Part shown: positions 1 to 64,000 of the stretch, in pieces | Numbering within the stretch: the first letter of the stretch is position 1 | Layout of the letters: every line of letters starts with the position of its first letter | Assembly (NCBI RefSeq): GCF_000190435.1 | Contig: NC_015152.1 | Coordinates: 440,458 to 504,457 of the forward strand | Length of the DNA: 64,000 nucleotides | Reading direction: 5' to 3' | Origin: Sphaerochaeta globosa str. Buddy | GTDB taxonomy: Bacteria > Spirochaetota > Spirochaetia > Sphaerochaetales > Sphaerochaetaceae | Notes under the pieces: model-generated | Told to the model about the DNA's origin: nothing | The model's database searches: none | What the model saw: the letters and a program-made list of their open reading frames with translations, nothing else | Position numbers and translations under genes: made by a program

Positions 1-628
1 AGGTCATCCTCGACTCGTAGGTGCCCGGGACGAACACATGGTACTCCTTGGCCCCCACCTGCTGCTGCAGGTAGGCGAAGTTGCGCTCGGTGATGCCGCA
101 GCCGGGCATGACGATGATCCTGTCCCCGGCCTGCCTGACCAACATTTTCAGTGTCTGCAGCCCCTCGATGACCGTTGCCTCCAGGCCGCTGGTCAGCAGG
201 CGGTCGACACCCAGGTCTATGAGCGTCTCAAGCGAGCGTGATGCATCCTTTGTCATGTCGAAGGCGCGGTGGAAGGTGACCGAGCAGGGCCTGGCGAGGT
301 CGATGATTTCCTTGCTTCTCACTACATCAATCTCTCCGTCGGGAGTGAGGATGCCGAACACGATGCCGTCGGCCCCCGCCTCCCTAAAGAGCCTGACGTC
401 CTCCTTCATGGCCTCGAACTCCAGGTCGCTGTAGCAGAAGTCACCGCCTCGGGGCCTGATCATGACATTCATGGCAATTTTACTGTGCTTTCTGGCTGTC
501 TTGAAGGCTCCCAGCGACGGGGTCGTGCCCCCCTCGAAGAGGTCGGCGCAGAACTCCACGCGGTCGGCACCCCCGGCCTCGGCAGCCAGTACGCTCTCAA
601 TCGATTCCAGACAAATCTCAATTTTCAT
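1..628 (-). CDS. cutC: Copper homeostasis protein CutC (3' end outside window)
   Basis: Translating the minus strand from the ATG at 628-626 gives MKIEICLESIESVLAAEAGG followed by ADRVEFCAD, the typical CutC N-terminus. Further on it carries the conserved Met-Pro-Gly-Cys-Gly-Ile patch of this TIM-barrel family. The frame is open to base 1, so the C-terminus is missing from the window. CutC proteins are cytoplasmic and were linked to copper tolerance, but their biochemical role is unsettled. The start codon shares one base with the stop codon of the upstream fucosidase gene (TAATG), so the two are almost certainly cotranscribed and translationally coupled. Family assignment is firm; why a cutC sits behind a fucosidase is unknown. 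Confidence 0.88.
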   Translation of the reverse strand, partial: MKIEICLESIESVLAAEAGGADRVEFCADLFEGGTTPSLGAFKTARKHSKIAMNVMIRPRGGDFCYSDLEFEAMKEDVRLFREAGADGIVFGILTPDGEIDVVRSKEIIDLARPCSVTFHRAFDMTKDASRSLETLIDLGVDRLLTSGLEATVIEGLQTLKMLVRQAGDRIIVMPGCGITERNFAYLQQQVGAKEYHVFVPGTYESRMT

Positions 629-1959
629 TATTTTCCTTCCTTTCTCAGTACCAGTCGTAAGGTAGTATCGACAAGCTCAGGTCTTTTTAGCTCATCGCCG
701 ATCGTATGCAAACAGATTTCATGCTTCCCTTTCTTCAGCTTGAGTGCAGTGATGAAGGTATCAGAGGTGCGACCCTTCTGCAGCGAACTGTAGTACTGCT
801 TCCCCGCAATCTCAAGACAGAGTTTTTGCTCTCTGGCCAGTCCCTGATCGCTCTCCCAACCGATACAGATACTCGTATCCTCGTTCAGCTGCAGTGCCCA
901 GCAAAGGGTAGTGGGGATGGGGCGGTAGGAGTAGTATTCAGTTCCCGTATAGCGATAAGCCACCAAGGGTTCAGCGCAGAGTTGGCCGGGTACTATCTTG
1001 GGGAGTATTCTCTTGTTCTGCTCTCTCTTCAGCGGATTCTTGGCAAGCACTGTTCCGATTCCTTCAAGCACTTCCTGCTCAAAGCTCTGAATGGCACCCG
1101 TTCCCATCAGGCCGATGTTGAGCAGGTAGTTGCCACCTTCTTGGACCACCTTTCTTGCTGTATCTGACAACTCTTGAATTTTCTCGTCCCTATCCCCTCG
1201 GACCTGCCAGCTGCGATACCCCCAAGTTTCCTTGTAAATGGATGCCGGCGTCTGCCACGGACAGTTCAAGGGAACCGCGGGAAGCTGGTTATCCCCCATA
1301 GTCAAAAAGTCCTGTTTGTCGTTCCAGATTCTTCCATTGACCATGCACTGGGGTTGCAAGCTCTGTACCAGGTCATAGACCTCCTGGCTCTGCTCTGCCG
1401 TGGGAGCGCCCATATCCATCCACAGCTCACACATAGGACCATAGTTGGATAATAATTCAGTCAACTGGGCGATGTTCAACCTCTGGTGGGAGGAGGGAAT
1501 TGGATCGCTGTTGTGACTGCTTATTGCAGCAGCCTCACTGAAGTGCCAGTCGATCCAGGAGAAATAGATGCCGAAGGCAAGCCCCTGTTTTTTGCACTCA
1601 TCACTCAGATCCTTAACAATATCGCGCTTGCAAGCGGCGTTGGTACTTTTATAGTCGGTCGTATTCGTATCGAAAAGGCAAAAACCATCGTGATGCTTGG
1701 TCGTTATGACCAAGTACCGCATCCCCGCCTGCTTTGCTGTAGTAACAATATGCTTGGGATTAAACTCAGGCAGACTGAACTGTTCAGTCAAAGCCTCATA
1801 GTCTGCCTGGGGGAGGTAACCGTGGGAGAGAATCTGCTCGGAATATCCGCGGGTAATTCTTTCGCCCTTCCACACACCGCCGGGAAGCGAGTAGAGCCCA
1901 AAATGAATAAAGAGGCCAAACTGAAGGTCGAGCCACTGTTGTACTGCTTCGTGTTTCAT
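628..1959 (-). CDS. Alpha-L-fucosidase, glycoside hydrolase family 29
   Basis: This 443-residue protein has no signal peptide, so it should act in the cytoplasm on imported fucosylated oligosaccharides. GH29 features are WLDLQFGLFIHFGLYSLPGG near the N-terminus, the KHHDGFCLF segment at about residues 88-96, and ELWMD, whose Asp182 matches the family nucleophile. The C-terminal 120 residues look like the usual beta-sandwich domain. AAGGAG lies 8 nt before the ATG. It is transcribed away from the LplABC-type importer across a symmetrical control region and is followed directly by cutC. With the importer and a sulfatase it suggests use of sulfated fucose-containing glycans; the substrate is an inference. 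Confidence 0.9.
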   Translation of the reverse strand: MKHEAVQQWLDLQFGLFIHFGLYSLPGGVWKGERITRGYSEQILSHGYLPQADYEALTEQFSLPEFNPKHIVTTAKQAGMRYLVITTKHHDGFCLFDTNTTDYKSTNAACKRDIVKDLSDECKKQGLAFGIYFSWIDWHFSEAAAISSHNSDPIPSSHQRLNIAQLTELLSNYGPMCELWMDMGAPTAEQSQEVYDLVQSLQPQCMVNGRIWNDKQDFLTMGDNQLPAVPLNCPWQTPASIYKETWGYRSWQVRGDRDEKIQELSDTARKVVQEGGNYLLNIGLMGTGAIQSFEQEVLEGIGTVLAKNPLKREQNKRILPKIVPGQLCAEPLVAYRYTGTEYYSYRPIPTTLCWALQLNEDTSICIGWESDQGLAREQKLCLEIAGKQYYSSLQKGRTSDTFITALKLKKGKHEICLHTIGDELKRPELVDTTLRLVLRKEGK

Positions 1960-2010
1960 CGCCGTGTCTCCTTACTGGTAGTGTAGCCTGAGTATGAGAG
2001 GTGCAACAGA

Positions 2011-2124
2011 GTCAAAGTTTCCAAGAGCCTTCTTGTATTGCGTCATTTTTTCAAAGTACGACCTATCCTACAAAAAATGACGCCTTAGTCAGTAGGTAAG
2101 CTGACCGAGCTTTGGAAACTTGAC
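2011..2124. promoter_or_regulatory. Symmetrical divergent control region, fucosidase / importer
   Basis: Two nested inverted repeats lie between the divergent genes. The inner one is a perfect 12-bp repeat, GCGTCATTTTTT at 2040-2051 and its complement at 2072-2083, separated by 20 bp. The outer one is TTGGAAACTTTGAC reading leftward (complement at 2011-2024) and TTGGAAACTTGAC reading rightward (2112-2124), differing by one T. Each outer copy ends in a TTGAC that could serve as a -35 box (TTGACC 2120-2125 for the importer). No good -10 follows on the right, which fits an activator-dependent promoter. The YesN-like regulator at 7324 is the obvious candidate, by inference. Confidence 0.6.
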
Positions 2125-2161
2125 CCTTATGTGATTCTGACTTCCATGAGACGATTTTGAC

Positions 2162-3097
2162 ATGAAGAACGCACTCAACCAACCACGACAACTCAGCCTG
2201 GGAAGAAAGATGGGCAGACATTGGCAGTTCTATGTCATAGTTGCTCTTCCCATGCTTTACTTCATCATTTTCAAGTACGTTCCCATGTATGGCGTCCTGC
2301 TTGCCTTCAAGCGCTACCGCGTCAGCCAAGGGATCTGGAACAGCCCTTGGGTGGGGCTGTATCAGTTTGAGAAGTTTTTCAAGAACCCCTCAAGCTTGAA
2401 AATTATGTTCAACACCTTCTCGCTGAGCATGTATGCCCTTGTCTCCTCCATTCCCTTGGCGGTGATTCTTGCCATCGCATTGAACGAGACCGGCTCGAAA
2501 GTCTGGCGCAAGAGTGTACAGATGGTCACCTATGCCCCCTACTTCATCTCTACCGTGGTTATGGTAGCGATTCTGATGCAGTTCCTCGATCCCGCTCTGG
2601 GCTTGTTCAATGCAATCCGTGCCTCCTTTGGCAAGGATTCGATGAACTTCATGGGTGAGGCGCACCTATTCAAGCACATCTACGTCTGGTCGGCACTCTG
2701 GCAGAACACCGGGTACAACGCCATTATCTACCTTGCCGCCCTGACAGGCATAAACCCCGAGCTCTATGAGGCTGCAAAAGTCGACGGGGTGAACAAGTTC
2801 CAGAAAATCTGGTATGTGGACCTGCCCAGCATAAAAAATACCATCGTCATCATGTTCATCATGAATATGGGCTTTGTCATGAGCCTGGGTTTTGAGAAAG
2901 CCTTCCTTATGCAGAACCCGCTCAATTTGCAGAGTGCCGAGATTATGTCCACCTATGTCTACAAGATGGGCCTGATCAACAGCGACTTCAGCTATTCAAC
3001 CGCCATCGATGTGGTCAACTCAATCATCAACATCGTACTGATCCTGACCTTCAACCACATTGCCAAAACCAAGAACAAGGAAGGGGGACTGTGGTGA
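2162..3097 (+). CDS. Carbohydrate ABC transporter permease, LplB type
   Basis: This 311-residue inner-membrane protein has six predicted transmembrane segments. The EAA loop that docks the ATPase is ELYEAAKVDGVNKF at about residue 200. The N-terminal part (LPMLYFIIFKYVPMYGVLLAF) is typical of the LplB/YteP group, which pairs with YtcP-type permeases and large binding proteins for oligosaccharides. The ATG at 2162 is the first start after an in-frame stop at 2147-2149, and its ribosome site is weak. It overlaps the next permease gene at TGATG. No ATPase gene lies in this operon, as is usual for these systems, which borrow an MsmK-like ATPase encoded elsewhere. Confidence 0.9.
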   Translation: MKNALNQPRQLSLGRKMGRHWQFYVIVALPMLYFIIFKYVPMYGVLLAFKRYRVSQGIWNSPWVGLYQFEKFFKNPSSLKIMFNTFSLSMYALVSSIPLAVILAIALNETGSKVWRKSVQMVTYAPYFISTVVMVAILMQFLDPALGLFNAIRASFGKDSMNFMGEAHLFKHIYVWSALWQNTGYNAIIYLAALTGINPELYEAAKVDGVNKFQKIWYVDLPSIKNTIVIMFIMNMGFVMSLGFEKAFLMQNPLNLQSAEIMSTYVYKMGLINSDFSYSTAIDVVNSIINIVLILTFNHIAKTKNKEGGLW

Positions 3098-3990
3098 TGC
3101 ATTACAAACGAAAAGCACTCGTAACAGACCGGGTATTCTCTCTGGTGGTGAACAGCTTTTTGTTCATCAGCCTGGTCATCGTGCTGTACCCTTTGCTCTA
3201 CATTGTCTCCTGCTCGTTCAGTGAACCGCAGGCGGTAATGGCCAAGAAGGTATGGCTCTTCCCCGTCAACTTCGACTTGGTAAGCTACAAGGCGGTCTTT
3301 ACCAACAAGCAGATCGGAACCGGCTACATGAACAGCCTCTATTACATGGTAACGGGTACGGTGATGAGCGTGCTGCTTACCATGCTGCTTGCCTATCCGC
3401 TATCGCGCAAGGAGTTCTACGGACGCTCGGTGGTAACCAAGCTCATCCTCTTTACCATGCTTTTCACCGGCGGAACGATTCCTCTCTACCTGGTGGTACG
3501 CAACCTGGGCATCTACGATTCGCGGTGGGCGATCATCCTGCCCAATGCCATTACCGTATGGAACGTCATCATTGCCCGTACGTTCCTGCAGGAAAACATC
3601 TCCGACGAACTGTATGAGGCCGCCGAGATCGACGGATGCTCGGATATCCGCTTCCTAGTCTCGTTTGTGTTTCCCTTAAGCGGGGCCATCGTTGCAGTAC
3701 TTGCCCTCTTCTATGCAGTAGGGCAGTGGAACAAGTACTTCGATGCACTTCTGTATTTGCAGAAGCAGGCCTTGTATCCCCTGCAGATCGTACTGCGCAA
3801 TATTTTGATCATCAACCGAAATACTCCCTCGATGACCGTCGATGTCGAGGCTGCCATCAGGGCGCAGGGCCTCAGTGAGACCATCCGCTATGCGGTCATC
3901 GTTGTTGCGAGTGTTCCGCTTCTGGTAATCTACCCGTTCGTGCAAAGGTTTTTCGTCAAGGGAGTCATGATCGGCTCCGTCAAAGGTTAG
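3097..3990 (+). CDS. Carbohydrate ABC transporter permease, LplC/YtcP type
   Basis: This second membrane subunit of the importer has about 297 residues and six transmembrane segments. The EAA motif ELYEAAEIDGCSDIR is near residue 171, and the C-terminal PFVQRFFVKGVMIGSVKG is diagnostic of the YtcP/LplC group. I chose the ATG at 3097, which overlaps the preceding stop codon and has GGGGGA 8 nt upstream, over two in-frame GTG codons just before it. It forms a heterodimer with the preceding permease and receives substrate from the binding protein encoded next. Confidence 0.9.
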   Translation: MHYKRKALVTDRVFSLVVNSFLFISLVIVLYPLLYIVSCSFSEPQAVMAKKVWLFPVNFDLVSYKAVFTNKQIGTGYMNSLYYMVTGTVMSVLLTMLLAYPLSRKEFYGRSVVTKLILFTMLFTGGTIPLYLVVRNLGIYDSRWAIILPNAITVWNVIIARTFLQENISDELYEAAEIDGCSDIRFLVSFVFPLSGAIVAVLALFYAVGQWNKYFDALLYLQKQALYPLQIVLRNILIINRNTPSMTVDVEAAIRAQGLSETIRYAVIVVASVPLLVIYPFVQRFFVKGVMIGSVKG

Positions 3991-4036
3991 GAGTACACAG
4001 CTTTTGTTAAGAAGCTGCATACAATAGGAGGAATCC

Positions 4037-5740
4037 ATGAAGAAAACATTGTGTATCGTATTGCTGGTCGCTCTCTTGCTGCCGGCCTCGCTGGTTGCCC
4101 AAGGCTCGAAAGAGAGTGCCTCGGCAAAATCTACTGTTGAGTATACTCCCGTCGGGACGTTCCCGATCGTGAAGACCCCCATTACGGTGGACATCATGGT
4201 CGCTCAGCCCCCCTGTGTCGAGGATTTCAATACCAACCGGTTCACCAAGTACATGGAAGAACAGACCGGTATCAAGGTGAACTACATCATGATTCCCGAG
4301 CAGGCTGCCACCGAGAAGCTCGCCCTGGTACTGGCCAGTGGTGACTACCCCGATGCGTTCCTCGGCTTTGCAGTAAACAACACCTTGGAAACCACCTATG
4401 GTGCTCAGGAAGGCCTGTTCCTGCCGCTGAACAAGTTCTACTCCAAAGAGTGGATGCCTCACATGATGAAGGCCTTTGAAGAGTTCCCCGGTGGTATCGG
4501 CTTCATGACCAACATCGATGGAAACATCTACTCCTTGCCCCGCCTCGAAGGTTGCTACCACTGCTCCAACCAGGCGAAGTTGTTTGTCTATCAGCCCTTC
4601 CTGGACAAGCTTGGCATGAAAATGCCCACCACCACCGATGAGTTCTATCAGGTGCTGAAGGCTATGAAAGAACAGGATGCCAACGGAAACGGCAAAGCTG
4701 ATGAGATTCCGCTCGCAGGTTCCATCATCGGTTGGTCCGACCAGGTCGAGCGCTTCCTGCTCAACTCCTTCATCTACACCGACCTTGACACCAACATCAA
4801 TGCCAACGCCGACGACAACGTAGGCTACATGATGAATAACGGCAAGGTTGACACTGCAGTGAACAAGGCTGCCTTCCGTGAAGGCCTTGCTTTCATCAAC
4901 AAACTGTACAAGGAAGGACTGCTTTACAATGGATCCTTCACCCAGGATTCCAGCCAGCTGACCCAGCTCGTAGAGAGCTCTGAACAGCCGGTCGTCGGTT
5001 TCGCAGCAGGCGGTTGGAGAGGTCAGTTTGCTACCATCGGCGGGGAACGTTTCAACAATTTCCGTGCCATTGCTCCGCTTGAGGGACCTAAGGGTGCACA
5101 GTACTCGGTAGCATTCTTCCAGAATCCTGAAATCGGTCAGTTGGTTCTCAGCTCCGAGACCAAGTATGCCGAAGCCATCATGCGTTACTTCGATTTCATG
5201 TACAGCCCCGAAGGAACCCTGCTCCAGCGCAACGGTTTTCAGGGCGAAGCATGGGATTGGGCAAAGAGTGGTCAGGTTGGTCTGAACGGAAAGCCTGCTG
5301 TGTGGGAACAGCTGAAGCTGTGGAACGACAAGGATCCCCAGAACGATACCTGGATCCAGACCTACACTGCAGCCATGACTCCGTCGTTGAAGAATGGGTT
5401 GGCCTCCAAGCCCATGACTCAGGACAATCCCGAGTATTACCTGCCGGGCAACAATGAGAAGACTCTTTATGACGAGACATCCAACCTGTATAAGCCGTAC
5501 GAGGACACCTCAGTGGAAGTTCCCGTACTCAAGTACACCGCCGACGAGAGTGAGAAGTTCTCAACCGTCAAGCGCGAGTTGGCAAACTATATCCGCCAGA
5601 GTGCTGTCAAGTTCATGGTTGGCTCTCTTGATGTCAACGACGACAAGGTTTGGAACGAGTACGTAGCAAATCTGGAGAAACTGCAGTTGAAGTCTGTTTT
5701 GGACCTTATGAATACTGCTTACAACCGCCAGTACAAATAA
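4037..5740 (+). CDS. Extracellular solute-binding protein, LplA type
   Basis: This 567-residue binding protein begins with a signal peptide (MKKTLCIVLLVALLLPASLVA) followed by QGSKES. No lipobox cysteine is present, so signal peptidase I cleavage is likely. The length of about 550 residues is typical of the LplA/YtcQ group that serves oligosaccharide importers, rather than the 400-430 residues of MalE-like proteins. AGGAGG lies just before the ATG. It is the third gene of the operon and is followed by a stable stem-loop at 5757-5782 before the sulfatase gene. The substrate is unknown; a fucosylated or sulfated oligosaccharide fits the neighbours. Confidence 0.88.
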   Translation: MKKTLCIVLLVALLLPASLVAQGSKESASAKSTVEYTPVGTFPIVKTPITVDIMVAQPPCVEDFNTNRFTKYMEEQTGIKVNYIMIPEQAATEKLALVLASGDYPDAFLGFAVNNTLETTYGAQEGLFLPLNKFYSKEWMPHMMKAFEEFPGGIGFMTNIDGNIYSLPRLEGCYHCSNQAKLFVYQPFLDKLGMKMPTTTDEFYQVLKAMKEQDANGNGKADEIPLAGSIIGWSDQVERFLLNSFIYTDLDTNINANADDNVGYMMNNGKVDTAVNKAAFREGLAFINKLYKEGLLYNGSFTQDSSQLTQLVESSEQPVVGFAAGGWRGQFATIGGERFNNFRAIAPLEGPKGAQYSVAFFQNPEIGQLVLSSETKYAEAIMRYFDFMYSPEGTLLQRNGFQGEAWDWAKSGQVGLNGKPAVWEQLKLWNDKDPQNDTWIQTYTAAMTPSLKNGLASKPMTQDNPEYYLPGNNEKTLYDETSNLYKPYEDTSVEVPVLKYTADESEKFSTVKRELANYIRQSAVKFMVGSLDVNDDKVWNEYVANLEKLQLKSVLDLMNTAYNRQYK

Positions 5741-5756
5741 GAAATTTTTACAGTAG

Positions 5757-5782
5757 GTATGGGGCCCTTATGGGCCCTATAC
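5757..5782 (+). promoter_or_regulatory. Intercistronic stem-loop after binding-protein gene
   Basis: GTAT plus GGGCCC pairs with GGGCCC plus ATAC around a TTAT loop, an 11-bp stem with one G-U pair. The following sequence (TCTTTATCC) is only mildly T-rich and the sulfatase ribosome site comes 12 nt later. It probably acts as an RNA-stabilising or attenuating element that keeps binding-protein mRNA more abundant than downstream message, rather than as a full terminator. Confidence 0.55.
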
Positions 5783-5807
5783 TCTTTATCCAGGGAGGAG
5801 TGCCCAG

Positions 5808-7274
5808 GTGCGAAAGAAGCCGAACATCGTGTATATTCTTGCAGATGACTTGGGGTACGGTGATGTTTCATCGCTGAATCCCGGTTGTCCTTTCACAACC
5901 ACCAACTTCGACTGTTTGGCAGAGGAGGGCATGAGCTTTACCGATGCTCATGCCACCAGTGCCGTATGTACCCCCAGCCGCTACAGCATTATTACCGGGC
6001 GCTACAATTGGCGTTCCAAGCTTAAGAGTTACGTGCTGGGAGGCTTCTCTCCTCCGTTAATCGACAACAATCGAAAAACAGTAGCGCAGCTCTTGAGAAA
6101 GGGTGGTTACGCTACCCATATGGTGGGCAAGTGGCATTTAGGCATGACCCTTCCCAAGGGAGAGGGCTTTGTTGAGGCCCAGGAGTTTGGTGACAGCTAT
6201 CCGATAGACTACACCAAACCCATTGAAAACGGACCGACCAGCGTGGGGTTCGACTCCTATTACGGTATCAGCGGATCGCTCGATATGCCCCCGTATGTAT
6301 ACATCAAGGACGACCGGTTCACCGCTGTTCCTACCAGGACGACAAAAGGGTCGGGCAAGGGCTTTTGGCGCGAAGGCTTGACTGCCGATGATTTTGTCCA
6401 CGAAGAGGTACTCGATCACCTTACCGACAAGGCCTTGGAAGTAATTCGAGAGAACAAGGACAATCCGTTCTTCCTCTACTTCGCCCTCCCGGCCCCCCAT
6501 ACGCCCATTCTTCCCCATCCCAAATTCAGGGGAGCATCGAATACCAATGCCTATGGGGATTTTGTCCTGCATTGCGACGACGTGGTGGGCAGGGTGCTCG
6601 ATGCCCTCAAAGAGAACGGCATTGATGAACACACCCTGGTCATTCTCACCAGCGACAACGGATGCTCTCCGATGGCTGACTTCGCCGAGCTTGCACAATT
6701 CGGACATAATCCAAGCTATCACTTCCGGGGGATGAAATCGGACATTTTTGAAGGTGGACACCGGGTGCCGCTTCTGATGCGCTGGCCTGAGGTGATAGCG
6801 CCGCATTCAATTTCCAACCACCTTGTCTGCCTATCCGATTTCTATGCTACTGCCGCCGATATTCTTGGTTTCGGCTTGGCCGAGGATGAGGCGGTGGATA
6901 GTGTGAGCCTTCTGCCGTTGCTCTCAGACACTACTCACCCTGAAGTACGAGATTCATTGGTCCATCAGAGCCTTGACGGTTCGCTATCCCTGAGAAAAGG
7001 AGCATACAAGCTTGAGATGTGCAAAGGCTCGGGCGGGTGGTCATACCCTTCAAGCGGAAGCGAGGATGCACAGAATCTTCCTTCCGTGCAGTTGTACAAC
7101 CTTGAGTGCGATATTGCAGAGACGGTGAATGTGCAGGCCGAGCACCCTGATCTGGTAGCTGCCATGAGACAAGAACTTGCCTGCCTCGTAAGGGAAGGCA
7201 GAAGTACATCCGGCCCCCGACAGCTCAACGACGGGGTTGCTGTTTGGGAGACGGTTGCCTGGCTTGACGACTGA
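5808..7274 (+). CDS. Cys-type sulfatase (arylsulfatase family)
   Basis: This 488-residue alkaline-phosphatase-fold sulfatase has PNIVYILADDLGYGD at residues 5-19, with the metal-binding Asp pair at 13-14. The signature CTPSR at 54-58 contains Cys54, which must be oxidised to formylglycine for activity. GKWHLG and the later TSDNGC metal site are also present. There is no signal peptide, so it should act inside the cell on imported sulfated sugars. The GTG start at 5808 is supported by GGAGG 9 nt upstream and by starting right at the conserved core. In anaerobes maturation needs anSME, whose gene in this window is interrupted near 46.2 kb. Confidence 0.92.
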   Translation: MRKKPNIVYILADDLGYGDVSSLNPGCPFTTTNFDCLAEEGMSFTDAHATSAVCTPSRYSIITGRYNWRSKLKSYVLGGFSPPLIDNNRKTVAQLLRKGGYATHMVGKWHLGMTLPKGEGFVEAQEFGDSYPIDYTKPIENGPTSVGFDSYYGISGSLDMPPYVYIKDDRFTAVPTRTTKGSGKGFWREGLTADDFVHEEVLDHLTDKALEVIRENKDNPFFLYFALPAPHTPILPHPKFRGASNTNAYGDFVLHCDDVVGRVLDALKENGIDEHTLVILTSDNGCSPMADFAELAQFGHNPSYHFRGMKSDIFEGGHRVPLLMRWPEVIAPHSISNHLVCLSDFYATAADILGFGLAEDEAVDSVSLLPLLSDTTHPEVRDSLVHQSLDGSLSLRKGAYKLEMCKGSGGWSYPSSGSEDAQNLPSVQLYNLECDIAETVNVQAEHPDLVAAMRQELACLVREGRSTSGPRQLNDGVAVWETVAWLDD

Positions 7275-7323
7275 TACTTTTTCCCGTGAAAAGGGGTTTC
7301 CCTATGGTATACTGACTGCACCT

Positions 7324-9555
7324 ATGAGAAAGCCTGAGCATAAAATTCCTGCATCCAGAACACTGCTGTTGTTCCTTCCCGCCCTTATACTCTGTTTTGT
7401 CATACTCATTCTCGCCCAAAACTGGATGTTGATGACCGTGCGCAGGGACAAGCAGGAGCAGACCTACTCGATGCTCCACCTCATTCGTTCCACCACCGAC
7501 CTTTCGTTGGACCAGATGTACAAGCTCAGCCAGATGCTGCTCTTGGACAACGATATCGCCAAATTCATCTACCAGGGAGAGATTGAGAGCGGTTCGGTCG
7601 ATATTCAGACCCTCATCGATGCAAAAGGCGTCCTGCCTACGGCAACAAACATCAATGCCATGCTGGCCGAGGTCTACATATACTCCAACCGCAGCGGCTA
7701 TATCCTCTCTTCTCAGAATGCCTTCCTGGAACCTGAGAAAATGTACCCTTCCATGTTCGCCTTCGAGGGATTGAACTACCGTCAGTTCCGCAGCAAGTAC
7801 CTGACACCCGCCTTCAACCGTTCCTTCTTTCCCCAAACCGATGCCTTGGTGCATGGGAGAAATCGGTCGGTCATTCCGTTGGTCCAGACGTTTCCTTTGA
7901 ATAATCCCGCAGCCAATGCGGGCAAGATCATGCTGCTGCTCGACAGCAGCTACATCGTGGACTTGCTTTCGCAGCAGATAGAGGGGGCGAGCCCCACCGT
8001 CTATGTCACAGACAGCAAGGGAGCCGTGATCACCTACTCGGGCGACCCCGCCTTCATCCTGGGGGATGGGTATGCCGACGGTCAGCATCGAGTGTCCATT
8101 GAAGGCCAGGAGTATGTGCTCTCGGCCCTTTCCTCGAACGCAAGCGGTCTGAGGTTTTTCAGCCTGCTCTCGCTCAAGGAAATCAACGCCATGCTCAATC
8201 CCATGTGGCCTGTGCTGGTGATTCTCAGCATCGGGATGTTCCTGCTGCTCTCCTTCTTTGCCGTCTATATGCTTGCACGCAGCAACCGCCACTGGACCGA
8301 GCTGCTCGGCTTGGTCGATGTAAGCGGGAAACCGCTTCCCTATGAGCAGGCGGTCGGGTACATCAAGAATATCGTTGAGGAGGACCGAAGCAAGGTACGC
8401 CAAGCCGGTGGCACTCCCTTTATCACCGACACATTCTTTCGTCGATTGATTCACGGGAAAATGCTGGGGACAGCCGAGATTCAGGCGATGCTCAAGCAGG
8501 TCCAGAAGGATATCGATTTGAACTCTCCCAACACCTTCCAAATGGTGCATATCGCAATCCACGATGTGCAGGATTTTCTATCCAGTGATCGGCTGGAGGA
8601 CATCGACTTCACCCGAATTGCGGCCCAAAAGCAGGCGATGCGTGCGTTCGGCCAGCAGTACTACCTCTACATGGACTTCTCATTCTCGATTTGGATCATG
8701 CTCTGGCATGGTGACGGCCGCTTTCTGGATACACAGATCGATCAGTTCTATAAGGAGTTCATCCAAGTCTCGCCTTGTATCACGAGCATGGCGGTCAGTT
8801 CGGCCAAGCACAGTCTTGATGAGATTTTCTCGGCGACCAATGAGTGCAGCGAGGTCCAGCAGAGTCTGCTCAGTGAGAAACAGGTGGAAATCATGCGCCG
8901 TTATACCGAGTTGAGCCTCAAGCGTGAGCCGTACCACTACAGCCTCGATATGGAGCGCAAGCTCTCCGGTGCTGTCATGAAAGGGGAGCGGCAGGCCTTG
9001 GAAGAAATCCTGAGGACCATCGAGCAGGATAACTTTGTTGCCAGGAATCTGGGGCCTGAAGAGCATGCCAATCTCATGAAGGTGCTCTATGCGACGGCGA
9101 TCAAGCTCAGTCAGAGCCTCAGGCTGACACTCCACCAGTCGGTGTTTGAGTCGTATGCCGAGGTCAAGCAGTTCTTTCTCTCCCAGGCGTTGGCGATCAA
9201 CAGGGCAAAGAGCGACAAGGATGAGGTGCTCGTCCAACGGATTACTGGCTATATACACGACCATTATGCCGACCCGGGCTTGAACCTCTCCAATATGGCG
9301 GGTGACTTCGGCTTGAAGGAGAGCTTTCTCTACCACTTCATGCAGACCCGTATGGAGACATCGTTTGCCCAGTATCTGGAAGTCTACCGTCTTGAGCGCG
9401 CTCTTGCCCTGTTTGCCGAGAAGCAGATGACGATCAGTGAGATTACAACCTTCTGCGGGTACTCCAATGCCCAGACCTTCCGCAGGGCGTTCCAGAAACG
9501 TTACGGCATGCTGCCTTCCGATTACCAGAAAACGGTGCTGTATCAGAAGAAGTAG
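7324..9555 (+). CDS. Membrane-bound AraC-family regulator, YesN-like
   Basis: This roughly 743-residue protein has a transmembrane helix at about 13-37, a large extracytoplasmic sensor region, and a second helix at about 294-318. A C-terminal AraC double helix-turn-helix covers about residues 636-738 (ISEITTFCGYSNAQTFRRAF and neighbours). This is the architecture of single-component sugar sensors that sit beside LplABC importers and activate them. The ATG at 7324 is preferred to one 87 nt upstream that lies inside the sulfatase gene, because the protein then begins with a basic stretch before the first helix. It probably senses the importer's ligand outside the membrane and acts on the 2011-2124 control region. 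Confidence 0.85.
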   Translation: MRKPEHKIPASRTLLLFLPALILCFVILILAQNWMLMTVRRDKQEQTYSMLHLIRSTTDLSLDQMYKLSQMLLLDNDIAKFIYQGEIESGSVDIQTLIDAKGVLPTATNINAMLAEVYIYSNRSGYILSSQNAFLEPEKMYPSMFAFEGLNYRQFRSKYLTPAFNRSFFPQTDALVHGRNRSVIPLVQTFPLNNPAANAGKIMLLLDSSYIVDLLSQQIEGASPTVYVTDSKGAVITYSGDPAFILGDGYADGQHRVSIEGQEYVLSALSSNASGLRFFSLLSLKEINAMLNPMWPVLVILSIGMFLLLSFFAVYMLARSNRHWTELLGLVDVSGKPLPYEQAVGYIKNIVEEDRSKVRQAGGTPFITDTFFRRLIHGKMLGTAEIQAMLKQVQKDIDLNSPNTFQMVHIAIHDVQDFLSSDRLEDIDFTRIAAQKQAMRAFGQQYYLYMDFSFSIWIMLWHGDGRFLDTQIDQFYKEFIQVSPCITSMAVSSAKHSLDEIFSATNECSEVQQSLLSEKQVEIMRRYTELSLKREPYHYSLDMERKLSGAVMKGERQALEEILRTIEQDNFVARNLGPEEHANLMKVLYATAIKLSQSLRLTLHQSVFESYAEVKQFFLSQALAINRAKSDKDEVLVQRITGYIHDHYADPGLNLSNMAGDFGLKESFLYHFMQTRMETSFAQYLEVYRLERALALFAEKQMTISEITTFCGYSNAQTFRRAFQKRYGMLPSDYQKTVLYQKK

Positions 9556-9645
9556 GGGACTATACGGTATAAAGAGCATGAATTGTGGATAAAATTCCCT
9601 TGTTTCACATTCCGTGCCCTATTTCAGACATGAAAACCTACAAAT

Positions 9646-9675
9646 TTGTTGCTGGTTTGCAAAAAATCGTATAAT
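9646..9675 (+). promoter_or_regulatory. Promoter of the iron-type ABC operon
   Basis: A perfect TATAAT at 9670-9675 is preceded by TTGTTG at 9646-9651 with an 18-bp spacer. An alternative -35, TTGCTG, would leave only 15 bp. The start codon at 9742 lies about 60 nt downstream. Confidence 0.5.
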
Positions 9676-9741
9676 CGTTGACCGCCCTATGTGAGCATGA
9701 TACCTTCAAGTGAGGGGTTGTCCCCGAAAAGGAAGGTTTGC

Positions 9742-10758
9742 ATGAAACACACACAACGTGCTTTGGGTTTTCTCTTGATTATGCTGCTTGTTCTCGGCTC
9801 AGTCTTTGCCGCCGGTTCGAAAGAAGCTGCAGCACCTGCCAGTACAGCCTTGGAGGACAAGGTCTCCATGTATGCCAGTATTACCTCCATTGAGCCGATC
9901 ATCGAAGCATTTACTGCCGATACCGGGGTTGCTGCAGAGAACACCCGACTATCGACTGCACGCTTTGTCTCCACCGTGCTCACCGAGTTCGAAGCCGGCA
10001 AGCTTGCCGCCGACGTACTGCAGGGACCGCTTCCGGTGCTGGAAATCCTCAAGGAACAGGGCGTGATCGCCGACTACGTCTCCCCGATGGGCGAGACCTA
10101 TCCCGAGTGGGCGAGAAGGGACGGCATCTACCTCTTTGGCATTGAATATGTCGCACTCATCTACAACACCGAGCTCGTTGCTCCGGCCGATGTCCCCAAG
10201 CGCTATGAAGATTTGACCGATCCCAAGTGGAAGGATCAGATTGTCATGGCAAACCCTGCCAGCCATGCAACGACCATCAGCTGGCTCGTAGGTTTGAAGG
10301 AACATGTCTTTGCCACCGAGAAAGAGTGGTATGACTTCCTGCGCGGTCTTGCTGCCAACAACCCGATGTTCGTCGCATCCTTCAGCCCGACTCCCGCCCC
10401 GATCGAGAGCGGTGAGAAGAAAATCGGCATTTCGATGCCCAAGTACATCGTAACCAAGGCTCCGGCTCCGCTGGCGTGGGCACAGGTATCGCAGCCGATG
10501 CTCGGCAGCCCCCGTGCCATTGCCATCACCAAGGACGCCCCCCATCCCAACGCTGCGAAAGCATTCATGGAGTACTGGCTTTCCAACAAGGCCATGGGCA
10601 TGCTGGCAAACGAAGTCGGAGAGTATGTGCTGACTCCGGGTGTCTACCCCCCGATCAAGGATATTGAGAAGGCTGAGGTCATCGCCATTCGCGAGCTTTC
10701 CGACGAGGAACTGGTGAAGTGGGGTGCTGAGTTCGAAAAGATTTTCGAAAAGAAATAA
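9742..10758 (+). CDS. Iron(III)-type ABC transporter binding protein, FbpA-like
   Basis: This 338-residue binding protein has the signal peptide MKHTQRALGFLLIMLLVLGS then VFAAGSKEAAAPA, with no lipobox. The mature part matches the FbpA/SBP_bac_6 group (VSMYASITSIEPIIEAF at the start, and PKRYEDLTDPKWKDQIVMA in the middle). The ATG at 9742 has AAAAGGAAGG 5 nt upstream. An ATPase and a double-length permease follow in the same order as fbpABC. Ferric iron is the usual substrate, but this group also includes thiamine and 2-aminoethylphosphonate binders, and sequence alone does not settle it. Confidence 0.82.
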   Translation: MKHTQRALGFLLIMLLVLGSVFAAGSKEAAAPASTALEDKVSMYASITSIEPIIEAFTADTGVAAENTRLSTARFVSTVLTEFEAGKLAADVLQGPLPVLEILKEQGVIADYVSPMGETYPEWARRDGIYLFGIEYVALIYNTELVAPADVPKRYEDLTDPKWKDQIVMANPASHATTISWLVGLKEHVFATEKEWYDFLRGLAANNPMFVASFSPTPAPIESGEKKIGISMPKYIVTKAPAPLAWAQVSQPMLGSPRAIAITKDAPHPNAAKAFMEYWLSNKAMGMLANEVGEYVLTPGVYPPIKDIEKAEVIAIRELSDEELVKWGAEFEKIFEKK

Positions 10759-10784
10759 CCGATACGGAAAGCAGGAAGAAGCGG

Positions 10785-11873
10785 ATGGAAATTCAGATCA
10801 GCGGCGTCAAGAAGTACTATCATTCCGAGGGGAAAATCATCAAGGCACTGGACGGGGTGAACCTCACCATTCCAGCGAATAAGATTTTTACCCTGCTTGG
10901 TCCCAGCGGTTGTGGTAAAACCACGCTGCTTCGGAGCATTGTCGGCCTGGAAACCCCTGATGAAGGGGAGATTCGTATCGGGGACACCATTGTGTGGTCA
11001 AGCGAGAAACGCATCGATGTCCCTACCGAGAAACGGGGACTGGGCATGGTGTTCCAGACCTATGCAATCTGGCCGCATATGGATGTGTTCAACAATGTCG
11101 CCTATCCGCTTCAGAACATGAAGCTTCCCAAGGATGAGATTGAGCGCAGGGTCGAGAAGACCCTGCAGTTCGTCCAGCTTGAGGGCTTCGGTAGTCGTCC
11201 TGCCACTCGTCTTTCGGGCGGTCAGCAGCAGCGTGTCGCCCTTGCGAGGGCGCTCGTAGCCGAGCCCAAGGTCATTTTGTTCGATGAGCCGCTTTCCAAC
11301 CTTGATGCCAAGCTTCGTGAGGAGACCCGCAAGGAGCTGCGCAGCTTCCTCAGTGAGCTGCAGATTACCGCAGTGTATGTAACCCATGACCGCATTGAAG
11401 CGCTGGCTCTCAGCGACCAGATTGGTGTCATGCGGGCGGGCAATATTATTGAGATTGGAGACCCGAAGAAGATTTACTTCGACTCCGAGCATCAGTTTGT
11501 AGCCGATTTCATCGGTCGTTCCAACCTGCTTCCGGTGACCATCCAGGAGCAGGGGAAGGACTTCACCAAGGTTGTTTCCGCCATTGGAACGTTCACCTGC
11601 AGCAAACGGGAGTTTCCTGCAGGCAGTGAGATCACCCTCTGTATCAGGCCGGAGTTCGTCGACCTGATCGATCCGGCGGATAAGGGGAAGCATCAGAATA
11701 CCTTGACCGGAAGAATGCACACCATGGTGTTTGTCGGAGAGGTGTATGAGAGTGAGATCATGGTCGGCGATCAACTGATAATGGTGAAAGTCGATCCCGA
11801 TTCGAAGGTGAAGGAAGGGGATGAGGTGGTGGTTTCCATCGCAGCAGAGCACTGTCTGTTGGTAGCAAGGTAG
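10785..11873 (+). CDS. ABC transporter ATP-binding protein, FbpC/PotA-like
   Basis: This 362-residue ATPase has Walker A GPSGCGKTT at 39-47, the signature LSGGQQQRVALARAL, Walker B VILFDEPLSNLD, and a C-terminal TOBE-type regulatory domain. It energises import by the binding protein and fused permease encoded on either side of it. The start codon follows the binding-protein stop by 26 nt, and the permease gene begins 7 nt after its end, so the three genes form one operon. It might also be shared with other importers that lack their own ATPase, but its position argues for a dedicated role. Confidence 0.9.
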   Translation: MEIQISGVKKYYHSEGKIIKALDGVNLTIPANKIFTLLGPSGCGKTTLLRSIVGLETPDEGEIRIGDTIVWSSEKRIDVPTEKRGLGMVFQTYAIWPHMDVFNNVAYPLQNMKLPKDEIERRVEKTLQFVQLEGFGSRPATRLSGGQQQRVALARALVAEPKVILFDEPLSNLDAKLREETRKELRSFLSELQITAVYVTHDRIEALALSDQIGVMRAGNIIEIGDPKKIYFDSEHQFVADFIGRSNLLPVTIQEQGKDFTKVVSAIGTFTCSKREFPAGSEITLCIRPEFVDLIDPADKGKHQNTLTGRMHTMVFVGEVYESEIMVGDQLIMVKVDPDSKVKEGDEVVVSIAAEHCLLVAR

Positions 11874-11880
11874 GGCTTCT

Positions 11881-13563
11881 ATGGCAAAAACACGGCATAC
11901 AAAGCTTACCTATCTATTGATTCTTATTCTCGTTCTGCTCACCATGGCCCCGGTGGTCATGTTGGTGATCGGAAGCTTTTCGAAAGGGCTGCGCAACGTA
12001 GGCGCCTTTACCTTCGACAAGTATATCTCCGTCTACACCGACCCCGCCTTGTTGGCGGTCCTTCTCAACACCGTGGTGTTTGTAGGCGGCTCTGCACTCT
12101 TTGCGACGGTTCTCTCACTTTTTCTGGCATACCTGAACAACCGGACGAACATCCATTGGAAGTTCTTGTTCAAGGTCCTTTCGGTAGTGCCGATGATGAT
12201 CCCCCACGTATTGTTTGCAGTCAGTTGGGCGCTTTTGCTCAATCCCTCCAACGGGATTCTGAACCTGTGGCTTCAGCAGGCTTTTGGTTTGGCAAAGGCT
12301 CCTTTCAACATCTATTCTCTTCCGGGTATGATCATGGTGGAAGGCTTGCTGGACTTGCCGATTGCATATCTGATCATCTCTCCCGCCATGGCCTCGTTTG
12401 ACGTATCGCTTGAGGAGTCTTCAAAAGTATTCGGCGGGAGCAACATGAAGACACTCTTCAAGATCACCCTGCCTGTGTTACGTCCTGCCATCCTGGCCGC
12501 CTTCATTTTGTGCGTAGTGCGCTGTCTTGCCTCCTTTGCCGTTCCTTCGGTTTTAGGAATGCCAGGACGTGTATACGTTCTTGCGACCTACATCTACCGA
12601 ACGGTCAACACAGGCTTTATCGCAGACTACGGCAAGGCTGCTGCAATCGGGATGAGCATTCTGGTACTCTCCATCTCCCTCATTTATGTCTACCGCTATT
12701 TCACCCGCAGCAGCGAGAAGTTCGTCACGGTCTCAAGCCGCGGCTTCAAACCGGTAGTGATCGAGCTCAAGAAGGCAAGAATTCCCTTGTTCATCGTCCT
12801 GCTGCTGGTCTCCTTTGTTTTGATCGTTCTTCCCGTTCTGGTTTTGCTCTATACCTCGTTCGTCCCGTATTCGATGGTCCCGAGCGCAAGAGCGTTCTCC
12901 ATGATGAATCTTGAGCACTGGAAGACGGTCATGAAGGACCCGATTTCCCTGCTCTCCTTGAAGAACAGTCTGTTCCTCGGAATCGTGGGGGCGACCTTGG
13001 GTACGGTCCTTTCGCTTTTTGTCGCCTATGTCATCGTAAAGGTGAAGAGCAAGGCTGCCGGTGTGTTGGAGTCGCTTAGTTTCCTCTCCTTTTCCTTCCC
13101 TGGTATCGTCATCGGTATCGGGTTCATGTGGTTCTTCATCAAGACGCCGCTCTATGCAACCATCTGGGCTCTCTTGATCGGCTACATCGCCACCTACCTG
13201 CCGTATGGCATTCGCCCGTTGACCAGTGCATTTGTGCAGATTCACAGCCACTTGGAGGAGTCCTCGGCTGTGTGTGGTGCAAGCCTGCTGACCACCATGC
13301 GACGCATCGTGGTCCCTCTCCTGGTTCCAGGCATTGTCTCCGGCTGGGTGTTGATGGCTACGATGTTCCTGCGCGAACTTTCCCTTTCGGTGGTGCTCTC
13401 CCGTCCTGGTACGGAGGTTCTGGCAGTTCAGATTCTTCGTTTCAGCGAGGATGGGCTGTGGGGCAGGCTCTCTGCCTTGGGAATCATCATGATTTTCTTC
13501 TCAACACTGTTGGTGGTGGCAGCCAACTTGGTGGGCAACCACTATAAGCCTGCTCATAACTAA
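11881..13563 (+). CDS. Iron-type ABC transporter permease with two fused domains
   Basis: This 560-residue membrane protein contains two consecutive permease domains, each with an EAA-type coupling motif: SLEESSKVFGGSNM near residue 175 and HLEESSAVCGASLL near residue 457. This duplicated layout is characteristic of FbpB/ThiP-class permeases, where one polypeptide forms the whole channel. It is the last gene of the operon and is followed 22 nt later by a strong Rho-independent terminator. Confidence 0.9.
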   Translation: MAKTRHTKLTYLLILILVLLTMAPVVMLVIGSFSKGLRNVGAFTFDKYISVYTDPALLAVLLNTVVFVGGSALFATVLSLFLAYLNNRTNIHWKFLFKVLSVVPMMIPHVLFAVSWALLLNPSNGILNLWLQQAFGLAKAPFNIYSLPGMIMVEGLLDLPIAYLIISPAMASFDVSLEESSKVFGGSNMKTLFKITLPVLRPAILAAFILCVVRCLASFAVPSVLGMPGRVYVLATYIYRTVNTGFIADYGKAAAIGMSILVLSISLIYVYRYFTRSSEKFVTVSSRGFKPVVIELKKARIPLFIVLLLVSFVLIVLPVLVLLYTSFVPYSMVPSARAFSMMNLEHWKTVMKDPISLLSLKNSLFLGIVGATLGTVLSLFVAYVIVKVKSKAAGVLESLSFLSFSFPGIVIGIGFMWFFIKTPLYATIWALLIGYIATYLPYGIRPLTSAFVQIHSHLEESSAVCGASLLTTMRRIVVPLLVPGIVSGWVLMATMFLRELSLSVVLSRPGTEVLAVQILRFSEDGLWGRLSALGIIMIFFSTLLVVAANLVGNHYKPAHN

Positions 13564-13585
13564 GAACATACGTACTACAAACAGG

Positions 13586-13616
13586 CCCCTTCTTGCAGAT
13601 GCAGGAAGGGGTTTTT
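13586..13616 (+). terminator. Rho-independent terminator of the iron-type operon
   Basis: CCCCTTC at 13586-13592 pairs with GAAGGGG at 13605-13611, with further TGCA/TGCA pairing inside, followed by TTTTT. It ends the operon on the plus strand. Confidence 0.9.
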
Positions 13617-13682
13617 GCAATCAGGATACACAACTATCTGATGTGTCTCTGATCATTTCTTGAATAGGTATCACGAGAAGTG

Positions 13683-13740
13683 TCGGATAATCACTTGAAA
13701 TAATCCGATAATACTAGCTTTATCGGATAATATCGGATAT
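13683..13740 (+). promoter_or_regulatory. Operator cluster with four TCGGATA half-sites
   Basis: The half-site occurs at 13683-13690 (TCGGATAA), inverted at 13703-13711 (ATCCGATAA), and again at 13720-13728 and 13731-13740. The second and third form a perfect 9-bp inverted repeat around TACTAGCT. The third and fourth are direct repeats 10 bp, one helical turn, apart. The cluster ends just before the ribosome site of the AlbA_2-domain gene, so binding there would block its expression. Autoregulation by that gene product is inferred. Confidence 0.65.
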
Positions 13741-13750
13741 GGAGGATGCC

Positions 13751-15100
13751 ATGCGATATGAATCAATTGAGTCAAAAATCCTGGAATTTAAGGACCGGTT
13801 AGATGACTACTCCCGACTGCTGGAGACAGTCACAGCCTTCGCAAATACGCAGGGAGGAACAATCATCATCGGTATCAGGGATAGTGATTGGTTGATTGTC
13901 GGTTTAGACAGGGACGATATTGAACGCTATAGCCAAGAACTACCTCTGGCTATCGTAGATGCCGTATCACCACAAATTGCGGTAGACTTGTACGAACAGC
14001 ATATCGGAGGGAAGACCTGTGTAACAATCCGTGTATTTCCAGGCCCGCAGAAACCTTATTTTCTGAAAAGAGTAGGGTATCCCCTTGGGGTGTTCATCCG
14101 TTTTGGCGCTCATAACAGGGTTGCTGATACCTATGCAATCGAGCAATTCTCCCAGAGCCGTAGTGGGGTACGGTACGAACAGCAACCCTGTCCAGAGATT
14201 TCCTATGAGGATCTCTCGAAAGATTTGCTTGGGAATCTGTTCACCGACTATGACCAATCGATACTCATTGGAGCCGGATATGCTTTAGCAGAAGTATCGG
14301 GCAGGACCATCCCAAATGTTGCTGGTACGCTGTTGTTCTACCCTAACCATCAAAAAATCATTGCAGAGTCAGGAATTACGGTAAGTGTCTATGCAGATGA
14401 TGATAAACGGTACTTGATCAAGAAAGAGGATTTCTCTGGTGGGCTCATTCCCATGGTTGAGCAAGTGTACGCTTTCATCATGAGTCTTCTGGGCTCACAC
14501 TATGAGCTGGATGGATTGGTCAAGCGTCCGGTAGCGTATGACATACCGCAAACTGCCATTCGTGAAGCGCTTGTCAATACAGTGGCACATAGGGCTTACG
14601 ACTATGAGGCTCCTACGCGGATTACTCTTTTTCCGGATAGGATTGAATTCTTGAATCCGGGTACGTTCTATGCTCCCATCAATCCAGAGAATCTCAAGGA
14701 AGGCCTTTCTCGATACCGAAATCCCTTGATTTCCGATGCCTTGAGGAAGAAAGGATATATGGAAAAGCAAGGTATAGGTATCAACCTCATCATAACAAGT
14801 TGCCTTGAAGCCGGTCTCGGTGAGCCCCAGTTCATCGAGCTTGAGCATCATGTGAAACTGGTCATGTTCAGAAGGCAATCAAGCGCCGATTATGTTTCTG
14901 ATGCTCCAGAGTATCCCTACGACATTCCTGTCATGAAGCGATATTTCTCAGCAAAAGGATTCTTTTCCTCCAAGGAATTCGCCCAATACATTGGTAAATC
15001 ACTATCTATGGCCAAGAAGGTACTGTTTGATTTACAACAGCAGAAGGTGGTTGAAATGGTTGGCAAAGGTCCTGCCACGAAGTATCGGTTTATCAACTAG
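13751..15100 (+). CDS. AlbA_2 (Schlafen-like) ATP-binding putative regulator
   Basis: This 449-residue protein starts with YESIESKILEFKDRLDDYSR and FANTQGGTIIIGI, the hallmark of AlbA_2/divergent-AAA proteins. A C-terminal GHKL-type ATPase half follows (VNTVAHRAYDYEAPTRITLF and the NPG motif of IEFLNPGTF), then a winged-helix-like tail. Such proteins are usually annotated as transcriptional regulators or ATP-dependent DNA helicase-like proteins; the biochemical role is not established. The ATG at 13751 is preferred to 13739 because GGAGG lies 5 nt upstream of it. It stands alone behind a repeated operator and converges with an XRE gene, overlapping it by 4 bp. Confidence 0.75.
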   Translation: MRYESIESKILEFKDRLDDYSRLLETVTAFANTQGGTIIIGIRDSDWLIVGLDRDDIERYSQELPLAIVDAVSPQIAVDLYEQHIGGKTCVTIRVFPGPQKPYFLKRVGYPLGVFIRFGAHNRVADTYAIEQFSQSRSGVRYEQQPCPEISYEDLSKDLLGNLFTDYDQSILIGAGYALAEVSGRTIPNVAGTLLFYPNHQKIIAESGITVSVYADDDKRYLIKKEDFSGGLIPMVEQVYAFIMSLLGSHYELDGLVKRPVAYDIPQTAIREALVNTVAHRAYDYEAPTRITLFPDRIEFLNPGTFYAPINPENLKEGLSRYRNPLISDALRKKGYMEKQGIGINLIITSCLEAGLGEPQFIELEHHVKLVMFRRQSSADYVSDAPEYPYDIPVMKRYFSAKGFFSSKEFAQYIGKSLSMAKKVLFDLQQQKVVEMVGKGPATKYRFIN

Positions 15101-15384
15101 ATGAATCGGCCTGCAGGCACATCGAACAAGGATCCCAGCTTAAGGGCCATAGCCCTGCTTATGGGTTTGATCCCGTTCTCCATGTTGGATACAAACTGCT
15201 TGGAAATTCCCAGCTTGCTGCCAAGCTCGGTCTGATTCATATGGGCAAGCCTCCGGTAGAAACGCAAATTGCCTCCTGGAGTCTCTTCGGCCTTCGACTC
15301 CTTGTACCAAGCCATCCGTTGAACGTCCATCATGATTGTGGGTTCTTCTTCAATGTGCATATGACTATCAATCTCCTTATTCAT
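15097..15384 (-). CDS. Small XRE-family helix-turn-helix protein
   Basis: This 95-residue protein has a C-terminal helix-turn-helix (NQTELGSKLGISKQFVSNME at about residues 50-69) and a short acidic N-terminal extension. Its start overlaps the end of the nitrilase gene by 8 bp, so they share a transcript. Its end overlaps the convergent AlbA_2 gene by 4 bp. The size fits an antitoxin or a local repressor, but no toxin-like partner is adjacent: the upstream gene is a full-length enzyme. The DNA target is unknown. Confidence 0.75.
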   Translation of the reverse strand: MNKEIDSHMHIEEEPTIMMDVQRMAWYKESKAEETPGGNLRFYRRLAHMNQTELGSKLGISKQFVSNMENGIKPISRAMALKLGSLFDVPAGRFI

Positions 15385-16336
15385 ACCTAAACCTCACCGT
15401 TCTGGTATCCTCTTCCTTCCCTGTTTTCTCTGAGAGAGGGGAGTAGAGCTCGGGCCTGCGGGCCTTCATCCATCGTCTGCCATTGCTTGAGGGAAGCAAT
15501 GAAGCATCCAACTCAGCAATAACCATATCCTGCTCGATCGCTTTTGACTCTGCAAGTACCTCCCCGTAGGGATCGAGGATCATGGCATTGCCGGTACGTA
15601 CCTCATCGTCATCCCTTCCAACCCCGTTGCTGAAGATCAGGAACATGCCGTTGTCATGGGCACGGGAGGGAAGCCAGCGCATCAACCACTGTCGGCCCTT
15701 AGGGCCTTGGAACTCAGAGAGGAGCTCTGCTTCTTTTGTTGAACGCTCCTCCCACAGTGCAACATCGATTCGTTTCATGCCCTTCGGACTAGCAGAGTTG
15801 CACCCGCCTGTCTGGTGGGGGGCGAGCAGCACCTCAGCCCCCAGAAGGGCTGTGATGCGGGCATTCTCCACGATGTTGTTATCGTAGCAGGTAAGTACTC
15901 CCAACCTCACTCCCTCTGGAATGTCGAAGACGGTGTAGGAGGACCCGCTTTGCATATGGGCGCTGATGAAGGTATGCAGTTTTCTGTGTGTGTGGACAGT
16001 GCCGTCGCTGAGCGTCACGACATAGGAATTGTAGAGCTCGCCTTGCTCTGAAATTTCAATCAACCCCGCTCCGATGGTCATGCCATATTGCAGGGAAAGA
16101 CTCCTCAGATAGTGGACCGATGAACCGGATGGAACTGGTTCTGCAAGGTCTATGATCTCTTCTTTGCTGAGATTGCGCACATGCCAGTAACCGGTGATGC
16201 ACATCTCGGGAAAGACGATGAGGTTGACTCCTTTGTTTGCTGCCTGCTCTACAAAGTGTGTAATGGTCTTCAGGTTTGCCTGCTTGTCCCCCGCCTTATG
16301 CCGGAACTGTACGCTCGCTGCCTTGATGTTGTGCAT
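15377..16336 (-). CDS. Carbon-nitrogen hydrolase, nitrilase superfamily
   Basis: This 319-residue cytoplasmic amidohydrolase carries the nitrilase triad: Glu44 in VFPEMCITGYW, Lys119 in THRKLHTF, and Cys150 in GVLTCYDNN. It should hydrolyse an amide or nitrile in a small metabolite. The N-carbamoylputrescine amidase, omega-amidase and aliphatic amidase branches are all possible. I chose the ATG at 16336-16334, with GGAGG 6 nt upstream and MHNIKAASVQF as the natural start, over a longer frame that would overlap the divergent dehydrogenase gene. The XRE gene follows in the same operon. Confidence 0.85.
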   Translation of the reverse strand: MHNIKAASVQFRHKAGDKQANLKTITHFVEQAANKGVNLIVFPEMCITGYWHVRNLSKEEIIDLAEPVPSGSSVHYLRSLSLQYGMTIGAGLIEISEQGELYNSYVVTLSDGTVHTHRKLHTFISAHMQSGSSYTVFDIPEGVRLGVLTCYDNNIVENARITALLGAEVLLAPHQTGGCNSASPKGMKRIDVALWEERSTKEAELLSEFQGPKGRQWLMRWLPSRAHDNGMFLIFSNGVGRDDDEVRTGNAMILDPYGEVLAESKAIEQDMVIAELDASLLPSSNGRRWMKARRPELYSPLSEKTGKEEDTRTVRFRYE

Positions 16337-16432
16337 GAAATCCTCCGCAAAAACTATACCACAGAATTGTTGCCACACTTCATTGTAAAATCCAAAGAAG
16401 GTGGTAGGCTGAAGGGCGGAGGTGAAAACACC

Positions 16433-17866
16433 ATGCTTGGCAATACTGATTTTCATTCCTTGGATTCTCGGATCAAGGTACCCTCATACGATCGATCAGC
16501 TCTAAAACCGCATATTGTACACCTAGGGCTAGGGCACTTTCATCGCTCGCACTTCTGTTACTATCTGCACCAACTTTTAGAGCAAGGAGTGACGGACTGG
16601 GGCATCGAGGAGATTGATCTTGTCCCCTCCCATACAGACGAGATTGCAAAAAAGCAGGAGTATCTGTACACCCTCTGCAGCAGAGACCCTGCCGGAGGCC
16701 GACAGATGACGGTCATCGAGTGCATCCTTGGCTATACCAAGGGGTGGGAGGACAAGAGACAAGCCATCGCTCTGATGAAGCGGCCTCAGACAAAACTCAT
16801 CACACTCTCCATCACTGAAAAGGGATATTGCTACGACAACCACACCCAGGCCCTGGACTGGCAGCACCCCCTGCTGCAGCACGACCTGCATAGTCCCCAG
16901 GATCCACAGTCGGCGATAGGATTTCTTTCGCTCGCTCTGTTTGAGCGTTGCCAAGAGAACAGGGAGAAGCTCACCATCGCCTCCTGTGACAACATACCCT
17001 CCAACGGGCATGTGTTGAAACGGTGCATCCTCCAATACTGCTCCAAGGTTTTTCCATCCATCGTACCGTGGATTGAACAAAAGGTTGCTTTCCCTCTATC
17101 CATGGTGGATAGGATTACCCCCAGCACCAAGACCGAAGATATTCAGTTTATAGAGAGGGAGTATGGCTTGAGGGATGAGTGGCTGGTGGTCAGTGAACAC
17201 TTTCTGCAGTGGGTGATCGAACCCGATGGCTTGGAAGGACTCCCGCCATTTGAGAAGGCGGGTGCCTTGGTCACCAAGGACGTTGAAGCCTTTGAGACGA
17301 TGAAGATCAGGCTGCTCAATGGAAGTCACTCGGCTTTGGCGTATCCTGCGCTCCTGTCGGGGTATACCTATGTGGATGAAGCCCTTTCTGATTCAATGCT
17401 TCGGTCGTTCATTCGGGATCGCTACATGCGTGAAGTCGGGGAAACCCTGCTTCCCATCCCCGGGTACGACTTCGAGGCATACAAGGACCAGCTGATCGAA
17501 CGCTTTTCCAATCCGTATTGCAGCGATACGCTGCTGCGCCTTGCCCAGGACGGTTCCAAGAAATTCGCCAATGCCCTGGTTCCGGCACTCAGGATTGCTT
17601 TGGAGAAAGGCCTGCCTCACAAGGCGATGGTCTGCACGCTCGCCCTGTGGGCTCATTTCCTACGTAGGCATGCATCGTTGGTTGATGACCAGGCTTGTGA
17701 AGCTCTTATACAGGCCGTTTCACTGCTGGAGTTAGATGTGAAACCGTTCTTCGGTCTCATCGGGCTTGCAGGTGAGCGGTATGAGGTCCTTGAGCCTTTG
17801 GTTCGGTCGTATCTCACATTGATTGAAACTGAAGGAGTGATACCTGTATTGGCTCACTGTCAATGA
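16433..17866 (+). CDS. Mannitol dehydrogenase-family oxidoreductase
   Basis: This 477-residue NAD(P)-dependent polyol/uronate dehydrogenase has HIVHLGLGHFHRSHFCYYLH (Rossmann start of the family), VDRITPS, and VVSEHFLQWVIEPDG, followed by LLNGSHSALAYPALLSGY with the catalytic Asn-Gly-Ser-His region. Length and motifs fit mannitol 2-dehydrogenase, fructuronate reductase (UxuB) or arabinitol dehydrogenase; the sequence alone does not decide. GGAGG is about 10 nt before the ATG. It diverges from the nitrilase gene across 96 bp. No uronate-pathway partner is nearby. Confidence 0.85.
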   Translation: MLGNTDFHSLDSRIKVPSYDRSALKPHIVHLGLGHFHRSHFCYYLHQLLEQGVTDWGIEEIDLVPSHTDEIAKKQEYLYTLCSRDPAGGRQMTVIECILGYTKGWEDKRQAIALMKRPQTKLITLSITEKGYCYDNHTQALDWQHPLLQHDLHSPQDPQSAIGFLSLALFERCQENREKLTIASCDNIPSNGHVLKRCILQYCSKVFPSIVPWIEQKVAFPLSMVDRITPSTKTEDIQFIEREYGLRDEWLVVSEHFLQWVIEPDGLEGLPPFEKAGALVTKDVEAFETMKIRLLNGSHSALAYPALLSGYTYVDEALSDSMLRSFIRDRYMREVGETLLPIPGYDFEAYKDQLIERFSNPYCSDTLLRLAQDGSKKFANALVPALRIALEKGLPHKAMVCTLALWAHFLRRHASLVDDQACEALIQAVSLLELDVKPFFGLIGLAGERYEVLEPLVRSYLTLIETEGVIPVLAHCQ

Positions 17867-17892
17867 TAATATTGATTCAACAAGTGCCCACG

Positions 17893-17923
17893 AAAACGGC
17901 TGCCACAAAAACGTGACAGCCGT
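17893..17923 (-). terminator. Rho-independent terminator of the outer-membrane-protein gene
   Basis: On the minus strand ACGGCTG pairs with CAGCCGT, with additional CAC/GTG pairs around a T-rich loop, and the stem is followed by TTTTC. The stem also lies after the plus-strand dehydrogenase gene but has no T-run in that direction. Confidence 0.75.
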
Positions 17924-17945
17924 CCCACGCAAAACATGGAAAAAA

Positions 17946-19640
17946 TTACGGCAGCGAAATAACTGCTTGCACCGTAAGGCGCCCGAAATCAAATATGCCA
18001 CTGCCAATGGTGCCTGTCAGGTCTGCATACAAGGTGGCATTCTCGTTGATATCCCAGTTCATGCTCAAGGAGTGAGTTAACGTCGTTACCCAGTCCATTG
18101 AGTGAGTTGTCAGTCCAAGCGTACCGCTATACGCATCAGATGTGGTGGTTGTAGTTACGCCTCCAGTTTCAGTCTTGGTTGTCGTTCTGACATAACTTTC
18201 TTCGGTCTTGCTAGTACTATACTGCATAGACATATTAAGTTTTGTTCCAAGGGTAAATCCCACATCCCATGTTTCTGGTTGATAGGTAAATGCACAAGAA
18301 GGGAGTAGGTCAACAGCAAGGAATGTGTTTGTGTCCCTATCACCTAATGCGCTGTTCGTATTCTCATATTCTCGAGTCACGGTGGTTGTGGTGTCTGCCA
18401 AGCCATCGTTATTCGTATCAGTCTTCGTAATGGTTGTTCGTTCTTTTACCTTCTCATCACCGTAACTTGAGAAATAAACCCCTACCTCAGGAGCGAGCTT
18501 CAACGACATTCCTTTGCCCAAATCATAGGAGAAACGATGCCCAACCATACCTGAAATGCTCATGGTTGTAGTCAATCCGAACTTTCGTTCATCAGAGGCA
18601 TAACTATAGGTACTCTTTGCTTTATTCATCGTAGTGCCCGATAGCGTGTAATTATATCGCTGGGTTTCAGTGAGTGTGGAATAGGTTGGAGAATAGAAGG
18701 TGAGATTCAGATTTCCACCAAAGTAGAAATCTTTTGATTCACTCTTCATGAAGGGTGAAGGCATATCCTGACGATATCCGCCCGCAATCTGGAAAAAGCC
18801 AGTTTTATCCTTGACATCATCATGCAATACATCGGTCAGGGATGAAGGCGTCTTAACAGGGGTCGAGTAGGTTACTTCTCTTTTTCCTGATCCATTATCA
18901 TCACTGCCGAATCCTAGCATTGCGGAGAACGTTTGATCAACTTTCTCTCCAGGCATGAACAGAGGTGCACGCAATTCCATGCGGAAATCGTTTGCCTTTC
19001 TGCGCTGCTTTTCTTCTCTTGTATAATCAGCTTTTACGTCTGGTGCAACTCCGGCGGCTGCATTGTCATAGTAATATGTGGTTTTCTCTGAAAAATTGTT
19101 GCCAATTACTGAGTTATCCTTATTATAAATTCTTATGGATCCACCAATTACCATACCATTCAATTCAGTCAAATATTGGGCTCGGTCGTCTACCTCTTTT
19201 GCAAGGCTACCATAGTATTTTGTCTCTACTCGTTGCGACAGCCATTCCTGTGTATTCGAGCCAACTGTTTTTGTATTATAGCTATCACTGATAGAATTTG
19301 CGCCGGTGAACCAGCTTGTGGAATCATGATAGAGGTTGGTAAACAAGGACCAAGGGCGATTGGTGTTGAAGTATGCACCAAGGCTGACTGCACCCAGAGT
19401 ATTTGTTCCTGAGCTGTTGGAAGTTGAGCTGATCACCCTTGTTTGATTCAGATTGGCCAATCCTCCAAAAATGAAGGTCTTGTCCAAGTCAAGGAATCCT
19501 TGCCCGGCATCAGATGCCTGGTCGATAGGTGTTGTGAATAGTCCATTGCTCGTGTTGTACAGCACAGAAGTAGAAAACGGTACGGCAAGGAGTAATCCAC
19601 CCAAACAGAGGATGAATAGCAATGTGATTGATTTCTTCAT
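17946..19640 (-). CDS. Putative outer-membrane beta-barrel protein
   Basis: This 564-residue protein has a clear signal peptide (MKKSITLLFILCLGGLLLA). The remainder is rich in Thr, Ser, Tyr and alternating hydrophobic residues. There is a TDTNNDGLADTTTT segment resembling an Asp-rich calcium loop, and the C-terminus IFDFGRLTVQAVISLP is compatible with a terminal membrane strand. I recognise no named family. AAGGAG lies 7 nt before the ATG, and the gene stands alone with its own terminator. A porin or surface protein is the likeliest role; a secreted surface-layer protein cannot be excluded. Confidence 0.6.
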   Translation of the reverse strand: MKKSITLLFILCLGGLLLAVPFSTSVLYNTSNGLFTTPIDQASDAGQGFLDLDKTFIFGGLANLNQTRVISSTSNSSGTNTLGAVSLGAYFNTNRPWSLFTNLYHDSTSWFTGANSISDSYNTKTVGSNTQEWLSQRVETKYYGSLAKEVDDRAQYLTELNGMVIGGSIRIYNKDNSVIGNNFSEKTTYYYDNAAAGVAPDVKADYTREEKQRRKANDFRMELRAPLFMPGEKVDQTFSAMLGFGSDDNGSGKREVTYSTPVKTPSSLTDVLHDDVKDKTGFFQIAGGYRQDMPSPFMKSESKDFYFGGNLNLTFYSPTYSTLTETQRYNYTLSGTTMNKAKSTYSYASDERKFGLTTTMSISGMVGHRFSYDLGKGMSLKLAPEVGVYFSSYGDEKVKERTTITKTDTNNDGLADTTTTVTREYENTNSALGDRDTNTFLAVDLLPSCAFTYQPETWDVGFTLGTKLNMSMQYSTSKTEESYVRTTTKTETGGVTTTTTSDAYSGTLGLTTHSMDWVTTLTHSLSMNWDINENATLYADLTGTIGSGIFDFGRLTVQAVISLP

Positions 19641-19879
19641 ACATTGTCTCCTTTTGTGATTTTCTTTATGCTAATAGTAATAGTACCGAAAATCTATTCT
19701 GTCTATATTTCCAACACCTCGCATTCGGTAATTTTTTAGCTTTTTTTGTTATTCCTCTATAGTAATAGATATATTTTGACACTTTGATAAATTATGTAGA
19801 TTTGTAGAATCTGGATTTCAACAGGTGTTGCTAAGAAGCTCAAGCTGTGGGACAATCAAGGGAGTTTGGGGGGACAGAC
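19641..19879. other. AT-rich divergent intergenic region
   Basis: These 239 bp separate the minus-strand outer-membrane-protein gene from ugd and hold no gene. Likely promoter pieces are TAGACA, 17 bp, TATTAC reading leftward, and TTGATA with TAGAAT (15 bp apart) reading rightward. Neither is a strong match. Confidence 0.35.
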
Positions 19880-21172
19880 ATGCATTTGACCATTGCGGGA
19901 ACCGGGTATGTAGGATTGGTGGCAGGCGTGTGCTTTGCCAAGGTAGGGCACCATGTAACGTGTGTGGATATCGACGAGAAGAAGGTGGAGATGCTGAACA
20001 AAGGCCTCAGCCCCATCTACGAGACTGATTTGCAAGAGTATCTGCAGGAAGGTCTGGAGAAGGGCCTTCTGCACTTCACCACCAACTACCGGGAGGCATA
20101 TAAAAGTCCCGATGTCATCTTCATCGGCGTCGGCACTCCCGAGCTTCCCGACGGATCGGCCAACCTGAGTTACGTAGCTTCAGTTGCCCGCCAGATTGCT
20201 GAGAACGTCGAACGAGACTGCCTGGTCGTTGTGAAGTCCACCGTTCCGGTGGGTACGAACGACAAGGTCGAGCAGTTCATCAAGGACTCATTGGTCCACC
20301 CGGTGCGTATCGAAGTTGCCTCGAATCCTGAGTTCCTTGCCCAAGGCACCGCAGTGCATGACATGATGCATGCCCAGCGCATCGTCATCGGGGTGGAGGA
20401 CAAGCATGCAGAAGGGATCCTGCGTGAACTCTATAAACCCTTCAACCTGCCTGTGGTCGCCGTCAGTCGACGCAGTGCGGAGATGACCAAGTATGCAGCC
20501 AACGATTTTCTTGCATTGAAAATCTCCTACATGAACGATTTGGCGAACCTCTGTGAACTTGTTGGCGCCAACATCGAGGACGTGGCATTGGGCATGTCCT
20601 ATGACGAACGCATCGGCTCACGCTTCTTGAAAGCCGGCATCGGCTATGGCGGCAGTTGCTTCCCCAAGGACACCAAGGCGTTGCAGTATCTGGCAACCCA
20701 GTACGGCTACAACCTCAGGACCGTGAGTGCTGCAGTGGATGTGAACAACGAGCAGCGCTACAAGCTCTATCGCAAGGCCTGCAATCGTATGATCACCTTC
20801 AACGGCATCAAGGTGGCGGTGCTTGGTTTGGCCTTCAAGGCAGGTACCGATGACCTGAGGGAGTCGCCTTCCATCTATAATATCCCGCTTCTCTTGGATC
20901 AAGGAGCTTTAATCACTGCCTTCGACCCTGTTGCAGAGGAGAACTGCAAGCGCCAGTACCAGTTTGAGATGCAGTATGCCTCGAGTGTTGAACAAGCGCT
21001 TACCGGTTCCCAGGTCTGCTTCATCTTTACCGATTGGCCTGAGATCCGAAGCCTTTCTCCCTCGGTCTTCAAGCAGCTCATGCGTACACCTCTGGTCTAC
21101 GACGGAAGGAACCTCTTCAACCCCAGGGCCATGTTGGAAGCCGGGGTGGAGTATTACAGCATCGGGCGCTGA
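19880..21172 (+). CDS. ugd: UDP-glucose 6-dehydrogenase
   Basis: This 430-residue enzyme oxidises UDP-glucose to UDP-glucuronate with two NAD+. It shows the Rossmann motif IAGTGYVGLVAG at the N-terminus, NPEFLAQGTAVHD, and the catalytic GYGGSCFPKD with Cys260. The C-terminal NAD/UDP domain includes DGRNLFNP. The ATG at 19880 follows GGGGGGA by 5-6 nt and puts the conserved motif at residue 5. The product feeds surface polysaccharide synthesis. The next gene starts 1 nt after its stop codon. Confidence 0.95.
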   Translation: MHLTIAGTGYVGLVAGVCFAKVGHHVTCVDIDEKKVEMLNKGLSPIYETDLQEYLQEGLEKGLLHFTTNYREAYKSPDVIFIGVGTPELPDGSANLSYVASVARQIAENVERDCLVVVKSTVPVGTNDKVEQFIKDSLVHPVRIEVASNPEFLAQGTAVHDMMHAQRIVIGVEDKHAEGILRELYKPFNLPVVAVSRRSAEMTKYAANDFLALKISYMNDLANLCELVGANIEDVALGMSYDERIGSRFLKAGIGYGGSCFPKDTKALQYLATQYGYNLRTVSAAVDVNNEQRYKLYRKACNRMITFNGIKVAVLGLAFKAGTDDLRESPSIYNIPLLLDQGALITAFDPVAEENCKRQYQFEMQYASSVEQALTGSQVCFIFTDWPEIRSLSPSVFKQLMRTPLVYDGRNLFNPRAMLEAGVEYYSIGR

Positions 21173-21173
21173 C

Positions 21174-21773
21174 ATGAGTGAGGATACGCGACCCTTTCAT
21201 GGAGTAATAAGCTCTATTCAACCAAGAATAAGGCTCAATCGCTCGTTTGACCAATCTTAGCACAGCTATCTTGGGTATGCTCTGACAATACTAGAGGCAG
21301 AGGGAACTCCCTTGCTGGTAGGCATCAGTGAGAAGCTGCAGGAAAAGCATCAGTTGAGGGTTGGTGTGGTGGTTTCAGGCTGTTGCAAGCCAGTGGAAGA
21401 CAGCAAGTTGGAGAGCGTGGACTACTACCGGGTAACCGGCTTCAAGGTGTTTGAAGCCGAATCAGAGCAACCTGTTCCTCCGTCGTTGGAGACCTATCGA
21501 CAGCGGGGTCCTAGACGCCTTGCTGCCAAAACGTACGAAACGGCATGTACATCTTGTATGTGGGGTTGCAGGATGGCAGTTGAAATCATCGTCGACCAGT
21601 GGAAGCCCTGGATTCGCAAATATCGCACGGAGACCTTCTGTTATGGTCCCAAATCATGCAAAAACTACCGTCCCGGTCCCAATCGCCGTGTAACCGGAAG
21701 AAACAAAATGGTGTACATTGAAGAGGATTGGGTGGATGAGATGCTGACAGAACACAGAGGTGAGGACGAATGA
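21174..21773 (+). pseudogene. Cys-rich conserved protein split by an in-frame amber codon
   Basis: One frame runs from the ATG at 21174 to the TGA at 21773 (199 codons) with a single TAG at codon 29 (21258-21260). Upstream it reads RPFHGVISSIQPRIRLNRSF; downstream it continues HSYLGYALTILEAEG and later CTSCMWGCRM and FCYGPKSCKNYRPGPNRR. From memory, uncharacterised homologues read without a break through a RSFD..SHSYLGY segment, so the stop most likely replaces one residue. The Cys pairs suggest metal binding; function is unknown. It starts 1 nt after the ugd stop. If not dead, it could be made from a TTG start at 21312 as a 153-residue C-terminal piece, or by readthrough. Confidence 0.65.
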
Positions 21774-21782
21774 CAAAGAAAC

Positions 21783-21808
21783 GGGTCTCTCGCTTTAGCG
21801 AAAGACCC
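21783..21808. terminator. Hairpin terminator between convergent genes
   Basis: GGGTCT pairs with AGACCC and TCGC with GCGA around a TTTA loop, with one mismatch between the two blocks. It begins 9 nt after the Cys-rich gene and lies between two convergent genes. T-runs are short on both sides (CTTTTCG and GTTTCTTTG), so it may serve both directions. Confidence 0.65.
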
Positions 21809-21844
21809 TACTTTTCGTATTCAGGTAGAACCATTGCTTTTGCT

Positions 21845-22138
21845 CTATCGCAGTGCAAACTCCACCATGTGCTGTTTGGCTCCAGCGATATTGCCCCTGT
21901 CCATCGCCTTCTTCACCTTCAGAAGGATTCTCCTTCCCTCGGCTTCGGTAAGGGTATTTCCCTCAAGGGTTTGTGCCAAGTTAATGCTTAAGTCCAGCAC
22001 TCCGTAGGCGGCTTCAATATTGCCCCGCTGGATATTCTCGATCAAGGCCGAGTCGAGCATGTCGAGCAGAAACGGGGTGGTGACTACGGTATGCTCAGTA
22101 CTGAGCTGCATCGCGTCATGTGGTGTATATCGTATCAT
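21845..22138 (-). CDS. Small hypothetical protein
   Basis: This 97-residue soluble, mostly helical protein is not a family I recognise. It has no signal peptide, membrane segment or cysteine. The sequence MIRYTPHDAMQLSTEHTVVT leads into helices rich in Leu and Ala. It follows the membrane-anchored hypothetical gene on the same strand after 61 nt and may share its transcript. Codon use resembles its neighbours. Confidence 0.5.
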   Translation of the reverse strand: MIRYTPHDAMQLSTEHTVVTTPFLLDMLDSALIENIQRGNIEAAYGVLDLSINLAQTLEGNTLTEAEGRRILLKVKKAMDRGNIAGAKQHMVEFALR

Positions 22139-22199
22139 AGGCTTATATCCTCAATTAGGGGCATCTTCGTCCCCTCAAGGATAATATCGCCATAAACGC

Positions 22200-22700
22200 T
22201 TATAGTTTCAAGTAGTAGCAATGAATGTTGCTCTCTTCCCCTACCAAGGTGACGATTTCGCTTTTGCCGTCACGGCTTTGTGAGTAAACTACCTTGATCG
22301 GCAATACATTTCCATCATAGGTGAAATCAAAGCCGTCATCCTCCTGGAATACCAACCTGCCATACATGACCGGCATATCGATGGCAAGCAATTCCATCTC
22401 AAGCTCGGATGCCTGTGCTTTGACAGTACCGAAAGAAATTTCCTGTAAGCTTATTCCATAAAATTCCGGCAGTGCAGTGTCGCCTTCGGTGTCATCGAGC
22501 TGCCATCGGTTTCCCGCAAGCCTGGAGACTACATCGATTGCCTCTTCAACCGTAGGTTCTTCTGCGATGGGTTGGTAGCTGCAACCATAGCAGCCAAAGG
22601 TGAAAATGAAGAGCAACACCAAAGCGAAACAGACAAGAATCGCAATCTTGGGTTTTGAGAGCTTCTCATTCTGTTTCTTTTCATTCTGATTTTCTTCCAT
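22200..22700 (-). CDS. Hypothetical membrane-anchored protein
   Basis: This 166-residue protein has a charged N-terminus (MEENQNEKKQNEKLSKPK), one transmembrane helix at about 19-37 and a CYGCSY stretch right after it. An extracytoplasmic domain of about 120 residues follows. AGGAGG lies 6 nt before the ATG, which supports the start. The Cys near the helix end could be a lipid attachment site, but the basic leader is long for a lipoprotein. The family is not recognised. Confidence 0.5.
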   Translation of the reverse strand: MEENQNEKKQNEKLSKPKIAILVCFALVLLFIFTFGCYGCSYQPIAEEPTVEEAIDVVSRLAGNRWQLDDTEGDTALPEFYGISLQEISFGTVKAQASELEMELLAIDMPVMYGRLVFQEDDGFDFTYDGNVLPIKVVYSQSRDGKSEIVTLVGEESNIHCYYLKL

Positions 22701-22836
22701 TGAGTCCTCCTAATCGAACTACGCTCTAGTATTTCTGCTCAAGTAGGCTTTCTCTAGTTGCAATCCAAATCAAATGTTGGCAGTTGCCCCACGTAGCATG
22801 CTCATGGTAGGGTAGTGCTATCGGGAGATGCATGCC

Positions 22837-23658
22837 ATGTATGAATTCGACGTCTCAACACTGCTGTTTGCCTTTGGGTTGACGGTGTTTGCAGGCCTTG
22901 GTACCGGCGTAGGTTCTTTGATGAGTTTCTTCTCCAAAAAATTCAACCCAAAGTTCTTGGCCGCCGCTCTAGGTTTCTCTGCAGGCGTCATGATCTATGT
23001 CGCCATGATCGAGATTTTTGTGAAAGCACGGCAGTCGCTCGAAGGCGCCCTTGGTGCCAAAATGGGCTATGCTTTGACCACAATCGCCTTCTTTGCAGGC
23101 ATTGCCATTATTGCCATCATCGACAAAATCATTCCCGATTACGAAAACCCACACGAAATACAAGACCACGGTTCTGCAACAAAGCCTTTTGTCGACGCCA
23201 ATGACTCCAAGCTCATGCGCATGGGCTTCTTCAGTGCTCTTGCCATCGCCATCCACAACTTTCCCGAAGGCCTGGCTACCTTCATGGCAGCGGTCAGTGA
23301 ACCCAGTCTGGGTATCAGCATCGCCGTAGCCATCGCCATCCATAACATTCCCGAAGGAGTGGCAGTGTCGGCACCCATCTACTACGCCACCAAAAGCCGC
23401 AAGAAAGCCTTCTGGTTCAGCTTGCTCTCCGGTCTTGCCGAACCGGTAGGAGCCTTTATCGGTTTCTTCCTGCTCAGGCGTTGGTTCAACGACATCACCT
23501 TCGGGTTTGTCTTTGCCGCAGTCGCCGGCATTATGGTCTACATCTCCCTGGATGAACTCTTGCCCACCGCCGAGGAGTATGGTGAACACCACGTCGCCAT
23601 AACCGGGGTGATAGCAGGCATGATTGTTATGGCAATAAGCTTGGTGATGCTCTCATGA
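22837..23658 (+). CDS. zupT: ZIP-family metal transporter ZupT
   Basis: This roughly 273-residue inner-membrane transporter has eight likely helices and the paired ZIP metal-site motifs AIHNFPEGLATF and AIHNIPEGVAVS. It imports zinc and possibly other divalent metals without ATP. The ATG at 22837 has GGGAG 9 nt upstream; the in-frame ATG at 22828 lies directly against that site. Its last codons overlap the start of the acetyltransferase gene (ATGA). Confidence 0.92.
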   Translation: MYEFDVSTLLFAFGLTVFAGLGTGVGSLMSFFSKKFNPKFLAAALGFSAGVMIYVAMIEIFVKARQSLEGALGAKMGYALTTIAFFAGIAIIAIIDKIIPDYENPHEIQDHGSATKPFVDANDSKLMRMGFFSALAIAIHNFPEGLATFMAAVSEPSLGISIAVAIAIHNIPEGVAVSAPIYYATKSRKKAFWFSLLSGLAEPVGAFIGFFLLRRWFNDITFGFVFAAVAGIMVYISLDELLPTAEEYGEHHVAITGVIAGMIVMAISLVMLS

Positions 23659-24179
23659 ACAGTGTGCTTGAGACCTCCCGGTTGCTTCTCAGAGAAATGA
23701 ATCAGGCTGACTATCCCTCCATCGCAGCCATCGTCCAGGAAGAAAAGACCATGTATGCATACGAGGGACCTTTCAGCGATGCTGAGACACAGGCATGGTT
23801 GGAGAAAAATCGTGTGCGATATAAGATGGATGGCTTCGGCCTTTGGGCAGTCATCCTGCGTGAAACAGGACTCATGATCGGGATGGCAGGCCTAAGCTGG
23901 CAATCGATCGACCAAACCCAGGTCCTCGAGATAGGATACCTGTTCAACAAACACTACTGGGGGATGGGGTTTGCAACCGAGGCGGCCAAAGCGTGCAAGG
24001 AGTATGCCTTTACGGTTTTGGATGCGAAGGAAGTCTATTCCATCATCCGGGACACGAATATCGCCTCGATGAATGTGGCGATCCGTAGCGGTATGCTTGT
24101 GAGAAGCAGATTCATCAAGCAGTATCGAGGTGTCTTAATGCCCCATTTAGTGTTTTCTGCCAAACGGCTGAACACATAG
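23655..24179 (+). CDS. GNAT-family N-acetyltransferase, RimJ/RimL-like
   Basis: This 174-residue protein begins ETSRLLLREMNQADYPSIAA, the usual opening of RimJ/RimL acetyltransferases. It contains the acetyl-CoA segment LFNKHYWGMGFATEAAKACK at about residues 96-115, then the SMNVAIRSGM motif. It transfers an acetyl group from acetyl-CoA to a protein N-terminus or small amine; the acceptor is unknown. It is translationally coupled to zupT and followed by a strong terminator. Confidence 0.85.
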   Translation: MNSVLETSRLLLREMNQADYPSIAAIVQEEKTMYAYEGPFSDAETQAWLEKNRVRYKMDGFGLWAVILRETGLMIGMAGLSWQSIDQTQVLEIGYLFNKHYWGMGFATEAAKACKEYAFTVLDAKEVYSIIRDTNIASMNVAIRSGMLVRSRFIKQYRGVLMPHLVFSAKRLNT

Positions 24180-24231
24180 GATTCTTAATCCCTTACTTCC
24201 TGCTCTCAGAGGAAAAACTGCCTCGAATTGG

Positions 24232-24258
24232 TTGCCTTCTTCGGAAGGCAATTTTTTT
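24232..24258 (+). terminator. Rho-independent terminator after the zupT operon
   Basis: TTGCCTTC pairs perfectly with GAAGGCAA around a TTCG tetraloop, followed by seven T. It ends 2 nt before the -35 box of the next promoter. Confidence 0.95.
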
Positions 24259-24260
24259 CG

Positions 24261-24315
24261 TTGACGGATTGGCGAGTAGGATATACGATAAAGAGACTGA
24301 TTAAATGATTAATCA
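24261..24315 (+). promoter_or_regulatory. Promoter and palindromic operator of the first sugar ABC operon
   Basis: TTGACG at 24261-24266 and TACGAT at 24284-24289 are 17 bp apart. Immediately downstream TGATTAA (24298-24304) and TTAATCA (24309-24315) form a perfect inverted repeat around ATGA, at about +3 to +20. This is a classic repressor position. The LacI-family gene at the end of this operon (28750) is the likely repressor. Confidence 0.7.
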
Positions 24316-24334
24316 AACACTTAAGGAGGAATGT

Positions 24335-25630
24335 ATGAACTTGAAACACACCAAGGGGGTAGTCCGCACTCTCGCCCTGTTGCTTGTTCTTGTGCTGAGT
24401 ATGTCGATGGCATTTTCACAGGGAGCCGCTGAGAGTACAACACCAGCTGGGCCTGTAGCTATGACGATTGCAACCTGGACAAGCAACGCAGATCAGATTG
24501 CCTTGCTCGATTCTTTTGTCCAAGGCTTTGCCAAGGAAAAGGGCATAGAGATTAAGGCAACCTTTGAATCGATTCCCTTTGCCGAGTACAACACCAAGCT
24601 CTCCCTCGAACTGCAGGGAGCCAGTGGACCCGATCTGTTCTGGGTTTTGGAAACTGCAGCCCCTGCCTTCATTCAGAGTGGACTGCTAGCCAAACTCAAC
24701 GACGGCATGAAGGCCTACGATCCCACCGACATCTCCAGCGATGCCCTGGAACTGTGGAGCAAGGGTGGCAATGTGTACGCCATTCCCTTCTCGACCTCTC
24801 CCTTCTTCATCCTGTACAACAAGGACCTGTTTGCAAAGGCCGGCCTGAAGACTCCCGAGCAGTATGCCGCCGAAGGCACCTGGAACTGGGAAACCTTCAG
24901 AACCGTCAGCAAGACGATTAAGGACAAGACCGGTGTCTGGGCCCTGCAGACCGTCGATGGTCAGGGCTATGACGCCCGTATCCTGCACAACCTTGCTCCA
25001 ATGGTACGCTCCTACGGTGGAGACTTCTGGACCGAGGACGGCAAGGTGCTGGTCAATAGTGCTGAGTCGGTAGCCGCAGTCACACTGTTCCACAACATGG
25101 TGTATCAGGATGCCTCTGTGGTACCTCCTGGAAACCAGAGCGACTTCTTTGCCGGCAATGCAGCGATGACCATTGGTCAAATCTCACGTGTATCCAAGCT
25201 CAACGGAGCGACATTTGCTTGGGGCCTTGCTCCGATGCCCGCAGGTCCTAAGGGTGAATCCCCGGTGATCGGCCAAGCAGCCATTGGTGCAAATTCCAAA
25301 GGCAAGAACGTAGCCCTTGCAAGTGAATTGGTTGGCTACATGACCAACAAGAGCTCGGTTGCTGCCATGGCAGGCATTTGGCCGCCGGCCCGCAAATCCG
25401 TACTTGAGTCCGAAGCCTTCCTCACCTCCAATAAGAGTGTGACCAAAGAGCAGATGCAACTGGCCGTTGCCGACTCCATCAAGAATGGCCGTGTACTTCC
25501 CAGTCATGTGAAGTACCCCCAGATCGAGGTCGAGTCGAAGATGATCTTTGACAAGCTGTGGAACGCCAATGCAAACGTCAAGGCCATCCTCGACGAAGTT
25601 GCCGCAGTCTACGCAAAGTACACCAAATAA
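24335..25630 (+). CDS. Sugar ABC transporter binding protein
   Basis: This 431-residue MalE-like binding protein has the signal peptide RTLALLLVLVLSMSMAFSQG, cleaved before GAAES, with no lipobox. The mature chain opens with VAMTIATWTSNADQIALLDSF and contains the family segment YAIPFSTSPFFILYNKDLFAKAG. AAGGAGGA precedes the ATG at 24335. Five genes follow on the same strand in what looks like one operon: two permeases, an FAD oxidoreductase and a LacI regulator, with no ATPase gene. The sugar is not identifiable from sequence. Confidence 0.88.
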   Translation: MNLKHTKGVVRTLALLLVLVLSMSMAFSQGAAESTTPAGPVAMTIATWTSNADQIALLDSFVQGFAKEKGIEIKATFESIPFAEYNTKLSLELQGASGPDLFWVLETAAPAFIQSGLLAKLNDGMKAYDPTDISSDALELWSKGGNVYAIPFSTSPFFILYNKDLFAKAGLKTPEQYAAEGTWNWETFRTVSKTIKDKTGVWALQTVDGQGYDARILHNLAPMVRSYGGDFWTEDGKVLVNSAESVAAVTLFHNMVYQDASVVPPGNQSDFFAGNAAMTIGQISRVSKLNGATFAWGLAPMPAGPKGESPVIGQAAIGANSKGKNVALASELVGYMTNKSSVAAMAGIWPPARKSVLESEAFLTSNKSVTKEQMQLAVADSIKNGRVLPSHVKYPQIEVESKMIFDKLWNANANVKAILDEVAAVYAKYTK

Positions 25631-25653
25631 CTGATTCCCAGGAGAGAGGACGA

Positions 25654-26556
25654 ATGAAGATACAAACCTTGAAAGCGAGCCATAGGCGGGAAGCAATCAT
25701 CGGTTGGGCGTTTATCGCCCCCCAGATGGCGGGCTTTATCGTCTTCGTCCTGCTCCCTTTGGCCTCGGTTTTTGTGTATAGCATGCAGGAGAAGAACCTG
25801 CTTTTCGGTACCAGTCTGTTTACCGGACTTGAGAACTTTCGCCTGCTTGCCCAAGATCCTTTATTTGCAAAGTCCTTGGTCAACACCCTGATCTTCAGTG
25901 CCGGGGTGGTACCCCTGAACCTGGTCTTCAGCCTTTTGCTTGCCCTCTACCTCGGTGGAGGCAAGCGTGGAACGAAGTTTGTCAGGGGTATCATTTTCCT
26001 GCCGGTGATCACCAGCGGTGTTGCCTGGGCCATCGTATGGAAGTACCTGCTGCAAGGAGGCGATGCCGGTCCGGTCAACGCCTTCCTCTCGGTGTTCGGC
26101 ATCACCGGGCCGAACTGGCTGTTCGAGAAAGGGTGGGCGATGGGTAGTGTCATCGTCACCCGGGTGATGAAGAACTTGGGTATGAACGTTCTCATTTTCA
26201 TGGGAGCGGTACTGAACATGCCAGGCGACGTCCTTGAAGCTGCCCGTATCGACGGGGCTAAACGCTTCACCCTGTTCTTCAAGATCAAGCTGCCCCTGCT
26301 CATGCCCACCGTCATGATGGTGACCATCGTCACGATCATCGGTTCGATGCGTGTCTTTGACACCATCAAGCTCATGACCGATGGAGGGCCCGAAGGGTCG
26401 ACCATGGTCATGGTCTACTACATTTACCATCAAGCCTTCAGAATGTTCGACACCGGCTTTGCCTCAGCCCTGGCCGTGGTGCTGTTTTTGATCGTTCTGC
26501 TTCTGACCGCCCTCCAGTGGTTTACCCGTAAGAGGATCTCCTACTATGAAAACTAA
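25654..26556 (+). CDS. Sugar ABC transporter permease, MalF type
   Basis: This 300-residue inner-membrane subunit has six helices, the EAA loop DVLEAARIDGAKRF near residue 192, and the N-terminal AFIAPQMAGFIVFVLLPLAS signature of MalF/UgpA proteins. GGAGAGAGGA sits just before the ATG at 25654. Its end overlaps the next permease gene by 11 bp, so equal synthesis of the two membrane subunits is expected. Confidence 0.9.
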   Translation: MKIQTLKASHRREAIIGWAFIAPQMAGFIVFVLLPLASVFVYSMQEKNLLFGTSLFTGLENFRLLAQDPLFAKSLVNTLIFSAGVVPLNLVFSLLLALYLGGGKRGTKFVRGIIFLPVITSGVAWAIVWKYLLQGGDAGPVNAFLSVFGITGPNWLFEKGWAMGSVIVTRVMKNLGMNVLIFMGAVLNMPGDVLEAARIDGAKRFTLFFKIKLPLLMPTVMMVTIVTIIGSMRVFDTIKLMTDGGPEGSTMVMVYYIYHQAFRMFDTGFASALAVVLFLIVLLLTALQWFTRKRISYYEN

Positions 26557-27379
26557 GAAATATTTCAATCAGATCCCCTATTGGTTGTTGATGCTCATTC
26601 TCACTGTTCTCTTCGTATATCCCTTCTGGTGGATGGTGGTGAACTCACTGAATGCGAGCGCCGAAATTTTCGGTGCGCCCAAACTATTACCCACCTCGTG
26701 GGCATTCTCCAACTATCGGGATATTTTTACCGTACAGCCGTTTGCCCGCCATTATACCAATACAGTGGTGGTTGCCCTGCTGGGAACGTTGGGCAACGTG
26801 CTGCTCTGTGCCATGGCGGGCTATGCCTTTGCCCGTATGCACTTTCCGCTTCGTAATACTGCATTCTTGTTGTTGCTCACCGCTTTGATGATGCCCATCG
26901 AGGTCACCATCATTCCCTTGTTTTTCCAGATGCGCAACTGGGGGGCGCACGATACCCTCACGCCCTTGATCCTGCTGGGAATATTCGGCAGTCAGGGGGC
27001 CTTTTCCACCTTCATGTTACGCCAATTCTATGTGACCGTGCCCAATGAGCTAGAGGAAGCAGCCCGCATCGACGGGCTCAATCCCCTGGGGATTTTCATC
27101 CGCATCATGCTGCCGGTCGCTGTTCCCGTTCTCAGTTCGGTAGCCATATTGGCTTTTATCGCAGTTTGGAACACCTACTTGGAACCATTGGTATTTCTCA
27201 GCTCGCTGGAAAAATTCACGCTCCCGCTTTCGCTGACGAATTTCAACGATACCTACGGTCTTCCCCAATGGCACCTGCAGTTGGCGGCGACCACACTTTC
27301 CATTGTACCCATTATGGCAGTCTATCTGATTTTCCAACAGAAAGTTTCCGACTCCATGGTGAATTCCGGTTTGAAATAA
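26546..27379 (+). CDS. Sugar ABC transporter permease, MalG type
   Basis: This 277-residue inner-membrane subunit starts YWLLMLILTVLFVYPFWWMV, has the EAA loop ELEEAARIDGLNPLGIF near residue 168, and ends VSDSMVNSGLK as MalG-like proteins do. It pairs with the preceding MalF-type permease. The FAD oxidoreductase gene begins 12 nt downstream. Confidence 0.9.
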   Translation: MKTKKYFNQIPYWLLMLILTVLFVYPFWWMVVNSLNASAEIFGAPKLLPTSWAFSNYRDIFTVQPFARHYTNTVVVALLGTLGNVLLCAMAGYAFARMHFPLRNTAFLLLLTALMMPIEVTIIPLFFQMRNWGAHDTLTPLILLGIFGSQGAFSTFMLRQFYVTVPNELEEAARIDGLNPLGIFIRIMLPVAVPVLSSVAILAFIAVWNTYLEPLVFLSSLEKFTLPLSLTNFNDTYGLPQWHLQLAATTLSIVPIMAVYLIFQQKVSDSMVNSGLK

Positions 27380-27391
27380 GAGGAGATCTTC

Positions 27392-28753
27392 ATGCAAAGC
27401 ATTACTCATACACCCTATGATTTGGTTGTTGTCGGTGGCGGCATCGCAGGCAGTATGGCAGCAGTTGCTGCAGGTCGTGAAGGTCTTTCTGTCCTGCTCA
27501 TTGAGGAAGAAGGGTATTTAGGGGGAAGCCTTACCGCCTGTGGAACCGGCCCGATGATGACCTTCCATGCAGGACAGACGCAAGTCGTCCGTGGCCTTAC
27601 TGATGAAATGATACAGCGTCTGGTACACAAAGGCTTATCGGTCGGCCATATTGCCGACTCCACCGGGTACACCTATTCGGTCACTCCCTTTGACAGCGAA
27701 GGTATGAAGCGCGAACTGGAGCTGATGTGTCTTGAGGCTGGGGTGCAATTGCTTTTTCACACCACGGTAGTGGAAGCGAATCCTCAGAAGGCCATTCTCT
27801 CTTCGATCAAATGCCTCTGTGCAGGCAACCTTTTCAGTGTGCAAGGCTCCTATTTCATCGATGCTTCGGGTGATGCCGACCTCATTGCCATGGCCGGTAT
27901 TCCCTACGAGCAAGGCAGGGAAACCGATGGCAAGGACCAGCCGCTTACCATGAACTTCAAGCTGGTGGATGTGGATCTCCAGATCATTCGCAACCTCATG
28001 GACAGTGATATCGAGCTGTTTCCTTTCCTGATCCCTAAAGCAGGATTGCAGCACCAAGCCAGCCGGCTCTCCTTTTCCGGCTTCCAGCAAATTATGTACG
28101 AAGGGATAGAGAAAGGTGAAATTACCTTCGACCGCGATATCGTGCTTTGCTTTGAGACCAATGCAAAGAACGAAGTCATCGTAAATATGACGCGGGTGTT
28201 GGACAAGAATCCGGTCAAGCCGCTTGAACTTACTGCAGCCGAGCTGGAAGGCCGGCGTCAAGTTTGGGAGCTGTACGGCTTTCTGAAGACCCATATCCCC
28301 GGTTTCGAGCATGCACGCATGACCTCTAGCGGCCCCCGCATCGGTGTGCGTAGCTCTCGCCGACTCAAGGGTTTGTATCGGGTTACTGCAAAGGATTTGT
28401 TGAACGAGACCATCTTTGACGATGCCATCTCCGCCTGCGGTTATCCGATCGACATCCATTCTCCCGATGGAGCTGCCACCGACTCGACCTTCCTGCGTGA
28501 AGGCGGCTTCTATACCATTCCGCTGAGAAGCCTGCTCAACGCCCAGGTTCCCAATGTGCTGGCAGCAGGCAGAAACATCAGCTGTGAGTTTGCCGCACAC
28601 GCGAGTTTGCGGGTGAGCCCGTCAGCCGGAGCCATAGGGCAGGGTGCGGGGACTGCCGTTGCCTTGGCTGTCAAAACCAAAACCGATCTTTTCCATCTTG
28701 ATTTGGAAGCCCTGCATGCTACACTGCGCAAGGCGGGAGCATTCATAGGATGA
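27392..28753 (+). CDS. FAD-dependent oxidoreductase (FAD_oxidored group)
   Basis: This 453-residue flavoprotein has the dinucleotide-binding VVVGGGIAGSMAAVAAGREG at about residues 12-31 and ends with the second FAD contact SAGAIGQGAGTAVALAV. The central YFIDASGDADLIAMAGIPYE is typical of the PF12831 group found in carbohydrate-use clusters. The reaction is not known; it may oxidise or dehydrate the imported sugar or a derivative. No signal peptide is present. It overlaps the LacI gene at ATGA and follows the transporter genes, so it is expressed with import of its probable substrate. Confidence 0.82.
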   Translation: MQSITHTPYDLVVVGGGIAGSMAAVAAGREGLSVLLIEEEGYLGGSLTACGTGPMMTFHAGQTQVVRGLTDEMIQRLVHKGLSVGHIADSTGYTYSVTPFDSEGMKRELELMCLEAGVQLLFHTTVVEANPQKAILSSIKCLCAGNLFSVQGSYFIDASGDADLIAMAGIPYEQGRETDGKDQPLTMNFKLVDVDLQIIRNLMDSDIELFPFLIPKAGLQHQASRLSFSGFQQIMYEGIEKGEITFDRDIVLCFETNAKNEVIVNMTRVLDKNPVKPLELTAAELEGRRQVWELYGFLKTHIPGFEHARMTSSGPRIGVRSSRRLKGLYRVTAKDLLNETIFDDAISACGYPIDIHSPDGAATDSTFLREGGFYTIPLRSLLNAQVPNVLAAGRNISCEFAAHASLRVSPSAGAIGQGAGTAVALAVKTKTDLFHLDLEALHATLRKAGAFIG

Positions 28754-29757
28754 AAGAATTCAAGCGGGTAACCTTGCAGGATGTAGCCAAGGAGGCAAAA
28801 GTCTCCTATGCCTCCGTTTCGGCCGTGCTCAACGGCAAGGATGGCAAGAGTATCCGGGTAGCTCAGAAGACGAAAGAGTTGATATTGGAATGTGCTGCAA
28901 GGCTTGGGTATGTCCCCAACATGGCAGCGCGCAAACTGAAAAACGGGACCAATTCCCTGATAGCAGTGTTCACCTACGAGCAGATTTTCCCTGTAGAGTC
29001 GGAGAATGAGTACTACCGCTTCTTTGTCGGCATCCAGGAAACGGCGGAAAAGTTGGGCTATGACATTCTGATTCTCAACAACCGGCCTACCGAGGAGAAC
29101 TCAAGTCGCATCGTACTTGCCGATGGGGCTGTCATGATGGGTGTGAACCGTGACGACAAGGGCATCGAGCGGTTGGTGAAAGCCAATTATCCGCTGGTGT
29201 TTGTCGGGCGTCGCGAGGTTTCGGATGTTTCGACCCACTGGGTGACCTTTGACTATCAGAAAGTGATCGCCCAAATGGTCGACCATCTCAATGATTTGTG
29301 TAGTGCTCGCACCCTTGTGTATGTGGAGTCGCAGGAGCAGGAACGGGAACCCAGAAAGGACAAGCGTCGATTCTTGTTGGAAGCTGCCCAGTCCCTTGGG
29401 CTGGAAGTGCTTATTGTACAAGCCGATGAGCGTAATATGCTCTCGTTGGAGGCTTTCGGCCTCATAGAGCAGTGCAAGGTGGTTGTTTTTGACCGCCTGT
29501 TCCTGCTCGAGCCCTTTGAGCGCTTGTTGGAAAGAAAAGGCCTGAAGCTTGGCAGCGATATCTGGGGTGCAGTGCTCGAGGATGATTGGATGGGCAGCCA
29601 TGAACATTGGACACGGTGGTCGAATCAACGCTTGGAACTGGGCTCGCTTGCAGTGGAGTACCTCTCACACCTTTTGCAGAAGGAAACCCTTGAGCAACTT
29701 GAAACCCTTACCCCGTTGTATCTGGTTATATCCGAGAGCTCAGCGTTCCCCAAATAA
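28750..29757 (+). CDS. LacI-family transcriptional regulator
   Basis: This 335-residue repressor-type protein has the N-terminal helix-turn-helix VTLQDVAKEAKVSYASVSAV with the hinge helix YVPNMAARKLK, then a periplasmic-binding-protein-like effector domain. It is the last gene of the sugar operon that starts at 24335 and is translationally coupled to the oxidoreductase. It most likely binds the TGATTAA/TTAATCA palindrome at 24298-24315 and is released by the imported sugar. Its 3' end overlaps the convergent acetyltransferase gene by 18 bp. Confidence 0.9.
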   Translation: MKEFKRVTLQDVAKEAKVSYASVSAVLNGKDGKSIRVAQKTKELILECAARLGYVPNMAARKLKNGTNSLIAVFTYEQIFPVESENEYYRFFVGIQETAEKLGYDILILNNRPTEENSSRIVLADGAVMMGVNRDDKGIERLVKANYPLVFVGRREVSDVSTHWVTFDYQKVIAQMVDHLNDLCSARTLVYVESQEQEREPRKDKRRFLLEAAQSLGLEVLIVQADERNMLSLEAFGLIEQCKVVVFDRLFLLEPFERLLERKGLKLGSDIWGAVLEDDWMGSHEHWTRWSNQRLELGSLAVEYLSHLLQKETLEQLETLTPLYLVISESSAFPK

Positions 29758-30483
29758 GTCAGGCTCCTTGAGGAGCAACGCATTCAGCGCCTGTGTAAGA
29801 GGCTGGGTTTGGTGATACAGCACTGTAGCATCTCCAAGCTTTCCTTCCTTGAGGATTCCTTTTTCACGAAGAAAGCCTTCAACCTTGGGAAAGTTCTCCG
29901 CTACATGGCCGAGATGCCCGCTGTTGGGACGGGGAACGAGCGTTCCGTCGGCGAGGCGGATGAAGAGCATACGCTTGTTCTCATTGATGCGGTTGGGGAT
30001 GTCCAGCCACTCTTCCACGCCGTGGATGAAGGTGTCCCGATTCAAGCCTACACCAACCAGCAGGATGGTCGCATTGCGGTCCAGCAGCTTGCCCCATGCT
30101 CCCTGTCTCGGGCAGGGAGTGGTAAACAGGTGGTCTCCATCAGTGAAGGATCGGGCATCCCTGCCGAAGGCGACAACCGAATGTGTCGGATGTGCAGAGC
30201 GTATGCCGTTCGGGGTTTTTCTTGCCAGTTCGGGAATAATGCCGATGCAGACCTCGGTCTCCTGTACGCTGTAATAGGGTTGGTCTTCGGTCACATTCGC
30301 CCAGGTGTGGGTGGGGAAGACCATCAGGCCGTTTTTCATATACTCAACCATGGAATCGATTATACTCTGAGGCCCCCCTTCAACTTCACCCATACTCTTG
30401 TAGGAGAGGTGTGCAAGGGTGGTTCCGTTCGGGTCGATGCCGAGCGCTTTCAAATCGGCGAGCAAGCTTTGTTTCGTGTGCAT
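29740..30483 (-). CDS. AAC(3)-family N-acetyltransferase
   Basis: This roughly 247-residue protein is of the aminoglycoside 3-N-acetyltransferase/YokD family. Its motifs are VFPTHTWANV, GIRSAHPTHSVVAFG and TTPCPRQGAWGKLLD. The family acetylates amino groups with acetyl-CoA. Here the gene sits between sugar-use genes and diverges from an N-acylglucosamine epimerase gene, so an amino sugar is a more likely acceptor than an antibiotic; that is inference. The start is uncertain: 30483 is chosen because the conserved part begins there, but no clear ribosome site precedes it or the upstream alternatives at 30495 (ATG) and 30519 (TTG). Confidence 0.78.
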   Translation of the reverse strand: MHTKQSLLADLKALGIDPNGTTLAHLSYKSMGEVEGGPQSIIDSMVEYMKNGLMVFPTHTWANVTEDQPYYSVQETEVCIGIIPELARKTPNGIRSAHPTHSVVAFGRDARSFTDGDHLFTTPCPRQGAWGKLLDRNATILLVGVGLNRDTFIHGVEEWLDIPNRINENKRMLFIRLADGTLVPRPNSGHLGHVAENFPKVEGFLREKGILKEGKLGDATVLYHQTQPLTQALNALLLKEPDLFGER

Positions 30484-30582
30484 GGGAGCAATCATGCCAT
30501 ACGAGTGAGGGAGAATCAAGGGCGGAAAACCGATGACTCACCTGCGTAATTGGAGTAAGATGATCGGTATGCGGGGTATGCA

Positions 30583-31764
30583 ATGAAACAGACTTCTGAG
30601 CTTTTGTATCAAGAATATAGGCACATGCTGATGGATAACATTCTTCCATTCTGGCTTCGTTACGGTTTAGACCGGGTGCATGGCGGCATGTATACTGCAT
30701 TGGACCGGGATGGTTCGCTTCTCGATACCGATAAATCGGTCTGGTTCCAGGGTCGCGCCTTGTGGACCTTTGCTACAGCCTACCGCCAGGTGGAGCAGAA
30801 CAAAGAGTACAAAATGGTGTGTGACTCCCTGGTCTCCTTCATCGAGCAGAACTGCTTCGACCCCGCAGATGGTCGGATGTACTTCAGGGTCGCCAAGGAT
30901 GGCAAGCCGGTTATCAAGCGCCTGCGCTACGTGTTCAGTGAAACCTTCACCATACTCGGCTTTGCAGCCTATAGCAGGGCGTTCAATCGTCCCGACTATG
31001 CACAGAAGGCGTATGACTTGCTGCTCAAGGTTGAACACTATCTGCTTACCCCGGGCCTCTTGGTCCCCAAGTTCGACACTCCCTCCCTTGGATTCGGCCT
31101 TCCTATGATTCTGCTCAATACCGTGCAGGAACTCAGGGCGGCTCTTCCTGAAAAAGCTGAGGAGTTCACTACGCGCATCGATGGCTATCTTGAGCAGATT
31201 AAAACCTACTTCATTCGACCGGAATTGCAGATTGTGGTAGAGCAGTGCAACCCTGACGGGTCGCTGCAGCTCGACCATTTTGAAGGGCGGCAGCTTAATC
31301 CGGGTCATGCCATAGAAGGTGCTTGGTTCATTCTCAATGAAGCGCGGTACCGCAAAAACGACCCTGAGTTGATGAACTTGGGAACCACCATGCTCGATTG
31401 GATGTGGAATAAGGGCTGGGACAGTGAGCACGGCGGGATTATCTACTTCCGTGATGCCCTGAATAAAAGTGCCACCGAATACTGGCACGACATGAAGTTC
31501 TGGTGGCCTCAGTGCGAGGCGGCCATTGCCAACCTCATGGCCTACAGCATGACCGGAAACGATGGCTACCTACAGCAGTTCGATACCGTGCACCAGTATA
31601 TCAAAGGCCATTTCCTCGATTATGAGTTCGGGGAATGGTATGGCTACCTGCATCGTGATGGTACCCTTTCAACACCACTGAAGGGCAATATGTACAAAGG
31701 CCCGTTCCATATACCCAGAATGTATCTAGTCTGCTGTCAGTTGCTTGATGAGCTGAGACGGTAG
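30583..31764 (+). CDS. N-acylglucosamine 2-epimerase-family protein
   Basis: This 393-residue (alpha/alpha)6-barrel enzyme opens with LPFWLRYGLDRVHGGMYTAL, has KSVWFQGRALWTFATAYR, and carries the conserved ARGE-like C-terminal segment EFGEWYGYLHRDG. Members interconvert N-acetylglucosamine/N-acetylmannosamine, or epimerise mannobiose and related sugars. With the acetyltransferase opposite and the hexosamine-kinase-like gene at 37.5-38.6 kb, amino-sugar metabolism is plausible, but the branch cannot be fixed from sequence. A terminator-like hairpin follows. Confidence 0.85.
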   Translation: MKQTSELLYQEYRHMLMDNILPFWLRYGLDRVHGGMYTALDRDGSLLDTDKSVWFQGRALWTFATAYRQVEQNKEYKMVCDSLVSFIEQNCFDPADGRMYFRVAKDGKPVIKRLRYVFSETFTILGFAAYSRAFNRPDYAQKAYDLLLKVEHYLLTPGLLVPKFDTPSLGFGLPMILLNTVQELRAALPEKAEEFTTRIDGYLEQIKTYFIRPELQIVVEQCNPDGSLQLDHFEGRQLNPGHAIEGAWFILNEARYRKNDPELMNLGTTMLDWMWNKGWDSEHGGIIYFRDALNKSATEYWHDMKFWWPQCEAAIANLMAYSMTGNDGYLQQFDTVHQYIKGHFLDYEFGEWYGYLHRDGTLSTPLKGNMYKGPFHIPRMYLVCCQLLDELRR

Positions 31765-31776
31765 GAGGAGAAAGAG

Positions 31777-31805
31777 GGGAGCTTCTTGTATGAAGTTCCC
31801 TTCTT
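31777..31805 (+). terminator. Terminator after the epimerase gene
   Basis: GGGAGCTTC pairs with GAAGTTCCC (one G-U pair) around TTGTAT, followed by TTCTT. The T-run is interrupted, so termination may be partial. Confidence 0.6.
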
Positions 31806-31807
31806 GT

Positions 31808-31893
31808 ATAGACACCTGTCTATCACATTGCAAAGCACTGGTTACTTAACATTTTTACATGTATTCGTAACATTTCTACATTGTTTTCAACAA
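31808..31893 (+). promoter_or_regulatory. Regulatory repeats upstream of the second sugar ABC operon
   Basis: Three elements lie here in a 247-bp gap. ATAGACACCTGTCTAT at 31808-31823 is a palindrome with 7-bp arms. TAACATTTTTACAT (31847-31860) is repeated as TAACATTTCTACAT at 31868-31881, exactly 21 bp or two helical turns on. TTGTTTTCAACAA at 31881-31893 is a small palindrome. A GATAAT at about 31906-31911 could be a -10 box. The 21-bp phasing suggests tandem binding of a dimeric activator on one face of the helix. Confidence 0.5.
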
Positions 31894-32011
31894 AATACCC
31901 CCTAAGATAATATATGTCCAAGTAATTACTTATGCATTCTCACCCTTTGGACAAGAAAAGGAGTGAAGAGGTTTTTATGCCTCTCACTGAATAAAAACTA
32001 GGAGGAATTGT

Positions 32012-33286
32012 ATGAAAAAGAGGAGTGTTGCCCTGTTGCTCGTTGCGCTGGTCGCAAGTGCATTGCTGTTTGCAAGCGGGGATGCTGAAAAAGCGAAAGC
32101 CCCTGATGTTTCCAAGCCGTTGTCGGTCATGATCTGGGACTCCAACCAAGAGCCCGGTATTCGAAAAATTATTGATGACTTCACCGCCAAAACCGGTGTT
32201 ACTGCTGAAATCCAGGTTGTGGATTGGAATAACTATTGGACACTGCTCAGTGCCGGAGCGCAAGGCGGATCGCTTCCCGATGTGTTCTGGATGCATTCCA
32301 ACGAATCACAGCGGTATATGTCCAACGACATGCTGCTCGATGTAACCGACCGCATCGCCAAGAGCTCAATCATCGATCCTGAGAACTACCCTGCAGACAT
32401 CTGGAGCCTCTATACCTACAACAAAAAATATTATGCTGTTCCAAAAGATGTCGATACCATCGCCCTTTGGTATAACCGTGCACTGTTCGACCAGGCCGGT
32501 GTAGCATATCCAACTGATAACTGGACATGGGATGACCTGTATGCCGCCGCAAAGAAGATTACCAAGGCTGACGGCAGCGTCTATGGATTTGCCAATGTGA
32601 ACTCAAACAACCAGGCTGGTTGGTACAACCTGATTTACGGCAACAATGGCTATGTACTGTCCGAAGACAAAAAGAAGTCGGGACTGGACCTTCCTGCTTC
32701 CATTGAAGCAATGAAGTGGATGGAGAAGATGATCAATGAGAATTTGATGCCTCCGCAGAACGTGATGAGTGAGAGCTCGGAGGACGTTCTTCTCCAATCC
32801 GGTAAAATTGCAATGACCATGCAGGGTTCCTGGATGTTGCCTGCTTTCCGCGACAATGAGTACACCCTGAAAAACTGTGATATCGCCATGCTGCCGAAGA
32901 ACAGCAAGACCGGCCGTCGCCCATCCATCTACAATGGTCTGGGTTGGGCCATTGCCAAGAGCTCCCAGCGCAGTGATGATGCTTGGAAGCTTGTTGAGTA
33001 CTTTGGTTCAAAAGAAGGCCAACTCAAGCAGGCACAGCTGGGCATCACGATGTCTGCATATACCGACACCAGTGAAGCATGGAAGAACGGCGTGCCGCAG
33101 TTCAACCTGCAGGCGTATTTGAACATGCAGGACGATATGGTTATCCGCCCGTTCTCCAGAAATACTGTGAAATGGGAGAATGCCGTGCTTGATGTCATGC
33201 TGAAGGTCTGGTCGAAGGAAATGACCATGGAAGCAGGATGCAAGGAAGCAGCCCGCCAAATGAATGCAATTCTTGCCGAGGAGTAA
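32012..33286 (+). CDS. Sugar ABC transporter binding protein
   Basis: This 424-residue binding protein has the signal peptide MKKRSVALLLVALVASALLF followed by ASGDAEKAKAP, without a lipobox. Family features include LSVMIWDSNQEPGIRKIIDD, DVFWMHSN and YAVPKDVDTIALWYNRALFD. The aromatic-rich VPKDVDT loop is common in binders of mono- and disaccharides. AGGAGG precedes the ATG. It heads the operon and is separated from the first permease gene by a GC-rich stem-loop. Confidence 0.88.
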   Translation: MKKRSVALLLVALVASALLFASGDAEKAKAPDVSKPLSVMIWDSNQEPGIRKIIDDFTAKTGVTAEIQVVDWNNYWTLLSAGAQGGSLPDVFWMHSNESQRYMSNDMLLDVTDRIAKSSIIDPENYPADIWSLYTYNKKYYAVPKDVDTIALWYNRALFDQAGVAYPTDNWTWDDLYAAAKKITKADGSVYGFANVNSNNQAGWYNLIYGNNGYVLSEDKKKSGLDLPASIEAMKWMEKMINENLMPPQNVMSESSEDVLLQSGKIAMTMQGSWMLPAFRDNEYTLKNCDIAMLPKNSKTGRRPSIYNGLGWAIAKSSQRSDDAWKLVEYFGSKEGQLKQAQLGITMSAYTDTSEAWKNGVPQFNLQAYLNMQDDMVIRPFSRNTVKWENAVLDVMLKVWSKEMTMEAGCKEAARQMNAILAEE

Positions 33287-33302
33287 GAAACACGTGTTTG
33301 AA

Positions 33303-33328
33303 CCCGGGCGGGGGAGACCCTGTCCGGG
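33303..33328 (+). promoter_or_regulatory. Intercistronic stem-loop after binding-protein gene
   Basis: CCCGG pairs with CCGGG and an inner GGG pairs with CCC, separated by small internal loops. There is no T-run. It is likely to slow 3' decay so that the binding protein is made in excess over the permeases. Confidence 0.45.
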
Positions 33329-33350
33329 ATTGTCCAAGGAATGATTCTGC

Positions 33351-34247
33351 ATGAACAGACGCTCGCTACGTTCTACAACTACAACCCAGATGTTTGTCTG
33401 GGGATGGGTTTTGATTCTTCCCACCATTATGGGCTTGATGGTTCTGAACATCGTCCCCATGATTGCCACTGTCTATCAGAGCTTCCATAAGACAGGAGAT
33501 TTCGGTAGGGGTAATGTCTTTATCGGGCTGAAAAACTTCCAGAAGTTGTTCTCCGACCAGGCGGTTTTGCAATCGATCATCAATACATGCAAGTATACGA
33601 TTGCCCAGGTTCCGCTTTCTGTTTTTATCGCCTTGATTCTGGCTGTGATGCTCAACCGGCAGATACGAGGCAGAGGTGCCTACCGAACCATTTTCTTCCT
33701 ACCCATGGTTGTTGCCCCGGCTGCTATCGCCATGGTATGGCGATGGCTCTACAACTCAGAATTCGGATTGATCAATAATGCATTCAATCTCAATGTGAGT
33801 TGGATTTCCGATCCTGCCATTGCAGTGTATTCAATAGCCATCATCGGCATCTGGTCCGATATCGGATACAATATGATTCTATTCCTTGCAGGACTGCAGG
33901 AGATCCCCAAGGACTACTATGAGGCAGCCGACCTCGATGGGGCGAACGCCATCCAAAGCTTTCGGCATATAACTGTTCCGATGGTCTCCCCGATTCTCTT
34001 CTTTGTCATCGTTACCCGTATGATTGCCGCCATGCAAGTTTTTGATACCATTTTCATGGTCATGGAGCAGCGGTCAAATCCAGCTATGTATAAAACCCAG
34101 TCATTGGTATATCTCTTCTACCAATCCTCGTTCGTGGAACGGGATTTTGGGTATGGTTCAACGATTGTAGTAGTGTTATTGGTTCTCATTATGTGCATAA
34201 CTGCAATACAGATGATCGCCCAGAAAAAATGGGTCCATTACAATTAG
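33351..34247 (+). CDS. Sugar ABC transporter permease, MalF type
   Basis: This 298-residue membrane subunit has six helices, the EAA loop DYYEAADLDGANAI near residue 188, and the N-terminal VWGWVLILPTIMGLMVLNIV signature. AAGGAATG lies just before the ATG. It works with the MalG-type permease that starts 9 nt after its end, and with an ATPase encoded elsewhere, since none is in this operon. Confidence 0.9.
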   Translation: MNRRSLRSTTTTQMFVWGWVLILPTIMGLMVLNIVPMIATVYQSFHKTGDFGRGNVFIGLKNFQKLFSDQAVLQSIINTCKYTIAQVPLSVFIALILAVMLNRQIRGRGAYRTIFFLPMVVAPAAIAMVWRWLYNSEFGLINNAFNLNVSWISDPAIAVYSIAIIGIWSDIGYNMILFLAGLQEIPKDYYEAADLDGANAIQSFRHITVPMVSPILFFVIVTRMIAAMQVFDTIFMVMEQRSNPAMYKTQSLVYLFYQSSFVERDFGYGSTIVVVLLVLIMCITAIQMIAQKKWVHYN

Positions 34248-34256
34248 GAGGCACGG

Positions 34257-35087
34257 ATGAGAAAAAGAAAGCTTTCAACCACCTTGTTGTTGCATGCGAT
34301 TCTGGTCTGCGTCTCACTGACCATGATCATTCCCTTTGTGTGGATGATTCTTACCTCATTTAAAACGGCAGGGCAGTCCATACAGCTCGATCCGTATGTA
34401 TTCTTTCCCACAAGGTTCCAGTTCGATTCCTTTATTCGTGTGTTTACGACGAATAATTTCCTGAATCTGTATAAGAACACCCTCCTGTTGATTGCATTCA
34501 GAATACTCTGTGCCGTGGTGACAGCGAGCATGGCTGGATTCGCGTTCGGTAGATTGAAGTTCTTCGGTTCTGAATTGGCATTCTCACTTGTTCTTGTTCA
34601 GATGATGATTCCCAGTCAGATTTTCATCATTCCCCAGTACCAGATGATCAGCAGGCTGGGTATGACCAATACGACCTTTGCTCTGGTCTTTCCCGGATTG
34701 GTGAGTGCTTTTGGTACCTTTTTAATGCGTCAAGCATACAAAATTCTCCCCAAGGATATCGAGGATGCCGCCAAAATCGATGGGTTGAATATCGGAAAAA
34801 CCTTTATTCTCGTACTCGCCCCCCTGACAAAATCATGTTTGGTAGCCTTAAGTGTATTTACTGCGGTGTTTGCCTATAAGGAACTGATGTGGCCGATGAT
34901 CGTCAATACCAGCAAGGACTCATTGGTGTTGGCTTCTGCCTTGGCAAAAATGAAAGGCCAGTATATGGCCAACTATCCAGAGCTCATGGCAGCGTCTTTG
35001 ATCGCGTGTGTTCCGATGATTGTCTTGTATTTTATCTTCCAAAAGCAATTCATCGAAGGAATTGCGACCTCTGGAGGAAAATTATAG
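34257..35087 (+). CDS. Sugar ABC transporter permease, MalG type
   Basis: This 276-residue membrane subunit begins TMIIPFVWMILTSFKTAGQS, has the EAA loop DIEDAAKIDGLNIG near residue 167, and ends FQKQFIEGIATSGGKL. GGAGG lies a few bases before the ATG. The GH4 gene follows after 133 nt, probably in the same transcription unit or from a weak promoter of its own (TTGTCG with TATATG, 19 bp apart). Confidence 0.9.
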   Translation: MRKRKLSTTLLLHAILVCVSLTMIIPFVWMILTSFKTAGQSIQLDPYVFFPTRFQFDSFIRVFTTNNFLNLYKNTLLLIAFRILCAVVTASMAGFAFGRLKFFGSELAFSLVLVQMMIPSQIFIIPQYQMISRLGMTNTTFALVFPGLVSAFGTFLMRQAYKILPKDIEDAAKIDGLNIGKTFILVLAPLTKSCLVALSVFTAVFAYKELMWPMIVNTSKDSLVLASALAKMKGQYMANYPELMAASLIACVPMIVLYFIFQKQFIEGIATSGGKL

Positions 35088-35220
35088 CGCTTTGTTTGTT
35101 TTGTAGTCTCAGGTTCTGATGAAAGGCTCCCATTAAGGGATGTCATTGTCGGTATTTCTTGGGAAGTCGGTATATGTGGTAAGATTCCTCGTAAGAGGAC
35201 CTTGCAAAAGAGGGGATGTG

Positions 35221-36540
35221 ATGAAAATTACCTTTTTAGGAGCAGGCAGCACCGTGTTTGCACGCAATGTGCTGGGTGATTGCATGGGAACCGAGGCGCT
35301 CAGGTGCGCAGAGATGGCACTCTATGACATTAATGCAAAACGGCTGGAAGAATCGAAACGTATCTTGCAGGCCATCAACGATACCATCAATGAAGGACGT
35401 GCCCGTATAACGGTCTATCATGGACCTGGTCAGCTGGAAGCTGCCCTGCAAGGTGCCCGCTTCGTCGTCAATGCCATTCAGGTGGGAGGGTATGATCCTG
35501 CAACCATCATTGACTTTGAAATTCCCAAGAAATATGGGTTGAGGCAGACGATTGCCGATACAATCGGCATCGGGGGTGTCATGCGTGCGCTGCGTACGAT
35601 TCCTGTAATGGATGAGTTTGCAAAAGTCATGCAGCGCGTCTGCCCTAACGCCCTGTTGCTGAACTACTCGAATCCCATGGCTATGCTTACTTCCTATATG
35701 CTGCGCTATTCAGCGGTACAAACCGTGGGCTTGTGCCACAGCGTGCAAATCTGCTCGGAAACCCTGCTCAAAGGACTGGGTATGGAGGACAAGCTGGAAG
35801 GACGGGTGGAGACCATTGCGGGCATCAATCACATGGCATGGCTGTTGAGTTTGTATGACAAGAATGGCAATGACCTGTATCCCGAGATCAAGAGACGGGC
35901 CGCCCAAAAGAATGCGACACAGAAGCACGATGACATGGTCCGTTATGAGTATATCAAGCACCTTGGGTATTACTGCACCGAGTCGAGCGAACATAATGCC
36001 GAGTACAATCCGTTCTTCATCAAGAAGGGCTATCCGGATTTGATCGACCATTTCAACATTCCCCTGGATGAGTATCCCAGAAGGTGCATCCGTCAGATTG
36101 ATGAGTGGGAGGACGAGTGGAAGAGTATCCACAACCAAGGAACGATTGCCCACGAACGTTCGCTTGAGTACGCTTCCCATATTATGGAATCAGTAGTTAC
36201 CAATACGCCGTACAAGATCAACGGCAATGTGCTGAATACGGGCTTGATCGACAATCTTGACCAGAGTGCGTGTGTCGAGGTTCCTTGTCTGGTGGATGGA
36301 AGCGGTGTGCATCCTTGCAAGGTAGGGAAGCTTCCTGTGCATCTTGCGGCTATGAACATGACCAATGTCAACGTTCAGCTACTCACCGTCGAGGCGGCGG
36401 TCAGCAGGAAGAAGGAGGACATCTACCATGCTGCGATGCTTGATCCTCACACGGCGGCCGAGCTTTCCATCGACGACATTGTTTCCCTGTGCGATGAGAT
36501 GATTGAGGCGCATGGTCCTTTCATGGCCATGTATCGCTGA
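35221..36540 (+). CDS. Glycoside hydrolase family 4, alpha-galactosidase-like
   Basis: This 439-residue enzyme uses the GH4 oxidation-elimination mechanism, needing NAD+ and Mn2+. It has the Rossmann start MKITFLGAGSTVFARNVLGD, NYSNPMAMLT, and the metal ligands Cys172 in GLCHSVQ and His204 in GINHMAW. The CHSV variant is shared with MelA alpha-galactosidases and alpha-glucuronidases rather than with 6-phospho-glucosidases, so the substrate is probably unphosphorylated, consistent with ABC import. The ATG at 35221 with AGAGGGG upstream starts right at the NAD-binding strand. An AraC regulator follows across a GC-rich hairpin. Confidence 0.85.
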   Translation: MKITFLGAGSTVFARNVLGDCMGTEALRCAEMALYDINAKRLEESKRILQAINDTINEGRARITVYHGPGQLEAALQGARFVVNAIQVGGYDPATIIDFEIPKKYGLRQTIADTIGIGGVMRALRTIPVMDEFAKVMQRVCPNALLLNYSNPMAMLTSYMLRYSAVQTVGLCHSVQICSETLLKGLGMEDKLEGRVETIAGINHMAWLLSLYDKNGNDLYPEIKRRAAQKNATQKHDDMVRYEYIKHLGYYCTESSEHNAEYNPFFIKKGYPDLIDHFNIPLDEYPRRCIRQIDEWEDEWKSIHNQGTIAHERSLEYASHIMESVVTNTPYKINGNVLNTGLIDNLDQSACVEVPCLVDGSGVHPCKVGKLPVHLAAMNMTNVNVQLLTVEAAVSRKKEDIYHAAMLDPHTAAELSIDDIVSLCDEMIEAHGPFMAMYR

Positions 36541-36565
36541 AGCCCTTAGCGTTGCTGTGAATATT

Positions 36566-36586
36566 CCCCCGCCCAACCGGCGGGGG
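36566..36586 (+). promoter_or_regulatory. GC-rich intercistronic hairpin between GH4 and araC-type gene
   Basis: CCCCCGCC pairs perfectly with GGCGGGGG around CAACC. The sequence after it is not T-rich, so it is more likely a decay barrier or partial terminator than a full stop. The AraC-type ribosome site (AAGGAG) starts 14 nt later. Confidence 0.55.
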
Positions 36587-36613
36587 TGTATAGTTACGAG
36601 AAGGAGTAGTGCC

Positions 36614-37507
36614 ATGAGCGATGAAGAGTTGTTGATCAAGGCTGCAAGGTTTGTAGGGCTGGACGGTGTGAAGAAGTCTGCCATCGACCTTGCTCTTTCC
36701 TATTGCGGAATCCAACAGTGTTCACCGCTTCACAACAATGGTCCGGAGATACGGGATACCAGCTTTATCCATATTGTGAGCACCGGCAAAGGCGTGCTGA
36801 AAATGGACGGCAAGGAGTATCACCTGCAGAGCAATCAGGCATTTCTTATTCCTAGTGGAGTGAGTGCGCAGTATACCGCCGACAAGGACGACCCCTGGCA
36901 CTACATGTGGGTGGGTTTTTCAGGGCTGATGAGTGAAGAGAGCATGGCCATGGCTGGGTTCAGCAGGGAACATCCCGTTCGCAGTGTGCTCAACGAACAG
37001 CTTTTGCTCCAGGATATCGAAGGCATGATTGAAACCTATCACCTCACATTCACCAATGAACTGCGCCGAAACGGGTGTTTTTTTCACTTCATCTCCCATC
37101 TGATCGAGGACTACCAAGCACAGGGCTCGCTTGTCGGAGAAAGCAGCCTGCAATGTGCCCAGTATGCCCGTAACGCCTACCATTTCATTATGGAACATTT
37201 CAGCGAACCGATAAAAATCCAGGAGTTGGCAGAGCAGTTCGGGGTGAGTCGGAATTATCTGTATGCATGCTTTAAGGAGGTGTACAAGGTATCGCCGAAG
37301 CAGTTCCTCAATGCCGTACGGATGGAACATGCTTCCAGCTTGCTGCTCTCAAAGTATCTGTATGTATCGCAGGTTGCCCATCAGGTGGGATTCGACGATG
37401 AGCTGGCTTTCTCAAAAGCTTTCAAGGAATTCCATGCTCTTTCTCCCACCGATTTCAGAAAACAACTGCGTTCACACGCTACGAAGCCTATACCAAGTCC
37501 CTCGTAA
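36614..37507 (+). CDS. AraC-family transcriptional regulator
   Basis: This 297-residue cytoplasmic regulator has an N-terminal cupin-like sugar-binding domain (HIVSTGKGVLKMDGKEYHLQ then PSGVSAQYTADKDDPWHYMW). The C-terminal AraC double helix-turn-helix is IKIQELAEQFGVSRNYLYAC and VAHQVGFDDELAFSKAFKEF. It resembles MsmR/RafR activators of alpha-galactoside use, which fits the GH4 gene just upstream. The ATG at 36614 has AAGGAG upstream. It probably activates the 32.0-36.5 kb transporter and GH4 genes. Its end overlaps the convergent kinase gene by 20 bp. Confidence 0.88.
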   Translation: MSDEELLIKAARFVGLDGVKKSAIDLALSYCGIQQCSPLHNNGPEIRDTSFIHIVSTGKGVLKMDGKEYHLQSNQAFLIPSGVSAQYTADKDDPWHYMWVGFSGLMSEESMAMAGFSREHPVRSVLNEQLLLQDIEGMIETYHLTFTNELRRNGCFFHFISHLIEDYQAQGSLVGESSLQCAQYARNAYHFIMEHFSEPIKIQELAEQFGVSRNYLYACFKEVYKVSPKQFLNAVRMEHASSLLLSKYLYVSQVAHQVGFDDELAFSKAFKEFHALSPTDFRKQLRSHATKPIPSPS

Positions 37508-38570
37508 TCTGCTTCCACTTGCGGTCCATATCCTGCATCAACGCAATCTGGGTTCTGGTGCGGTCGAGGTTGTGACTGGTGTGCTCGATATGATAGTAGA
37601 CATCACCGTTGAGGTAATCGGTTAGGAAGCGGACGCCCATAATCTGGGTGGTGGCCCGTCCCGACTCTGCAATAAGGCTTTTCTCGGTATCTGTCAGGAA
37701 GCTGTCGGCAACCGAACGGTAGCCTTTGACCATCTGGACAAACAGATTGCTATCGCAGCCTACCTTGGCCAGGTCCTGCTCGTCTTCGCTTGCAGTTATG
37801 CTGCCGGTTCTGAGCATGTCTCCGGTGTCGAAGAGAATGGTTCCGCTCATCACCGTATCAAGATCGATCACGCAAAGTCCTTCACCGGTGTTCTGATCGA
37901 AGAGCACGTTGTTGATCTTTGTGTCGTTGTGCGTCACCCGAAGCGGTACCTGTTTCGACTCGAGTGCGTTGGTGAGGGCCATGCCGCGTTCTTCATTGTC
38001 GAAGAAGAACGCTACTAGATCTGTCACTTCGTGAAGCCTTCCAGCCTTGTTGTCCGCAATCGCCTGTCTGAGTTGGCTGTAGCGGCTTCCCATGTGGTGG
38101 AACTTGGCAATCGTGGTATGAAGCTGGTCGGCAGGAAAATCAGAAAGATGCTTCTGAAAGGTCCCTACCGCCTCACCGAACCGGAATGCAAGGCCTGCAT
38201 TGTCGAGGAAGGGGTAGGTGTTCACCCCATCGATGAAATGATAGGTTCTCCACAGGTTCTGTTCGTCGTCATATGCATAGAATCCACCTTGCTTGGTCTG
38301 TACGAGCTTGAGGCACCGTTTGTCCAGATCAGGCAGGTGTTCAAGCTTTGACTGGATATGCCCAGTCACTTTTTGGATGTTCTGCATTACCTCTTCGGGG
38401 CGCGTAAAAACAGCATCATTGAGCTTCTGATGGGTATACTTATGAAGCGTTCCCTTATGCTCAAAGGTGGAGATGAAGGTGCTGTTTATGTGTCCTTCTT
38501 TATTGGCCTTAACCTTCTTCAATTCACCTTCAATGGCGAACAGAGCGATTATGTCTGTAATATCCTGCAT
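37488..38570 (-). CDS. Phosphotransferase-family sugar kinase, N-acetylhexosamine 1-kinase-like
   Basis: This 360-residue APH-fold kinase has the catalytic loop VTHNDTKINNVLFD at about residue 213 and the metal site VIDLDTVMSGTILFDTGDML. The DLDT..G...D.GD pattern and the N-terminal GHINSTFI are typical of NahK-like kinases, which phosphorylate GlcNAc or GalNAc at C1 for salvage into UDP-sugars. Choline- or homoserine-kinase-like activity is less likely. It diverges from the LacI gene at 38667 through overlapping promoters, so that regulator probably controls it. Confidence 0.78.
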   Translation of the reverse strand: MQDITDIIALFAIEGELKKVKANKEGHINSTFISTFEHKGTLHKYTHQKLNDAVFTRPEEVMQNIQKVTGHIQSKLEHLPDLDKRCLKLVQTKQGGFYAYDDEQNLWRTYHFIDGVNTYPFLDNAGLAFRFGEAVGTFQKHLSDFPADQLHTTIAKFHHMGSRYSQLRQAIADNKAGRLHEVTDLVAFFFDNEERGMALTNALESKQVPLRVTHNDTKINNVLFDQNTGEGLCVIDLDTVMSGTILFDTGDMLRTGSITASEDEQDLAKVGCDSNLFVQMVKGYRSVADSFLTDTEKSLIAESGRATTQIMGVRFLTDYLNGDVYYHIEHTSHNLDRTRTQIALMQDMDRKWKQITRDLV

Positions 38571-38599
38571 GGTGCTCTTCCTTGATGATTACATTTTCC

Positions 38600-38647
38600 T
38601 TGACAGAATAGCACACCTATCTTATCCTAGCAATGTACACAGGTGTG
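38600..38647. promoter_or_regulatory. Overlapping divergent promoters with inverted repeat
   Basis: Rightward: TTGACA at 38600-38605, 17 bp, TATCCT at 38623-38628. Leftward: TTGCTA (complement of 38628-38633), 17 bp, TATTCT (complement of 38605-38610). The two promoters occupy the same 34 bp. CACACCT at 38612-38618 and AGGTGTG at 38641-38647 form a perfect inverted repeat that brackets the rightward -10 and start point. Binding there by the LacI-type protein would silence both directions. Confidence 0.65.
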
Positions 38648-38666
38648 TATAATGGTGGAATTGTGT

Positions 38667-39686
38667 ATGGACAGCAAGAAAGATCTTCGAACCATAACGC
38701 GTAAGGACATTGCCATCGAAGCCGGGGTGACGGAGACCATTGTCTCCTACGTCATCAACGGGAACCGCTATGTAAAGGAAGAGAAGCGAAAGAAAGTGGA
38801 GGAGGCGATTGCCAGACTCAACTATCGGCCCAATACCATGGCTCGTGCCCTGAAAGGCAAGAAATCGAACCATATCCTCTTTATTGCCGACGATATCAAG
38901 GGCGAATACTTCGGTAAGCTCATCAGTGAAATCGACACTCTTGCCTACACAGAGGACTACTTCATCACGCTGTGCGCCGACCATCAGGACGAGGACTTTG
39001 TGAATAGGATCTACTCCAAGTTCTTCGACGGAATCGTCATCGGTTCGGCCTCCTTTCCCCTGTATAACATCCAGCGTCTCATCGATGCCCATATTCCGAT
39101 TGTGCTCTTGGAAATCCGCGACTACAGCTCCATCACCGGTGTGTATGGACTGATAAATACCGGCCTGTATGAGGGGTCACGCCGCGTGGTGAGGACGTTG
39201 TACGAGAGGGGTAAACGCAAGCTGTTGTTTTTGGACCGTATCAGCAGCTCGGGGGTTTGGAGCAACCTGGATGACTGGCGTCTTAAGGGCTTTACCGACC
39301 AATGTAGTGTCTACAACCTCGAACCGGTAATCGTCAGTGGATGCAGCAGCGAGGATGAATTGAGTGCCAAACTTTTCGATTTGCTTTCCTCAGGCTATGT
39401 ACCGGACGGAATCTTCGGACGAAACGACCAGATTGCCTTGGTGGGGATGCAGGCATGCCAAAAGATGGGATACAAGGTACCCCAGGATATCGCAGTTATC
39501 GGCTTCGACAATACCCGGCTTTGCCGTTTTTCCTCCCCGACGCTCACCTCGGTGGAGATAGAGCAAAAGGAAGTCGCCCGATGCGTGATGGAGATGATGA
39601 TGAGCCTCATAGACAACAGCTCTTCGTTCGAGAAGCGTTTGGAAGTCTATTTGGATACGAAAATGGTTATGCGCGAAAGCGTATAA
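38667..39686 (+). CDS. LacI-family transcriptional regulator
   Basis: This 339-residue regulator has the helix-turn-helix TITRKDIAIEAGVTETIVSY with the hinge YRPNTMARALKGKK, then a sugar-binding effector domain (DGIFGRNDQIALVGMQAC, VIGFDNTRLC). ATG 38667 is preferred because GGTGGA lies 7 nt upstream; ATG 38652 in the same frame is an alternative with no ribosome site. It is followed after 33 nt by the binding-protein gene of the third sugar ABC system, and shares its control region with the kinase gene, so it likely regulates both. Confidence 0.88.
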   Translation: MDSKKDLRTITRKDIAIEAGVTETIVSYVINGNRYVKEEKRKKVEEAIARLNYRPNTMARALKGKKSNHILFIADDIKGEYFGKLISEIDTLAYTEDYFITLCADHQDEDFVNRIYSKFFDGIVIGSASFPLYNIQRLIDAHIPIVLLEIRDYSSITGVYGLINTGLYEGSRRVVRTLYERGKRKLLFLDRISSSGVWSNLDDWRLKGFTDQCSVYNLEPVIVSGCSSEDELSAKLFDLLSSGYVPDGIFGRNDQIALVGMQACQKMGYKVPQDIAVIGFDNTRLCRFSSPTLTSVEIEQKEVARCVMEMMMSLIDNSSSFEKRLEVYLDTKMVMRESV

Positions 39687-39719
39687 ATGGCTATGTACAC
39701 AAAAAGGGAGTTTGAGAAC

Positions 39720-41000
39720 ATGAAGAAAATCGTAGTGTTTCTGTTGGTGCTTGCAATGGTGTCTGCTTCTGTGTTTGCAGCAGGAAAGACTGAAGTCGCC
39801 CCCTCCGGTCCGGTGACCCTCAAGGTGGCAAACTATGCTCTGCTGGAAGGCGGATATGAACCGTTCTGGAAGCAGGTGAAAGTGGATTTCGAGGCTGCCA
39901 ATCCCGATATCACCATCGAGTGGGTGACCGCCCCGTATGGAGAGATCGTGAATCAGGTGGTGAACATGGCTGGCGGCGGCAACAAGGTCGACGTCATCTT
40001 CGGTGAGATCGACTGGGTTCCCGGTCTTGTCGATGCAGGCCTGGCCGCCCCGGTACGGGATATTCTTCCCGCAGCCTTTGTCGACGATTTCTATCCCGAT
40101 GTGCTGAAGTCCTTCGAAGTGGGTGGCAAGCCGTATGGCATTCCGTTGTATGTCTCACCGTATGTGCTCTATTACAACAAGAACCTCTTTACCCAAGCAG
40201 GGCTCGATGCGAACAAGCCGCCCAAGACGTATGATGAGATGCTCTCCTATGCCCAGAAGCTTTCACTGTTGAAGGATGCGAAGGGCAACAAGGTCTATGC
40301 TTTTGGCCAAACCACCGCTTCGGTGCCGGTATCGGGAGCTTCTTTGACTGCCATGGTCTTCAATTTCGGCGGCCAGGTGCTCGATGCCCAGGGAAAACTT
40401 GCGGTGGACAACCAAGGCTTCAAGGATGCCTTTACCATGGTGCAGAAGCTCGACCAGCTGGGGTACAATCCGCAGAATGCGAAGCTCAAGGACCTCAGAA
40501 ACCTCTTCGCCCTTGGTCAGCTTGCGATGTACTACGACCAGAGCTGGGGTTTCAACGGTGTAAAGTCGATCAATCCTGATGCGATCAACTTCACCGCCTC
40601 TGCAGAGCCTCTGAAGGGTGGAAGTGGAGCCGGTGCAAGCCTGTTGCAGGCTCATTGCTTCATCCTTGTTGACAATGGCGATGCCAGAAAGGCAGCCCTT
40701 TCCAAGTTTGTTGAGTTCGTGATCAGCGAACAGACCCTCAGTACGTACCTGCGGGACCTCACCCCTGCATATCCTGCCAAGAAGTCGATGGCAACTATGG
40801 AGAGTGTGGTGAACAACGGTATTCTCAAGGGTGCTTCAGCGGCAGCCGGCAGGGTGCAGGTTCAGTCGTTCATCCCCAGGATCAGCGATCTCAATCTCGA
40901 ACTGTGTTCCCTTGCCCAGGCAGTGACGGTTGGCAAGATGGATGTTGCTGCTTCCATCGAGAAGTTCAAGAACACGGCAAGTGTTAAGATTTCCAAGTAA
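39720..41000 (+). CDS. Sugar ABC transporter binding protein
   Basis: This 426-residue binding protein has the signal peptide MKKIVVFLLVLAMVSASVFA followed by AGKTEVAPSG. Mature features include VDVIFGEIDWVPGLVDAG and YGIPLYVSPYVLYYNKNLFT. GGGAG lies about 10 nt before the ATG at 39720; an earlier in-frame ATG at 39687 directly abuts the LacI stop and is less likely. A perfect 9-bp hairpin separates it from its permease genes. The sulfatase at the end of the operon suggests a sulfated sugar ligand. Confidence 0.88.
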   Translation: MKKIVVFLLVLAMVSASVFAAGKTEVAPSGPVTLKVANYALLEGGYEPFWKQVKVDFEAANPDITIEWVTAPYGEIVNQVVNMAGGGNKVDVIFGEIDWVPGLVDAGLAAPVRDILPAAFVDDFYPDVLKSFEVGGKPYGIPLYVSPYVLYYNKNLFTQAGLDANKPPKTYDEMLSYAQKLSLLKDAKGNKVYAFGQTTASVPVSGASLTAMVFNFGGQVLDAQGKLAVDNQGFKDAFTMVQKLDQLGYNPQNAKLKDLRNLFALGQLAMYYDQSWGFNGVKSINPDAINFTASAEPLKGGSGAGASLLQAHCFILVDNGDARKAALSKFVEFVISEQTLSTYLRDLTPAYPAKKSMATMESVVNNGILKGASAAAGRVQVQSFIPRISDLNLELCSLAQAVTVGKMDVAASIEKFKNTASVKISK

Positions 41001-41019
41001 CAAGTAAGTAATGTGTTGT

Positions 41020-41041
41020 GGGAGCCGGTTTTCCGGCTCCC
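41020..41041 (+). promoter_or_regulatory. Intercistronic hairpin after binding-protein gene
   Basis: GGGAGCCGG pairs perfectly with CCGGCTCCC around TTTT, then TTGG. With only two T it is unlikely to stop all transcription, and the permease gene follows 14 nt later. It would favour surplus binding-protein mRNA. Confidence 0.65.
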
Positions 41042-41055
41042 TTGGTAGGAGCAGT

Positions 41056-41967
41056 ATGAAAAGCAGAACCTTGCAGCGATCGAGAGCCGACTTGCTCTTT
41101 TCGTTCATTCTCGATATCCCGGCCTTGCTGATGACAGTGTTGTTCATCATCGTTCCCATTATTGATTCGGTGATCAAAAGCTTTCAGGATTATGGGGTGC
41201 GGAACATCATCAGCAAAAAGCCCGGAGTCTGGAATGATTTTGCCAACTATGTGTATCTGGCAAAGACCGATGGTTTTTTGATGGCGAGCATCCATACGTT
41301 CAGTTTTGTGCTGGGCGTGGTGTTGCTGCAGTTTCTGCTTGCCCTGCTGCTCGCCTTGATTCTGAATACCGAGATCAAGGGTGCAAGACTGCTCAGAAGC
41401 GTCATGATGACTCCCTGGGTGGTCCCCACCGTGATCTCAGCCCTTATATGGATGTGGCTTTTTCAACCCCAATATGGGTTTATTAAATACTTGGTCAATC
41501 TTGTTACCTTTGGAAACGTGCATGACTTCGCCATGCTCAACAATCCCCGGACTGCTCTTGCAGGCGTAGGTATCGCAGCCTTGTGGAAACAGATTCCCCT
41601 TATGTCCCTGTTGCTGTTGGCGGGGCTTCAGAGTGTGCCGCAAGAGATCAACGAGGCAGCAATGATCGATGGGGCGAATAAATTCAGGCGCTTTGTCTCG
41701 GTAACCTTGCCCTACCTCAGCCCGGTGATAAAGGTGAGCATTTCCATGGCTATCATCGAGAACTTCAAGCAATTCCCGCTCTTTTGGACCATGACCGGAG
41801 GAGGACCGAACAACGCTACCACAACGCTGGCAGTACTCAGCTACCGCGAGGCGTTTGTATCGATGAATCTGGGATCGGGGGCTGCAGTGACCACGCTATG
41901 GATGCTCATGATGGTGTTGGTGGTCTTCTTCTACAACCGGGTCTTCCGGGTGCAGGATTTGGGGTAA
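41056..41967 (+). CDS. Sugar ABC transporter permease, MalF type
   Basis: This 303-residue membrane subunit has six helices, the EAA loop EINEAAMIDGANKF near residue 196, and ends FFYNRVFRVQDLG. The ATG at 41056 follows TAGGAGCAGT. It is 3 nt from the next permease gene and depends on an ATPase not encoded nearby. Confidence 0.9.
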   Translation: MKSRTLQRSRADLLFSFILDIPALLMTVLFIIVPIIDSVIKSFQDYGVRNIISKKPGVWNDFANYVYLAKTDGFLMASIHTFSFVLGVVLLQFLLALLLALILNTEIKGARLLRSVMMTPWVVPTVISALIWMWLFQPQYGFIKYLVNLVTFGNVHDFAMLNNPRTALAGVGIAALWKQIPLMSLLLLAGLQSVPQEINEAAMIDGANKFRRFVSVTLPYLSPVIKVSISMAIIENFKQFPLFWTMTGGGPNNATTTLAVLSYREAFVSMNLGSGAAVTTLWMLMMVLVVFFYNRVFRVQDLG

Positions 41968-41970
41968 GCT

Positions 41971-42828
41971 ATGGCAAATACATCTTCGCTCAACCATGAT
42001 TCTCGGCTGTTTACCCTGGCCAAGTACCTGCTGCTGGTCAGTATTTTGCTCTTTTTGCTGTTCCCCCTCTACTGGGTGCTGGTCACCTCGTTCAAGACGA
42101 ATATGGAGGCATACCAGTATCCTCCTACGTTCTTTCCGCACAAGCCGGTGCTCGATAGCTTTATCAAGCTCTTCACCCAGCACAACCAATTCTTTGTCTA
42201 TTATCAGAACAACCTGATCGTTTCGGCCGCTGTGGCGTTGTTGTGCTGCATATTTGCCATTTTTGCAGGGTACTCGCTTGCCCGGTTCAAGAATCGGTGG
42301 AACCAAGCTTTCTTTGCCCTGCTGCTGGTCAGCCAGATGTTTCCGGTTATCAGTCGGATGATCAGCTTGTATGCGATCATGGGCAAATTGGGCATTATCA
42401 ACACCCTTGGCGGCTTGATGTTCGCCCTGCTGGCAGCCCAGGTGCCGTTCTGCATCATTCTGATGGCTAGCTTTTTTGCCAACATCCCTACCGAGATTGA
42501 GGAAGCTGCTTTTGTCGATGGGGCGGGGAGGTGGAGAATTCTCTTTACCATTGTCACCCCTTTGGTGAAGTCCGGCTTGCTTGCAGTCGGGATTTATGCT
42601 TTTTTGATGACCTGGGACGACTATCTGCATGCTGCCACCCTCATTCAGGCTGACAACCTGCGTACGCTCTCGGTGGGTATTGCCCTTCGTTACTTGGGAG
42701 AACTCTCCTACGATTGGTCGCTGGTGAATGCGATTTCCATTATTGGGACGATTCCTGTAGTCTTACTGTTCTTCTTCTTCCAAAAATATATGATCAAGGG
42801 CCTGGTAGCCGGTGCGGTGAAGGGCTGA
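41971..42828 (+). CDS. Sugar ABC transporter permease, MalG type
   Basis: This 285-residue membrane subunit opens LFPLYWVLVTSFKTNMEAYQ after a short charged leader, has the EAA loop EIEEAAFVDGAGRW near residue 174, and ends FQKYMIKGLVAGAVKG. The sulfatase start codon lies 1 nt after its stop codon, tying import to desulfation. Confidence 0.9.
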   Translation: MANTSSLNHDSRLFTLAKYLLLVSILLFLLFPLYWVLVTSFKTNMEAYQYPPTFFPHKPVLDSFIKLFTQHNQFFVYYQNNLIVSAAVALLCCIFAIFAGYSLARFKNRWNQAFFALLLVSQMFPVISRMISLYAIMGKLGIINTLGGLMFALLAAQVPFCIILMASFFANIPTEIEEAAFVDGAGRWRILFTIVTPLVKSGLLAVGIYAFLMTWDDYLHAATLIQADNLRTLSVGIALRYLGELSYDWSLVNAISIIGTIPVVLLFFFFQKYMIKGLVAGAVKG

Positions 42829-42829
42829 G

Positions 42830-44362
42830 ATGGAGTATTCAATGCCAAGACAAGTTGTGTTCATTATGACCGATACCACCCGTAAGGATATGCTGGGTTG
42901 CTATGGGGACAGTCGTATGCAGACGCCCAATCTCGATCGTCTTGCCGATCAGGGCTTGCGCTACGAGCAGGCGTATTGCTGTCAGCCGGTCTGCGGTCCG
43001 GCTCGTTCAGCGTTGTTTACCGGGACTTTCCCTCATTCCAATGGGGTGTTTTCGAACAATCTCCCGTTGGGAGACAATGTGAAGACGCTGGGACAGCGGC
43101 TTTCGGACAACGGTATCCAGGCAGCGTTTACGGGCAAGTGGCACCTCGACGGAGGTGATTATTTCGGCTTGGGTCGCTGTCCAGATGGCTGGGATTCTGC
43201 TGTTTGGTACGATATGCACAACTACCTCGAGGAGCTTTCCGTCGAAGAAAGGCTTCGCTCACGCAAGTCGGAGACCGCCTACGATGAGACGTGGGGGTCT
43301 GAGATGACGTATGCCCACCGGGTTTCTGACAAGGCAATCGGGTATTTGGCCGAGCATGAGGGAGAGGACTTCTTCCTTGCTGTCTCGTATGACGAACCGC
43401 ACGGCCCGTTTATTTGCCCGCCCCCCTTCAATACGATGTACGACGGATTCTCCTTCGAGGATAATCCCACGTTCCATGACACCTTGGATGCGAAGCCGAT
43501 GCTCCAGCGCCTGTGGTCCGGTGATGACCTGACAAAGAGTCCTGAGGCGTTGCATGCCCCTTCGAAAATGCTGTCACTGTATTTGGGATGCAACAGCTTT
43601 GTCGACCACCAGATCGGCAGGGTGCTGAACGAGGTCTATCGTCTGGCTCCGGATGCTTTGGTGATTTTCACTTCCGACCATGGGGATATGCTGGGGTCAC
43701 ACCGCCTCCAGGCCAAGAATGCAGCATTCTACAAGGAAATAACCAACATTCCGTTCATCGTTAAGCCGGGTAGGGGGCATGAGGGCAACCAACAGGTGGT
43801 GGTCCATCATCCGGCAAGCCACATCGATGTGACTCCTACGGTGTTGGACTACTTTGGCATTCCGCTTCCCAAGCTGCTTGAGGGGACGAGCATGTTGCGC
43901 CAGTTCGAAAACCCCGAGGTTCGGATCAATGAGCAGGTGTACTGTGAGTTCACCCGTTATGAAGTCGACCACGATGGCTTTGGGGGACTGCAGATGATGC
44001 GTTCTGTCACCGATGGACGCCACAAGCTCACGATTAACCTGATGGATAGTGACGAGCTCTATGACTTGGCCTCTGATCCGCACGAGGTAGTGAACCTAAT
44101 TCATGATGCACAGTACGCGGCCCTGAGGAACAGGCTGCATGATCTCCTACTAGAGCATATGGACCAGAGTCGGGATGTCTTTCGCGGGTATCAGTGGGTT
44201 GCCAGACCTTGGAGAGGGGACCGCTCTGCAAGTTGGCAGAATAGCGGTAAGACGCGCCAGCGGGAGAACGAGGAGTACGAGAGCCGCCAGTGGGATTACG
44301 ACACCGGCCTTCCCATGGAGAGCGCAGTGCGGGGCAAGAAGCTCTACGATGTAAAGAAGTAA
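42830..44362 (+). CDS. Cys-type sulfatase
   Basis: This 510-residue sulfatase opens RQVVFIMTDTTRKDMLGCYG (metal-site Asp and Thr) and carries the active-site signature CGPAR at 55-59, where Cys55 is the formylglycine precursor. GKWHLDGGDYFG and FTSDHGDMLGSHRL complete the catalytic site. The latter resembles choline-sulfatase, N-sulfoglucosamine and iduronate-2-sulfatase groups more than arylsulfatase A. No signal peptide is seen, so it acts in the cytoplasm on sugars imported by the preceding ABC system. ATG 42842, with GGAG 6 nt upstream, is an alternative start. It depends on an anSME, whose gene 1.7 kb downstream is disrupted. Confidence 0.9.
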   Translation: MEYSMPRQVVFIMTDTTRKDMLGCYGDSRMQTPNLDRLADQGLRYEQAYCCQPVCGPARSALFTGTFPHSNGVFSNNLPLGDNVKTLGQRLSDNGIQAAFTGKWHLDGGDYFGLGRCPDGWDSAVWYDMHNYLEELSVEERLRSRKSETAYDETWGSEMTYAHRVSDKAIGYLAEHEGEDFFLAVSYDEPHGPFICPPPFNTMYDGFSFEDNPTFHDTLDAKPMLQRLWSGDDLTKSPEALHAPSKMLSLYLGCNSFVDHQIGRVLNEVYRLAPDALVIFTSDHGDMLGSHRLQAKNAAFYKEITNIPFIVKPGRGHEGNQQVVVHHPASHIDVTPTVLDYFGIPLPKLLEGTSMLRQFENPEVRINEQVYCEFTRYEVDHDGFGGLQMMRSVTDGRHKLTINLMDSDELYDLASDPHEVVNLIHDAQYAALRNRLHDLLLEHMDQSRDVFRGYQWVARPWRGDRSASWQNSGKTRQRENEEYESRQWDYDTGLPMESAVRGKKLYDVKK

Positions 44363-44460
44363 TACAAGGTTGTGACAAAGCAAACTGAGAAGGACCGGCT
44401 GGATAGGTTGAGAGAACCCTATCTGGTGAAGTACTTGCTGTGAATCAAGTACCCTGCTGA

Positions 44461-44489
44461 TTGTCATATTCTCTTTTTCTTCCTACACT
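44461..44489 (+). promoter_or_regulatory. Promoter of the repeat-lipoprotein gene
   Basis: TTGTCA at 44461-44466 and TACACT at 44484-44489 are 17 bp apart, 75 nt before the start codon. Two small hairpins upstream, GATAGG/CCTATC at 44402-44423 and GTACTTG/CAAGTAC at 44431-44452, may end the sulfatase transcript, although neither has a T-run. Confidence 0.6.
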
Positions 44490-44563
44490 GTCGCTATACA
44501 GTATTTGGGTTTTGTTTGGTTGTAAGGAAGCGCGGCAGCTTTCCTGTCGCAAAGGACCCTAAA

Positions 44564-46048
44564 ATGAAACGAACCAGTCTAGCACGCACAATCTCTCTCG
44601 TGCTTCTTCTCTCTTTTTTGTTTTTCAGTTGTGCAACCCCGATGGAACAGCAAGTTGTTCCGCCGATTCCAGCAGAACCTGTTGAGGTTGTTGCCCAGCC
44701 CGAGGCTGTGGTAGTTGAGGAACCAAAACTTGCCGTTGCTACCATTGAAATGCCTCCCCGATATATGAAATATCCGCCCGTAGTTCGGTATGGTGAAGTG
44801 ATCGGCCTGGTCAATGAGACCGGGTATTCGATCAAGAGTTTCGATCTCTTCAACGACTGGATGTATCTGGAGAGTACAATTAAGATAAACATGCTCTCAG
44901 AAGACCTTGGCGATGGGCAGCGGATAATCATCCACCTTGCGCAGTATCCTGAACTCTCTGAGGAGCTTCAGAAGCGTGACGGCTCCACTTTCTCATTCAA
45001 TGCAAGTGATTGGGATGAAGACCTGTATTGGGGAGAGTGGAATCCAGGTGAGGATGCCTGGAACTTGGTACTTACTGCCGATCACATGCTCAGCGTTACT
45101 CCAGACTTGGACATTGAGGCTTTCGGACCCTCGTTAGTCATAGCCAACCAGAGCGGGTACAGCTTTGAGCGGCTGTATATTGAGAGAAAGAGCCCCAATG
45201 AGATGGATGGGAGTGAAATCAATTTGCTCGGGGAGCAATTGCTCCCCAGTGGACATCTCGCCCGCATTAAGACTGAGGAGCTTGCTCACTTGCAGGAGTT
45301 CTTGACCTTCGATGCCTATGCAACACTTACGATAACTGCCTACGATACCGATGGGGATCGCTATACCTTGCTTTGGCATCCCACTACCGACGCTTGGTTC
45401 ATCGCGCTCACCTTGGCTGAGTTGCAGTGGCCGGAGGGCGATCAATTCTACCTGACGGTGGAAAACCAGACCGGTCAGACGCTGTGGTACTTGTATGCTG
45501 TCCCCGACTCGTATTTCCAAGAGGGCGAGTATGGTTCAGACCTTCTTGACTGGGATCTGATTTACGACTCGGACGAGCTTACCGTGGACTTGGCTCAGCT
45601 CGACTACCTTGCGGACGCCCTCAAAGGAGATAGCGACGAGGTCATCCACATCGTTGCCAAGGATGCCAACGATGTTCTCTACCATAAGGAGTATTATCCT
45701 AATCAGGACATTGCTTATATTGTGTTTGAGGCAGAAGAACTCCTACAAGAAGGGGAGAGCCTTTCTCTGTACAACGACACCCCTTCAGACCTCTGGTTCC
45801 TGTATTTGTCCACCGATGAGATAGTGGATGAGGGCGACCTAGGTAGAGACCTGCTTCGTGATGAAATTTGGGAGATGCAGGAAGAGTTCACCTTCAAAGT
45901 CAGCCCTTCCCTGGTGGAAAAACATCCGGTACTCCATCTCTATGCATATGATTATTTGGACAATGTCTACCATAAGACATGGAAGGTCGGTGATGGCTGG
46001 GCTCTCACATTCAATGCGGAGGATTTGAGTGAGACAGCTCCCCTGTAA
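44564..46048 (+). CDS. Lipoprotein with four tandem repeats of about 100 residues
   Basis: This 494-residue protein starts with a lipoprotein signal peptide (LLSFLFFSC, lipidation at Cys23) and a Pro/Val/Glu-rich linker to about residue 65. Four divergent repeats follow at about 78-176, 188-286, 293-394 and 397-488. Each begins with a short strand and Asn (GLVNETGYSIKSFDL, VIANQSGYSFERLYI, VENQTGQTLWYLYAV, LYNDTPSDLWFLYLS), has an Asp/Glu-rich middle, and ends in a Trp- or Tyr-containing strand (WNPGEDAWNLVL, WHPTTDAWFIAL). The pI must be very low. AAGGA precedes the ATG. I know no named family; a surface or periplasmic binding or adhesion role is a guess. Confidence 0.7.
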   Translation: MKRTSLARTISLVLLLSFLFFSCATPMEQQVVPPIPAEPVEVVAQPEAVVVEEPKLAVATIEMPPRYMKYPPVVRYGEVIGLVNETGYSIKSFDLFNDWMYLESTIKINMLSEDLGDGQRIIIHLAQYPELSEELQKRDGSTFSFNASDWDEDLYWGEWNPGEDAWNLVLTADHMLSVTPDLDIEAFGPSLVIANQSGYSFERLYIERKSPNEMDGSEINLLGEQLLPSGHLARIKTEELAHLQEFLTFDAYATLTITAYDTDGDRYTLLWHPTTDAWFIALTLAELQWPEGDQFYLTVENQTGQTLWYLYAVPDSYFQEGEYGSDLLDWDLIYDSDELTVDLAQLDYLADALKGDSDEVIHIVAKDANDVLYHKEYYPNQDIAYIVFEAEELLQEGESLSLYNDTPSDLWFLYLSTDEIVDEGDLGRDLLRDEIWEMQEEFTFKVSPSLVEKHPVLHLYAYDYLDNVYHKTWKVGDGWALTFNAEDLSETAPL

Positions 46049-46241
46049 GGCCGCTTGCGAAGAATTCCGATACAGGGTATACACAGCATATGGATACGCA
46101 TAGACCACAGCTGACGATGATGATCAAACCAGCGTCAGCTGCCTGCAACCTTGCCTGTGACTACTGCTTCTATGTAGATACCGCCCATCATCGTGAACTG
46201 GGTGTGCTTCCTCTGATGAACAGTGAGGTAGCTGATGCTAT

Positions 46242-46249
46242 CATTCAAA
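46242..46249 (+). repeat. Target-site duplication, left copy
   Basis: CATTCAAA directly precedes the element and is repeated at 47456-47463. Eight base pairs is the usual duplication length for the IS1595 family. Because of an A-run the exact border could shift by 2 nt (CATTCA as the shared word). Confidence 0.8.
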
Positions 46250-46274
46250 AAATCCGTATTTGCACACGGGAGCT
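46248..46274 (+). repeat. Left terminal inverted repeat of the IS
   Basis: This 27-bp repeat begins AAAAATCCGTATTTGC and ends CGGGAGCT. It is perfectly complementary to 47429-47455. The outermost two A may belong to the duplicated target. Confidence 0.9.
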
Positions 46275-46350
46275 GACCAGTGAATAGGAAGGGACGCCGA
46301 ATCATGGTAGAATATCCATGAATCCGGCGGAGAGGCTGCATTTGGAGCGT

Positions 46351-46397
46351 GGTGGCCCTTGATGCAGCTTCAAAGCTTGGTTCTTCAAGAGGCCACC
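46351..46397 (+). promoter_or_regulatory. Stem-loop hiding the transposase ribosome site
   Basis: GGTGGCC plus CTTGA (46351-46362) pairs with TCAAG plus GGCCACC (46385-46397), 12 bp with a single bulged A. The putative ribosome site AAGAGG (46387-46392) lies within the 3' arm, 9 nt before the ATG. A transcript entering from the host gene would fold and mask it, as in the known translational protection of IS10 and IS50. Confidence 0.55.
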
Positions 46398-46401
46398 ACC
46401 T

Positions 46402-47430
46402 ATGAAACCAGATCAGCACAGCACATCCCGGCGTTCCACGCCCTGGGATGAACAAGGAGACATCACTCCTTCCCAGGCTTTCATCAAGCAGCATCATGAG
46501 CGTCATTACCATGAGCGGCACCATGCCTTAGCCGAAACAAATGAAGCCGAGTTCCTCAACAGCAAGATTCCTTTTGGTTGCAGGCTGTGCGGATCCAGTG
46601 ACATTAAGAAGGCCGGACTGTCGGCAAATGGTGTGCAGATGTACCGATGCAATGCCTGCAACAGGAAATTCACCGTGCTTACGGGAACGGTCTTCGACGG
46701 GCACAAGATACCAATCAGCGAATGGATAGAGTATCTGTACAACTTGTTTTCCTATGTAAGCCTGCGTGCGGACTCATGGAACAACAAGAACGCCATAACC
46801 ACGTCCCGATTCTGGCTTGAGAAGGTATTCCTCCTTGTCCAGGAATACCAGGAGGGCATCGTCCTCGAGGGTGAGGTGACCCTTGATGAGACCTTCTATT
46901 CCGTACGCACCTCGGATCTGGTCATGCAGGAAGGAAAGAAGCTGAGAGGCATATCGAGAAACCAGATCTGCATCGGCGTCGCCTGCGACTCCCATCATGT
47001 TTTCTGCACATTGGAGGGATACGGAAAGCCAACCCAGAGAAAGGCGTACGAATCCTTCAAGGATCACATCAGGCCTGGTTCGGTGCTCATCCATGACAAG
47101 GAAGGCTCCCACAGAAAGCTTGTTGAGGGACTTGGCCTTCAAAGCAGGGCCTACCAGTCGGCAGAGCTTAAGAAGCTCCAAGACAAGGAAAACCCGATGG
47201 AACGCGTCAACAGAATCCATTTCTATCTGAAGAGGTTCTTTCTTGCCCATTCCAGCTTCGACAGGGACTCGATTGAAGGCTTCATCAACCTCTTCTCATT
47301 CGTGATGAATCCTCCTAAGGAAAAGCTTGAAAAAGTGGATATTTTGATCAATTTGGGAATTGAGTGCTCCCGAAACATCTCATATCGGGAGCTGTTTCTC
47401 AAGAAGAAAGCGAATTCTGAAGGTTTCTAG
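46402..47430 (+). CDS. IS1595-family transposase
   Basis: This 342-residue protein has an N-terminal zinc ribbon (CRLC at 60-63 and CNAC at 83-86) and an ISXO2-like DDE catalytic domain. Candidate acidic residues are Asp162 in VTLDETFY and Asp232 in LIHDKEGSH, with the final position supplied by MERVNRIHFYLKRF at about 266-279 (Glu267, or Asn270/His273 as in the DD-E/N group). It is full length and apparently intact, and its stop codon lies inside the right terminal repeat. Confidence 0.9.
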   Translation: MKPDQHSTSRRSTPWDEQGDITPSQAFIKQHHERHYHERHHALAETNEAEFLNSKIPFGCRLCGSSDIKKAGLSANGVQMYRCNACNRKFTVLTGTVFDGHKIPISEWIEYLYNLFSYVSLRADSWNNKNAITTSRFWLEKVFLLVQEYQEGIVLEGEVTLDETFYSVRTSDLVMQEGKKLRGISRNQICIGVACDSHHVFCTLEGYGKPTQRKAYESFKDHIRPGSVLIHDKEGSHRKLVEGLGLQSRAYQSAELKKLQDKENPMERVNRIHFYLKRFFLAHSSFDRDSIEGFINLFSFVMNPPKEKLEKVDILINLGIECSRNISYRELFLKKKANSEGF

Positions 47431-47455
47431 CTCCCGTGTGCAAATACGGATTTTT
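47429..47455 (+). repeat. Right terminal inverted repeat of the IS
   Basis: Perfect complement of 46248-46274, beginning AGCTCCCGTGTGC and ending CGGATTTTT. It overlaps the transposase stop codon by 2 nt and contains the GTG (47436) that could start translation of the orphaned anSME C-terminal part. Confidence 0.9.
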
Positions 47456-47463
47456 CATTCAAA
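47456..47463 (+). repeat. Target-site duplication, right copy
   Basis: Second copy of CATTCAAA, directly after the element. Confidence 0.8.
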
Positions 47464-48397
47464 AGAGTCTTTCAGAGGCCAAGCATTGCAGTTTTGTCTT
47501 CCAGGGTGGTGAACCTACCTTGGCAGGCTTAGGGTTTTTTGAACGGTTTGTAGAGCAGGTTGCTTTGCACAAGAGCGAAGGCCACACGATTACCTATGCG
47601 TTTCAGACCAATGGTCTGAAGCTGGATACTCAGTGGGCTCGCTTCTTCAAGGAACACGGTTTTCTGGTCGGTGTCTCCTTCGACGGCAGTCCACGTCTGC
47701 ATGACCTACACCGCTATGATGCCCACAAGAGGGGTAGCGGCAGGTCGGTTGCTGCAACCATTGCCTTGCTGAAAGCAGAGGGCGTACAGTTCAACGTCCT
47801 TTCGGTGGTGACCAATGAGCTGGCCCAGAATATCAAGCAGGCCTATACCTACTTGGTAAACCATGAAGTCTACTACCATCAGTACATTGCCTGCATGGAT
47901 CCCCTTGATGGTGATAAGAACTATCTTTCCCCTGCAGTATACGCACAGTTCCTCAAGGAGCTGTTTGACCTGTGGTTCGACTCGTGGCAGCAGGGAAAGC
48001 CGGTCTCGATCCGGTTTTTCGACAACTTGGTGGGGATGCTTCTCGGCTATCCTCCTGAAAGCTGTGATATGGGCGGGATTTGCTCCGCCAACTATGTAGT
48101 GGAGAGCAACGGCAACATCTACCCCTGTGACTTTTACTGTACCGATGATCAAAGCCTTGGAACTATTGTGGAAAACTCCTTTGCAGAACTTGATGCCAAA
48201 CGCTCAAAGCTTCGGTTCATCGAGGATTCACCCAATCGAACTGATGTGTGTGCAACATGTCAGTGGAGGATGCTCTGCCGCGGTGGTTGCAAACGGTATC
48301 GCAGTGAGTCAGGCTACAAGTTCTGCTCTTCGATGCAGGAGTTTTTCCCATATGCGATACAAAGGCTTCAGATGGTTGCCCAAGCGATGAGGAGGTC

Positions 48398-49006
48398 ATG
48401 ATGAAAGTGGAAATGATCAGGGAGGAGAAAACAAAGCCGCAGATAAACCTTCGGTTTTATCTCAAGCTTTTTTGGACTACCTTCAGCCTCAGCTTGTTCA
48501 CCTTCGGGGGTGGTTTTGTCATTATCAGTCTGATGCGAAAGAAAATGGTGGTGAAACTCGGATGGATCGATGACGAGCAGATGCTCGATTTCGTCACCAT
48601 AGCCCAATCCTCACCCGGTCCTATTGCGGTCAATGGTTCGTTGATGGTCGGCTACCATCTTGCCAAAACTGCCGGAGCCTTGGTTGCCGTACTCGGAACC
48701 GTGCTTCCTCCCATGATCATCCTTACCCTGGTGAGCCTGGGGTATCAGGCAGTACAGGATAATATTTGGATTGAGGCAGCCTTTCATGGTATGAGACCTG
48801 TCGTTGCAGCCATTGTGTTGCAGGTTACCTGGGCATTGTTCAAGCCCTTTCTGCAAAAAAAGAATGTACTGGCCATAGTCCTGTTTGCAATCAGTTTCAT
48901 TGCATTGTATGTACTGAAGGTCAATATCATGCTGGTCATGGTAGCAATCGTTCTCTTCTCGATTGGAAAAAGCCTGCTTGATCTGAAGAAGGAGGGACGA
49001 GAATGA
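48398..49006 (+). CDS. Chromate transporter half-protein, first of pair
   Basis: This 202-residue membrane protein with a single CHR domain has FSLSLFTFGGGFVIISLM and the conserved TIAQSSPGPIAVNGSLMVGY. Short CHR proteins come as adjacent pairs that form one transporter. The group is named for chromate efflux, though many members have unknown anionic substrates. AGGAGG lies just upstream of two adjacent ATG codons, at 48398 and 48401. The gene starts at the end of the anSME pseudogene and overlaps the second CHR gene at ATGA. Confidence 0.88.
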   Translation: MMKVEMIREEKTKPQINLRFYLKLFWTTFSLSLFTFGGGFVIISLMRKKMVVKLGWIDDEQMLDFVTIAQSSPGPIAVNGSLMVGYHLAKTAGALVAVLGTVLPPMIILTLVSLGYQAVQDNIWIEAAFHGMRPVVAAIVLQVTWALFKPFLQKKNVLAIVLFAISFIALYVLKVNIMLVMVAIVLFSIGKSLLDLKKEGRE

Positions 49007-49560
49007 ACCTTCTGTTAGCATTGTTTGTCAGTTTTTTCCAAGTAGGATTGTTCAGCATCGGCGGAGGCTATGCAGCCATGCCGCTCATTCAGGCTCAGAC
49101 GGTAGATTTGCACAGCTGGCTCACGCTTGTGGAATTTGCTAATTTGGTGACCATTGCAGAGATGACCCCCGGTCCCATCGCCATTAATTCTGCAACCTTT
49201 GTAGGAATGAAAGTAGCAGGAATCCCCGGGGTGTTTGCAGCCACGCTTGGTAATATTCTTCCCTCGGTAATCATCATGCTCATTCTGGCCAAACTGTACG
49301 AGAAGTACAGCAAGCAGACTTTGCTCAAGCGGGTGCTGGAAGGCGTGAGGCCGGTAGTGGTGTCGGCAATCTTTGTTGCAGGCATTTCCCTGTTGCAACT
49401 CGCTCTGCTTTCCTTTTCCAAACCCGATTTCTTTGCCGTAGGCGTATTTATTGTCGCCTTTATTGCCTTGAACAACAAGAAGGTTCCGCTAGGTCCCATT
49501 ATCTTGCTGGTTCTGGGAGCCTTGACGGGAATCGTGCATTATTTGGTGGTTGCGAGCTAA
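49003..49560 (+). CDS. Chromate transporter half-protein, second of pair
   Basis: This 185-residue membrane protein with the other CHR domain has FFQVGLFSIGGGYAAMPLIQ and TIAEMTPGPIAINSATFVG. It is coupled by an ATGA overlap to the first half and should assemble with it as an antiparallel pair. It ends 8 bp before the convergent DUF4386-like gene, with no visible terminator. Confidence 0.88.
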   Translation: MNLLLALFVSFFQVGLFSIGGGYAAMPLIQAQTVDLHSWLTLVEFANLVTIAEMTPGPIAINSATFVGMKVAGIPGVFAATLGNILPSVIIMLILAKLYEKYSKQTLLKRVLEGVRPVVVSAIFVAGISLLQLALLSFSKPDFFAVGVFIVAFIALNNKKVPLGPIILLVLGALTGIVHYLVVAS

Positions 49561-49568
49561 CGTTTGTT

Positions 49569-50228
49569 TTAGCGCATTCGCCCCAGTGGCTTCAGTAGCA
49601 GGGCTAGGAAGATCAGCCATGGTATGAGTGAAAGGATGGAGAACACTAAGCCCAGCATTCCTGCTGTCGACGGAATGCTCATCAGAATGCCGCTGACCAG
49701 TCCGATGATGCCGATCTTCCTGGGAAGTTCGCTCTTCAATAGGGCATACGAGATGAGAATGAGGCAGATTCCATTGAGGATGTAGTAGGAGTTGAAGGCC
49801 GTTCCCCTCCACTGCAGGATGAGTGATTCGGCTATGATCAGCCAGTTCTGTTGTTCTAGAGGCGAAGTGGCCGCCATATACTTTCTCTGTGCTTCCCACA
49901 ATTCAAAGGCTGGGTTGCTGCTGTAATAGGCGGCGATGCCGATAAAGCCCAAAAGCAGCGCTATCTGCATGAGGGCACGATGTTTTTCTTTCAAGAGCTC
50001 ATACAATCCCAGGTAGACAAGGGCAACTAGGGCATTGTCGATAAGGTAGAGCAAATCCATTTCTATGAGTCCCAACAGCCAGTTTTTTGCAAACAGGTCG
50101 AACCAAAGCTTGGCTGCCGTCGGTGGTTGGTGAAGACTGAAAACAATGATTTGGGTTGGTATAAGCACAAGCATGACAAGGCTTGCGACCGCTGCAGTTT
50201 TTCCAAGAATGCGTGGACTACTCTCCAT
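49569..50228 (-). CDS. DUF4386-like integral membrane protein
   Basis: This 219-residue protein has about six hydrophobic helices and the middle segment SSNPAFELWEAQRKYMAATS, a pattern I associate with DUF4386 proteins. Function is unknown. Upstream on the minus strand TAGACA and TATCGT, 17 bp apart, could be its promoter, and GGGAG lies just before the ATG. Confidence 0.6.
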   Translation of the reverse strand: MESSPRILGKTAAVASLVMLVLIPTQIIVFSLHQPPTAAKLWFDLFAKNWLLGLIEMDLLYLIDNALVALVYLGLYELLKEKHRALMQIALLLGFIGIAAYYSSNPAFELWEAQRKYMAATSPLEQQNWLIIAESLILQWRGTAFNSYYILNGICLILISYALLKSELPRKIGIIGLVSGILMSIPSTAGMLGLVFSILSLIPWLIFLALLLKPLGRMR

Positions 50229-50469
50229 ACACTTACTCCCTTGTGTTTAGAAAAGACGATACTGCAGAATACCTGTGTTGTCTAGGTTGCTGACAACATT
50301 GACGCTTTCTGAATTGACCTGCATCAAGTGTGTATTCCAATATTGGAAAGAATGCTTGATTACCATGCTCTATCACAATTGTTGATTTTTGATTGCAACC
50401 AAACCAGATACCGCTGTTCTGTCTCTCCTTCCACAGAAAAATAGTATTTTCTTGTCTCTTTCCTCAATG
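50229..50469. other. AT-rich intergenic region with a perfect palindrome
   Basis: No gene is visible in these 241 bp. TTCCAATATTGGAA at 50335-50348 is a perfect 14-bp palindrome upstream of the DUF4386-like gene and could be an operator. No clear terminator for the AAA ATPase gene was found. Confidence 0.4.
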
Positions 50470-51780
50470 TTACACCTCTTGGTTACCTGCAAGCAGGTTT
50501 TCCAAGATAGGTGTAAAGTCTACCGATTTGATTGCGCCGTAGCGGTCAACAAAGTAGTTTTTCATGTAATCCTGATTCTTTCTTACTCCTTCTTTGCCTA
50601 CGGTCCCAAAATCGGAAAGGGCATAAAGGGTGCTGGCATGGGTGGATTCATCACGCTCAATAAACTTAATCTCGTCACGTCTGAATACATTCGAGTTCAA
50701 GAATACTGGATTATGGGTGTTGAAGATCAGTTGGGCATGATTGATATTGATTTCATCGTTGTGAAATAAGTTGATGATATTCATCAAAGCCAAAGGGTGA
50801 ATAGATGCATCGAATTCATCAACGACAAGGGTACCTCCCTCCATCAGTGCTTGAAGAACAAGAGGAAATATATTGATGAACCGTACAGTTCCGTAGGATT
50901 CATAGAGTTCAATTGGGATTGCATTCGTTTTCCCTTCTCCCTCAAACAGGGAACAGAGTTTAGCTTCTGTCTGCGATCCTTGGGATACATACGCCAGTGA
51001 ATTGGCGCTTATGCCAAACTGCTGTGCAGCCTCCTTCAAGGTTTTCTCGATATAGAGAGATTGTTTGTTGCTTGTTATTACGTTCAAGGTATCAGAGCGA
51101 TAGATTACCAGCAATGATTTTTCCAGCCAGTTGGTGATCAAGTAGACCAGCTTTGCGCTGAACATGGTCTTGAACCCATTCAGCAAAAAGAGCTCCTGAG
51201 CATGGAGATTGTTCATGGCCAAGGCTTTCGCCCCTTCTGCATTTGGTACATAGGCGTTGACCAAAAAGGAAGCGATAGGCATGAGATTTCCAATTTCCAA
51301 GGTATCGGTCCGGGAAAAGACAAGTTCTTCATTGATATGTAACTGCTCAGATAGAACTCTTCTGGCATGATTTGTTGCGAGAAAGACTCCAAGATCAAGT
51401 GAGAGCCTATAGGTAACAAGCATTCCTTTTTCAATAAAACGTAGGCAGAAGGTGACGGGACTGCTTCCCTTTGCATCATTGTTTGGAATCAATTCTAAGT
51501 TGGAAGCGGCTGTGTTTGGATGATTCTTGACTTCAACATTTCTGATATGACCACGTAATACGATACTCTTAAACGTCTCCATGGCCCCTAGTATATTGGT
51601 TTTTCCTGAAGCATTCGGCCCATATACCACAGCGGAGCAGAGGCCTTTATACGTCTTCTTGCCTGCTGTTTCCGCCAATATACTGTAATCCAATCCCTTC
51701 TGTTTAGGCGCAGGAACCAAAGAGAAAATGCATTCGTCTTTGAACGATTTATAGTTGGAAACACTGAACTCTAAAAGCAT
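50470..51780 (-). CDS. Solitary AAA-family ATPase (OLD/RloC-like group)
   Basis: This 436-residue ATPase has the N-terminal LLEFSVSNYKSFKDECIFSL typical of SMC-like AAA_15/AAA_21 proteins, Walker A GPNASGKTN at 54-62, and Walker B GGTLVVDEFDASIHP. The H-loop region FNTHNPVFL comes near the end. Members often act in phage defence or abortive infection with a nuclease partner (for example RloB or a TOPRIM protein). Here no partner is adjacent and no nuclease domain is seen. The surrounding DNA is notably AT-rich, suggesting acquisition by transfer. GGAG lies just before the ATG. Confidence 0.8.
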   Translation of the reverse strand: MLLEFSVSNYKSFKDECIFSLVPAPKQKGLDYSILAETAGKKTYKGLCSAVVYGPNASGKTNILGAMETFKSIVLRGHIRNVEVKNHPNTAASNLELIPNNDAKGSSPVTFCLRFIEKGMLVTYRLSLDLGVFLATNHARRVLSEQLHINEELVFSRTDTLEIGNLMPIASFLVNAYVPNAEGAKALAMNNLHAQELFLLNGFKTMFSAKLVYLITNWLEKSLLVIYRSDTLNVITSNKQSLYIEKTLKEAAQQFGISANSLAYVSQGSQTEAKLCSLFEGEGKTNAIPIELYESYGTVRFINIFPLVLQALMEGGTLVVDEFDASIHPLALMNIINLFHNDEININHAQLIFNTHNPVFLNSNVFRRDEIKFIERDESTHASTLYALSDFGTVGKEGVRKNQDYMKNYFVDRYGAIKSVDFTPILENLLAGNQEV

Positions 51781-51914
51781 GTTATCTCCGTTATGTAATA
51801 ATATTGCAAAATATAGTTATATAGTACGTTAATATGGTTCTCGATGCAATGAAATGCTATTCATGTTGAAGAATTATTGTAAAATTAATAACGAGTAATA
51901 TTTTAACCTTTCTC

Positions 51915-51945
51915 TTGACCCTATAGTAACTATAGGCTTTATCGT
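51915..51945 (+). promoter_or_regulatory. MerR-type promoter with 19-bp spacer palindrome
   Basis: TTGACC at 51915-51920 and TATCGT at 51940-51945 are separated by 19 bp. The perfect palindrome CCTATAGTAACTATAGG (51920-51936) fills the spacer. An over-long spacer with a central palindrome is the hallmark of promoters activated by MerR-family proteins, which untwist the DNA. The only MerR gene in the window is at 57854, the last gene of the operon this promoter would drive. Confidence 0.8.
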
Positions 51946-51975
51946 GAACCCATCACACTAGCGAGGTGAAGAACG

Positions 51976-53364
51976 ATGGGTCACAAGAAACTGATTCGGA
52001 ACGCTCGGGCAATAGTAAGCTGTGATGCTTTGGATACTGTATATTACGACAGTGATATGCTCATCGATGGGTATCAGATCAAACAGATTGGGAAGAACCT
52101 TCCCTCCGAAGGCTGTGAAGTGTTGGATGGAAGCTCCTACTTTCTCTATCCTGGCTTGGTAAACACCCATCACCATTTCTTCCAGACCTTTGTCCGCAAC
52201 CTGGTCACCATAGACTATCCCAATCTCCTGGTTGTCGATTGGCTGGATTTGATCTATCCCATTTTTGCCCAGGTCGACAGCGAAGTTATTTACTACTCTT
52301 CACTTACCGCAATGGCCGACCTGCTCAAGCATGGCTGTACCACTGCCTTCGACCATCAGTACTGTTATACGAAGAAGACCGGCAAAAGTGCCGTCGACCG
52401 CCAGATGGAAGCTGCCTCATTGCTGGGTATCCGCTACCACGCTGGACGGGGATGCAACACCTTGGAGAAAAGCAAAGGCAGCACCATTCCCGACGAAATG
52501 CTGGAAACCACCGACGAATTCCTGTCTGACTGTGAACGGCTTATCAAGACGTATCATAATCCCAATCCAAACAGCATGTCCCAGATAGTTGTCGCCCCGT
52601 GTCAGCCGATCAACAGCTACCAGGAGACCTTCACCGAATCCCTTGCTCTGGCTCGAAAGCTGGGCGTTCGTCTGCATACCCATCTTGGGGAAGGGGAAAA
52701 CCCCATCATGCTTGATCGTGTTGGCAAGCGCACCCTCGCATGGGCGCAGGATATCGGCTTTATCGGAAGTGATGTTTGGTATGCCCATGGGTGGGAGCTG
52801 CAAAAGGATGAATATTCCTTACTGGGAAGTACCAAAACCGGCCTGTCCCATTGTCCTGCCCCGGCTGTGCTGGGGGGCTTTCCGATTATCGATATCCCAG
52901 CCATGCAGAAAGCGGGAATGATTGTTTCCCTCGGCTGTGACGGATCGGCGACGAATGACAGCTCCAACCTCCTCGATTCTCTTCGAATGGCCTACCTTGC
53001 CCAGTCCTACCATAGCAAGGAACGCGGAGGGGCTCCCTCATCGTACGACATGCTCAAGGTGGCCACCATCAACGGTGCCAAAACCCTGGGACGTGAGGAC
53101 ATCGGTTCTCTTGAGGTAGGCAAAGCTGCCGATTTGTTTGCCATAGACGTCTCCCGACTTGAACTTGCAGGAACCCTGCACGACCCGAGGAACCTGCTTT
53201 CGCGTTGTGGGGTCTCGGGCGAAGTGGCTCTTACCATGGTCGGAGGCAATGTAGTCTTTCAAGACGGACAATTGCTGAATATTGACGAAAAATCTCTTGC
53301 CGTGCAGGCAGAAAAGGCGTGCACCGAACGCCTGCGCACACAGTTTCCTACCATCTTTGGTTGA
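51976..53364 (+). CDS. Amidohydrolase, 8-oxoguanine deaminase / AtzB-TrzN group
   Basis: This 462-residue zinc enzyme has the metal site NTHHHFFQTF (His65 and His67), RLHTHLGEGE, YAHGWEL and the C-terminal CDGSATNDSSNLLDSLRMA, which closely matches 8-oxoguanine deaminases and hydroxyatrazine hydrolases. It should remove an amino group from a purine-like or triazine-like ring in the cytoplasm. It is the first gene of an operon with a nucleoside-type importer, so the ligand is probably taken up from outside and deaminated at once. GAGGTGA precedes the ATG. The exact base is inferred, not shown. Confidence 0.82.
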   Translation: MGHKKLIRNARAIVSCDALDTVYYDSDMLIDGYQIKQIGKNLPSEGCEVLDGSSYFLYPGLVNTHHHFFQTFVRNLVTIDYPNLLVVDWLDLIYPIFAQVDSEVIYYSSLTAMADLLKHGCTTAFDHQYCYTKKTGKSAVDRQMEAASLLGIRYHAGRGCNTLEKSKGSTIPDEMLETTDEFLSDCERLIKTYHNPNPNSMSQIVVAPCQPINSYQETFTESLALARKLGVRLHTHLGEGENPIMLDRVGKRTLAWAQDIGFIGSDVWYAHGWELQKDEYSLLGSTKTGLSHCPAPAVLGGFPIIDIPAMQKAGMIVSLGCDGSATNDSSNLLDSLRMAYLAQSYHSKERGGAPSSYDMLKVATINGAKTLGREDIGSLEVGKAADLFAIDVSRLELAGTLHDPRNLLSRCGVSGEVALTMVGGNVVFQDGQLLNIDEKSLAVQAEKACTERLRTQFPTIFG

Positions 53365-53383
53365 AATAGAGGAGAGAAGAACC

Positions 53384-54385
53384 ATGAAAAAAACAGTTCT
53401 GTTAGTGTGTTTGGTCCTGGCTCTGAGCATGATGATGCTCACAGCAGGAGGAGCGGCGGAAAGAAGTACTTCTAGTGGAAAGCTCAAGGTTGCACTGCTC
53501 TTAAGTGGTCCTGCCAATGACCAAGGGTGGAATGCAGTCGCCTTTGCCGGGTTGCAGGAAGCACAAGAGAAGTTCAACATCGAGACGGCTTACTCTGAGA
53601 ACGTAGGGATTGCAGACGGCGAGGCTGCTTTCCGTGACTACGCTGCACAGGGGTATGGTTTGGTTATCGGGCATGGATTCCAGTTCGGTGAACCGGCTGT
53701 ACGCATCGCAGCCCAGTTCCCCAATACCAAGTTCATGGCCATCGAGTCGAATACGTTCTCCCAGAATGCCGCCTCGTATGTGATGGCCTGTGAGGAAGCG
53801 GGATACCTGATGGGAATGCTCGCAGGCTCCATGTCCAAGAGCGGTGTCATCGGTATTGTCGGCGGTTTTGAGCAACCCTCCATCATCAAGGTATTGGAAG
53901 CCTACAAACTGGGTGCAGAAAGTGTGAATCCTTCCATCAAAGTATTGGAAGCGTACGTAAGCAGCTTCACCGACGTTGCCTTGGGCAAGGAAGCAGCCCT
54001 TTCCATGGCCGACCAGGGAGCCGATGTGCTCTCCCACTGTGCCAACCAGGCAGGGACCGGCGTTATAAAGGCCGCCGAGGAACGGGGATTGCTCTCTACC
54101 GGTGACTCGTATGACCAGAATTCGATAGCTCCTGCTACCGTAATGGCATCGACCATCTACAGCGTCCCGGCCTTGGTGCTCACAGCTGTGGAGAAGGTTA
54201 TGAGCAACTCCTACGTCGGCGGAGTCTTCAACCTGGGCATGAAGGACGGGGTTGTGGATATTTCCGGTTACAACAGCTTTGAAGCCAAGATTCCCCAAAA
54301 GGTGAAAGACCAAATTGCCGCCAAGCGGACTGAGATCCTGAAGGGAAGTTTCAAGGTACCCTTGATCGAAACCCGTTCAAAGTAA
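53384..54385 (+). CDS. BMP-family ABC transporter binding protein (PnrA-like)
   Basis: This 333-residue binding protein has the signal peptide KKTVLLVCLVLALSMMMLTA followed by GGAAERSTS, without a clear lipobox. Family motifs are VALLLSGPANDQGWNAVAFA, VIGHGFQFGEPAVRIA, EEAGYLMGMLAGSMSKSG and IGIVGGFEQP. PnrA/BmpA proteins bind purine nucleosides, and some bind autoinducers or other ring compounds. The ATG at 53384 follows a GAGGAGAGAAG ribosome site. The matching ATPase and two permeases follow. Confidence 0.9.
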   Translation: MKKTVLLVCLVLALSMMMLTAGGAAERSTSSGKLKVALLLSGPANDQGWNAVAFAGLQEAQEKFNIETAYSENVGIADGEAAFRDYAAQGYGLVIGHGFQFGEPAVRIAAQFPNTKFMAIESNTFSQNAASYVMACEEAGYLMGMLAGSMSKSGVIGIVGGFEQPSIIKVLEAYKLGAESVNPSIKVLEAYVSSFTDVALGKEAALSMADQGADVLSHCANQAGTGVIKAAEERGLLSTGDSYDQNSIAPATVMASTIYSVPALVLTAVEKVMSNSYVGGVFNLGMKDGVVDISGYNSFEAKIPQKVKDQIAAKRTEILKGSFKVPLIETRSK

Positions 54386-54397
54386 CAAGGAGTCAGC

Positions 54398-55906
54398 ATG
54401 CCGACTTTGAGAATGTCCAAGATCGACAAGCAGTTCTTTGGCAAAATGGCCAATGAACAGGTGGATTTTACCTTGGAAAAAGGGGAGATTCACGCCTTGC
54501 TTGGCGAAAACGGGGCGGGCAAGACCACCCTGATGAACATTCTCTACGGCATCTATCAGGCAGACGGGGGTACCATTGAGCTTGACGGAAAACCGGTAAG
54601 CATCAAGAGTCCCAAGGATGCCATTGCCCATCACATCGGGATGGTGCATCAGCATTTTACGCTTGTGCCCACCCTGACTGTGCGACAGAACATCACCCTC
54701 GGTTTGAAAAGCAAAGGCTATCCCTTCGTCAAGGCACGAAAGCTCGACCAAAGCATCCGGCTTCTCAGCGAACGCTACAACCTGGCCGTAGACCCTTCTG
54801 CTTTGGTGAGTTCGCTTTCAGTCGGTGCTCAACAACGGGTGGAGATTATGAAAGTGCTCTACCGTAATGCAAAGCTCATTATTTTGGATGAACCGACTGC
54901 CGTCCTGACCCCTCAGGAGGTGGAAAGCCTCTTCATTGTTCTCAGGCGCCTACGGGAAGAAGGCCATTCGGTCATTATCATCACCCATCACATCGACGAA
55001 GTACTGGCCATTACCGACCGGGTTACCGTACTGCGTTCTGCCAAGAATGCGGCAGAGGTGCTGACCAAAGAGACGAATGAAGAAGAACTCTCGTCGCTGA
55101 TGATCGGGCGCAGACTGCAAAAGATAGAGCGGAAAGCCCTGCCATTCTCCTATGCAAGAAAAGGGCTTCAGCTTGACTCCATCCAAAGCAAAAACGGTTC
55201 TTTGGGGCCGTTGTCCCTCTCGATTCCCGCTGGATCCATCGTCGGTATAGCAGGGGTGGACGGTAATGGCCAAAAAGCACTAGCCGAAGTCATTCTGGGT
55301 ATGCAGAACATCCAAAGCGGAACTATTACCCTGGATGACACTGCGTTGCACCATCTGAGCGTAAAAGCACGTAAAGCCTTGGGCATAGGGTATATCTCCG
55401 ATGACAGGCTCAAGGACGGCCTTGTTTTGGATATGGACCTGAAGGAAAACTTTCTGCTCTCTTTATACCGGAAGCATGCATGCAAGCCCCATCACCTTAT
55501 CGATGCCCGGTATCTGCAGGAGGCAACCGAACAAGCTGTCTCCTCCTATTCCATCAAAACAGCATCCCTTTCCACACCGGTGCGCTACCTCTCAGGAGGA
55601 AACCAGCAAAAATTGATTCTGGCTCGGGAACTGGGCGACCAGCCGAAAGTGGTGGTTGCCTGCCAGCCCACCCGGGGGTTGGATATCGGCAGTACCGAGG
55701 AGGTTCACTCCATCCTGCTTGACTTGCGTTCTCAAGGTTGCTCGGTATTGCTCATCTCTTCGGACCTCGATGAAATCCTCAGTCTCAGCGACACCATCGC
55801 CGTCATGTATCAAGGGAAAATTATGGATGTTATTGAGCACGGCAAGGTGGACATGACCTACTTGGGCCTTCTGATGGCTGGCTCCAAGACACGGAGGATT
55901 GTATGA
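54398..55906 (+). CDS. Nucleoside-type ABC transporter ATPase with two fused domains
   Basis: This 502-residue YufO/RbsA-like protein has first-domain Walker A GENGAGKTT at 36-44 and signature LSVGAQQRVEI. The second domain has the degenerate Walker A GVDGNGQKA and signature LSGGNQQKLIL. The lost Lys-Thr in the second Walker A is usual in this class. It powers the two BPD_transp_2 permeases encoded next and overlaps the first of them at ATGA. Confidence 0.9.
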   Translation: MPTLRMSKIDKQFFGKMANEQVDFTLEKGEIHALLGENGAGKTTLMNILYGIYQADGGTIELDGKPVSIKSPKDAIAHHIGMVHQHFTLVPTLTVRQNITLGLKSKGYPFVKARKLDQSIRLLSERYNLAVDPSALVSSLSVGAQQRVEIMKVLYRNAKLIILDEPTAVLTPQEVESLFIVLRRLREEGHSVIIITHHIDEVLAITDRVTVLRSAKNAAEVLTKETNEEELSSLMIGRRLQKIERKALPFSYARKGLQLDSIQSKNGSLGPLSLSIPAGSIVGIAGVDGNGQKALAEVILGMQNIQSGTITLDDTALHHLSVKARKALGIGYISDDRLKDGLVLDMDLKENFLLSLYRKHACKPHHLIDARYLQEATEQAVSSYSIKTASLSTPVRYLSGGNQQKLILARELGDQPKVVVACQPTRGLDIGSTEEVHSILLDLRSQGCSVLLISSDLDEILSLSDTIAVMYQGKIMDVIEHGKVDMTYLGLLMAGSKTRRIV

Positions 55907-56913
55907 GAAGAGTCGTTCTCTCTTTCATTGTCATGATAGTCGTCATCCTTCTTGTCTCCTTTCTGCTTATTGCCATGGTGGGAAGCGACATTCCAACCTC
56001 GTTGGTAAGCTTTCTTCGTGGAATAGGGGGTTCAACCTATGCAATGGCGGAAGTACTGGTCCGTGCAACCCCGCTTATGCTTGCAGCGCTGGGTGTCTCG
56101 GTAGGCTTTCGTACCGGCTTTCTGAATATCGGTTCCGAGGGACAGATTTATTTGGGAGCCATTGCCATCACTTGGCTTGGCATGACGTTTCCCTCCCTGC
56201 CCGCACCCCTGATGATTGCTCTCGCCCTGGTTCTCGGTTCTCTCGCCGGAGGTCTTTGGGCTTTGATCCCCGGCCTCCTGAAGGCCAAGTTCGGACTCTC
56301 GGAGGTTATCAACACCATCATGCTCAATTACATAGCCATTAATTTGGTGGGCATTCTGGTGCGTACGTCGCTGAAGGACCCGACCTATCCCTATCCCATG
56401 TCTCCTATGCTTCCTGTCTCGACCAATTTTGTTCAGTTGCTTCCTCCCACCCGCCTGCATGTCGGACTCTTGCTAGCTTTGGTTTGCACTGCGTTGGTCT
56501 ACTTGCTGATGTTTCGGACAACACCGGGGTTTTGCATGCGGGCGGTGGGTTTAAATGCACGTGCATGTCAGTGCAGCGGTATTGCAGCCAGTAAGTATGT
56601 GATCATATCCGCTCTGATCAGCGGAGCTTTGAGCGGGCTTGCCGGGGTGTCGGAGATTGCAGGATTGCACCACCGGCTCATCGAAGGCATCAGCCCCAGT
56701 TACGGCTACCTTGCCATTATTGTTTCTCTGTTGGGGCGCAACCATCCGGTGGGCATCGTGTTTGCCTCCCTGGGCATCGCTGCCTTGCAGGTGGGCAGCA
56801 TGTCCATGCAGCGCTCAAGCGGAGTTCCCACCTCGATTGCCTCCATCATTATGGGCTTGGTGGTCATTATGATTCTTTCGCGCAAGCAACTGTTCGGGTG
56901 CAAGGAGGCTTAG
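55903..56913 (+). CDS. Nucleoside-type ABC transporter permease, YufP type
   Basis: This 336-residue membrane protein of the BPD_transp_2 family has GFRTGFLNIGSEGQIYLGAI, INTIMLNYIAINLVG and the C-terminal GLAGVSEIAGLHHRLIEGIS, as in YufP/NupP proteins. It forms a heterodimer with the YufQ-type permease that starts 1 nt after its stop codon. Confidence 0.9.
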   Translation: MRRVVLSFIVMIVVILLVSFLLIAMVGSDIPTSLVSFLRGIGGSTYAMAEVLVRATPLMLAALGVSVGFRTGFLNIGSEGQIYLGAIAITWLGMTFPSLPAPLMIALALVLGSLAGGLWALIPGLLKAKFGLSEVINTIMLNYIAINLVGILVRTSLKDPTYPYPMSPMLPVSTNFVQLLPPTRLHVGLLLALVCTALVYLLMFRTTPGFCMRAVGLNARACQCSGIAASKYVIISALISGALSGLAGVSEIAGLHHRLIEGISPSYGYLAIIVSLLGRNHPVGIVFASLGIAALQVGSMSMQRSSGVPTSIASIIMGLVVIMILSRKQLFGCKEA

Positions 56914-56914
56914 G

Positions 56915-57844
56915 ATGGAACTGGTAGTACTCTCCACCTTTCTTGCCGCTACCGTGCGTATGGCTGCCCCCATTGCCCTGGCCGGGTTGGGGGAGACGAT
57001 CAGCGAGAAGGCGGGGGTAAGCAACATCGGGGTGGAAGCCATCATGCTCAGCGGATCATACTTCAGCTTCTGGGCTATGTTTGAGAGCGGAAACATCTAC
57101 CTCGCAGTCTTTGCCGGCATACTGGGAGGGGTAGGGGCGAGCCTTGTGCATGCTTTCTTGGCTCTTCGGTGCAAAGCCGACCAGACCATTGCCGGTTTGG
57201 CGTTGAATTTCCTGTTCCTTGGTTTGACCAGCTTCCTGTTTCTGCTGCAGTTCGGCAAAACGACCACCCTCCCTTCGATACAAGTCCTCAAGCCGGTTGC
57301 TCTTCCCCTGCTCTCCAGGATTCCCCTCATCGGCCAAGCCCTGTTCGCCCAGGATCCCTTTGTGTATGTGCTGTACGTGATGGTAGTCCTCTCGCTGGTG
57401 TTCTTCTATAAGACTGAGTGGGGTGTCATCCTCCATGCAGTAGGGGAGGCTCCTCGTGCAGCCGATACCGCCGGCATCAAGGTGAATACCGTTCGCTTCA
57501 TGGCCTGCATGGCCAATGGGGTATTAGGTGGTCTGGGGGGTGCCTATCTGACACTGGTAAAGCTAGGTTTCTTCATGGAAAACCTCACCTCGGGAAAGGG
57601 CTACATTGCCTTGGTTGCAGTTATCCTCGGCCGGCGCAATCCTGTGGGAGTATTGGTTGCCGCCCTGGTAATCGGTTCGGCTGAAGCCTTGCAGATCCGT
57701 CTGCAAACCATCGGTTCGGCCATTCCCTCCCAAGCCTTCACCATGTTGCCTTATGTGGTGACGGTGTTGGTGTTGCTGCTTTCGATGGGCAAGGGACACG
57801 ACCCTGCAGCACTGGGCCTTCCGTACGAGCGGGACAAGCGTTAG
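56915..57844 (+). CDS. Nucleoside-type ABC transporter permease, YufQ type
   Basis: This 309-residue membrane protein opens with ATVRMAAPIALAGLGETISE and GVSNIGVEAIMLSGSYFSFW, and later has GGAYLTLVKLGFFMENLTSG and ALVAVILGRRNPVGVL, all standard for YufQ/NupQ. It completes the importer. The MerR gene begins 9 nt downstream, so the regulator is part of the same operon. Confidence 0.9.
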   Translation: MELVVLSTFLAATVRMAAPIALAGLGETISEKAGVSNIGVEAIMLSGSYFSFWAMFESGNIYLAVFAGILGGVGASLVHAFLALRCKADQTIAGLALNFLFLGLTSFLFLLQFGKTTTLPSIQVLKPVALPLLSRIPLIGQALFAQDPFVYVLYVMVVLSLVFFYKTEWGVILHAVGEAPRAADTAGIKVNTVRFMACMANGVLGGLGGAYLTLVKLGFFMENLTSGKGYIALVAVILGRRNPVGVLVAALVIGSAEALQIRLQTIGSAIPSQAFTMLPYVVTVLVLLLSMGKGHDPAALGLPYERDKR

Positions 57845-57853
57845 AATGCCTCT

Positions 57854-58591
57854 ATGAAGGATTACTTTACCATCGGCGAGCTTGCCAATCTTTTTGCCAT
57901 CGATGTACAGACCTTGCGGTATTACGATTCCATCGGCCTTTTGGTACCTGCGCATCGGGATATGCAAAGCGGATACCGGCTGTACAAGTTCGACCAAATC
58001 TATCAAGTGGCTTCCATTCGCTATCTCAAGCGTTTGGGGTATTCGCTGAAACAAATAGGCCAGTATCTGGACAGCAGAACCCTCGAACATACCATGCAAA
58101 AGCTGCACGACCAGTCCCAGGAACTAAAAAGGCGATGGAATGAACTCATCGATATCGATGCTACCATTGGGCGCAAACTTGAGTTCATCAAGCAACAGCT
58201 CCCCTTGGTGGACCTCCAGCACATCACAGTCAAAACCTTTAGTGACCGCTACTACCTGAATATCGGCTCCGAGGAGAGCCTGTATGGGTCGGATGTTTTT
58301 TACTTCCATCCTACCCTGGTGTTCTATCATGGCAGGGAGAAGTCCTTTGGTGCATATCTCTTTGCTTCAGAGAAACCACCCGAGGCCCTCATACTCCCAG
58401 GCGGGCAGTTCCTCTGTGCCTATCATCAAGGCTCCTACGAATCGATACATGAGCGAATTGCCTATGTTCGGGAACATGCACAAGGACGCCGCTTGGCCGA
58501 TTGGGAAGTGAACTTCAATATCCTCGATCAGTTCGTCGAACGGGACAGCAATCGCTTCATCACCGAAATACAAATACCAATCCTTTCATAA
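57854..58591 (+). CDS. MerR-family regulator with GyrI-like ligand domain (BmrR-like)
   Basis: This 245-residue protein has an N-terminal MerR helix-turn-helix (FTIGELANLFAIDVQTLRYY, then the wing SGYRLYKFDQ), a helical dimerisation stretch at about 80-115, and a C-terminal GyrI-like effector domain with PGGQFLCAYHQGSYESIHER. In BmrR and relatives this domain binds aromatic or cationic small molecules. As the last gene of the deaminase/importer operon it most likely activates the 51915-51945 promoter, including its own transcription, when the imported ring compound accumulates. Confidence 0.85.
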   Translation: MKDYFTIGELANLFAIDVQTLRYYDSIGLLVPAHRDMQSGYRLYKFDQIYQVASIRYLKRLGYSLKQIGQYLDSRTLEHTMQKLHDQSQELKRRWNELIDIDATIGRKLEFIKQQLPLVDLQHITVKTFSDRYYLNIGSEESLYGSDVFYFHPTLVFYHGREKSFGAYLFASEKPPEALILPGGQFLCAYHQGSYESIHERIAYVREHAQGRRLADWEVNFNILDQFVERDSNRFITEIQIPILS

Positions 58592-58606
58592 CCATGGGTG
58601 TACAGC

Positions 58607-58635
58607 TTGCTGGTTGATTTTTGGTGGTGTATTCT
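58607..58635 (+). promoter_or_regulatory. Promoter of the GyrI-like gene
   Basis: TTGCTG at 58607-58612, 17 bp, TATTCT at 58630-58635. The start codon is 23 nt downstream with GAGG between. Confidence 0.6.
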
Positions 58636-58658
58636 AAATTATTAGAGGTTAATAATTT

Positions 58659-59123
58659 ATGGAAGAGCAAGTTTGTTGTCCCCCCTTTGATCCGAAACCA
58701 TGGGAAAAGACATTTGTTTCCTTTGACAACCAGTTCTTTATGAAGGTAAAGGTTCGTACGTTCAATCACATCCCCCTAAACTTTGGTTCTGTCATGACGA
58801 AAGCCCAAGCAGCCATCGAGGGTGCGGGTGCCAAAGTGGTGGGTAACATCGCCCTGAGCAATCATGTTTCTCGGTGGACCATGGAAGTCCTCATTGCCAT
58901 CGACAAGGAAATCGACAGTCTCAAGCCCATCAAGCTTGAAGGCAAGTTCCTTTCCAATGTGTATGAAGGTCCCTTCAAGGACACGGCCATTTGGTGCAAG
59001 GATTTCGAGCAATTGGCCAAGGATAAAGGGTTTACCATCCATACCTGGTATATGTGGTACACCACTTGTCCCGAGTGCGCAAAGAAATATGGAAAGAATT
59101 ACGTGGTAGTGCTCGCCAGCTGA
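58659..59123 (+). CDS. GyrI-like small-molecule-binding protein
   Basis: This 154-residue soluble protein resembles a standalone GyrI-like domain: FLSNVYEGPFKDTAIWCKDF aligns with the Y-x-G-P-Y segment and YMWYTTCPECAKKYGKNYV with the terminal strand. Cysteines occur near both ends (EEQVCCPPFD and TTCPEC), a pattern I remember from uncharacterised bacterial homologues. Such proteins bind, or in some cases hydrolyse, reactive small molecules. It lies just after a MerR regulator carrying a GyrI-like domain but has its own promoter. The specific function is unknown. Confidence 0.55.
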   Translation: MEEQVCCPPFDPKPWEKTFVSFDNQFFMKVKVRTFNHIPLNFGSVMTKAQAAIEGAGAKVVGNIALSNHVSRWTMEVLIAIDKEIDSLKPIKLEGKFLSNVYEGPFKDTAIWCKDFEQLAKDKGFTIHTWYMWYTTCPECAKKYGKNYVVVLAS

Positions 59124-59135
59124 ACACAAATCCTC

Positions 59136-59163
59136 TTGCAAGCTTTCAGCTTTTGGGTATCCT
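59136..59163 (+). promoter_or_regulatory. Promoter of the otnK-otnC pair
   Basis: TTGCAA at 59136-59141, 16 bp, TATCCT at 59158-59163, 23 nt before the start codon, with AGGAGG between. Confidence 0.55.
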
Positions 59164-59186
59164 GTAGAGAGACAGGAGGATTTAGC

Positions 59187-60443
59187 ATGCGTTTGGGAGT
59201 TATCGCCGATGATTTTACCGGCTCTGTGGATATTGCAGGATTTCTGGTCGCCGGGGGAATGAGGACGGTCATGTGCAGTCGGCCTGCCGGAGTAGGTGAC
59301 TGCGATGCCATCGTCATGAGCCTGAAGATTCGCAGCATACCCAAGGAGCAGGCTGTCAAGCAAGCTCTTGATGCTCTGGATTTTCTCAAGTCATCAGGCT
59401 GCGACCGTTTCTACTATAAGTACTGCTCCACCTTCGATAGTACGCCCGAGGGCAATATTGGTCCGATAGCCGATGCGCTCAGAGAAGCGCTGGGATGTTC
59501 GGCCACCCTTATCTGTCCGGCCCTTCCAGTCAATGGAAGAACGGTATTCCATGGGTATCTGTTTGTGAACGATGAACTGCTCAGTGACTCCCCGATGCGT
59601 CACCATCCACTGAATCCCATGCATGATTCCAAATTGGCAAGAATTCTCGCCTCCCAAAGTCCCGCTAAGAGCGGTTACATCTACTACGATGTCATTGAGA
59701 AGGGAAGCGTTGCAGTTCGTCACGCGATAGAAGGTTTGAAAGCAGAGGGAGTGAACAATATCATTGTCGATGTCCTCAGGGACGAAGACCTTACCGTCAT
59801 TGCTGAGGCGACCAAAGATTTTGTATTGGTCACCGGAGGCTCGGGTCTTGCCCAGGGAATTGCCCAGCTGTGGAGAACAGATGCAAAGATATCCTTGGGC
59901 TCCGATACAACCTTTGTCGTAGAGAAACGAAAGGGCGTTGTAATTGCAGGGTCCTGCTCGGCTATGATGCAAAAGCAAGTTGCTTTCTATAAGGACCTTG
60001 CTCCCTCATTGAGCATCGATGAACAAGAATGCCTTGATAATCCTGAGTACGCCAAGGCTGTAGAAGCGTGGGTGTTACAGCACCAAAATCAACATCTGGC
60101 ACCCCTTGTCTATGCAACACGCTCACCCTCAGAACTTGCAGAGAATCGCAAGAAATTTGGTGCTGTTGATATTTCCTCGGCTATAGAACATCTATTTGCC
60201 CGACTGACGGCACTGCTTGCAAAGCAGGGGGTTCAGAACTTCATAGTAGGCGGAGGGGAGACAAGCGGGGTGGTTGCCACCACGTTGGGAATCGATGCGT
60301 ACCTGATCGGGAAAATGATAGATCCCGGAGTTTCCTGGGTGCGGTCACTGGACGGGATGTATCAGCTGGTACTGAAGAGCGGTAACTTTGGTTCTGAGCA
60401 GTTCCTATTGAAAGCGCAGGAGATGTACGATGGAAATCACTGA
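59187..60443 (+). CDS. otnK: Four-carbon acid-sugar kinase, OtnK-like
   Basis: This 418-residue two-domain kinase starts MRLGVIADDFTGSVDIAGFL, the fingerprint of the DUF1537/four-carbon acid-sugar kinase family. The C-terminal domain holds VGGGETSGVVATTLG and the nucleotide loop GVSWVRSLDG. OtnK phosphorylates 3-oxo-tetronate at C4; homologues take related acids such as D-erythronate or threonate. ACAGGAGGA is just upstream of the ATG at 59187. It overlaps the aldolase gene by 14 bp, and the two catalyse consecutive steps toward a triose phosphate. Confidence 0.85.
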   Translation: MRLGVIADDFTGSVDIAGFLVAGGMRTVMCSRPAGVGDCDAIVMSLKIRSIPKEQAVKQALDALDFLKSSGCDRFYYKYCSTFDSTPEGNIGPIADALREALGCSATLICPALPVNGRTVFHGYLFVNDELLSDSPMRHHPLNPMHDSKLARILASQSPAKSGYIYYDVIEKGSVAVRHAIEGLKAEGVNNIIVDVLRDEDLTVIAEATKDFVLVTGGSGLAQGIAQLWRTDAKISLGSDTTFVVEKRKGVVIAGSCSAMMQKQVAFYKDLAPSLSIDEQECLDNPEYAKAVEAWVLQHQNQHLAPLVYATRSPSELAENRKKFGAVDISSAIEHLFARLTALLAKQGVQNFIVGGGETSGVVATTLGIDAYLIGKMIDPGVSWVRSLDGMYQLVLKSGNFGSEQFLLKAQEMYDGNH

Positions 60444-61050
60444 GATGAAACAGATGGTATCTGAAGTCGCGCACAGTCTCTACCAACGGGGATTTGTTGT
60501 GGGAAGTGCAGGCAACTTGTCGGTAGTGCTCGACGATGGTACGTTCCTTGCCACCCCCACCGGCTCTTCCTTTGGCTCGCTCAAACAAGAAGATGTTTCA
60601 CATTTCACCAAGGAGGGGACACTCCTTTCAGGGAAGGCTCCCACCAAGGAAGTACCGTTCCACCTCGCCTGTTATGCATCTCATCCACAGACTAAGGCGG
60701 TGGTGCATCTGCACTGCACGTATGCAACCCTGCTGGCAAGTTGTGAGGGTCTCAAGGATGGAGAGCCCTTTGTTCCTTTCACCCCTTACTTTGTGATGAA
60801 GGTCAGCAAGGTGGGAATTCTTCCCTACCGAAAACCAGGTTCCCCCCTGATAGCCTCCGATATTCTTGCTAAGCCTCAATACTTTACCTATCTCATGCAG
60901 AACCATGGTCTAATTGTATGCGGCCCTACGCTGCAAGAAGCCATGTTCAATGCAGAGGAGTTTGAGGAGAGTGCTAAGCTCTGGTACCTGGGAAGGAATC
61001 TGCCGATACGGCCTTTGACCGAAGAGCAGATGAGTGAGCTGAGAGGTTAA
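60430..61050 (+). CDS. otnC: Class II aldolase-family decarboxylase, OtnC-like
   Basis: This 206-residue protein has the class II aldolase zinc site HLHCTYATLLASC with the third His in QNHGLIVCGP, and the N-terminal GFVVGSAGNLSVVLDDGTFL substrate loop. Paired with OtnK it would decarboxylate 3-oxo-tetronate 4-phosphate to dihydroxyacetone phosphate. The usual isomerase (OtnI) and dehydrogenase (LtnD/DtnK-type) of the pathway are not in the window, so upstream steps must be encoded elsewhere or the substrate is already oxidised. Confidence 0.82.
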   Translation: MEITEMKQMVSEVAHSLYQRGFVVGSAGNLSVVLDDGTFLATPTGSSFGSLKQEDVSHFTKEGTLLSGKAPTKEVPFHLACYASHPQTKAVVHLHCTYATLLASCEGLKDGEPFVPFTPYFVMKVSKVGILPYRKPGSPLIASDILAKPQYFTYLMQNHGLIVCGPTLQEAMFNAEEFEESAKLWYLGRNLPIRPLTEEQMSELRG

Positions 61051-61273
61051 CTTTCCGGCTCTTCTCCTTTTACTAGGTGCACTACACTCATAAATCCCGC
61101 TGATTGTTGGAGGTATTTGGAAGTTGTACCGGCAAGCACCGAAACCTTGGCAAGTTGGAGGTGTGAGGGTCTCGCATTGTAAGCGGGAACGGAGATCGGA
61201 AACGACTTTTCTGGTGCAGGGCCGGGTTGAGAAGAGTGAGCTTTTGGTCGTCAGGGCGATTCGATCGTTTTAG
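61051..61273. other. Intergenic region between convergent genes
   Basis: These 223 bp separate otnC and manC ends. Short open stretches exist, for example one ending VEKSELLVVRAIRSF and a stop at 61272, but none has a start with a ribosome site. I see no convincing terminator hairpin. It may be the remains of a decayed gene. Confidence 0.35.
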
Positions 61274-62587
61274 TCAATCAAGCTGAAATACCTGCTTGTC
61301 CTCAGTTTTGATGTCCTTCCCGATTTGGATTTCCATCAAGGTGAGCTCCGTCAACGCGATAATAGTATGGCGACAGCCCACGCTTAGGGTTACAACTGAG
61401 CCGGCATGTACTTCGAGTGTCTGTCCATCCAGTACCACTTGGCCGGTTCCTTCAATGATAGTCCACACTTCAGATCGCCTCTGGTGGCTGTGGTAGCTCA
61501 TCCGGCTGCCGGCCTTTATTGTCAGTTTGATCGTCAGGCTCTCTGCCCCTACATCAAAGATTTTAAAATCTCCCCACGACTTTTCTGCGAACATGATTCT
61601 CTGCTCCATGGCGTCGACGAAGGGTTTGATGAAGCTGGATTTGGTCCTGTCCGAGACGAGAATGCCTTGGGCGCTGGCACATATGATTACATCGCTCAGT
61701 CCCATTGCCAATACAGGCACATCCAGCTCGTTGATGATGTGTACCTGCCTGCAGCCTTCGTCCATACGCCCTTCGCCTATGATGGGTTCACTCATGGCTT
61801 CAGTAAGGGTGTTCCATGTTCCAAGGTCCTTCCACTGTCCGCTATAGCGCATTACTTCGATAGCTTTTTCATGTTCGACGACAGCGTAGTCGAAGCTGAT
61901 TTTTGAAAGGGTTTCGTATTTTGCATACAGGTCGTGGTAATCGGTGAAGTCAATGAGCTGGTGTGCCTTCTTGAGCAGGTAACCCAGCTTGAAGGCGAAT
62001 ACTCCTGCATTCCATACTGCTCCCTTGTCGATGTAGGTTTGAGCGGTGCTGCTATCGGGCTTTTCCTTGAAGGTGGAGACCTTGCTCACCTGTTGGGTAT
62101 CGCTAGGGAGGATGTAGCCGTATTTCTCGCTTGCGTAGGTCGGTGTGATACCAAGGAGTACCAGGTTGGCGCTTCCTTGCTGGGCTTGCAGTCCTAGTTG
62201 TTCAAGCATCGAGAAATAGTCGTCATCGACGAAGGGATCGACAGGGCAGACCACCACGGCCTCTTCTTCTCCCACACCCTGGATGTCATGGACATAGGAA
62301 GCTGCAAGGGCAATAGCCGGGAAGGTGTCGCGCCGGCAGGGCTCCACCGATATTCCGACATCTTTGCCTAACTGATTGTGAATGGCGGAAACTTGGGTGC
62401 TTGAGGTTGCTATGGTGATGGTTGCATTTGGGTCGACAGCGCGAATCTGGCGATGGACCCGCTGGAGCATGGATTCATAGGTTCCATCCTCTTGCTTGAA
62501 GAATTTGATGAATTGCTTCGACCGTATTTCGTTGGATAGTGGCCAAAGCCGCTTTCCCGAGCCTCCAGAGAGCAGCACAATATGCAT
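61274..62587 (-). CDS. manC: Mannose-1-phosphate guanylyltransferase
   Basis: This 437-residue enzyme makes GDP-mannose from mannose 1-phosphate and GTP. It has the nucleotidyltransferase opening MHIVLLSGGSGKRLWPLSNE, VVCPVDPFVDDDYF, the sugar loop FKEKPD and WNAGVFAF. A C-terminal cupin segment (KAGSRMSYHSHQRRSEVW) gives the two-domain layout of ManC/AlgA, although its isomerase activity is uncertain. It lies alone behind a good promoter (62608-62636). GDP-mannose feeds glycan or GDP-fucose synthesis. Confidence 0.9.
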   Translation of the reverse strand: MHIVLLSGGSGKRLWPLSNEIRSKQFIKFFKQEDGTYESMLQRVHRQIRAVDPNATITIATSSTQVSAIHNQLGKDVGISVEPCRRDTFPAIALAASYVHDIQGVGEEEAVVVCPVDPFVDDDYFSMLEQLGLQAQQGSANLVLLGITPTYASEKYGYILPSDTQQVSKVSTFKEKPDSSTAQTYIDKGAVWNAGVFAFKLGYLLKKAHQLIDFTDYHDLYAKYETLSKISFDYAVVEHEKAIEVMRYSGQWKDLGTWNTLTEAMSEPIIGEGRMDEGCRQVHIINELDVPVLAMGLSDVIICASAQGILVSDRTKSSFIKPFVDAMEQRIMFAEKSWGDFKIFDVGAESLTIKLTIKAGSRMSYHSHQRRSEVWTIIEGTGQVVLDGQTLEVHAGSVVTLSVGCRHTIIALTELTLMEIQIGKDIKTEDKQVFQLD

Positions 62588-62607
62588 ACAGAGTTCTCCT
62601 TGGCTTC

Positions 62608-62636
62608 ATGATAGGCTAGAGAGGACGTATAGCCAA
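62608..62636 (-). promoter_or_regulatory. Promoter of manC
   Basis: On the minus strand TTGGCT (complement of 62631-62636), 17 bp, TATCAT (complement of 62608-62613), about 20 nt before the ATG, with AAGGAG between. Confidence 0.65.
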
Positions 62637-62684
62637 GTGAATTTTGAGGAATAGCATAGGCACAGTGGTTCCCATATCGGCTCC

Positions 62685-63494
62685 TTAAGGGGTGATCAGC
62701 CTCGATAGTTCCTCTTCTGATGGAGTCTGTGGTTTTTCAGGCGACGTAATGCCTACTTCGCCAGCTTGCAAGCATGCTAGAGAGAGTAAGTATTCCAACC
62801 GCTCGAAGGTAATCTGGTGCAGTTCATACGCACGAACAGCGTATTCGACCAAACTGTCCAAAGAAATTTTGTTAGTGCGTTCTATTGAATCCAAGCCCAG
62901 CCTCTTCTTCCACAATCCTAGTTGATTCTTATCAAGATTCAATAAAGAAAGGTAGGTTTTCTGGGAAATTGCTTCAATCTCTTCCAACCGCTTAACCATG
63001 GTATGAAAAGGGACGAGAAAGATTCGGGCAAGTTTGAGAATGTCTGTAAGGTCTTTCAGTTTGGGTTCCATAGCATGCAGGTGCATTTCCTTAATGAGAA
63101 GCAGTTCAGGCAACAGTAGGGCTCTGACAAATTGATTGGCCTGCTGCTGGTTGGGAGTAAGCTCTTGTTTGGTTTCTTCAAGGGTGGCTGCCAGCAGAAC
63201 CCCCTCTCGATGGTCATACCAGATATGGTAGAGGGCATGAGCAGCTGACAGTATTTGCTCTTCATAGCTGAGAGAGGTATTGATGCACACAAAGGTTTCA
63301 CCCTGGAGATGAGAGAAGTATCCCCCAATACTCTCATCGTCCAGTGGATAGTACAGCACCCTGCTATGGAGCTGGAGGATATCAAAAATCTGATCTTGCA
63401 GGATGGTGTTCTGCTTGTAGTAGGAAGCCAGCTTATTTTGTGCTTGCATTTCCAAAAAGGAGTTACCGTTTGCTTTCTGTGTTGTGATTTGCAT
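62685..63494 (-). CDS. IrrE/ImmA-like protein with altered metal motif
   Basis: This roughly 269-residue protein of the COG2856 (IrrE/ImmA) type has the middle segment INTSLSYEEQILSAAHALYH, which aligns with the zinc-peptidase helix, and NQFVRALLLPE. The expected HExxH is HALYH at 86-90: both His are kept but the catalytic Glu is Ala. A helical C-terminal half follows. ATG 63494 has GGAGGA 7 nt upstream and overlaps the XRE gene by 32 bp. XRE plus ImmA pairs control mobile elements or act as toxin-antitoxin-like units; this member may be a non-proteolytic sensor. Confidence 0.72.
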   Translation of the reverse strand: MQITTQKANGNSFLEMQAQNKLASYYKQNTILQDQIFDILQLHSRVLYYPLDDESIGGYFSHLQGETFVCINTSLSYEEQILSAAHALYHIWYDHREGVLLAATLEETKQELTPNQQQANQFVRALLLPELLLIKEMHLHAMEPKLKDLTDILKLARIFLVPFHTMVKRLEEIEAISQKTYLSLLNLDKNQLGLWKKRLGLDSIERTNKISLDSLVEYAVRAYELHQITFERLEYLLSLACLQAGEVGITSPEKPQTPSEEELSRLITP

Positions 63495-63831
63495 CAACGA
63501 CTTCCTCCAAGTAGAGAATTTCCTGCATGACATCGGCCAAGAACAGCAGCTTCTCTCGTGTATGTTGGTTCTGGATATGATTCAGGCAATCAAGAAAATC
63601 TGATTGTTTTATTACTCCTGACGGAGCAAGGAGCACGTCAACAGTTGTTCCTAAAGCTGTAGCAATGGACGATATTTCTGTTACGTTGATGGCTTTATTA
63701 CCTGCGACTATCTTATTCATTACTTGCTTGGAGACACCGATTGCTGTGGCGAGTGCTTGTTGGGTCATATCCTGCTCATCCAAGATCCTCTTGATTGTGT
63801 TTCCTACTTCTTCAAAGGAAAGAGTTCCCAT
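63463..63831 (-). CDS. XRE-family helix-turn-helix regulator
   Basis: This 122-residue DNA-binding protein has the helix-turn-helix DMTQQALATAIGVSKQVMNK at about residues 21-40, then a C-terminal tail that may contact the IrrE-like partner. Its gene overlaps that partner by 32 bp and comes first in the operon, the arrangement of XRE/COG2856 pairs. It likely represses its own promoter (63854-63882). Confidence 0.85.
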   Translation of the reverse strand: MGTLSFEEVGNTIKRILDEQDMTQQALATAIGVSKQVMNKIVAGNKAINVTEISSIATALGTTVDVLLAPSGVIKQSDFLDCLNHIQNQHTREKLLFLADVMQEILYLEEVVDANHNTESKR

Positions 63832-63853
63832 AGATTTCGTTGCCCCCTAACCA

Positions 63854-63882
63854 AGAGTACGTGCCTGTTGCTAGAAAGTCAA
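63854..63882 (-). promoter_or_regulatory. Promoter of the XRE/IrrE-like pair
   Basis: On the minus strand TTGACT (complement of 63877-63882), 17 bp, TACTCT (complement of 63854-63859), then GGGGGC and the ATG at 63831. The bases beyond, to 64000, are AT-rich and hold no gene. Confidence 0.65.
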
Positions 63883-64000
63883 CAATATGGAGAAAAAAAA
63901 TTAAAAATGACTTAAAAGGTACACGTAATATGCACTTTATTCGCAAAAGAATCGTTAGTGTGTCAATTACCTACAATCATTGAATACTCGCTTGTGGCCA

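Follow-up and report, generated by a model that had tools for sequence, protein, structure and literature searches.

A lone in-frame amber codon in an accessory gene of Sphaerochaeta globosa most likely reflects one recent nonsense mutation

Introduction

How does a reading frame that is otherwise well kept come to carry a single amber codon near its start? This question is raised by a locus in a 64,000-nucleotide stretch of the genome of Sphaerochaeta globosa str. Buddy (the window, in what follows), where a frame of 199 codons located right behind ugd is interrupted at codon 29 by TAG. The first-pass annotation of this DNA offered three options for the codon: a nonsense mutation of very recent origin, a mistake in the sequencing, or a stop that is recoded. 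Here we weigh them using the homologues of the gene, the translation machinery encoded in the whole genome and the substitutions that separate the window from its relatives.

Results

A single TAG interrupts one conserved gene

The frame begins with the ATG at 21174, one base past the ugd stop (TGA, 21170-21172), and ends with the TGA at 21771-21773. The TAG at 21258-21260 is its only in-frame stop, all the remaining codons being open, and both the coordinates and the translation bear out the earlier description of a lone TAG in an otherwise open 199-codon frame directly following ugd. The features of the locus are the following:

19847-21172, plus strand: ugd (UDP-glucose/GDP-mannose dehydrogenase family), the upstream neighbour
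21174-21773, plus strand: disrupted orthologue of an uncharacterised 199-codon family (predicted OB-fold plus a C-terminal four-Cys domain)
21174-21260, plus strand: standard-code translation, a 28-residue peptide reaching no further than strand 1 of the predicted OB-fold
21258-21260, plus strand: in-frame TAG, codon 29; TGG (Trp) in G005, L003, L017 and L018, TTT in L002/L016, Ala, Ser or Thr elsewhere
21312-21773, plus strand: longest standard ORF past the stop, 153 aa from the TTG of codon 47; a restart product is possible but unlikely

Homologues found in Sphaerochaeta, in further Spirochaetales genomes, in Bacillota and in other groups were aligned over the TAG. The alignment across the junction, which the first-pass annotation had proposed as a check, is gapless on both sides, indicating that the frame is one gene and neither a chance overlap nor a gene with a downstream start. 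A start located past the TAG was ruled out, since the homologues extend upstream of it with the invariant QPRIRLxRSFDE block. Upstream of the gene, ugd is also present in G005, L002 and L003.

The stretches on either side of the TAG, SxQPRIRLxRSFDE just before it and HxYLGY just after it, are invariant or nearly so and belong to the best-conserved parts of the family, whereas codon 29 itself is variable, the homologues having W, F, A, S or T there. Nothing in the aligned sequences points to a special residue at codon 29.

TAG behaves as an ordinary stop in this genome

One reading of the locus is that the TAG is recoded, by way of pyrrolysine, of a dedicated suppressor tRNA or of a reassignment in the code (selenocysteine is not applicable to TAG). 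An in-frame UAG in a conserved frame that is open on either side of it is indeed what pyrrolysine-type recoding would present. The search for a suppressor tRNA or pyl genes, also suggested earlier, was run on the genome. The Rfam tRNA model gave 48 tRNA hits in the whole genome (47 distinct sequences by ARAGORN), and none of the 48 has the anticodon CTA according to ARAGORN. The pyrrolysyl-tRNA synthetase (PylS) was not found in the genome, the model scoring 27.8 bits against a curated cut-off of 178, with sub-cut-off matches in nearly all the control genomes too, while RF1 is present above its own cut-off. Pyrrolysine and a suppressor tRNA were ruled out by the tRNA set, the PylS score and the presence of RF1. 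The locus also differs from pyrrolysine-type genes in that UAG occurs in none of the homologues found and there is no conserved position for a special residue.

Reassignment of TAG was ruled out as well. TAG terminates 16 of the 58 non-overlapping ORFs in the 64 kb window and, in a comparison with the nearest relative (G005) made within that window, most of the TAG-ending ORFs with an orthologue there stop at the same residue, so these terminators are both ordinary and shared in position. On this genomic evidence, comprising RF1, the shared TAG terminators and a tRNA set that includes no suppressor, the codon is truly read as a stop and TAG is, to judge from the genome, an ordinary stop in this organism. 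Recoding, which is also contradicted by the TGG or other sense codons of the relatives, is left with practically no probability.

The amber codon probably arose from TGG on the window branch

In G005, which belongs to the same genus and has the gene at the same site behind ugd, codon 29 is TGG (Trp) and the frame is open. The two genes differ at 20 of 600 nucleotides and are 97.6% identical in amino acids past the TAG. Among the same-genus outgroups TGG is also found in L003, L017 and L018, and TTT in L002 and L016 (L002 and L016 are probably one contig, and likewise L003 and L017), and in remoter relatives the residue is Ala, Ser or Thr. TAG occurs at this position in no homologue found, and all the alignable intact ones encode W, F, A, S or T. 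As in a nonsense pseudogene, intact orthologues in close relatives thus have a sense codon where the window has a stop. Since TGG is present in both the closest relative and the same-genus outgroups, the ancestral codon of the clade was most likely TGG, and one G-to-A transition on the window branch would account for the TAG.

We propose that this transition converted codon 29 from TGG (Trp) to TAG in the window lineage very recently. Translation would then halt after 28 residues, ahead of the second strand of the predicted OB-fold, and the gene would most likely be a functional null in which further decay has not yet begun.

The substitution pattern agrees with a recent event. Using the same-genus outgroups, eight synonymous and two conservative amino-acid changes were assigned to the window branch beside the nonsense change. 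Pairwise dN and dS relative to G005 are 0.011 and 0.117, and dN is no higher past the TAG. Since the other changes on the branch are mostly synonymous, the lesion is young. Of the 1782 possible single-base changes in the gene, 94 create a stop, and about 0.6 nonsense changes are expected among the 11 changes of the window branch if there is no selection against them, so the occurrence of one stop is unremarkable provided that the gene is dispensable.

The main rival is an error of base calling or consensus, in which case the relatives' TGG would be the true codon here as well and the gene would be intact. What makes it worth considering is that the gene, otherwise under constraint, has just one lesion, which differs from the codon of the relatives by one base. 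However, the genome was assembled as one contig and is 99.97% complete, and comparison of about 50 window orthologues with G005 revealed no second clear nonsense change or frameshift; the remaining stops flagged in the window, few in number, are located, as read from the alignments, in antisense frames or upstream of what are likely the true starts. The lack of any other convincing lesion in these orthologues suggests good sequence quality, and hence that a real mutation is likelier than an error. Moreover, substitution errors that create stops should be rarer than real young pseudogenes. We infer that the base is real and consider an error quite improbable.

The gene lies at the edge of a tract shared with a related species

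The disrupted gene forms the right edge of a tract of about 15 kb that is unusually similar to G005. Window positions 6900-21800 are mostly 96-99% identical to G005 (91-98% over the right part), compared with about 78-92% in the left flank and 73-88% in the right flank, the right side averaging about 82%. Within a few hundred bases of the end of the gene the identity drops to 73%. This pattern points to probable interspecies recombination, by which the tract would have been exchanged between the window species and the G005 species, and the shared tract explains the high identity of the gene to its G005 orthologue.

Inside the tract, positions 17880-19820 have no alignment to the G005 region, in which the flanks of this stretch are nearly adjacent. 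The unaligned stretch contains, on the minus strand at 17946-19640, a 564-aa ORF with a signal-peptide-like start.

Predicted fold of the family and the prospect of residual function

Searches of the family against Pfam, NCBIfam, PHROGs, PADLOC and PDB sequences gave no significant or usable match for the family itself. A Pfam hit to Molybdopterin Fe4S4 was dismissed, since its 14.1 bits fall short of the 22.7-bit cut-off and it covers only 19 residues. An AlphaFold2 model of the relative L002, the best of five, has a mean pLDDT of 79, with most of residues 11-90 above 90 (the other four models have mean values of 51-61). In this model the first strand spans residues 6-21 and the second starts at residue 30, just past the position of the stop.

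The N-terminal domain of the model has the characteristics of an OB-fold, with a best VIA Z-score of 9.8 to PriB (4gs3) over 84 residues at 18% identity; Foldseek E values are only 0.02-0.1. Residues 1-100 of the predicted fold resemble the chains of PriB and SSB, the OB-fold single-strand-binding proteins. Unlike these, the family also carries a second domain, at the C-terminus, with CxxC and CxxxxxC motifs, and its sequence matches neither Pfam above the cut-off nor solved structures; binding of single-stranded DNA is, from the predicted fold, only conceivable. The C-terminal domain is modelled less certainly, and its CxxC and CxxxxxC motifs look like a putative zinc site.

Could the gene still work despite the stop? 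If a near-cognate tRNA read through the UAG at a low level, or if translation restarted at the TTG of codon 47, enough protein might result, and in favour of this are the constraint that the downstream sequence still displays in the pairwise comparison, the tolerance of several residues at codon 29 and a GAGG-type sequence shortly before the TTG. Purifying selection on the remaining gene is equally expected from readthrough or restart, the divergence since the split being too small to discriminate. The restart product, however, would be devoid of the invariant SxQPRIRLxRSFDExxHxYLGY block and the first OB-fold strands. The same TTG and upstream GAGG occur in the intact gene of G005, which argues that they are no adaptation to the stop, and the TAG is common to no homologue found. 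We consider a gene that still works very improbable, and likewise a leaky or regulated UAG, bypassed by readthrough or restart, with which the strain would make little of an otherwise intact OB-fold protein. Presumably the cell makes neither full-length nor restarted protein in useful quantity.

A dispensable gene with a patchy distribution

Only 8 of the 26 Sphaerochaeta genomes compared have the gene, intact in seven of the eight, and 18 are without a match; in the phylum, a match to the family was found in only 3 of the 393 genomes sampled. Decayed copies are present in Asaccharospora (L014), with in-frame stops and loss of frame, and in G029, where the gene is split and has stops. Because 18 of the 26 genomes of the genus are without the gene and two other lineages have decayed copies, the distribution indicates that it is a dispensable, patchily distributed accessory gene, the loss of which should cost the cell little.

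Taken with the TGG codon of the relatives and the mostly synonymous change, this dispensability favours the first of the three options, while the recoded stop is contradicted and the sequencing error is unlikely. We conclude with considerable confidence that the locus contains a single recent G-to-A nonsense mutation in an accessory gene, very young and most likely leaving a functional null. This makes it a young pseudogene of the ordinary kind and no case of stop-codon recoding, and one recent mutation in a dispensable gene explains the lone amber codon in its well-kept frame. The resemblance to known bacterial pseudogenes created by a single nonsense change extends to the single-base distance from the sense codon in the closest relative, the intact rest of the frame, the accessory nature of the gene and its independent decay elsewhere, and we found no point of difference. 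The family itself, conserved and scattered over Spirochaetota, Bacillota and others but without a Pfam or NCBIfam model, should be named in annotation.

Neighbourhoods of the family in other genomes

A search of plasmid records gave no match to the family. In some Bacillota and IMG/VR contigs the neighbours of the gene look like serine recombinases, a caspase, a TIR-like protein (by a weak match) or a subunit of a restriction system, and mobile islands may carry the gene or insert next to it. On three IMG/VR contigs (L086:1122-2465, L088:922-2553 and L087:1360-4409) it is found near the contig ends, about 0.3-0.7 kb from ORFs that by eye resemble serine recombinases, placed as if mobile elements carried it or integrated there. 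In Asaccharospora irregularis (L014:787-3888) a weak match to TIR, a protein with a caspase domain and two unnamed genes precede the decayed copy, a locus whose gene content looks like a defence island. The same two unnamed genes are also located upstream of the family gene in L007, which contains an M1E1E6-like integron cassette domain.

What the first reader, a model, noticed from the sequence alone, without database searches (positions are those of the whole stretch)
46090..48401. Sulfatase-maturase gene cleanly interrupted by an IS1595-family element, next to two sulfatases that need it
Both sulfatases here (5808 and 42830) have Cys-type C-x-P-x-R sites and need formylglycine formation. 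The only anSME in the window is split by a 1.2-kb IS with perfect 27-bp ends and a CATTCAAA duplication. Virtual excision restores a 365-codon frame with all radical-SAM and SPASM cysteines, so the insertion looks recent and possibly reversible. If no second anSME exists, one insertion disables every sulfatase of the strain at once.
Basis: partly seen in the sequence, partly recalled or inferred. Interest (0 to 1): 0.85.

Follow-up and report, generated by a model that had tools for sequence, protein, structure and literature searches.

The report
Only sulfatase activator gene, broken by transposon
In this anaerobic Sphaerochaeta-type bacterium a jumping gene has recently landed inside the only gene that activates its sulfatases, so all three of its sulfate-cutting enzymes are probably left switched off: a clean natural knock-out of a known kind.

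Summary
The joined flanks give an intact 365-codon frame with every catalytic and cluster cysteine. A close relative (G049) carries the intact 365-codon gene at the same empty site.

The key question could be answered: the complete 3.3-Mb genome has no second anSME. Its one FGE-domain protein lacks the FGE cysteine pair. It has exactly three PF00884 sulfatases, all Cys-type, all without an obvious signal peptide. So the insertion should leave every formylglycine sulfatase immature. This is inferred, not measured; unmodified sulfatases can keep low activity.

The insertion is recent (three element copies, 0-3 differences) and probably polar on the downstream exporter genes. Nothing shows that it is reversible.

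IS inactivation is an ordinary mechanism, and one anSME serving all sulfatases is known from Bacteroides. A by-product may matter more: in all 18 genus genomes that could be read, anSME is followed directly by one of two unrelated anion-exporter families (CHR pair or TauE/SafE), swapped even between sister species, which suggests export of the released sulfate.

The parts
46090..46248 (+). 5' part of the anSME gene (radical-SAM CxxxCxxC motif, CNLACDYC); its frame runs on into the element and stops at 46285-46287 (65 codons)
   Evidence: PRK13758 positions 2-51, E 1.7e-11; TIGR03942 positions 2-45
46241..46248 (.). left copy of the 8-bp target duplication TCATTCAA
   Evidence: placement by end symmetry and by the sister copy L112
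46249..47454 (+). IS1595-like insertion sequence, 1206 bp, one of three near-identical copies in the genome
   Evidence: L111: 0 mismatches in 1198 bp; L112: 3 mismatches
46249..46274 (+). left terminal inverted repeat, 26 bp
46402..47430 (+). transposase ORF, 342 aa, zinc ribbon plus IS1595-type transposase domain
   Evidence: NF033547 E 3.8e-16 but below cut-off; NF050000 above cut-off
47429..47454 (-). right terminal inverted repeat, 26 bp; read outward on the + strand it forms a 6-bp hairpin (GCAA loop) followed by ATTTTT, terminator-like
   Evidence: -7.7 kcal/mol, z -1.7: suggestive only
47455..47462 (.). right copy of the target duplication TCATTCAA
47463..48401 (+). 3' part of the anSME gene (rest of the radical-SAM barrel, SPASM/auxiliary-cluster cysteines, YPCDFY motif)
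47436..48401 (+). mechanical GTG-start ORF that begins in the element and runs into the anSME 3' part; lacks the radical-SAM cluster motif, so not a working enzyme
42830..44362 (+). Cys-type sulfatase (CGPAR), no obvious signal peptide, last gene of an ABC sugar-transporter run
5808..7274 (+). Cys-type sulfatase (CTPSR), no obvious signal peptide, after ABC transporter genes
44516..46048 (+). predicted lipoprotein of unknown family between sulfatase and anSME; conserved in G049
48398..49006 (+). CHR-family (chromate-transporter type) half-transporter; start overlaps the anSME stop
   Evidence: PF02417 E 6e-45
49003..49560 (+). second CHR-family half-transporter, overlapping the first
   Evidence: PF02417 E 1e-45

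Best explanation
A recently active IS1595-like element transposed into the genome's only anSME gene at about codon 53. It separates the radical-SAM cysteine motif from the rest of the enzyme and ends translation 12 codons into the element. No working anSME can be made, so the active-site cysteine of all three Cys-type sulfatases should stay unconverted and the strain should be deficient in formylglycine sulfatases. The insertion probably also reduces transcription of the two CHR exporter genes directly downstream. Shown: the insertion, intact flanking frames, the empty site in a relative, no second anSME or canonical FGE, three Cys-type sulfatases. Inferred: loss of sulfatase activity and polarity.
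For: Flanks join to a 365-codon frame. It aligns end to end with the solved Clostridium perfringens anSME (4K36-4K39; E 8e-88), keeping the CxxxCxxC motif, the YPCDFY motif and the SPASM cysteines. G049 has the uninterrupted 365-codon gene at the same place after the same upstream neighbours. Whole-genome search: no other anSME; one FGE-domain protein without the cysteine pair; exactly three PF00884 sulfatases, all C-x-P-x-R. Of 15 other genus genomes with clear sulfatases, 14 keep a full-length anSME; the exception, G075, is a draft at 80% completeness. Three element copies with 0 and 3 mismatches over 1198 bp, each with its own target duplication. Precedent: in Bacteroides thetaiotaomicron the single anSME gene was first found by transposon mutagenesis, and its loss abolishes growth on chondroitin sulfate and heparin (PMC5872301).
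Against: No activity, proteomic or read-level data. Unmodified Cys-type sulfatases can keep low multiple-turnover activity (PMC6189696), and E. coli converts some sulfatase cysteines by a route called unidentified there, so an unknown back-up cannot be excluded. Only one genome of this species was available, so whether the insertion is fixed in the species, strain-specific or arisen in culture is unknown.
Confidence: 0.82

Rival explanations
1. Sulfatase function persists despite the insertion: through an unknown maturation route, or because the unmodified cysteine enzymes are active enough in the cytoplasm.
For: Unmodified choline sulfatase of Ensifer meliloti is a multiple-turnover enzyme, and E. 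coli matures some Cys-type sulfatases by a route described as unidentified (PMC6189696). All three sulfatase genes here are still intact.
Against: No other anSME-like radical-SAM/SPASM protein reaches E 0.001 in the genome and there is no canonical FGE. The formylglycine form is expected to be 5- to 2500-fold faster (PMC6189696). Intact sulfatase genes are expected anyway if the insertion is recent.
Confidence: 0.12
2. The insertion is a minority or culture-derived form, or an assembly error; most cells carry the intact gene.
For: The flanking frames show no decay and the protein has no excess of changes against G049. Raw reads could not be examined.
Against: The genome is one contig; the three element copies have different flanks and their own target duplications, and one carries three private differences, which a misassembly would hardly produce.
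Confidence: 0.06
3. The two halves are both translated (3' half from the GTG at 47436, five bases after the transposase stop) and assemble into an active split enzyme.
For: The GTG lies 5 nt after the transposase stop, so re-initiation is conceivable; the N-terminal fragment keeps the CxxxCxxC motif.
Against: The break falls very early in the radical-SAM barrel (about residue 53 of 365). No clear ribosome-binding site precedes the GTG, and a terminator-like hairpin overlaps it. No precedent known to me for a split anSME.
Confidence: 0.02
4. The insertion is a reversible on/off switch for sulfatase maturation: precise excision restores the gene in part of the population.
For: Precise excision would restore the frame and the element is probably still mobile (identical copies).
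Against: No invertible or repeatedly used site. The other two copies sit at unrelated places, one inside an ABC-permease-like gene, with no sign of targeting. No element in anSME in the other genus genomes seen here. Precise excision of IS elements is generally rare (general knowledge).
Confidence: 0.03

Closest known systems
Anaerobic sulfatase-maturating enzyme (anSME; TIGR03942 / PRK13758; C. perfringens anSME, PDB 4K36-4K39)
   Same: Joined flanks align end to end with 4K36, same length class, same cysteine motifs and YPCDFY motif; lies near a Cys-type sulfatase
   Different: The gene is split by an insertion sequence, so no intact protein is encoded
anSME (chuR, BT_0238) mutants of Bacteroides thetaiotaomicron
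   Same: One anSME serves the sulfatases; loss, first found by transposon mutagenesis, removes growth on chondroitin sulfate and heparin (PMC5872301)
   Different: There an experimental mutation; here a natural insertion, in a spirochaete with three sulfatases that look cytosolic
IS1595-family insertion sequences
   Same: Zinc ribbon plus IS1595-type transposase, about 1.2 kb, terminal inverted repeats, 8-bp duplication
   Different: Transposase below the NF033547 cut-off; ends begin AAAATCCG and can form terminator-like hairpins
IS-inactivated genes (IS-driven pseudogene formation)
   Same: Ordinary recent loss of function by transposition
   Different: The gene hit is the single activator of a whole enzyme class in this genome

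Membership tests
anSME (TIGR03942) | full-length match to the family model | tested here: met
   The two halves together cover positions 2-362 of 363; neither half passes the cut-off of 349 bits, and intact genus members do not either (about 317-342 bits), because the family is divergent here
anSME (TIGR03942) | radical-SAM CxxxCxxC and the SPASM/auxiliary-cluster cysteines | tested here: met
   Alignment to 4K36/4K37 and to G049 and G055
anSME (TIGR03942) | single continuous coding sequence | tested here: not met
   Split by a 1206-bp element; stop 12 codons after the junction
anSME (TIGR03942) | converts Cys of a sulfatase to formylglycine | not testable with these tools
   Needs enzyme assay or mass spectrometry
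Cys-type formylglycine sulfatases (PF00884) | sulfatase family match and C-x-P-x-R signature in all genome members | tested here: met
   Three members, CTPSR, CGPAR, CMPAR
Aerobic FGE (PF03781) as back-up | catalytic cysteine pair near the C-terminal GGS motif | tested here: not met
   L113 protein reads VKGGSYLNDAKTISSNTVGVV, no cysteine pair there; motif position from general knowledge
IS1595 family | transposase family score over curated cut-off | tested here: not met
   NF033547 59.6 bits against 75; zinc ribbon NF050000 42.5 against 28
IS1595 family | terminal inverted repeats and 8-bp target duplication | tested here: met
   26-bp perfect repeats; TCATTCAA here and AATTATTA at L112, 8 bp supported by frame restoration at L112. 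L111 shows 7-8 bp in an A-run

The most novel reading that the evidence does not exclude
anSME in this genus forms an operon module with a sulfate-type anion exporter that can be supplied by either of two unrelated families, a CHR pair or a TauE/SafE protein, swapped repeatedly at the same place. CHR proteins, known as chromate transporters, would here export the sulfate that cytosolic sulfatases release. The insertion would then silence sulfatase maturation and product efflux together.
Probability: 0.4. Interest if true: 0.5.

Novelty: new member of a known kind. Interest (0 to 1): 0.36.

Why it matters
It is a natural single-gene knock-out of sulfatase maturation with all client enzymes intact, in a non-model anaerobe. 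The strain could show whether Cys-type sulfatases have any maturation route besides anSME, and whether they work unmodified. It also warns that counting sulfatase genes in a genome or metagenome can overstate what a strain can do. The conserved anSME-exporter pairing gives a testable role to CHR transporters.

Tried and rejected
Second anSME in the genome: none. FGE back-up: domain found but cysteine pair absent. A possible second broken anSME in the family (G014, flagged with internal stops): rejected, the frame runs unbroken through the cysteine motifs and the first stop lies at its C-terminal end. RNA elements in the window: none at gathering thresholds. Selection test on the broken gene: no sign of relaxed constraint (10 against 14 lineage-specific changes; dN 0.078, dS 1.46, dS near saturation), so it only says that the break is recent. 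Literature: no paper found on Sphaerochaeta sulfatases, on an IS in an anSME gene, or on CHR or TauE paired with anSME, within the open library searched; absence there is weak evidence.

Full report
What is there. Window 46090-48401 holds an anSME gene cut by an insertion sequence. The 5' part encodes MDTHRPQLTMMIKPASAACNLACDYCFY... and runs 12 codons into the element before a stop at 46285. The 3' part resumes at 47463. Joining the flanks with one copy of the duplication gives an open 365-codon frame. Both halves match anSME models (PRK13758 and TIGR03942), and the joined protein aligns over its whole length with the solved C. perfringens anSME (4K36, E 8e-88), keeping the radical-SAM cysteines, the YPCDFY motif and the SPASM cysteines.

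The element. It spans 46249-47454 (1206 bp) with perfect 26-bp ends and an 8-bp duplication, TCATTCAA. The placement is fixed by end symmetry and by a second copy, L112, which has the same ends and interrupts an ABC-permease-like gene whose frame returns with 8 bp counted but not with 7. There are three copies in the genome: this one, L111 (identical over 1198 bp) and L112 (three differences). No near-identical copy was found in 25 other genus genomes; the best match is 67% in G063. The transposase is IS1595-like but under the curated cut-off. The element has therefore moved recently.

The ancestral site. G049, a close relative, has the intact 365-codon gene after the same ABC transporter, sulfatase and lipoprotein genes. 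Taking G055 as outgroup, this genome's anSME has 10 private changes and G049's has 14, so there is no sign of decay.

Is it the only maturase? Yes by every search made. The genome is one contig of 3,316,466 bp, 99.97% complete. TIGR03942 finds only the two halves. PF03781 finds one protein (L113), which lacks the FGE cysteine pair. PF00884 finds three sulfatases, all with the C-x-P-x-R signature: CTPSR (window 5808), CGPAR (window 42830), CMPAR (L110). By inspection none begins with a signal peptide, and all three follow ABC sugar-transporter genes, so they probably act on imported sulfated sugars in the cytoplasm; this is inference. Of 15 other genus genomes with a clear sulfatase (PF00884, E below 1e-30), 14 keep a full-length anSME; the exception is a draft at 80% completeness. 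The pairing of sulfatase and anSME is thus the rule in the genus, and this genome breaks it by an insertion.

Consequence. In B. thetaiotaomicron loss of the single anSME gene abolishes growth on chondroitin sulfate and heparin (PMC5872301). By analogy all three sulfatases here should be immature. The limit of this inference: an unmodified Cys-type choline sulfatase still turns over, slowly, and E. coli matures some cysteines by a route described there as unidentified (PMC6189696). So 'strongly reduced' is safer than 'abolished'.

Downstream genes. The anSME stop overlaps the start of a CHR half-transporter, which overlaps a second. The right end of the element, read outward, folds into a 6-bp hairpin followed by ATTTTT; the fold is only weakly better than shuffles (z -1.7), so polarity on the CHR genes is plausible rather than shown.

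A pattern met on the way. In all 18 genus genomes where the gene after anSME could be read, it is a CHR pair (13, one cut by a contig end) or a TauE/SafE protein (5) (family identity; genome-wide positions). Sister genomes G000/G049 and G101/G103 differ in which one they carry, and the anSME tree forces at least three changes on well-supported branches (that tree also held two outgroup rows on long branches). TauE/SafE proteins export small anions such as sulfite, and one has been proposed to remove the product in a sulfatase-amidase pathway (PMC10413263). Interchange of two unrelated exporters at one place suggests a shared task, most simply export of sulfate freed in the cytoplasm. No paper on this pairing was found in the library searched.

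Verdict. The mechanism (IS inactivation) and the dependency (one anSME for all sulfatases) are both known, so this is a new instance of a known kind. The organism is placed near Sphaerochaeta by its relatives; the species name was not established.

Noticed in passing
window 48398-49560; L109:7021-7818; loci L114-L124, L128-L131, L143: anSME is followed directly by a CHR pair (13 genomes) or a TauE/SafE gene (5 genomes) in all 18 readable genus genomes; sister genomes differ in which one.
   Followed up: partly
L112 (G000:C1:2882200-2884500): Another copy of the same element interrupts an ABC-permease-like gene; an 8-bp duplication AATTATTA restores a 362-codon frame.
   Followed up: partly
G000:C1 at about 266.6k, 405k, 914k, 1089k, 2577k, 2674k, 3104k: Seven places of a related element family, with local matches of 73-74% to this element.
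   Followed up: no
G063 (L116): A 99% complete genus genome has an intact anSME followed by TauE but no PF00884 sulfatase was found; what its anSME acts on is unclear.
   Followed up: no
L113:813-2300: 495-aa protein with an N-terminal hydrophobic stretch and an FGE-type domain without the cysteine pair; role unknown.
   Followed up: no
window 44516-46048: Lipoprotein-like gene of unknown family between sulfatase and anSME, conserved in G049 (78%), with about 29-30% matches at the same place in G023 and G095.
   Followed up: no
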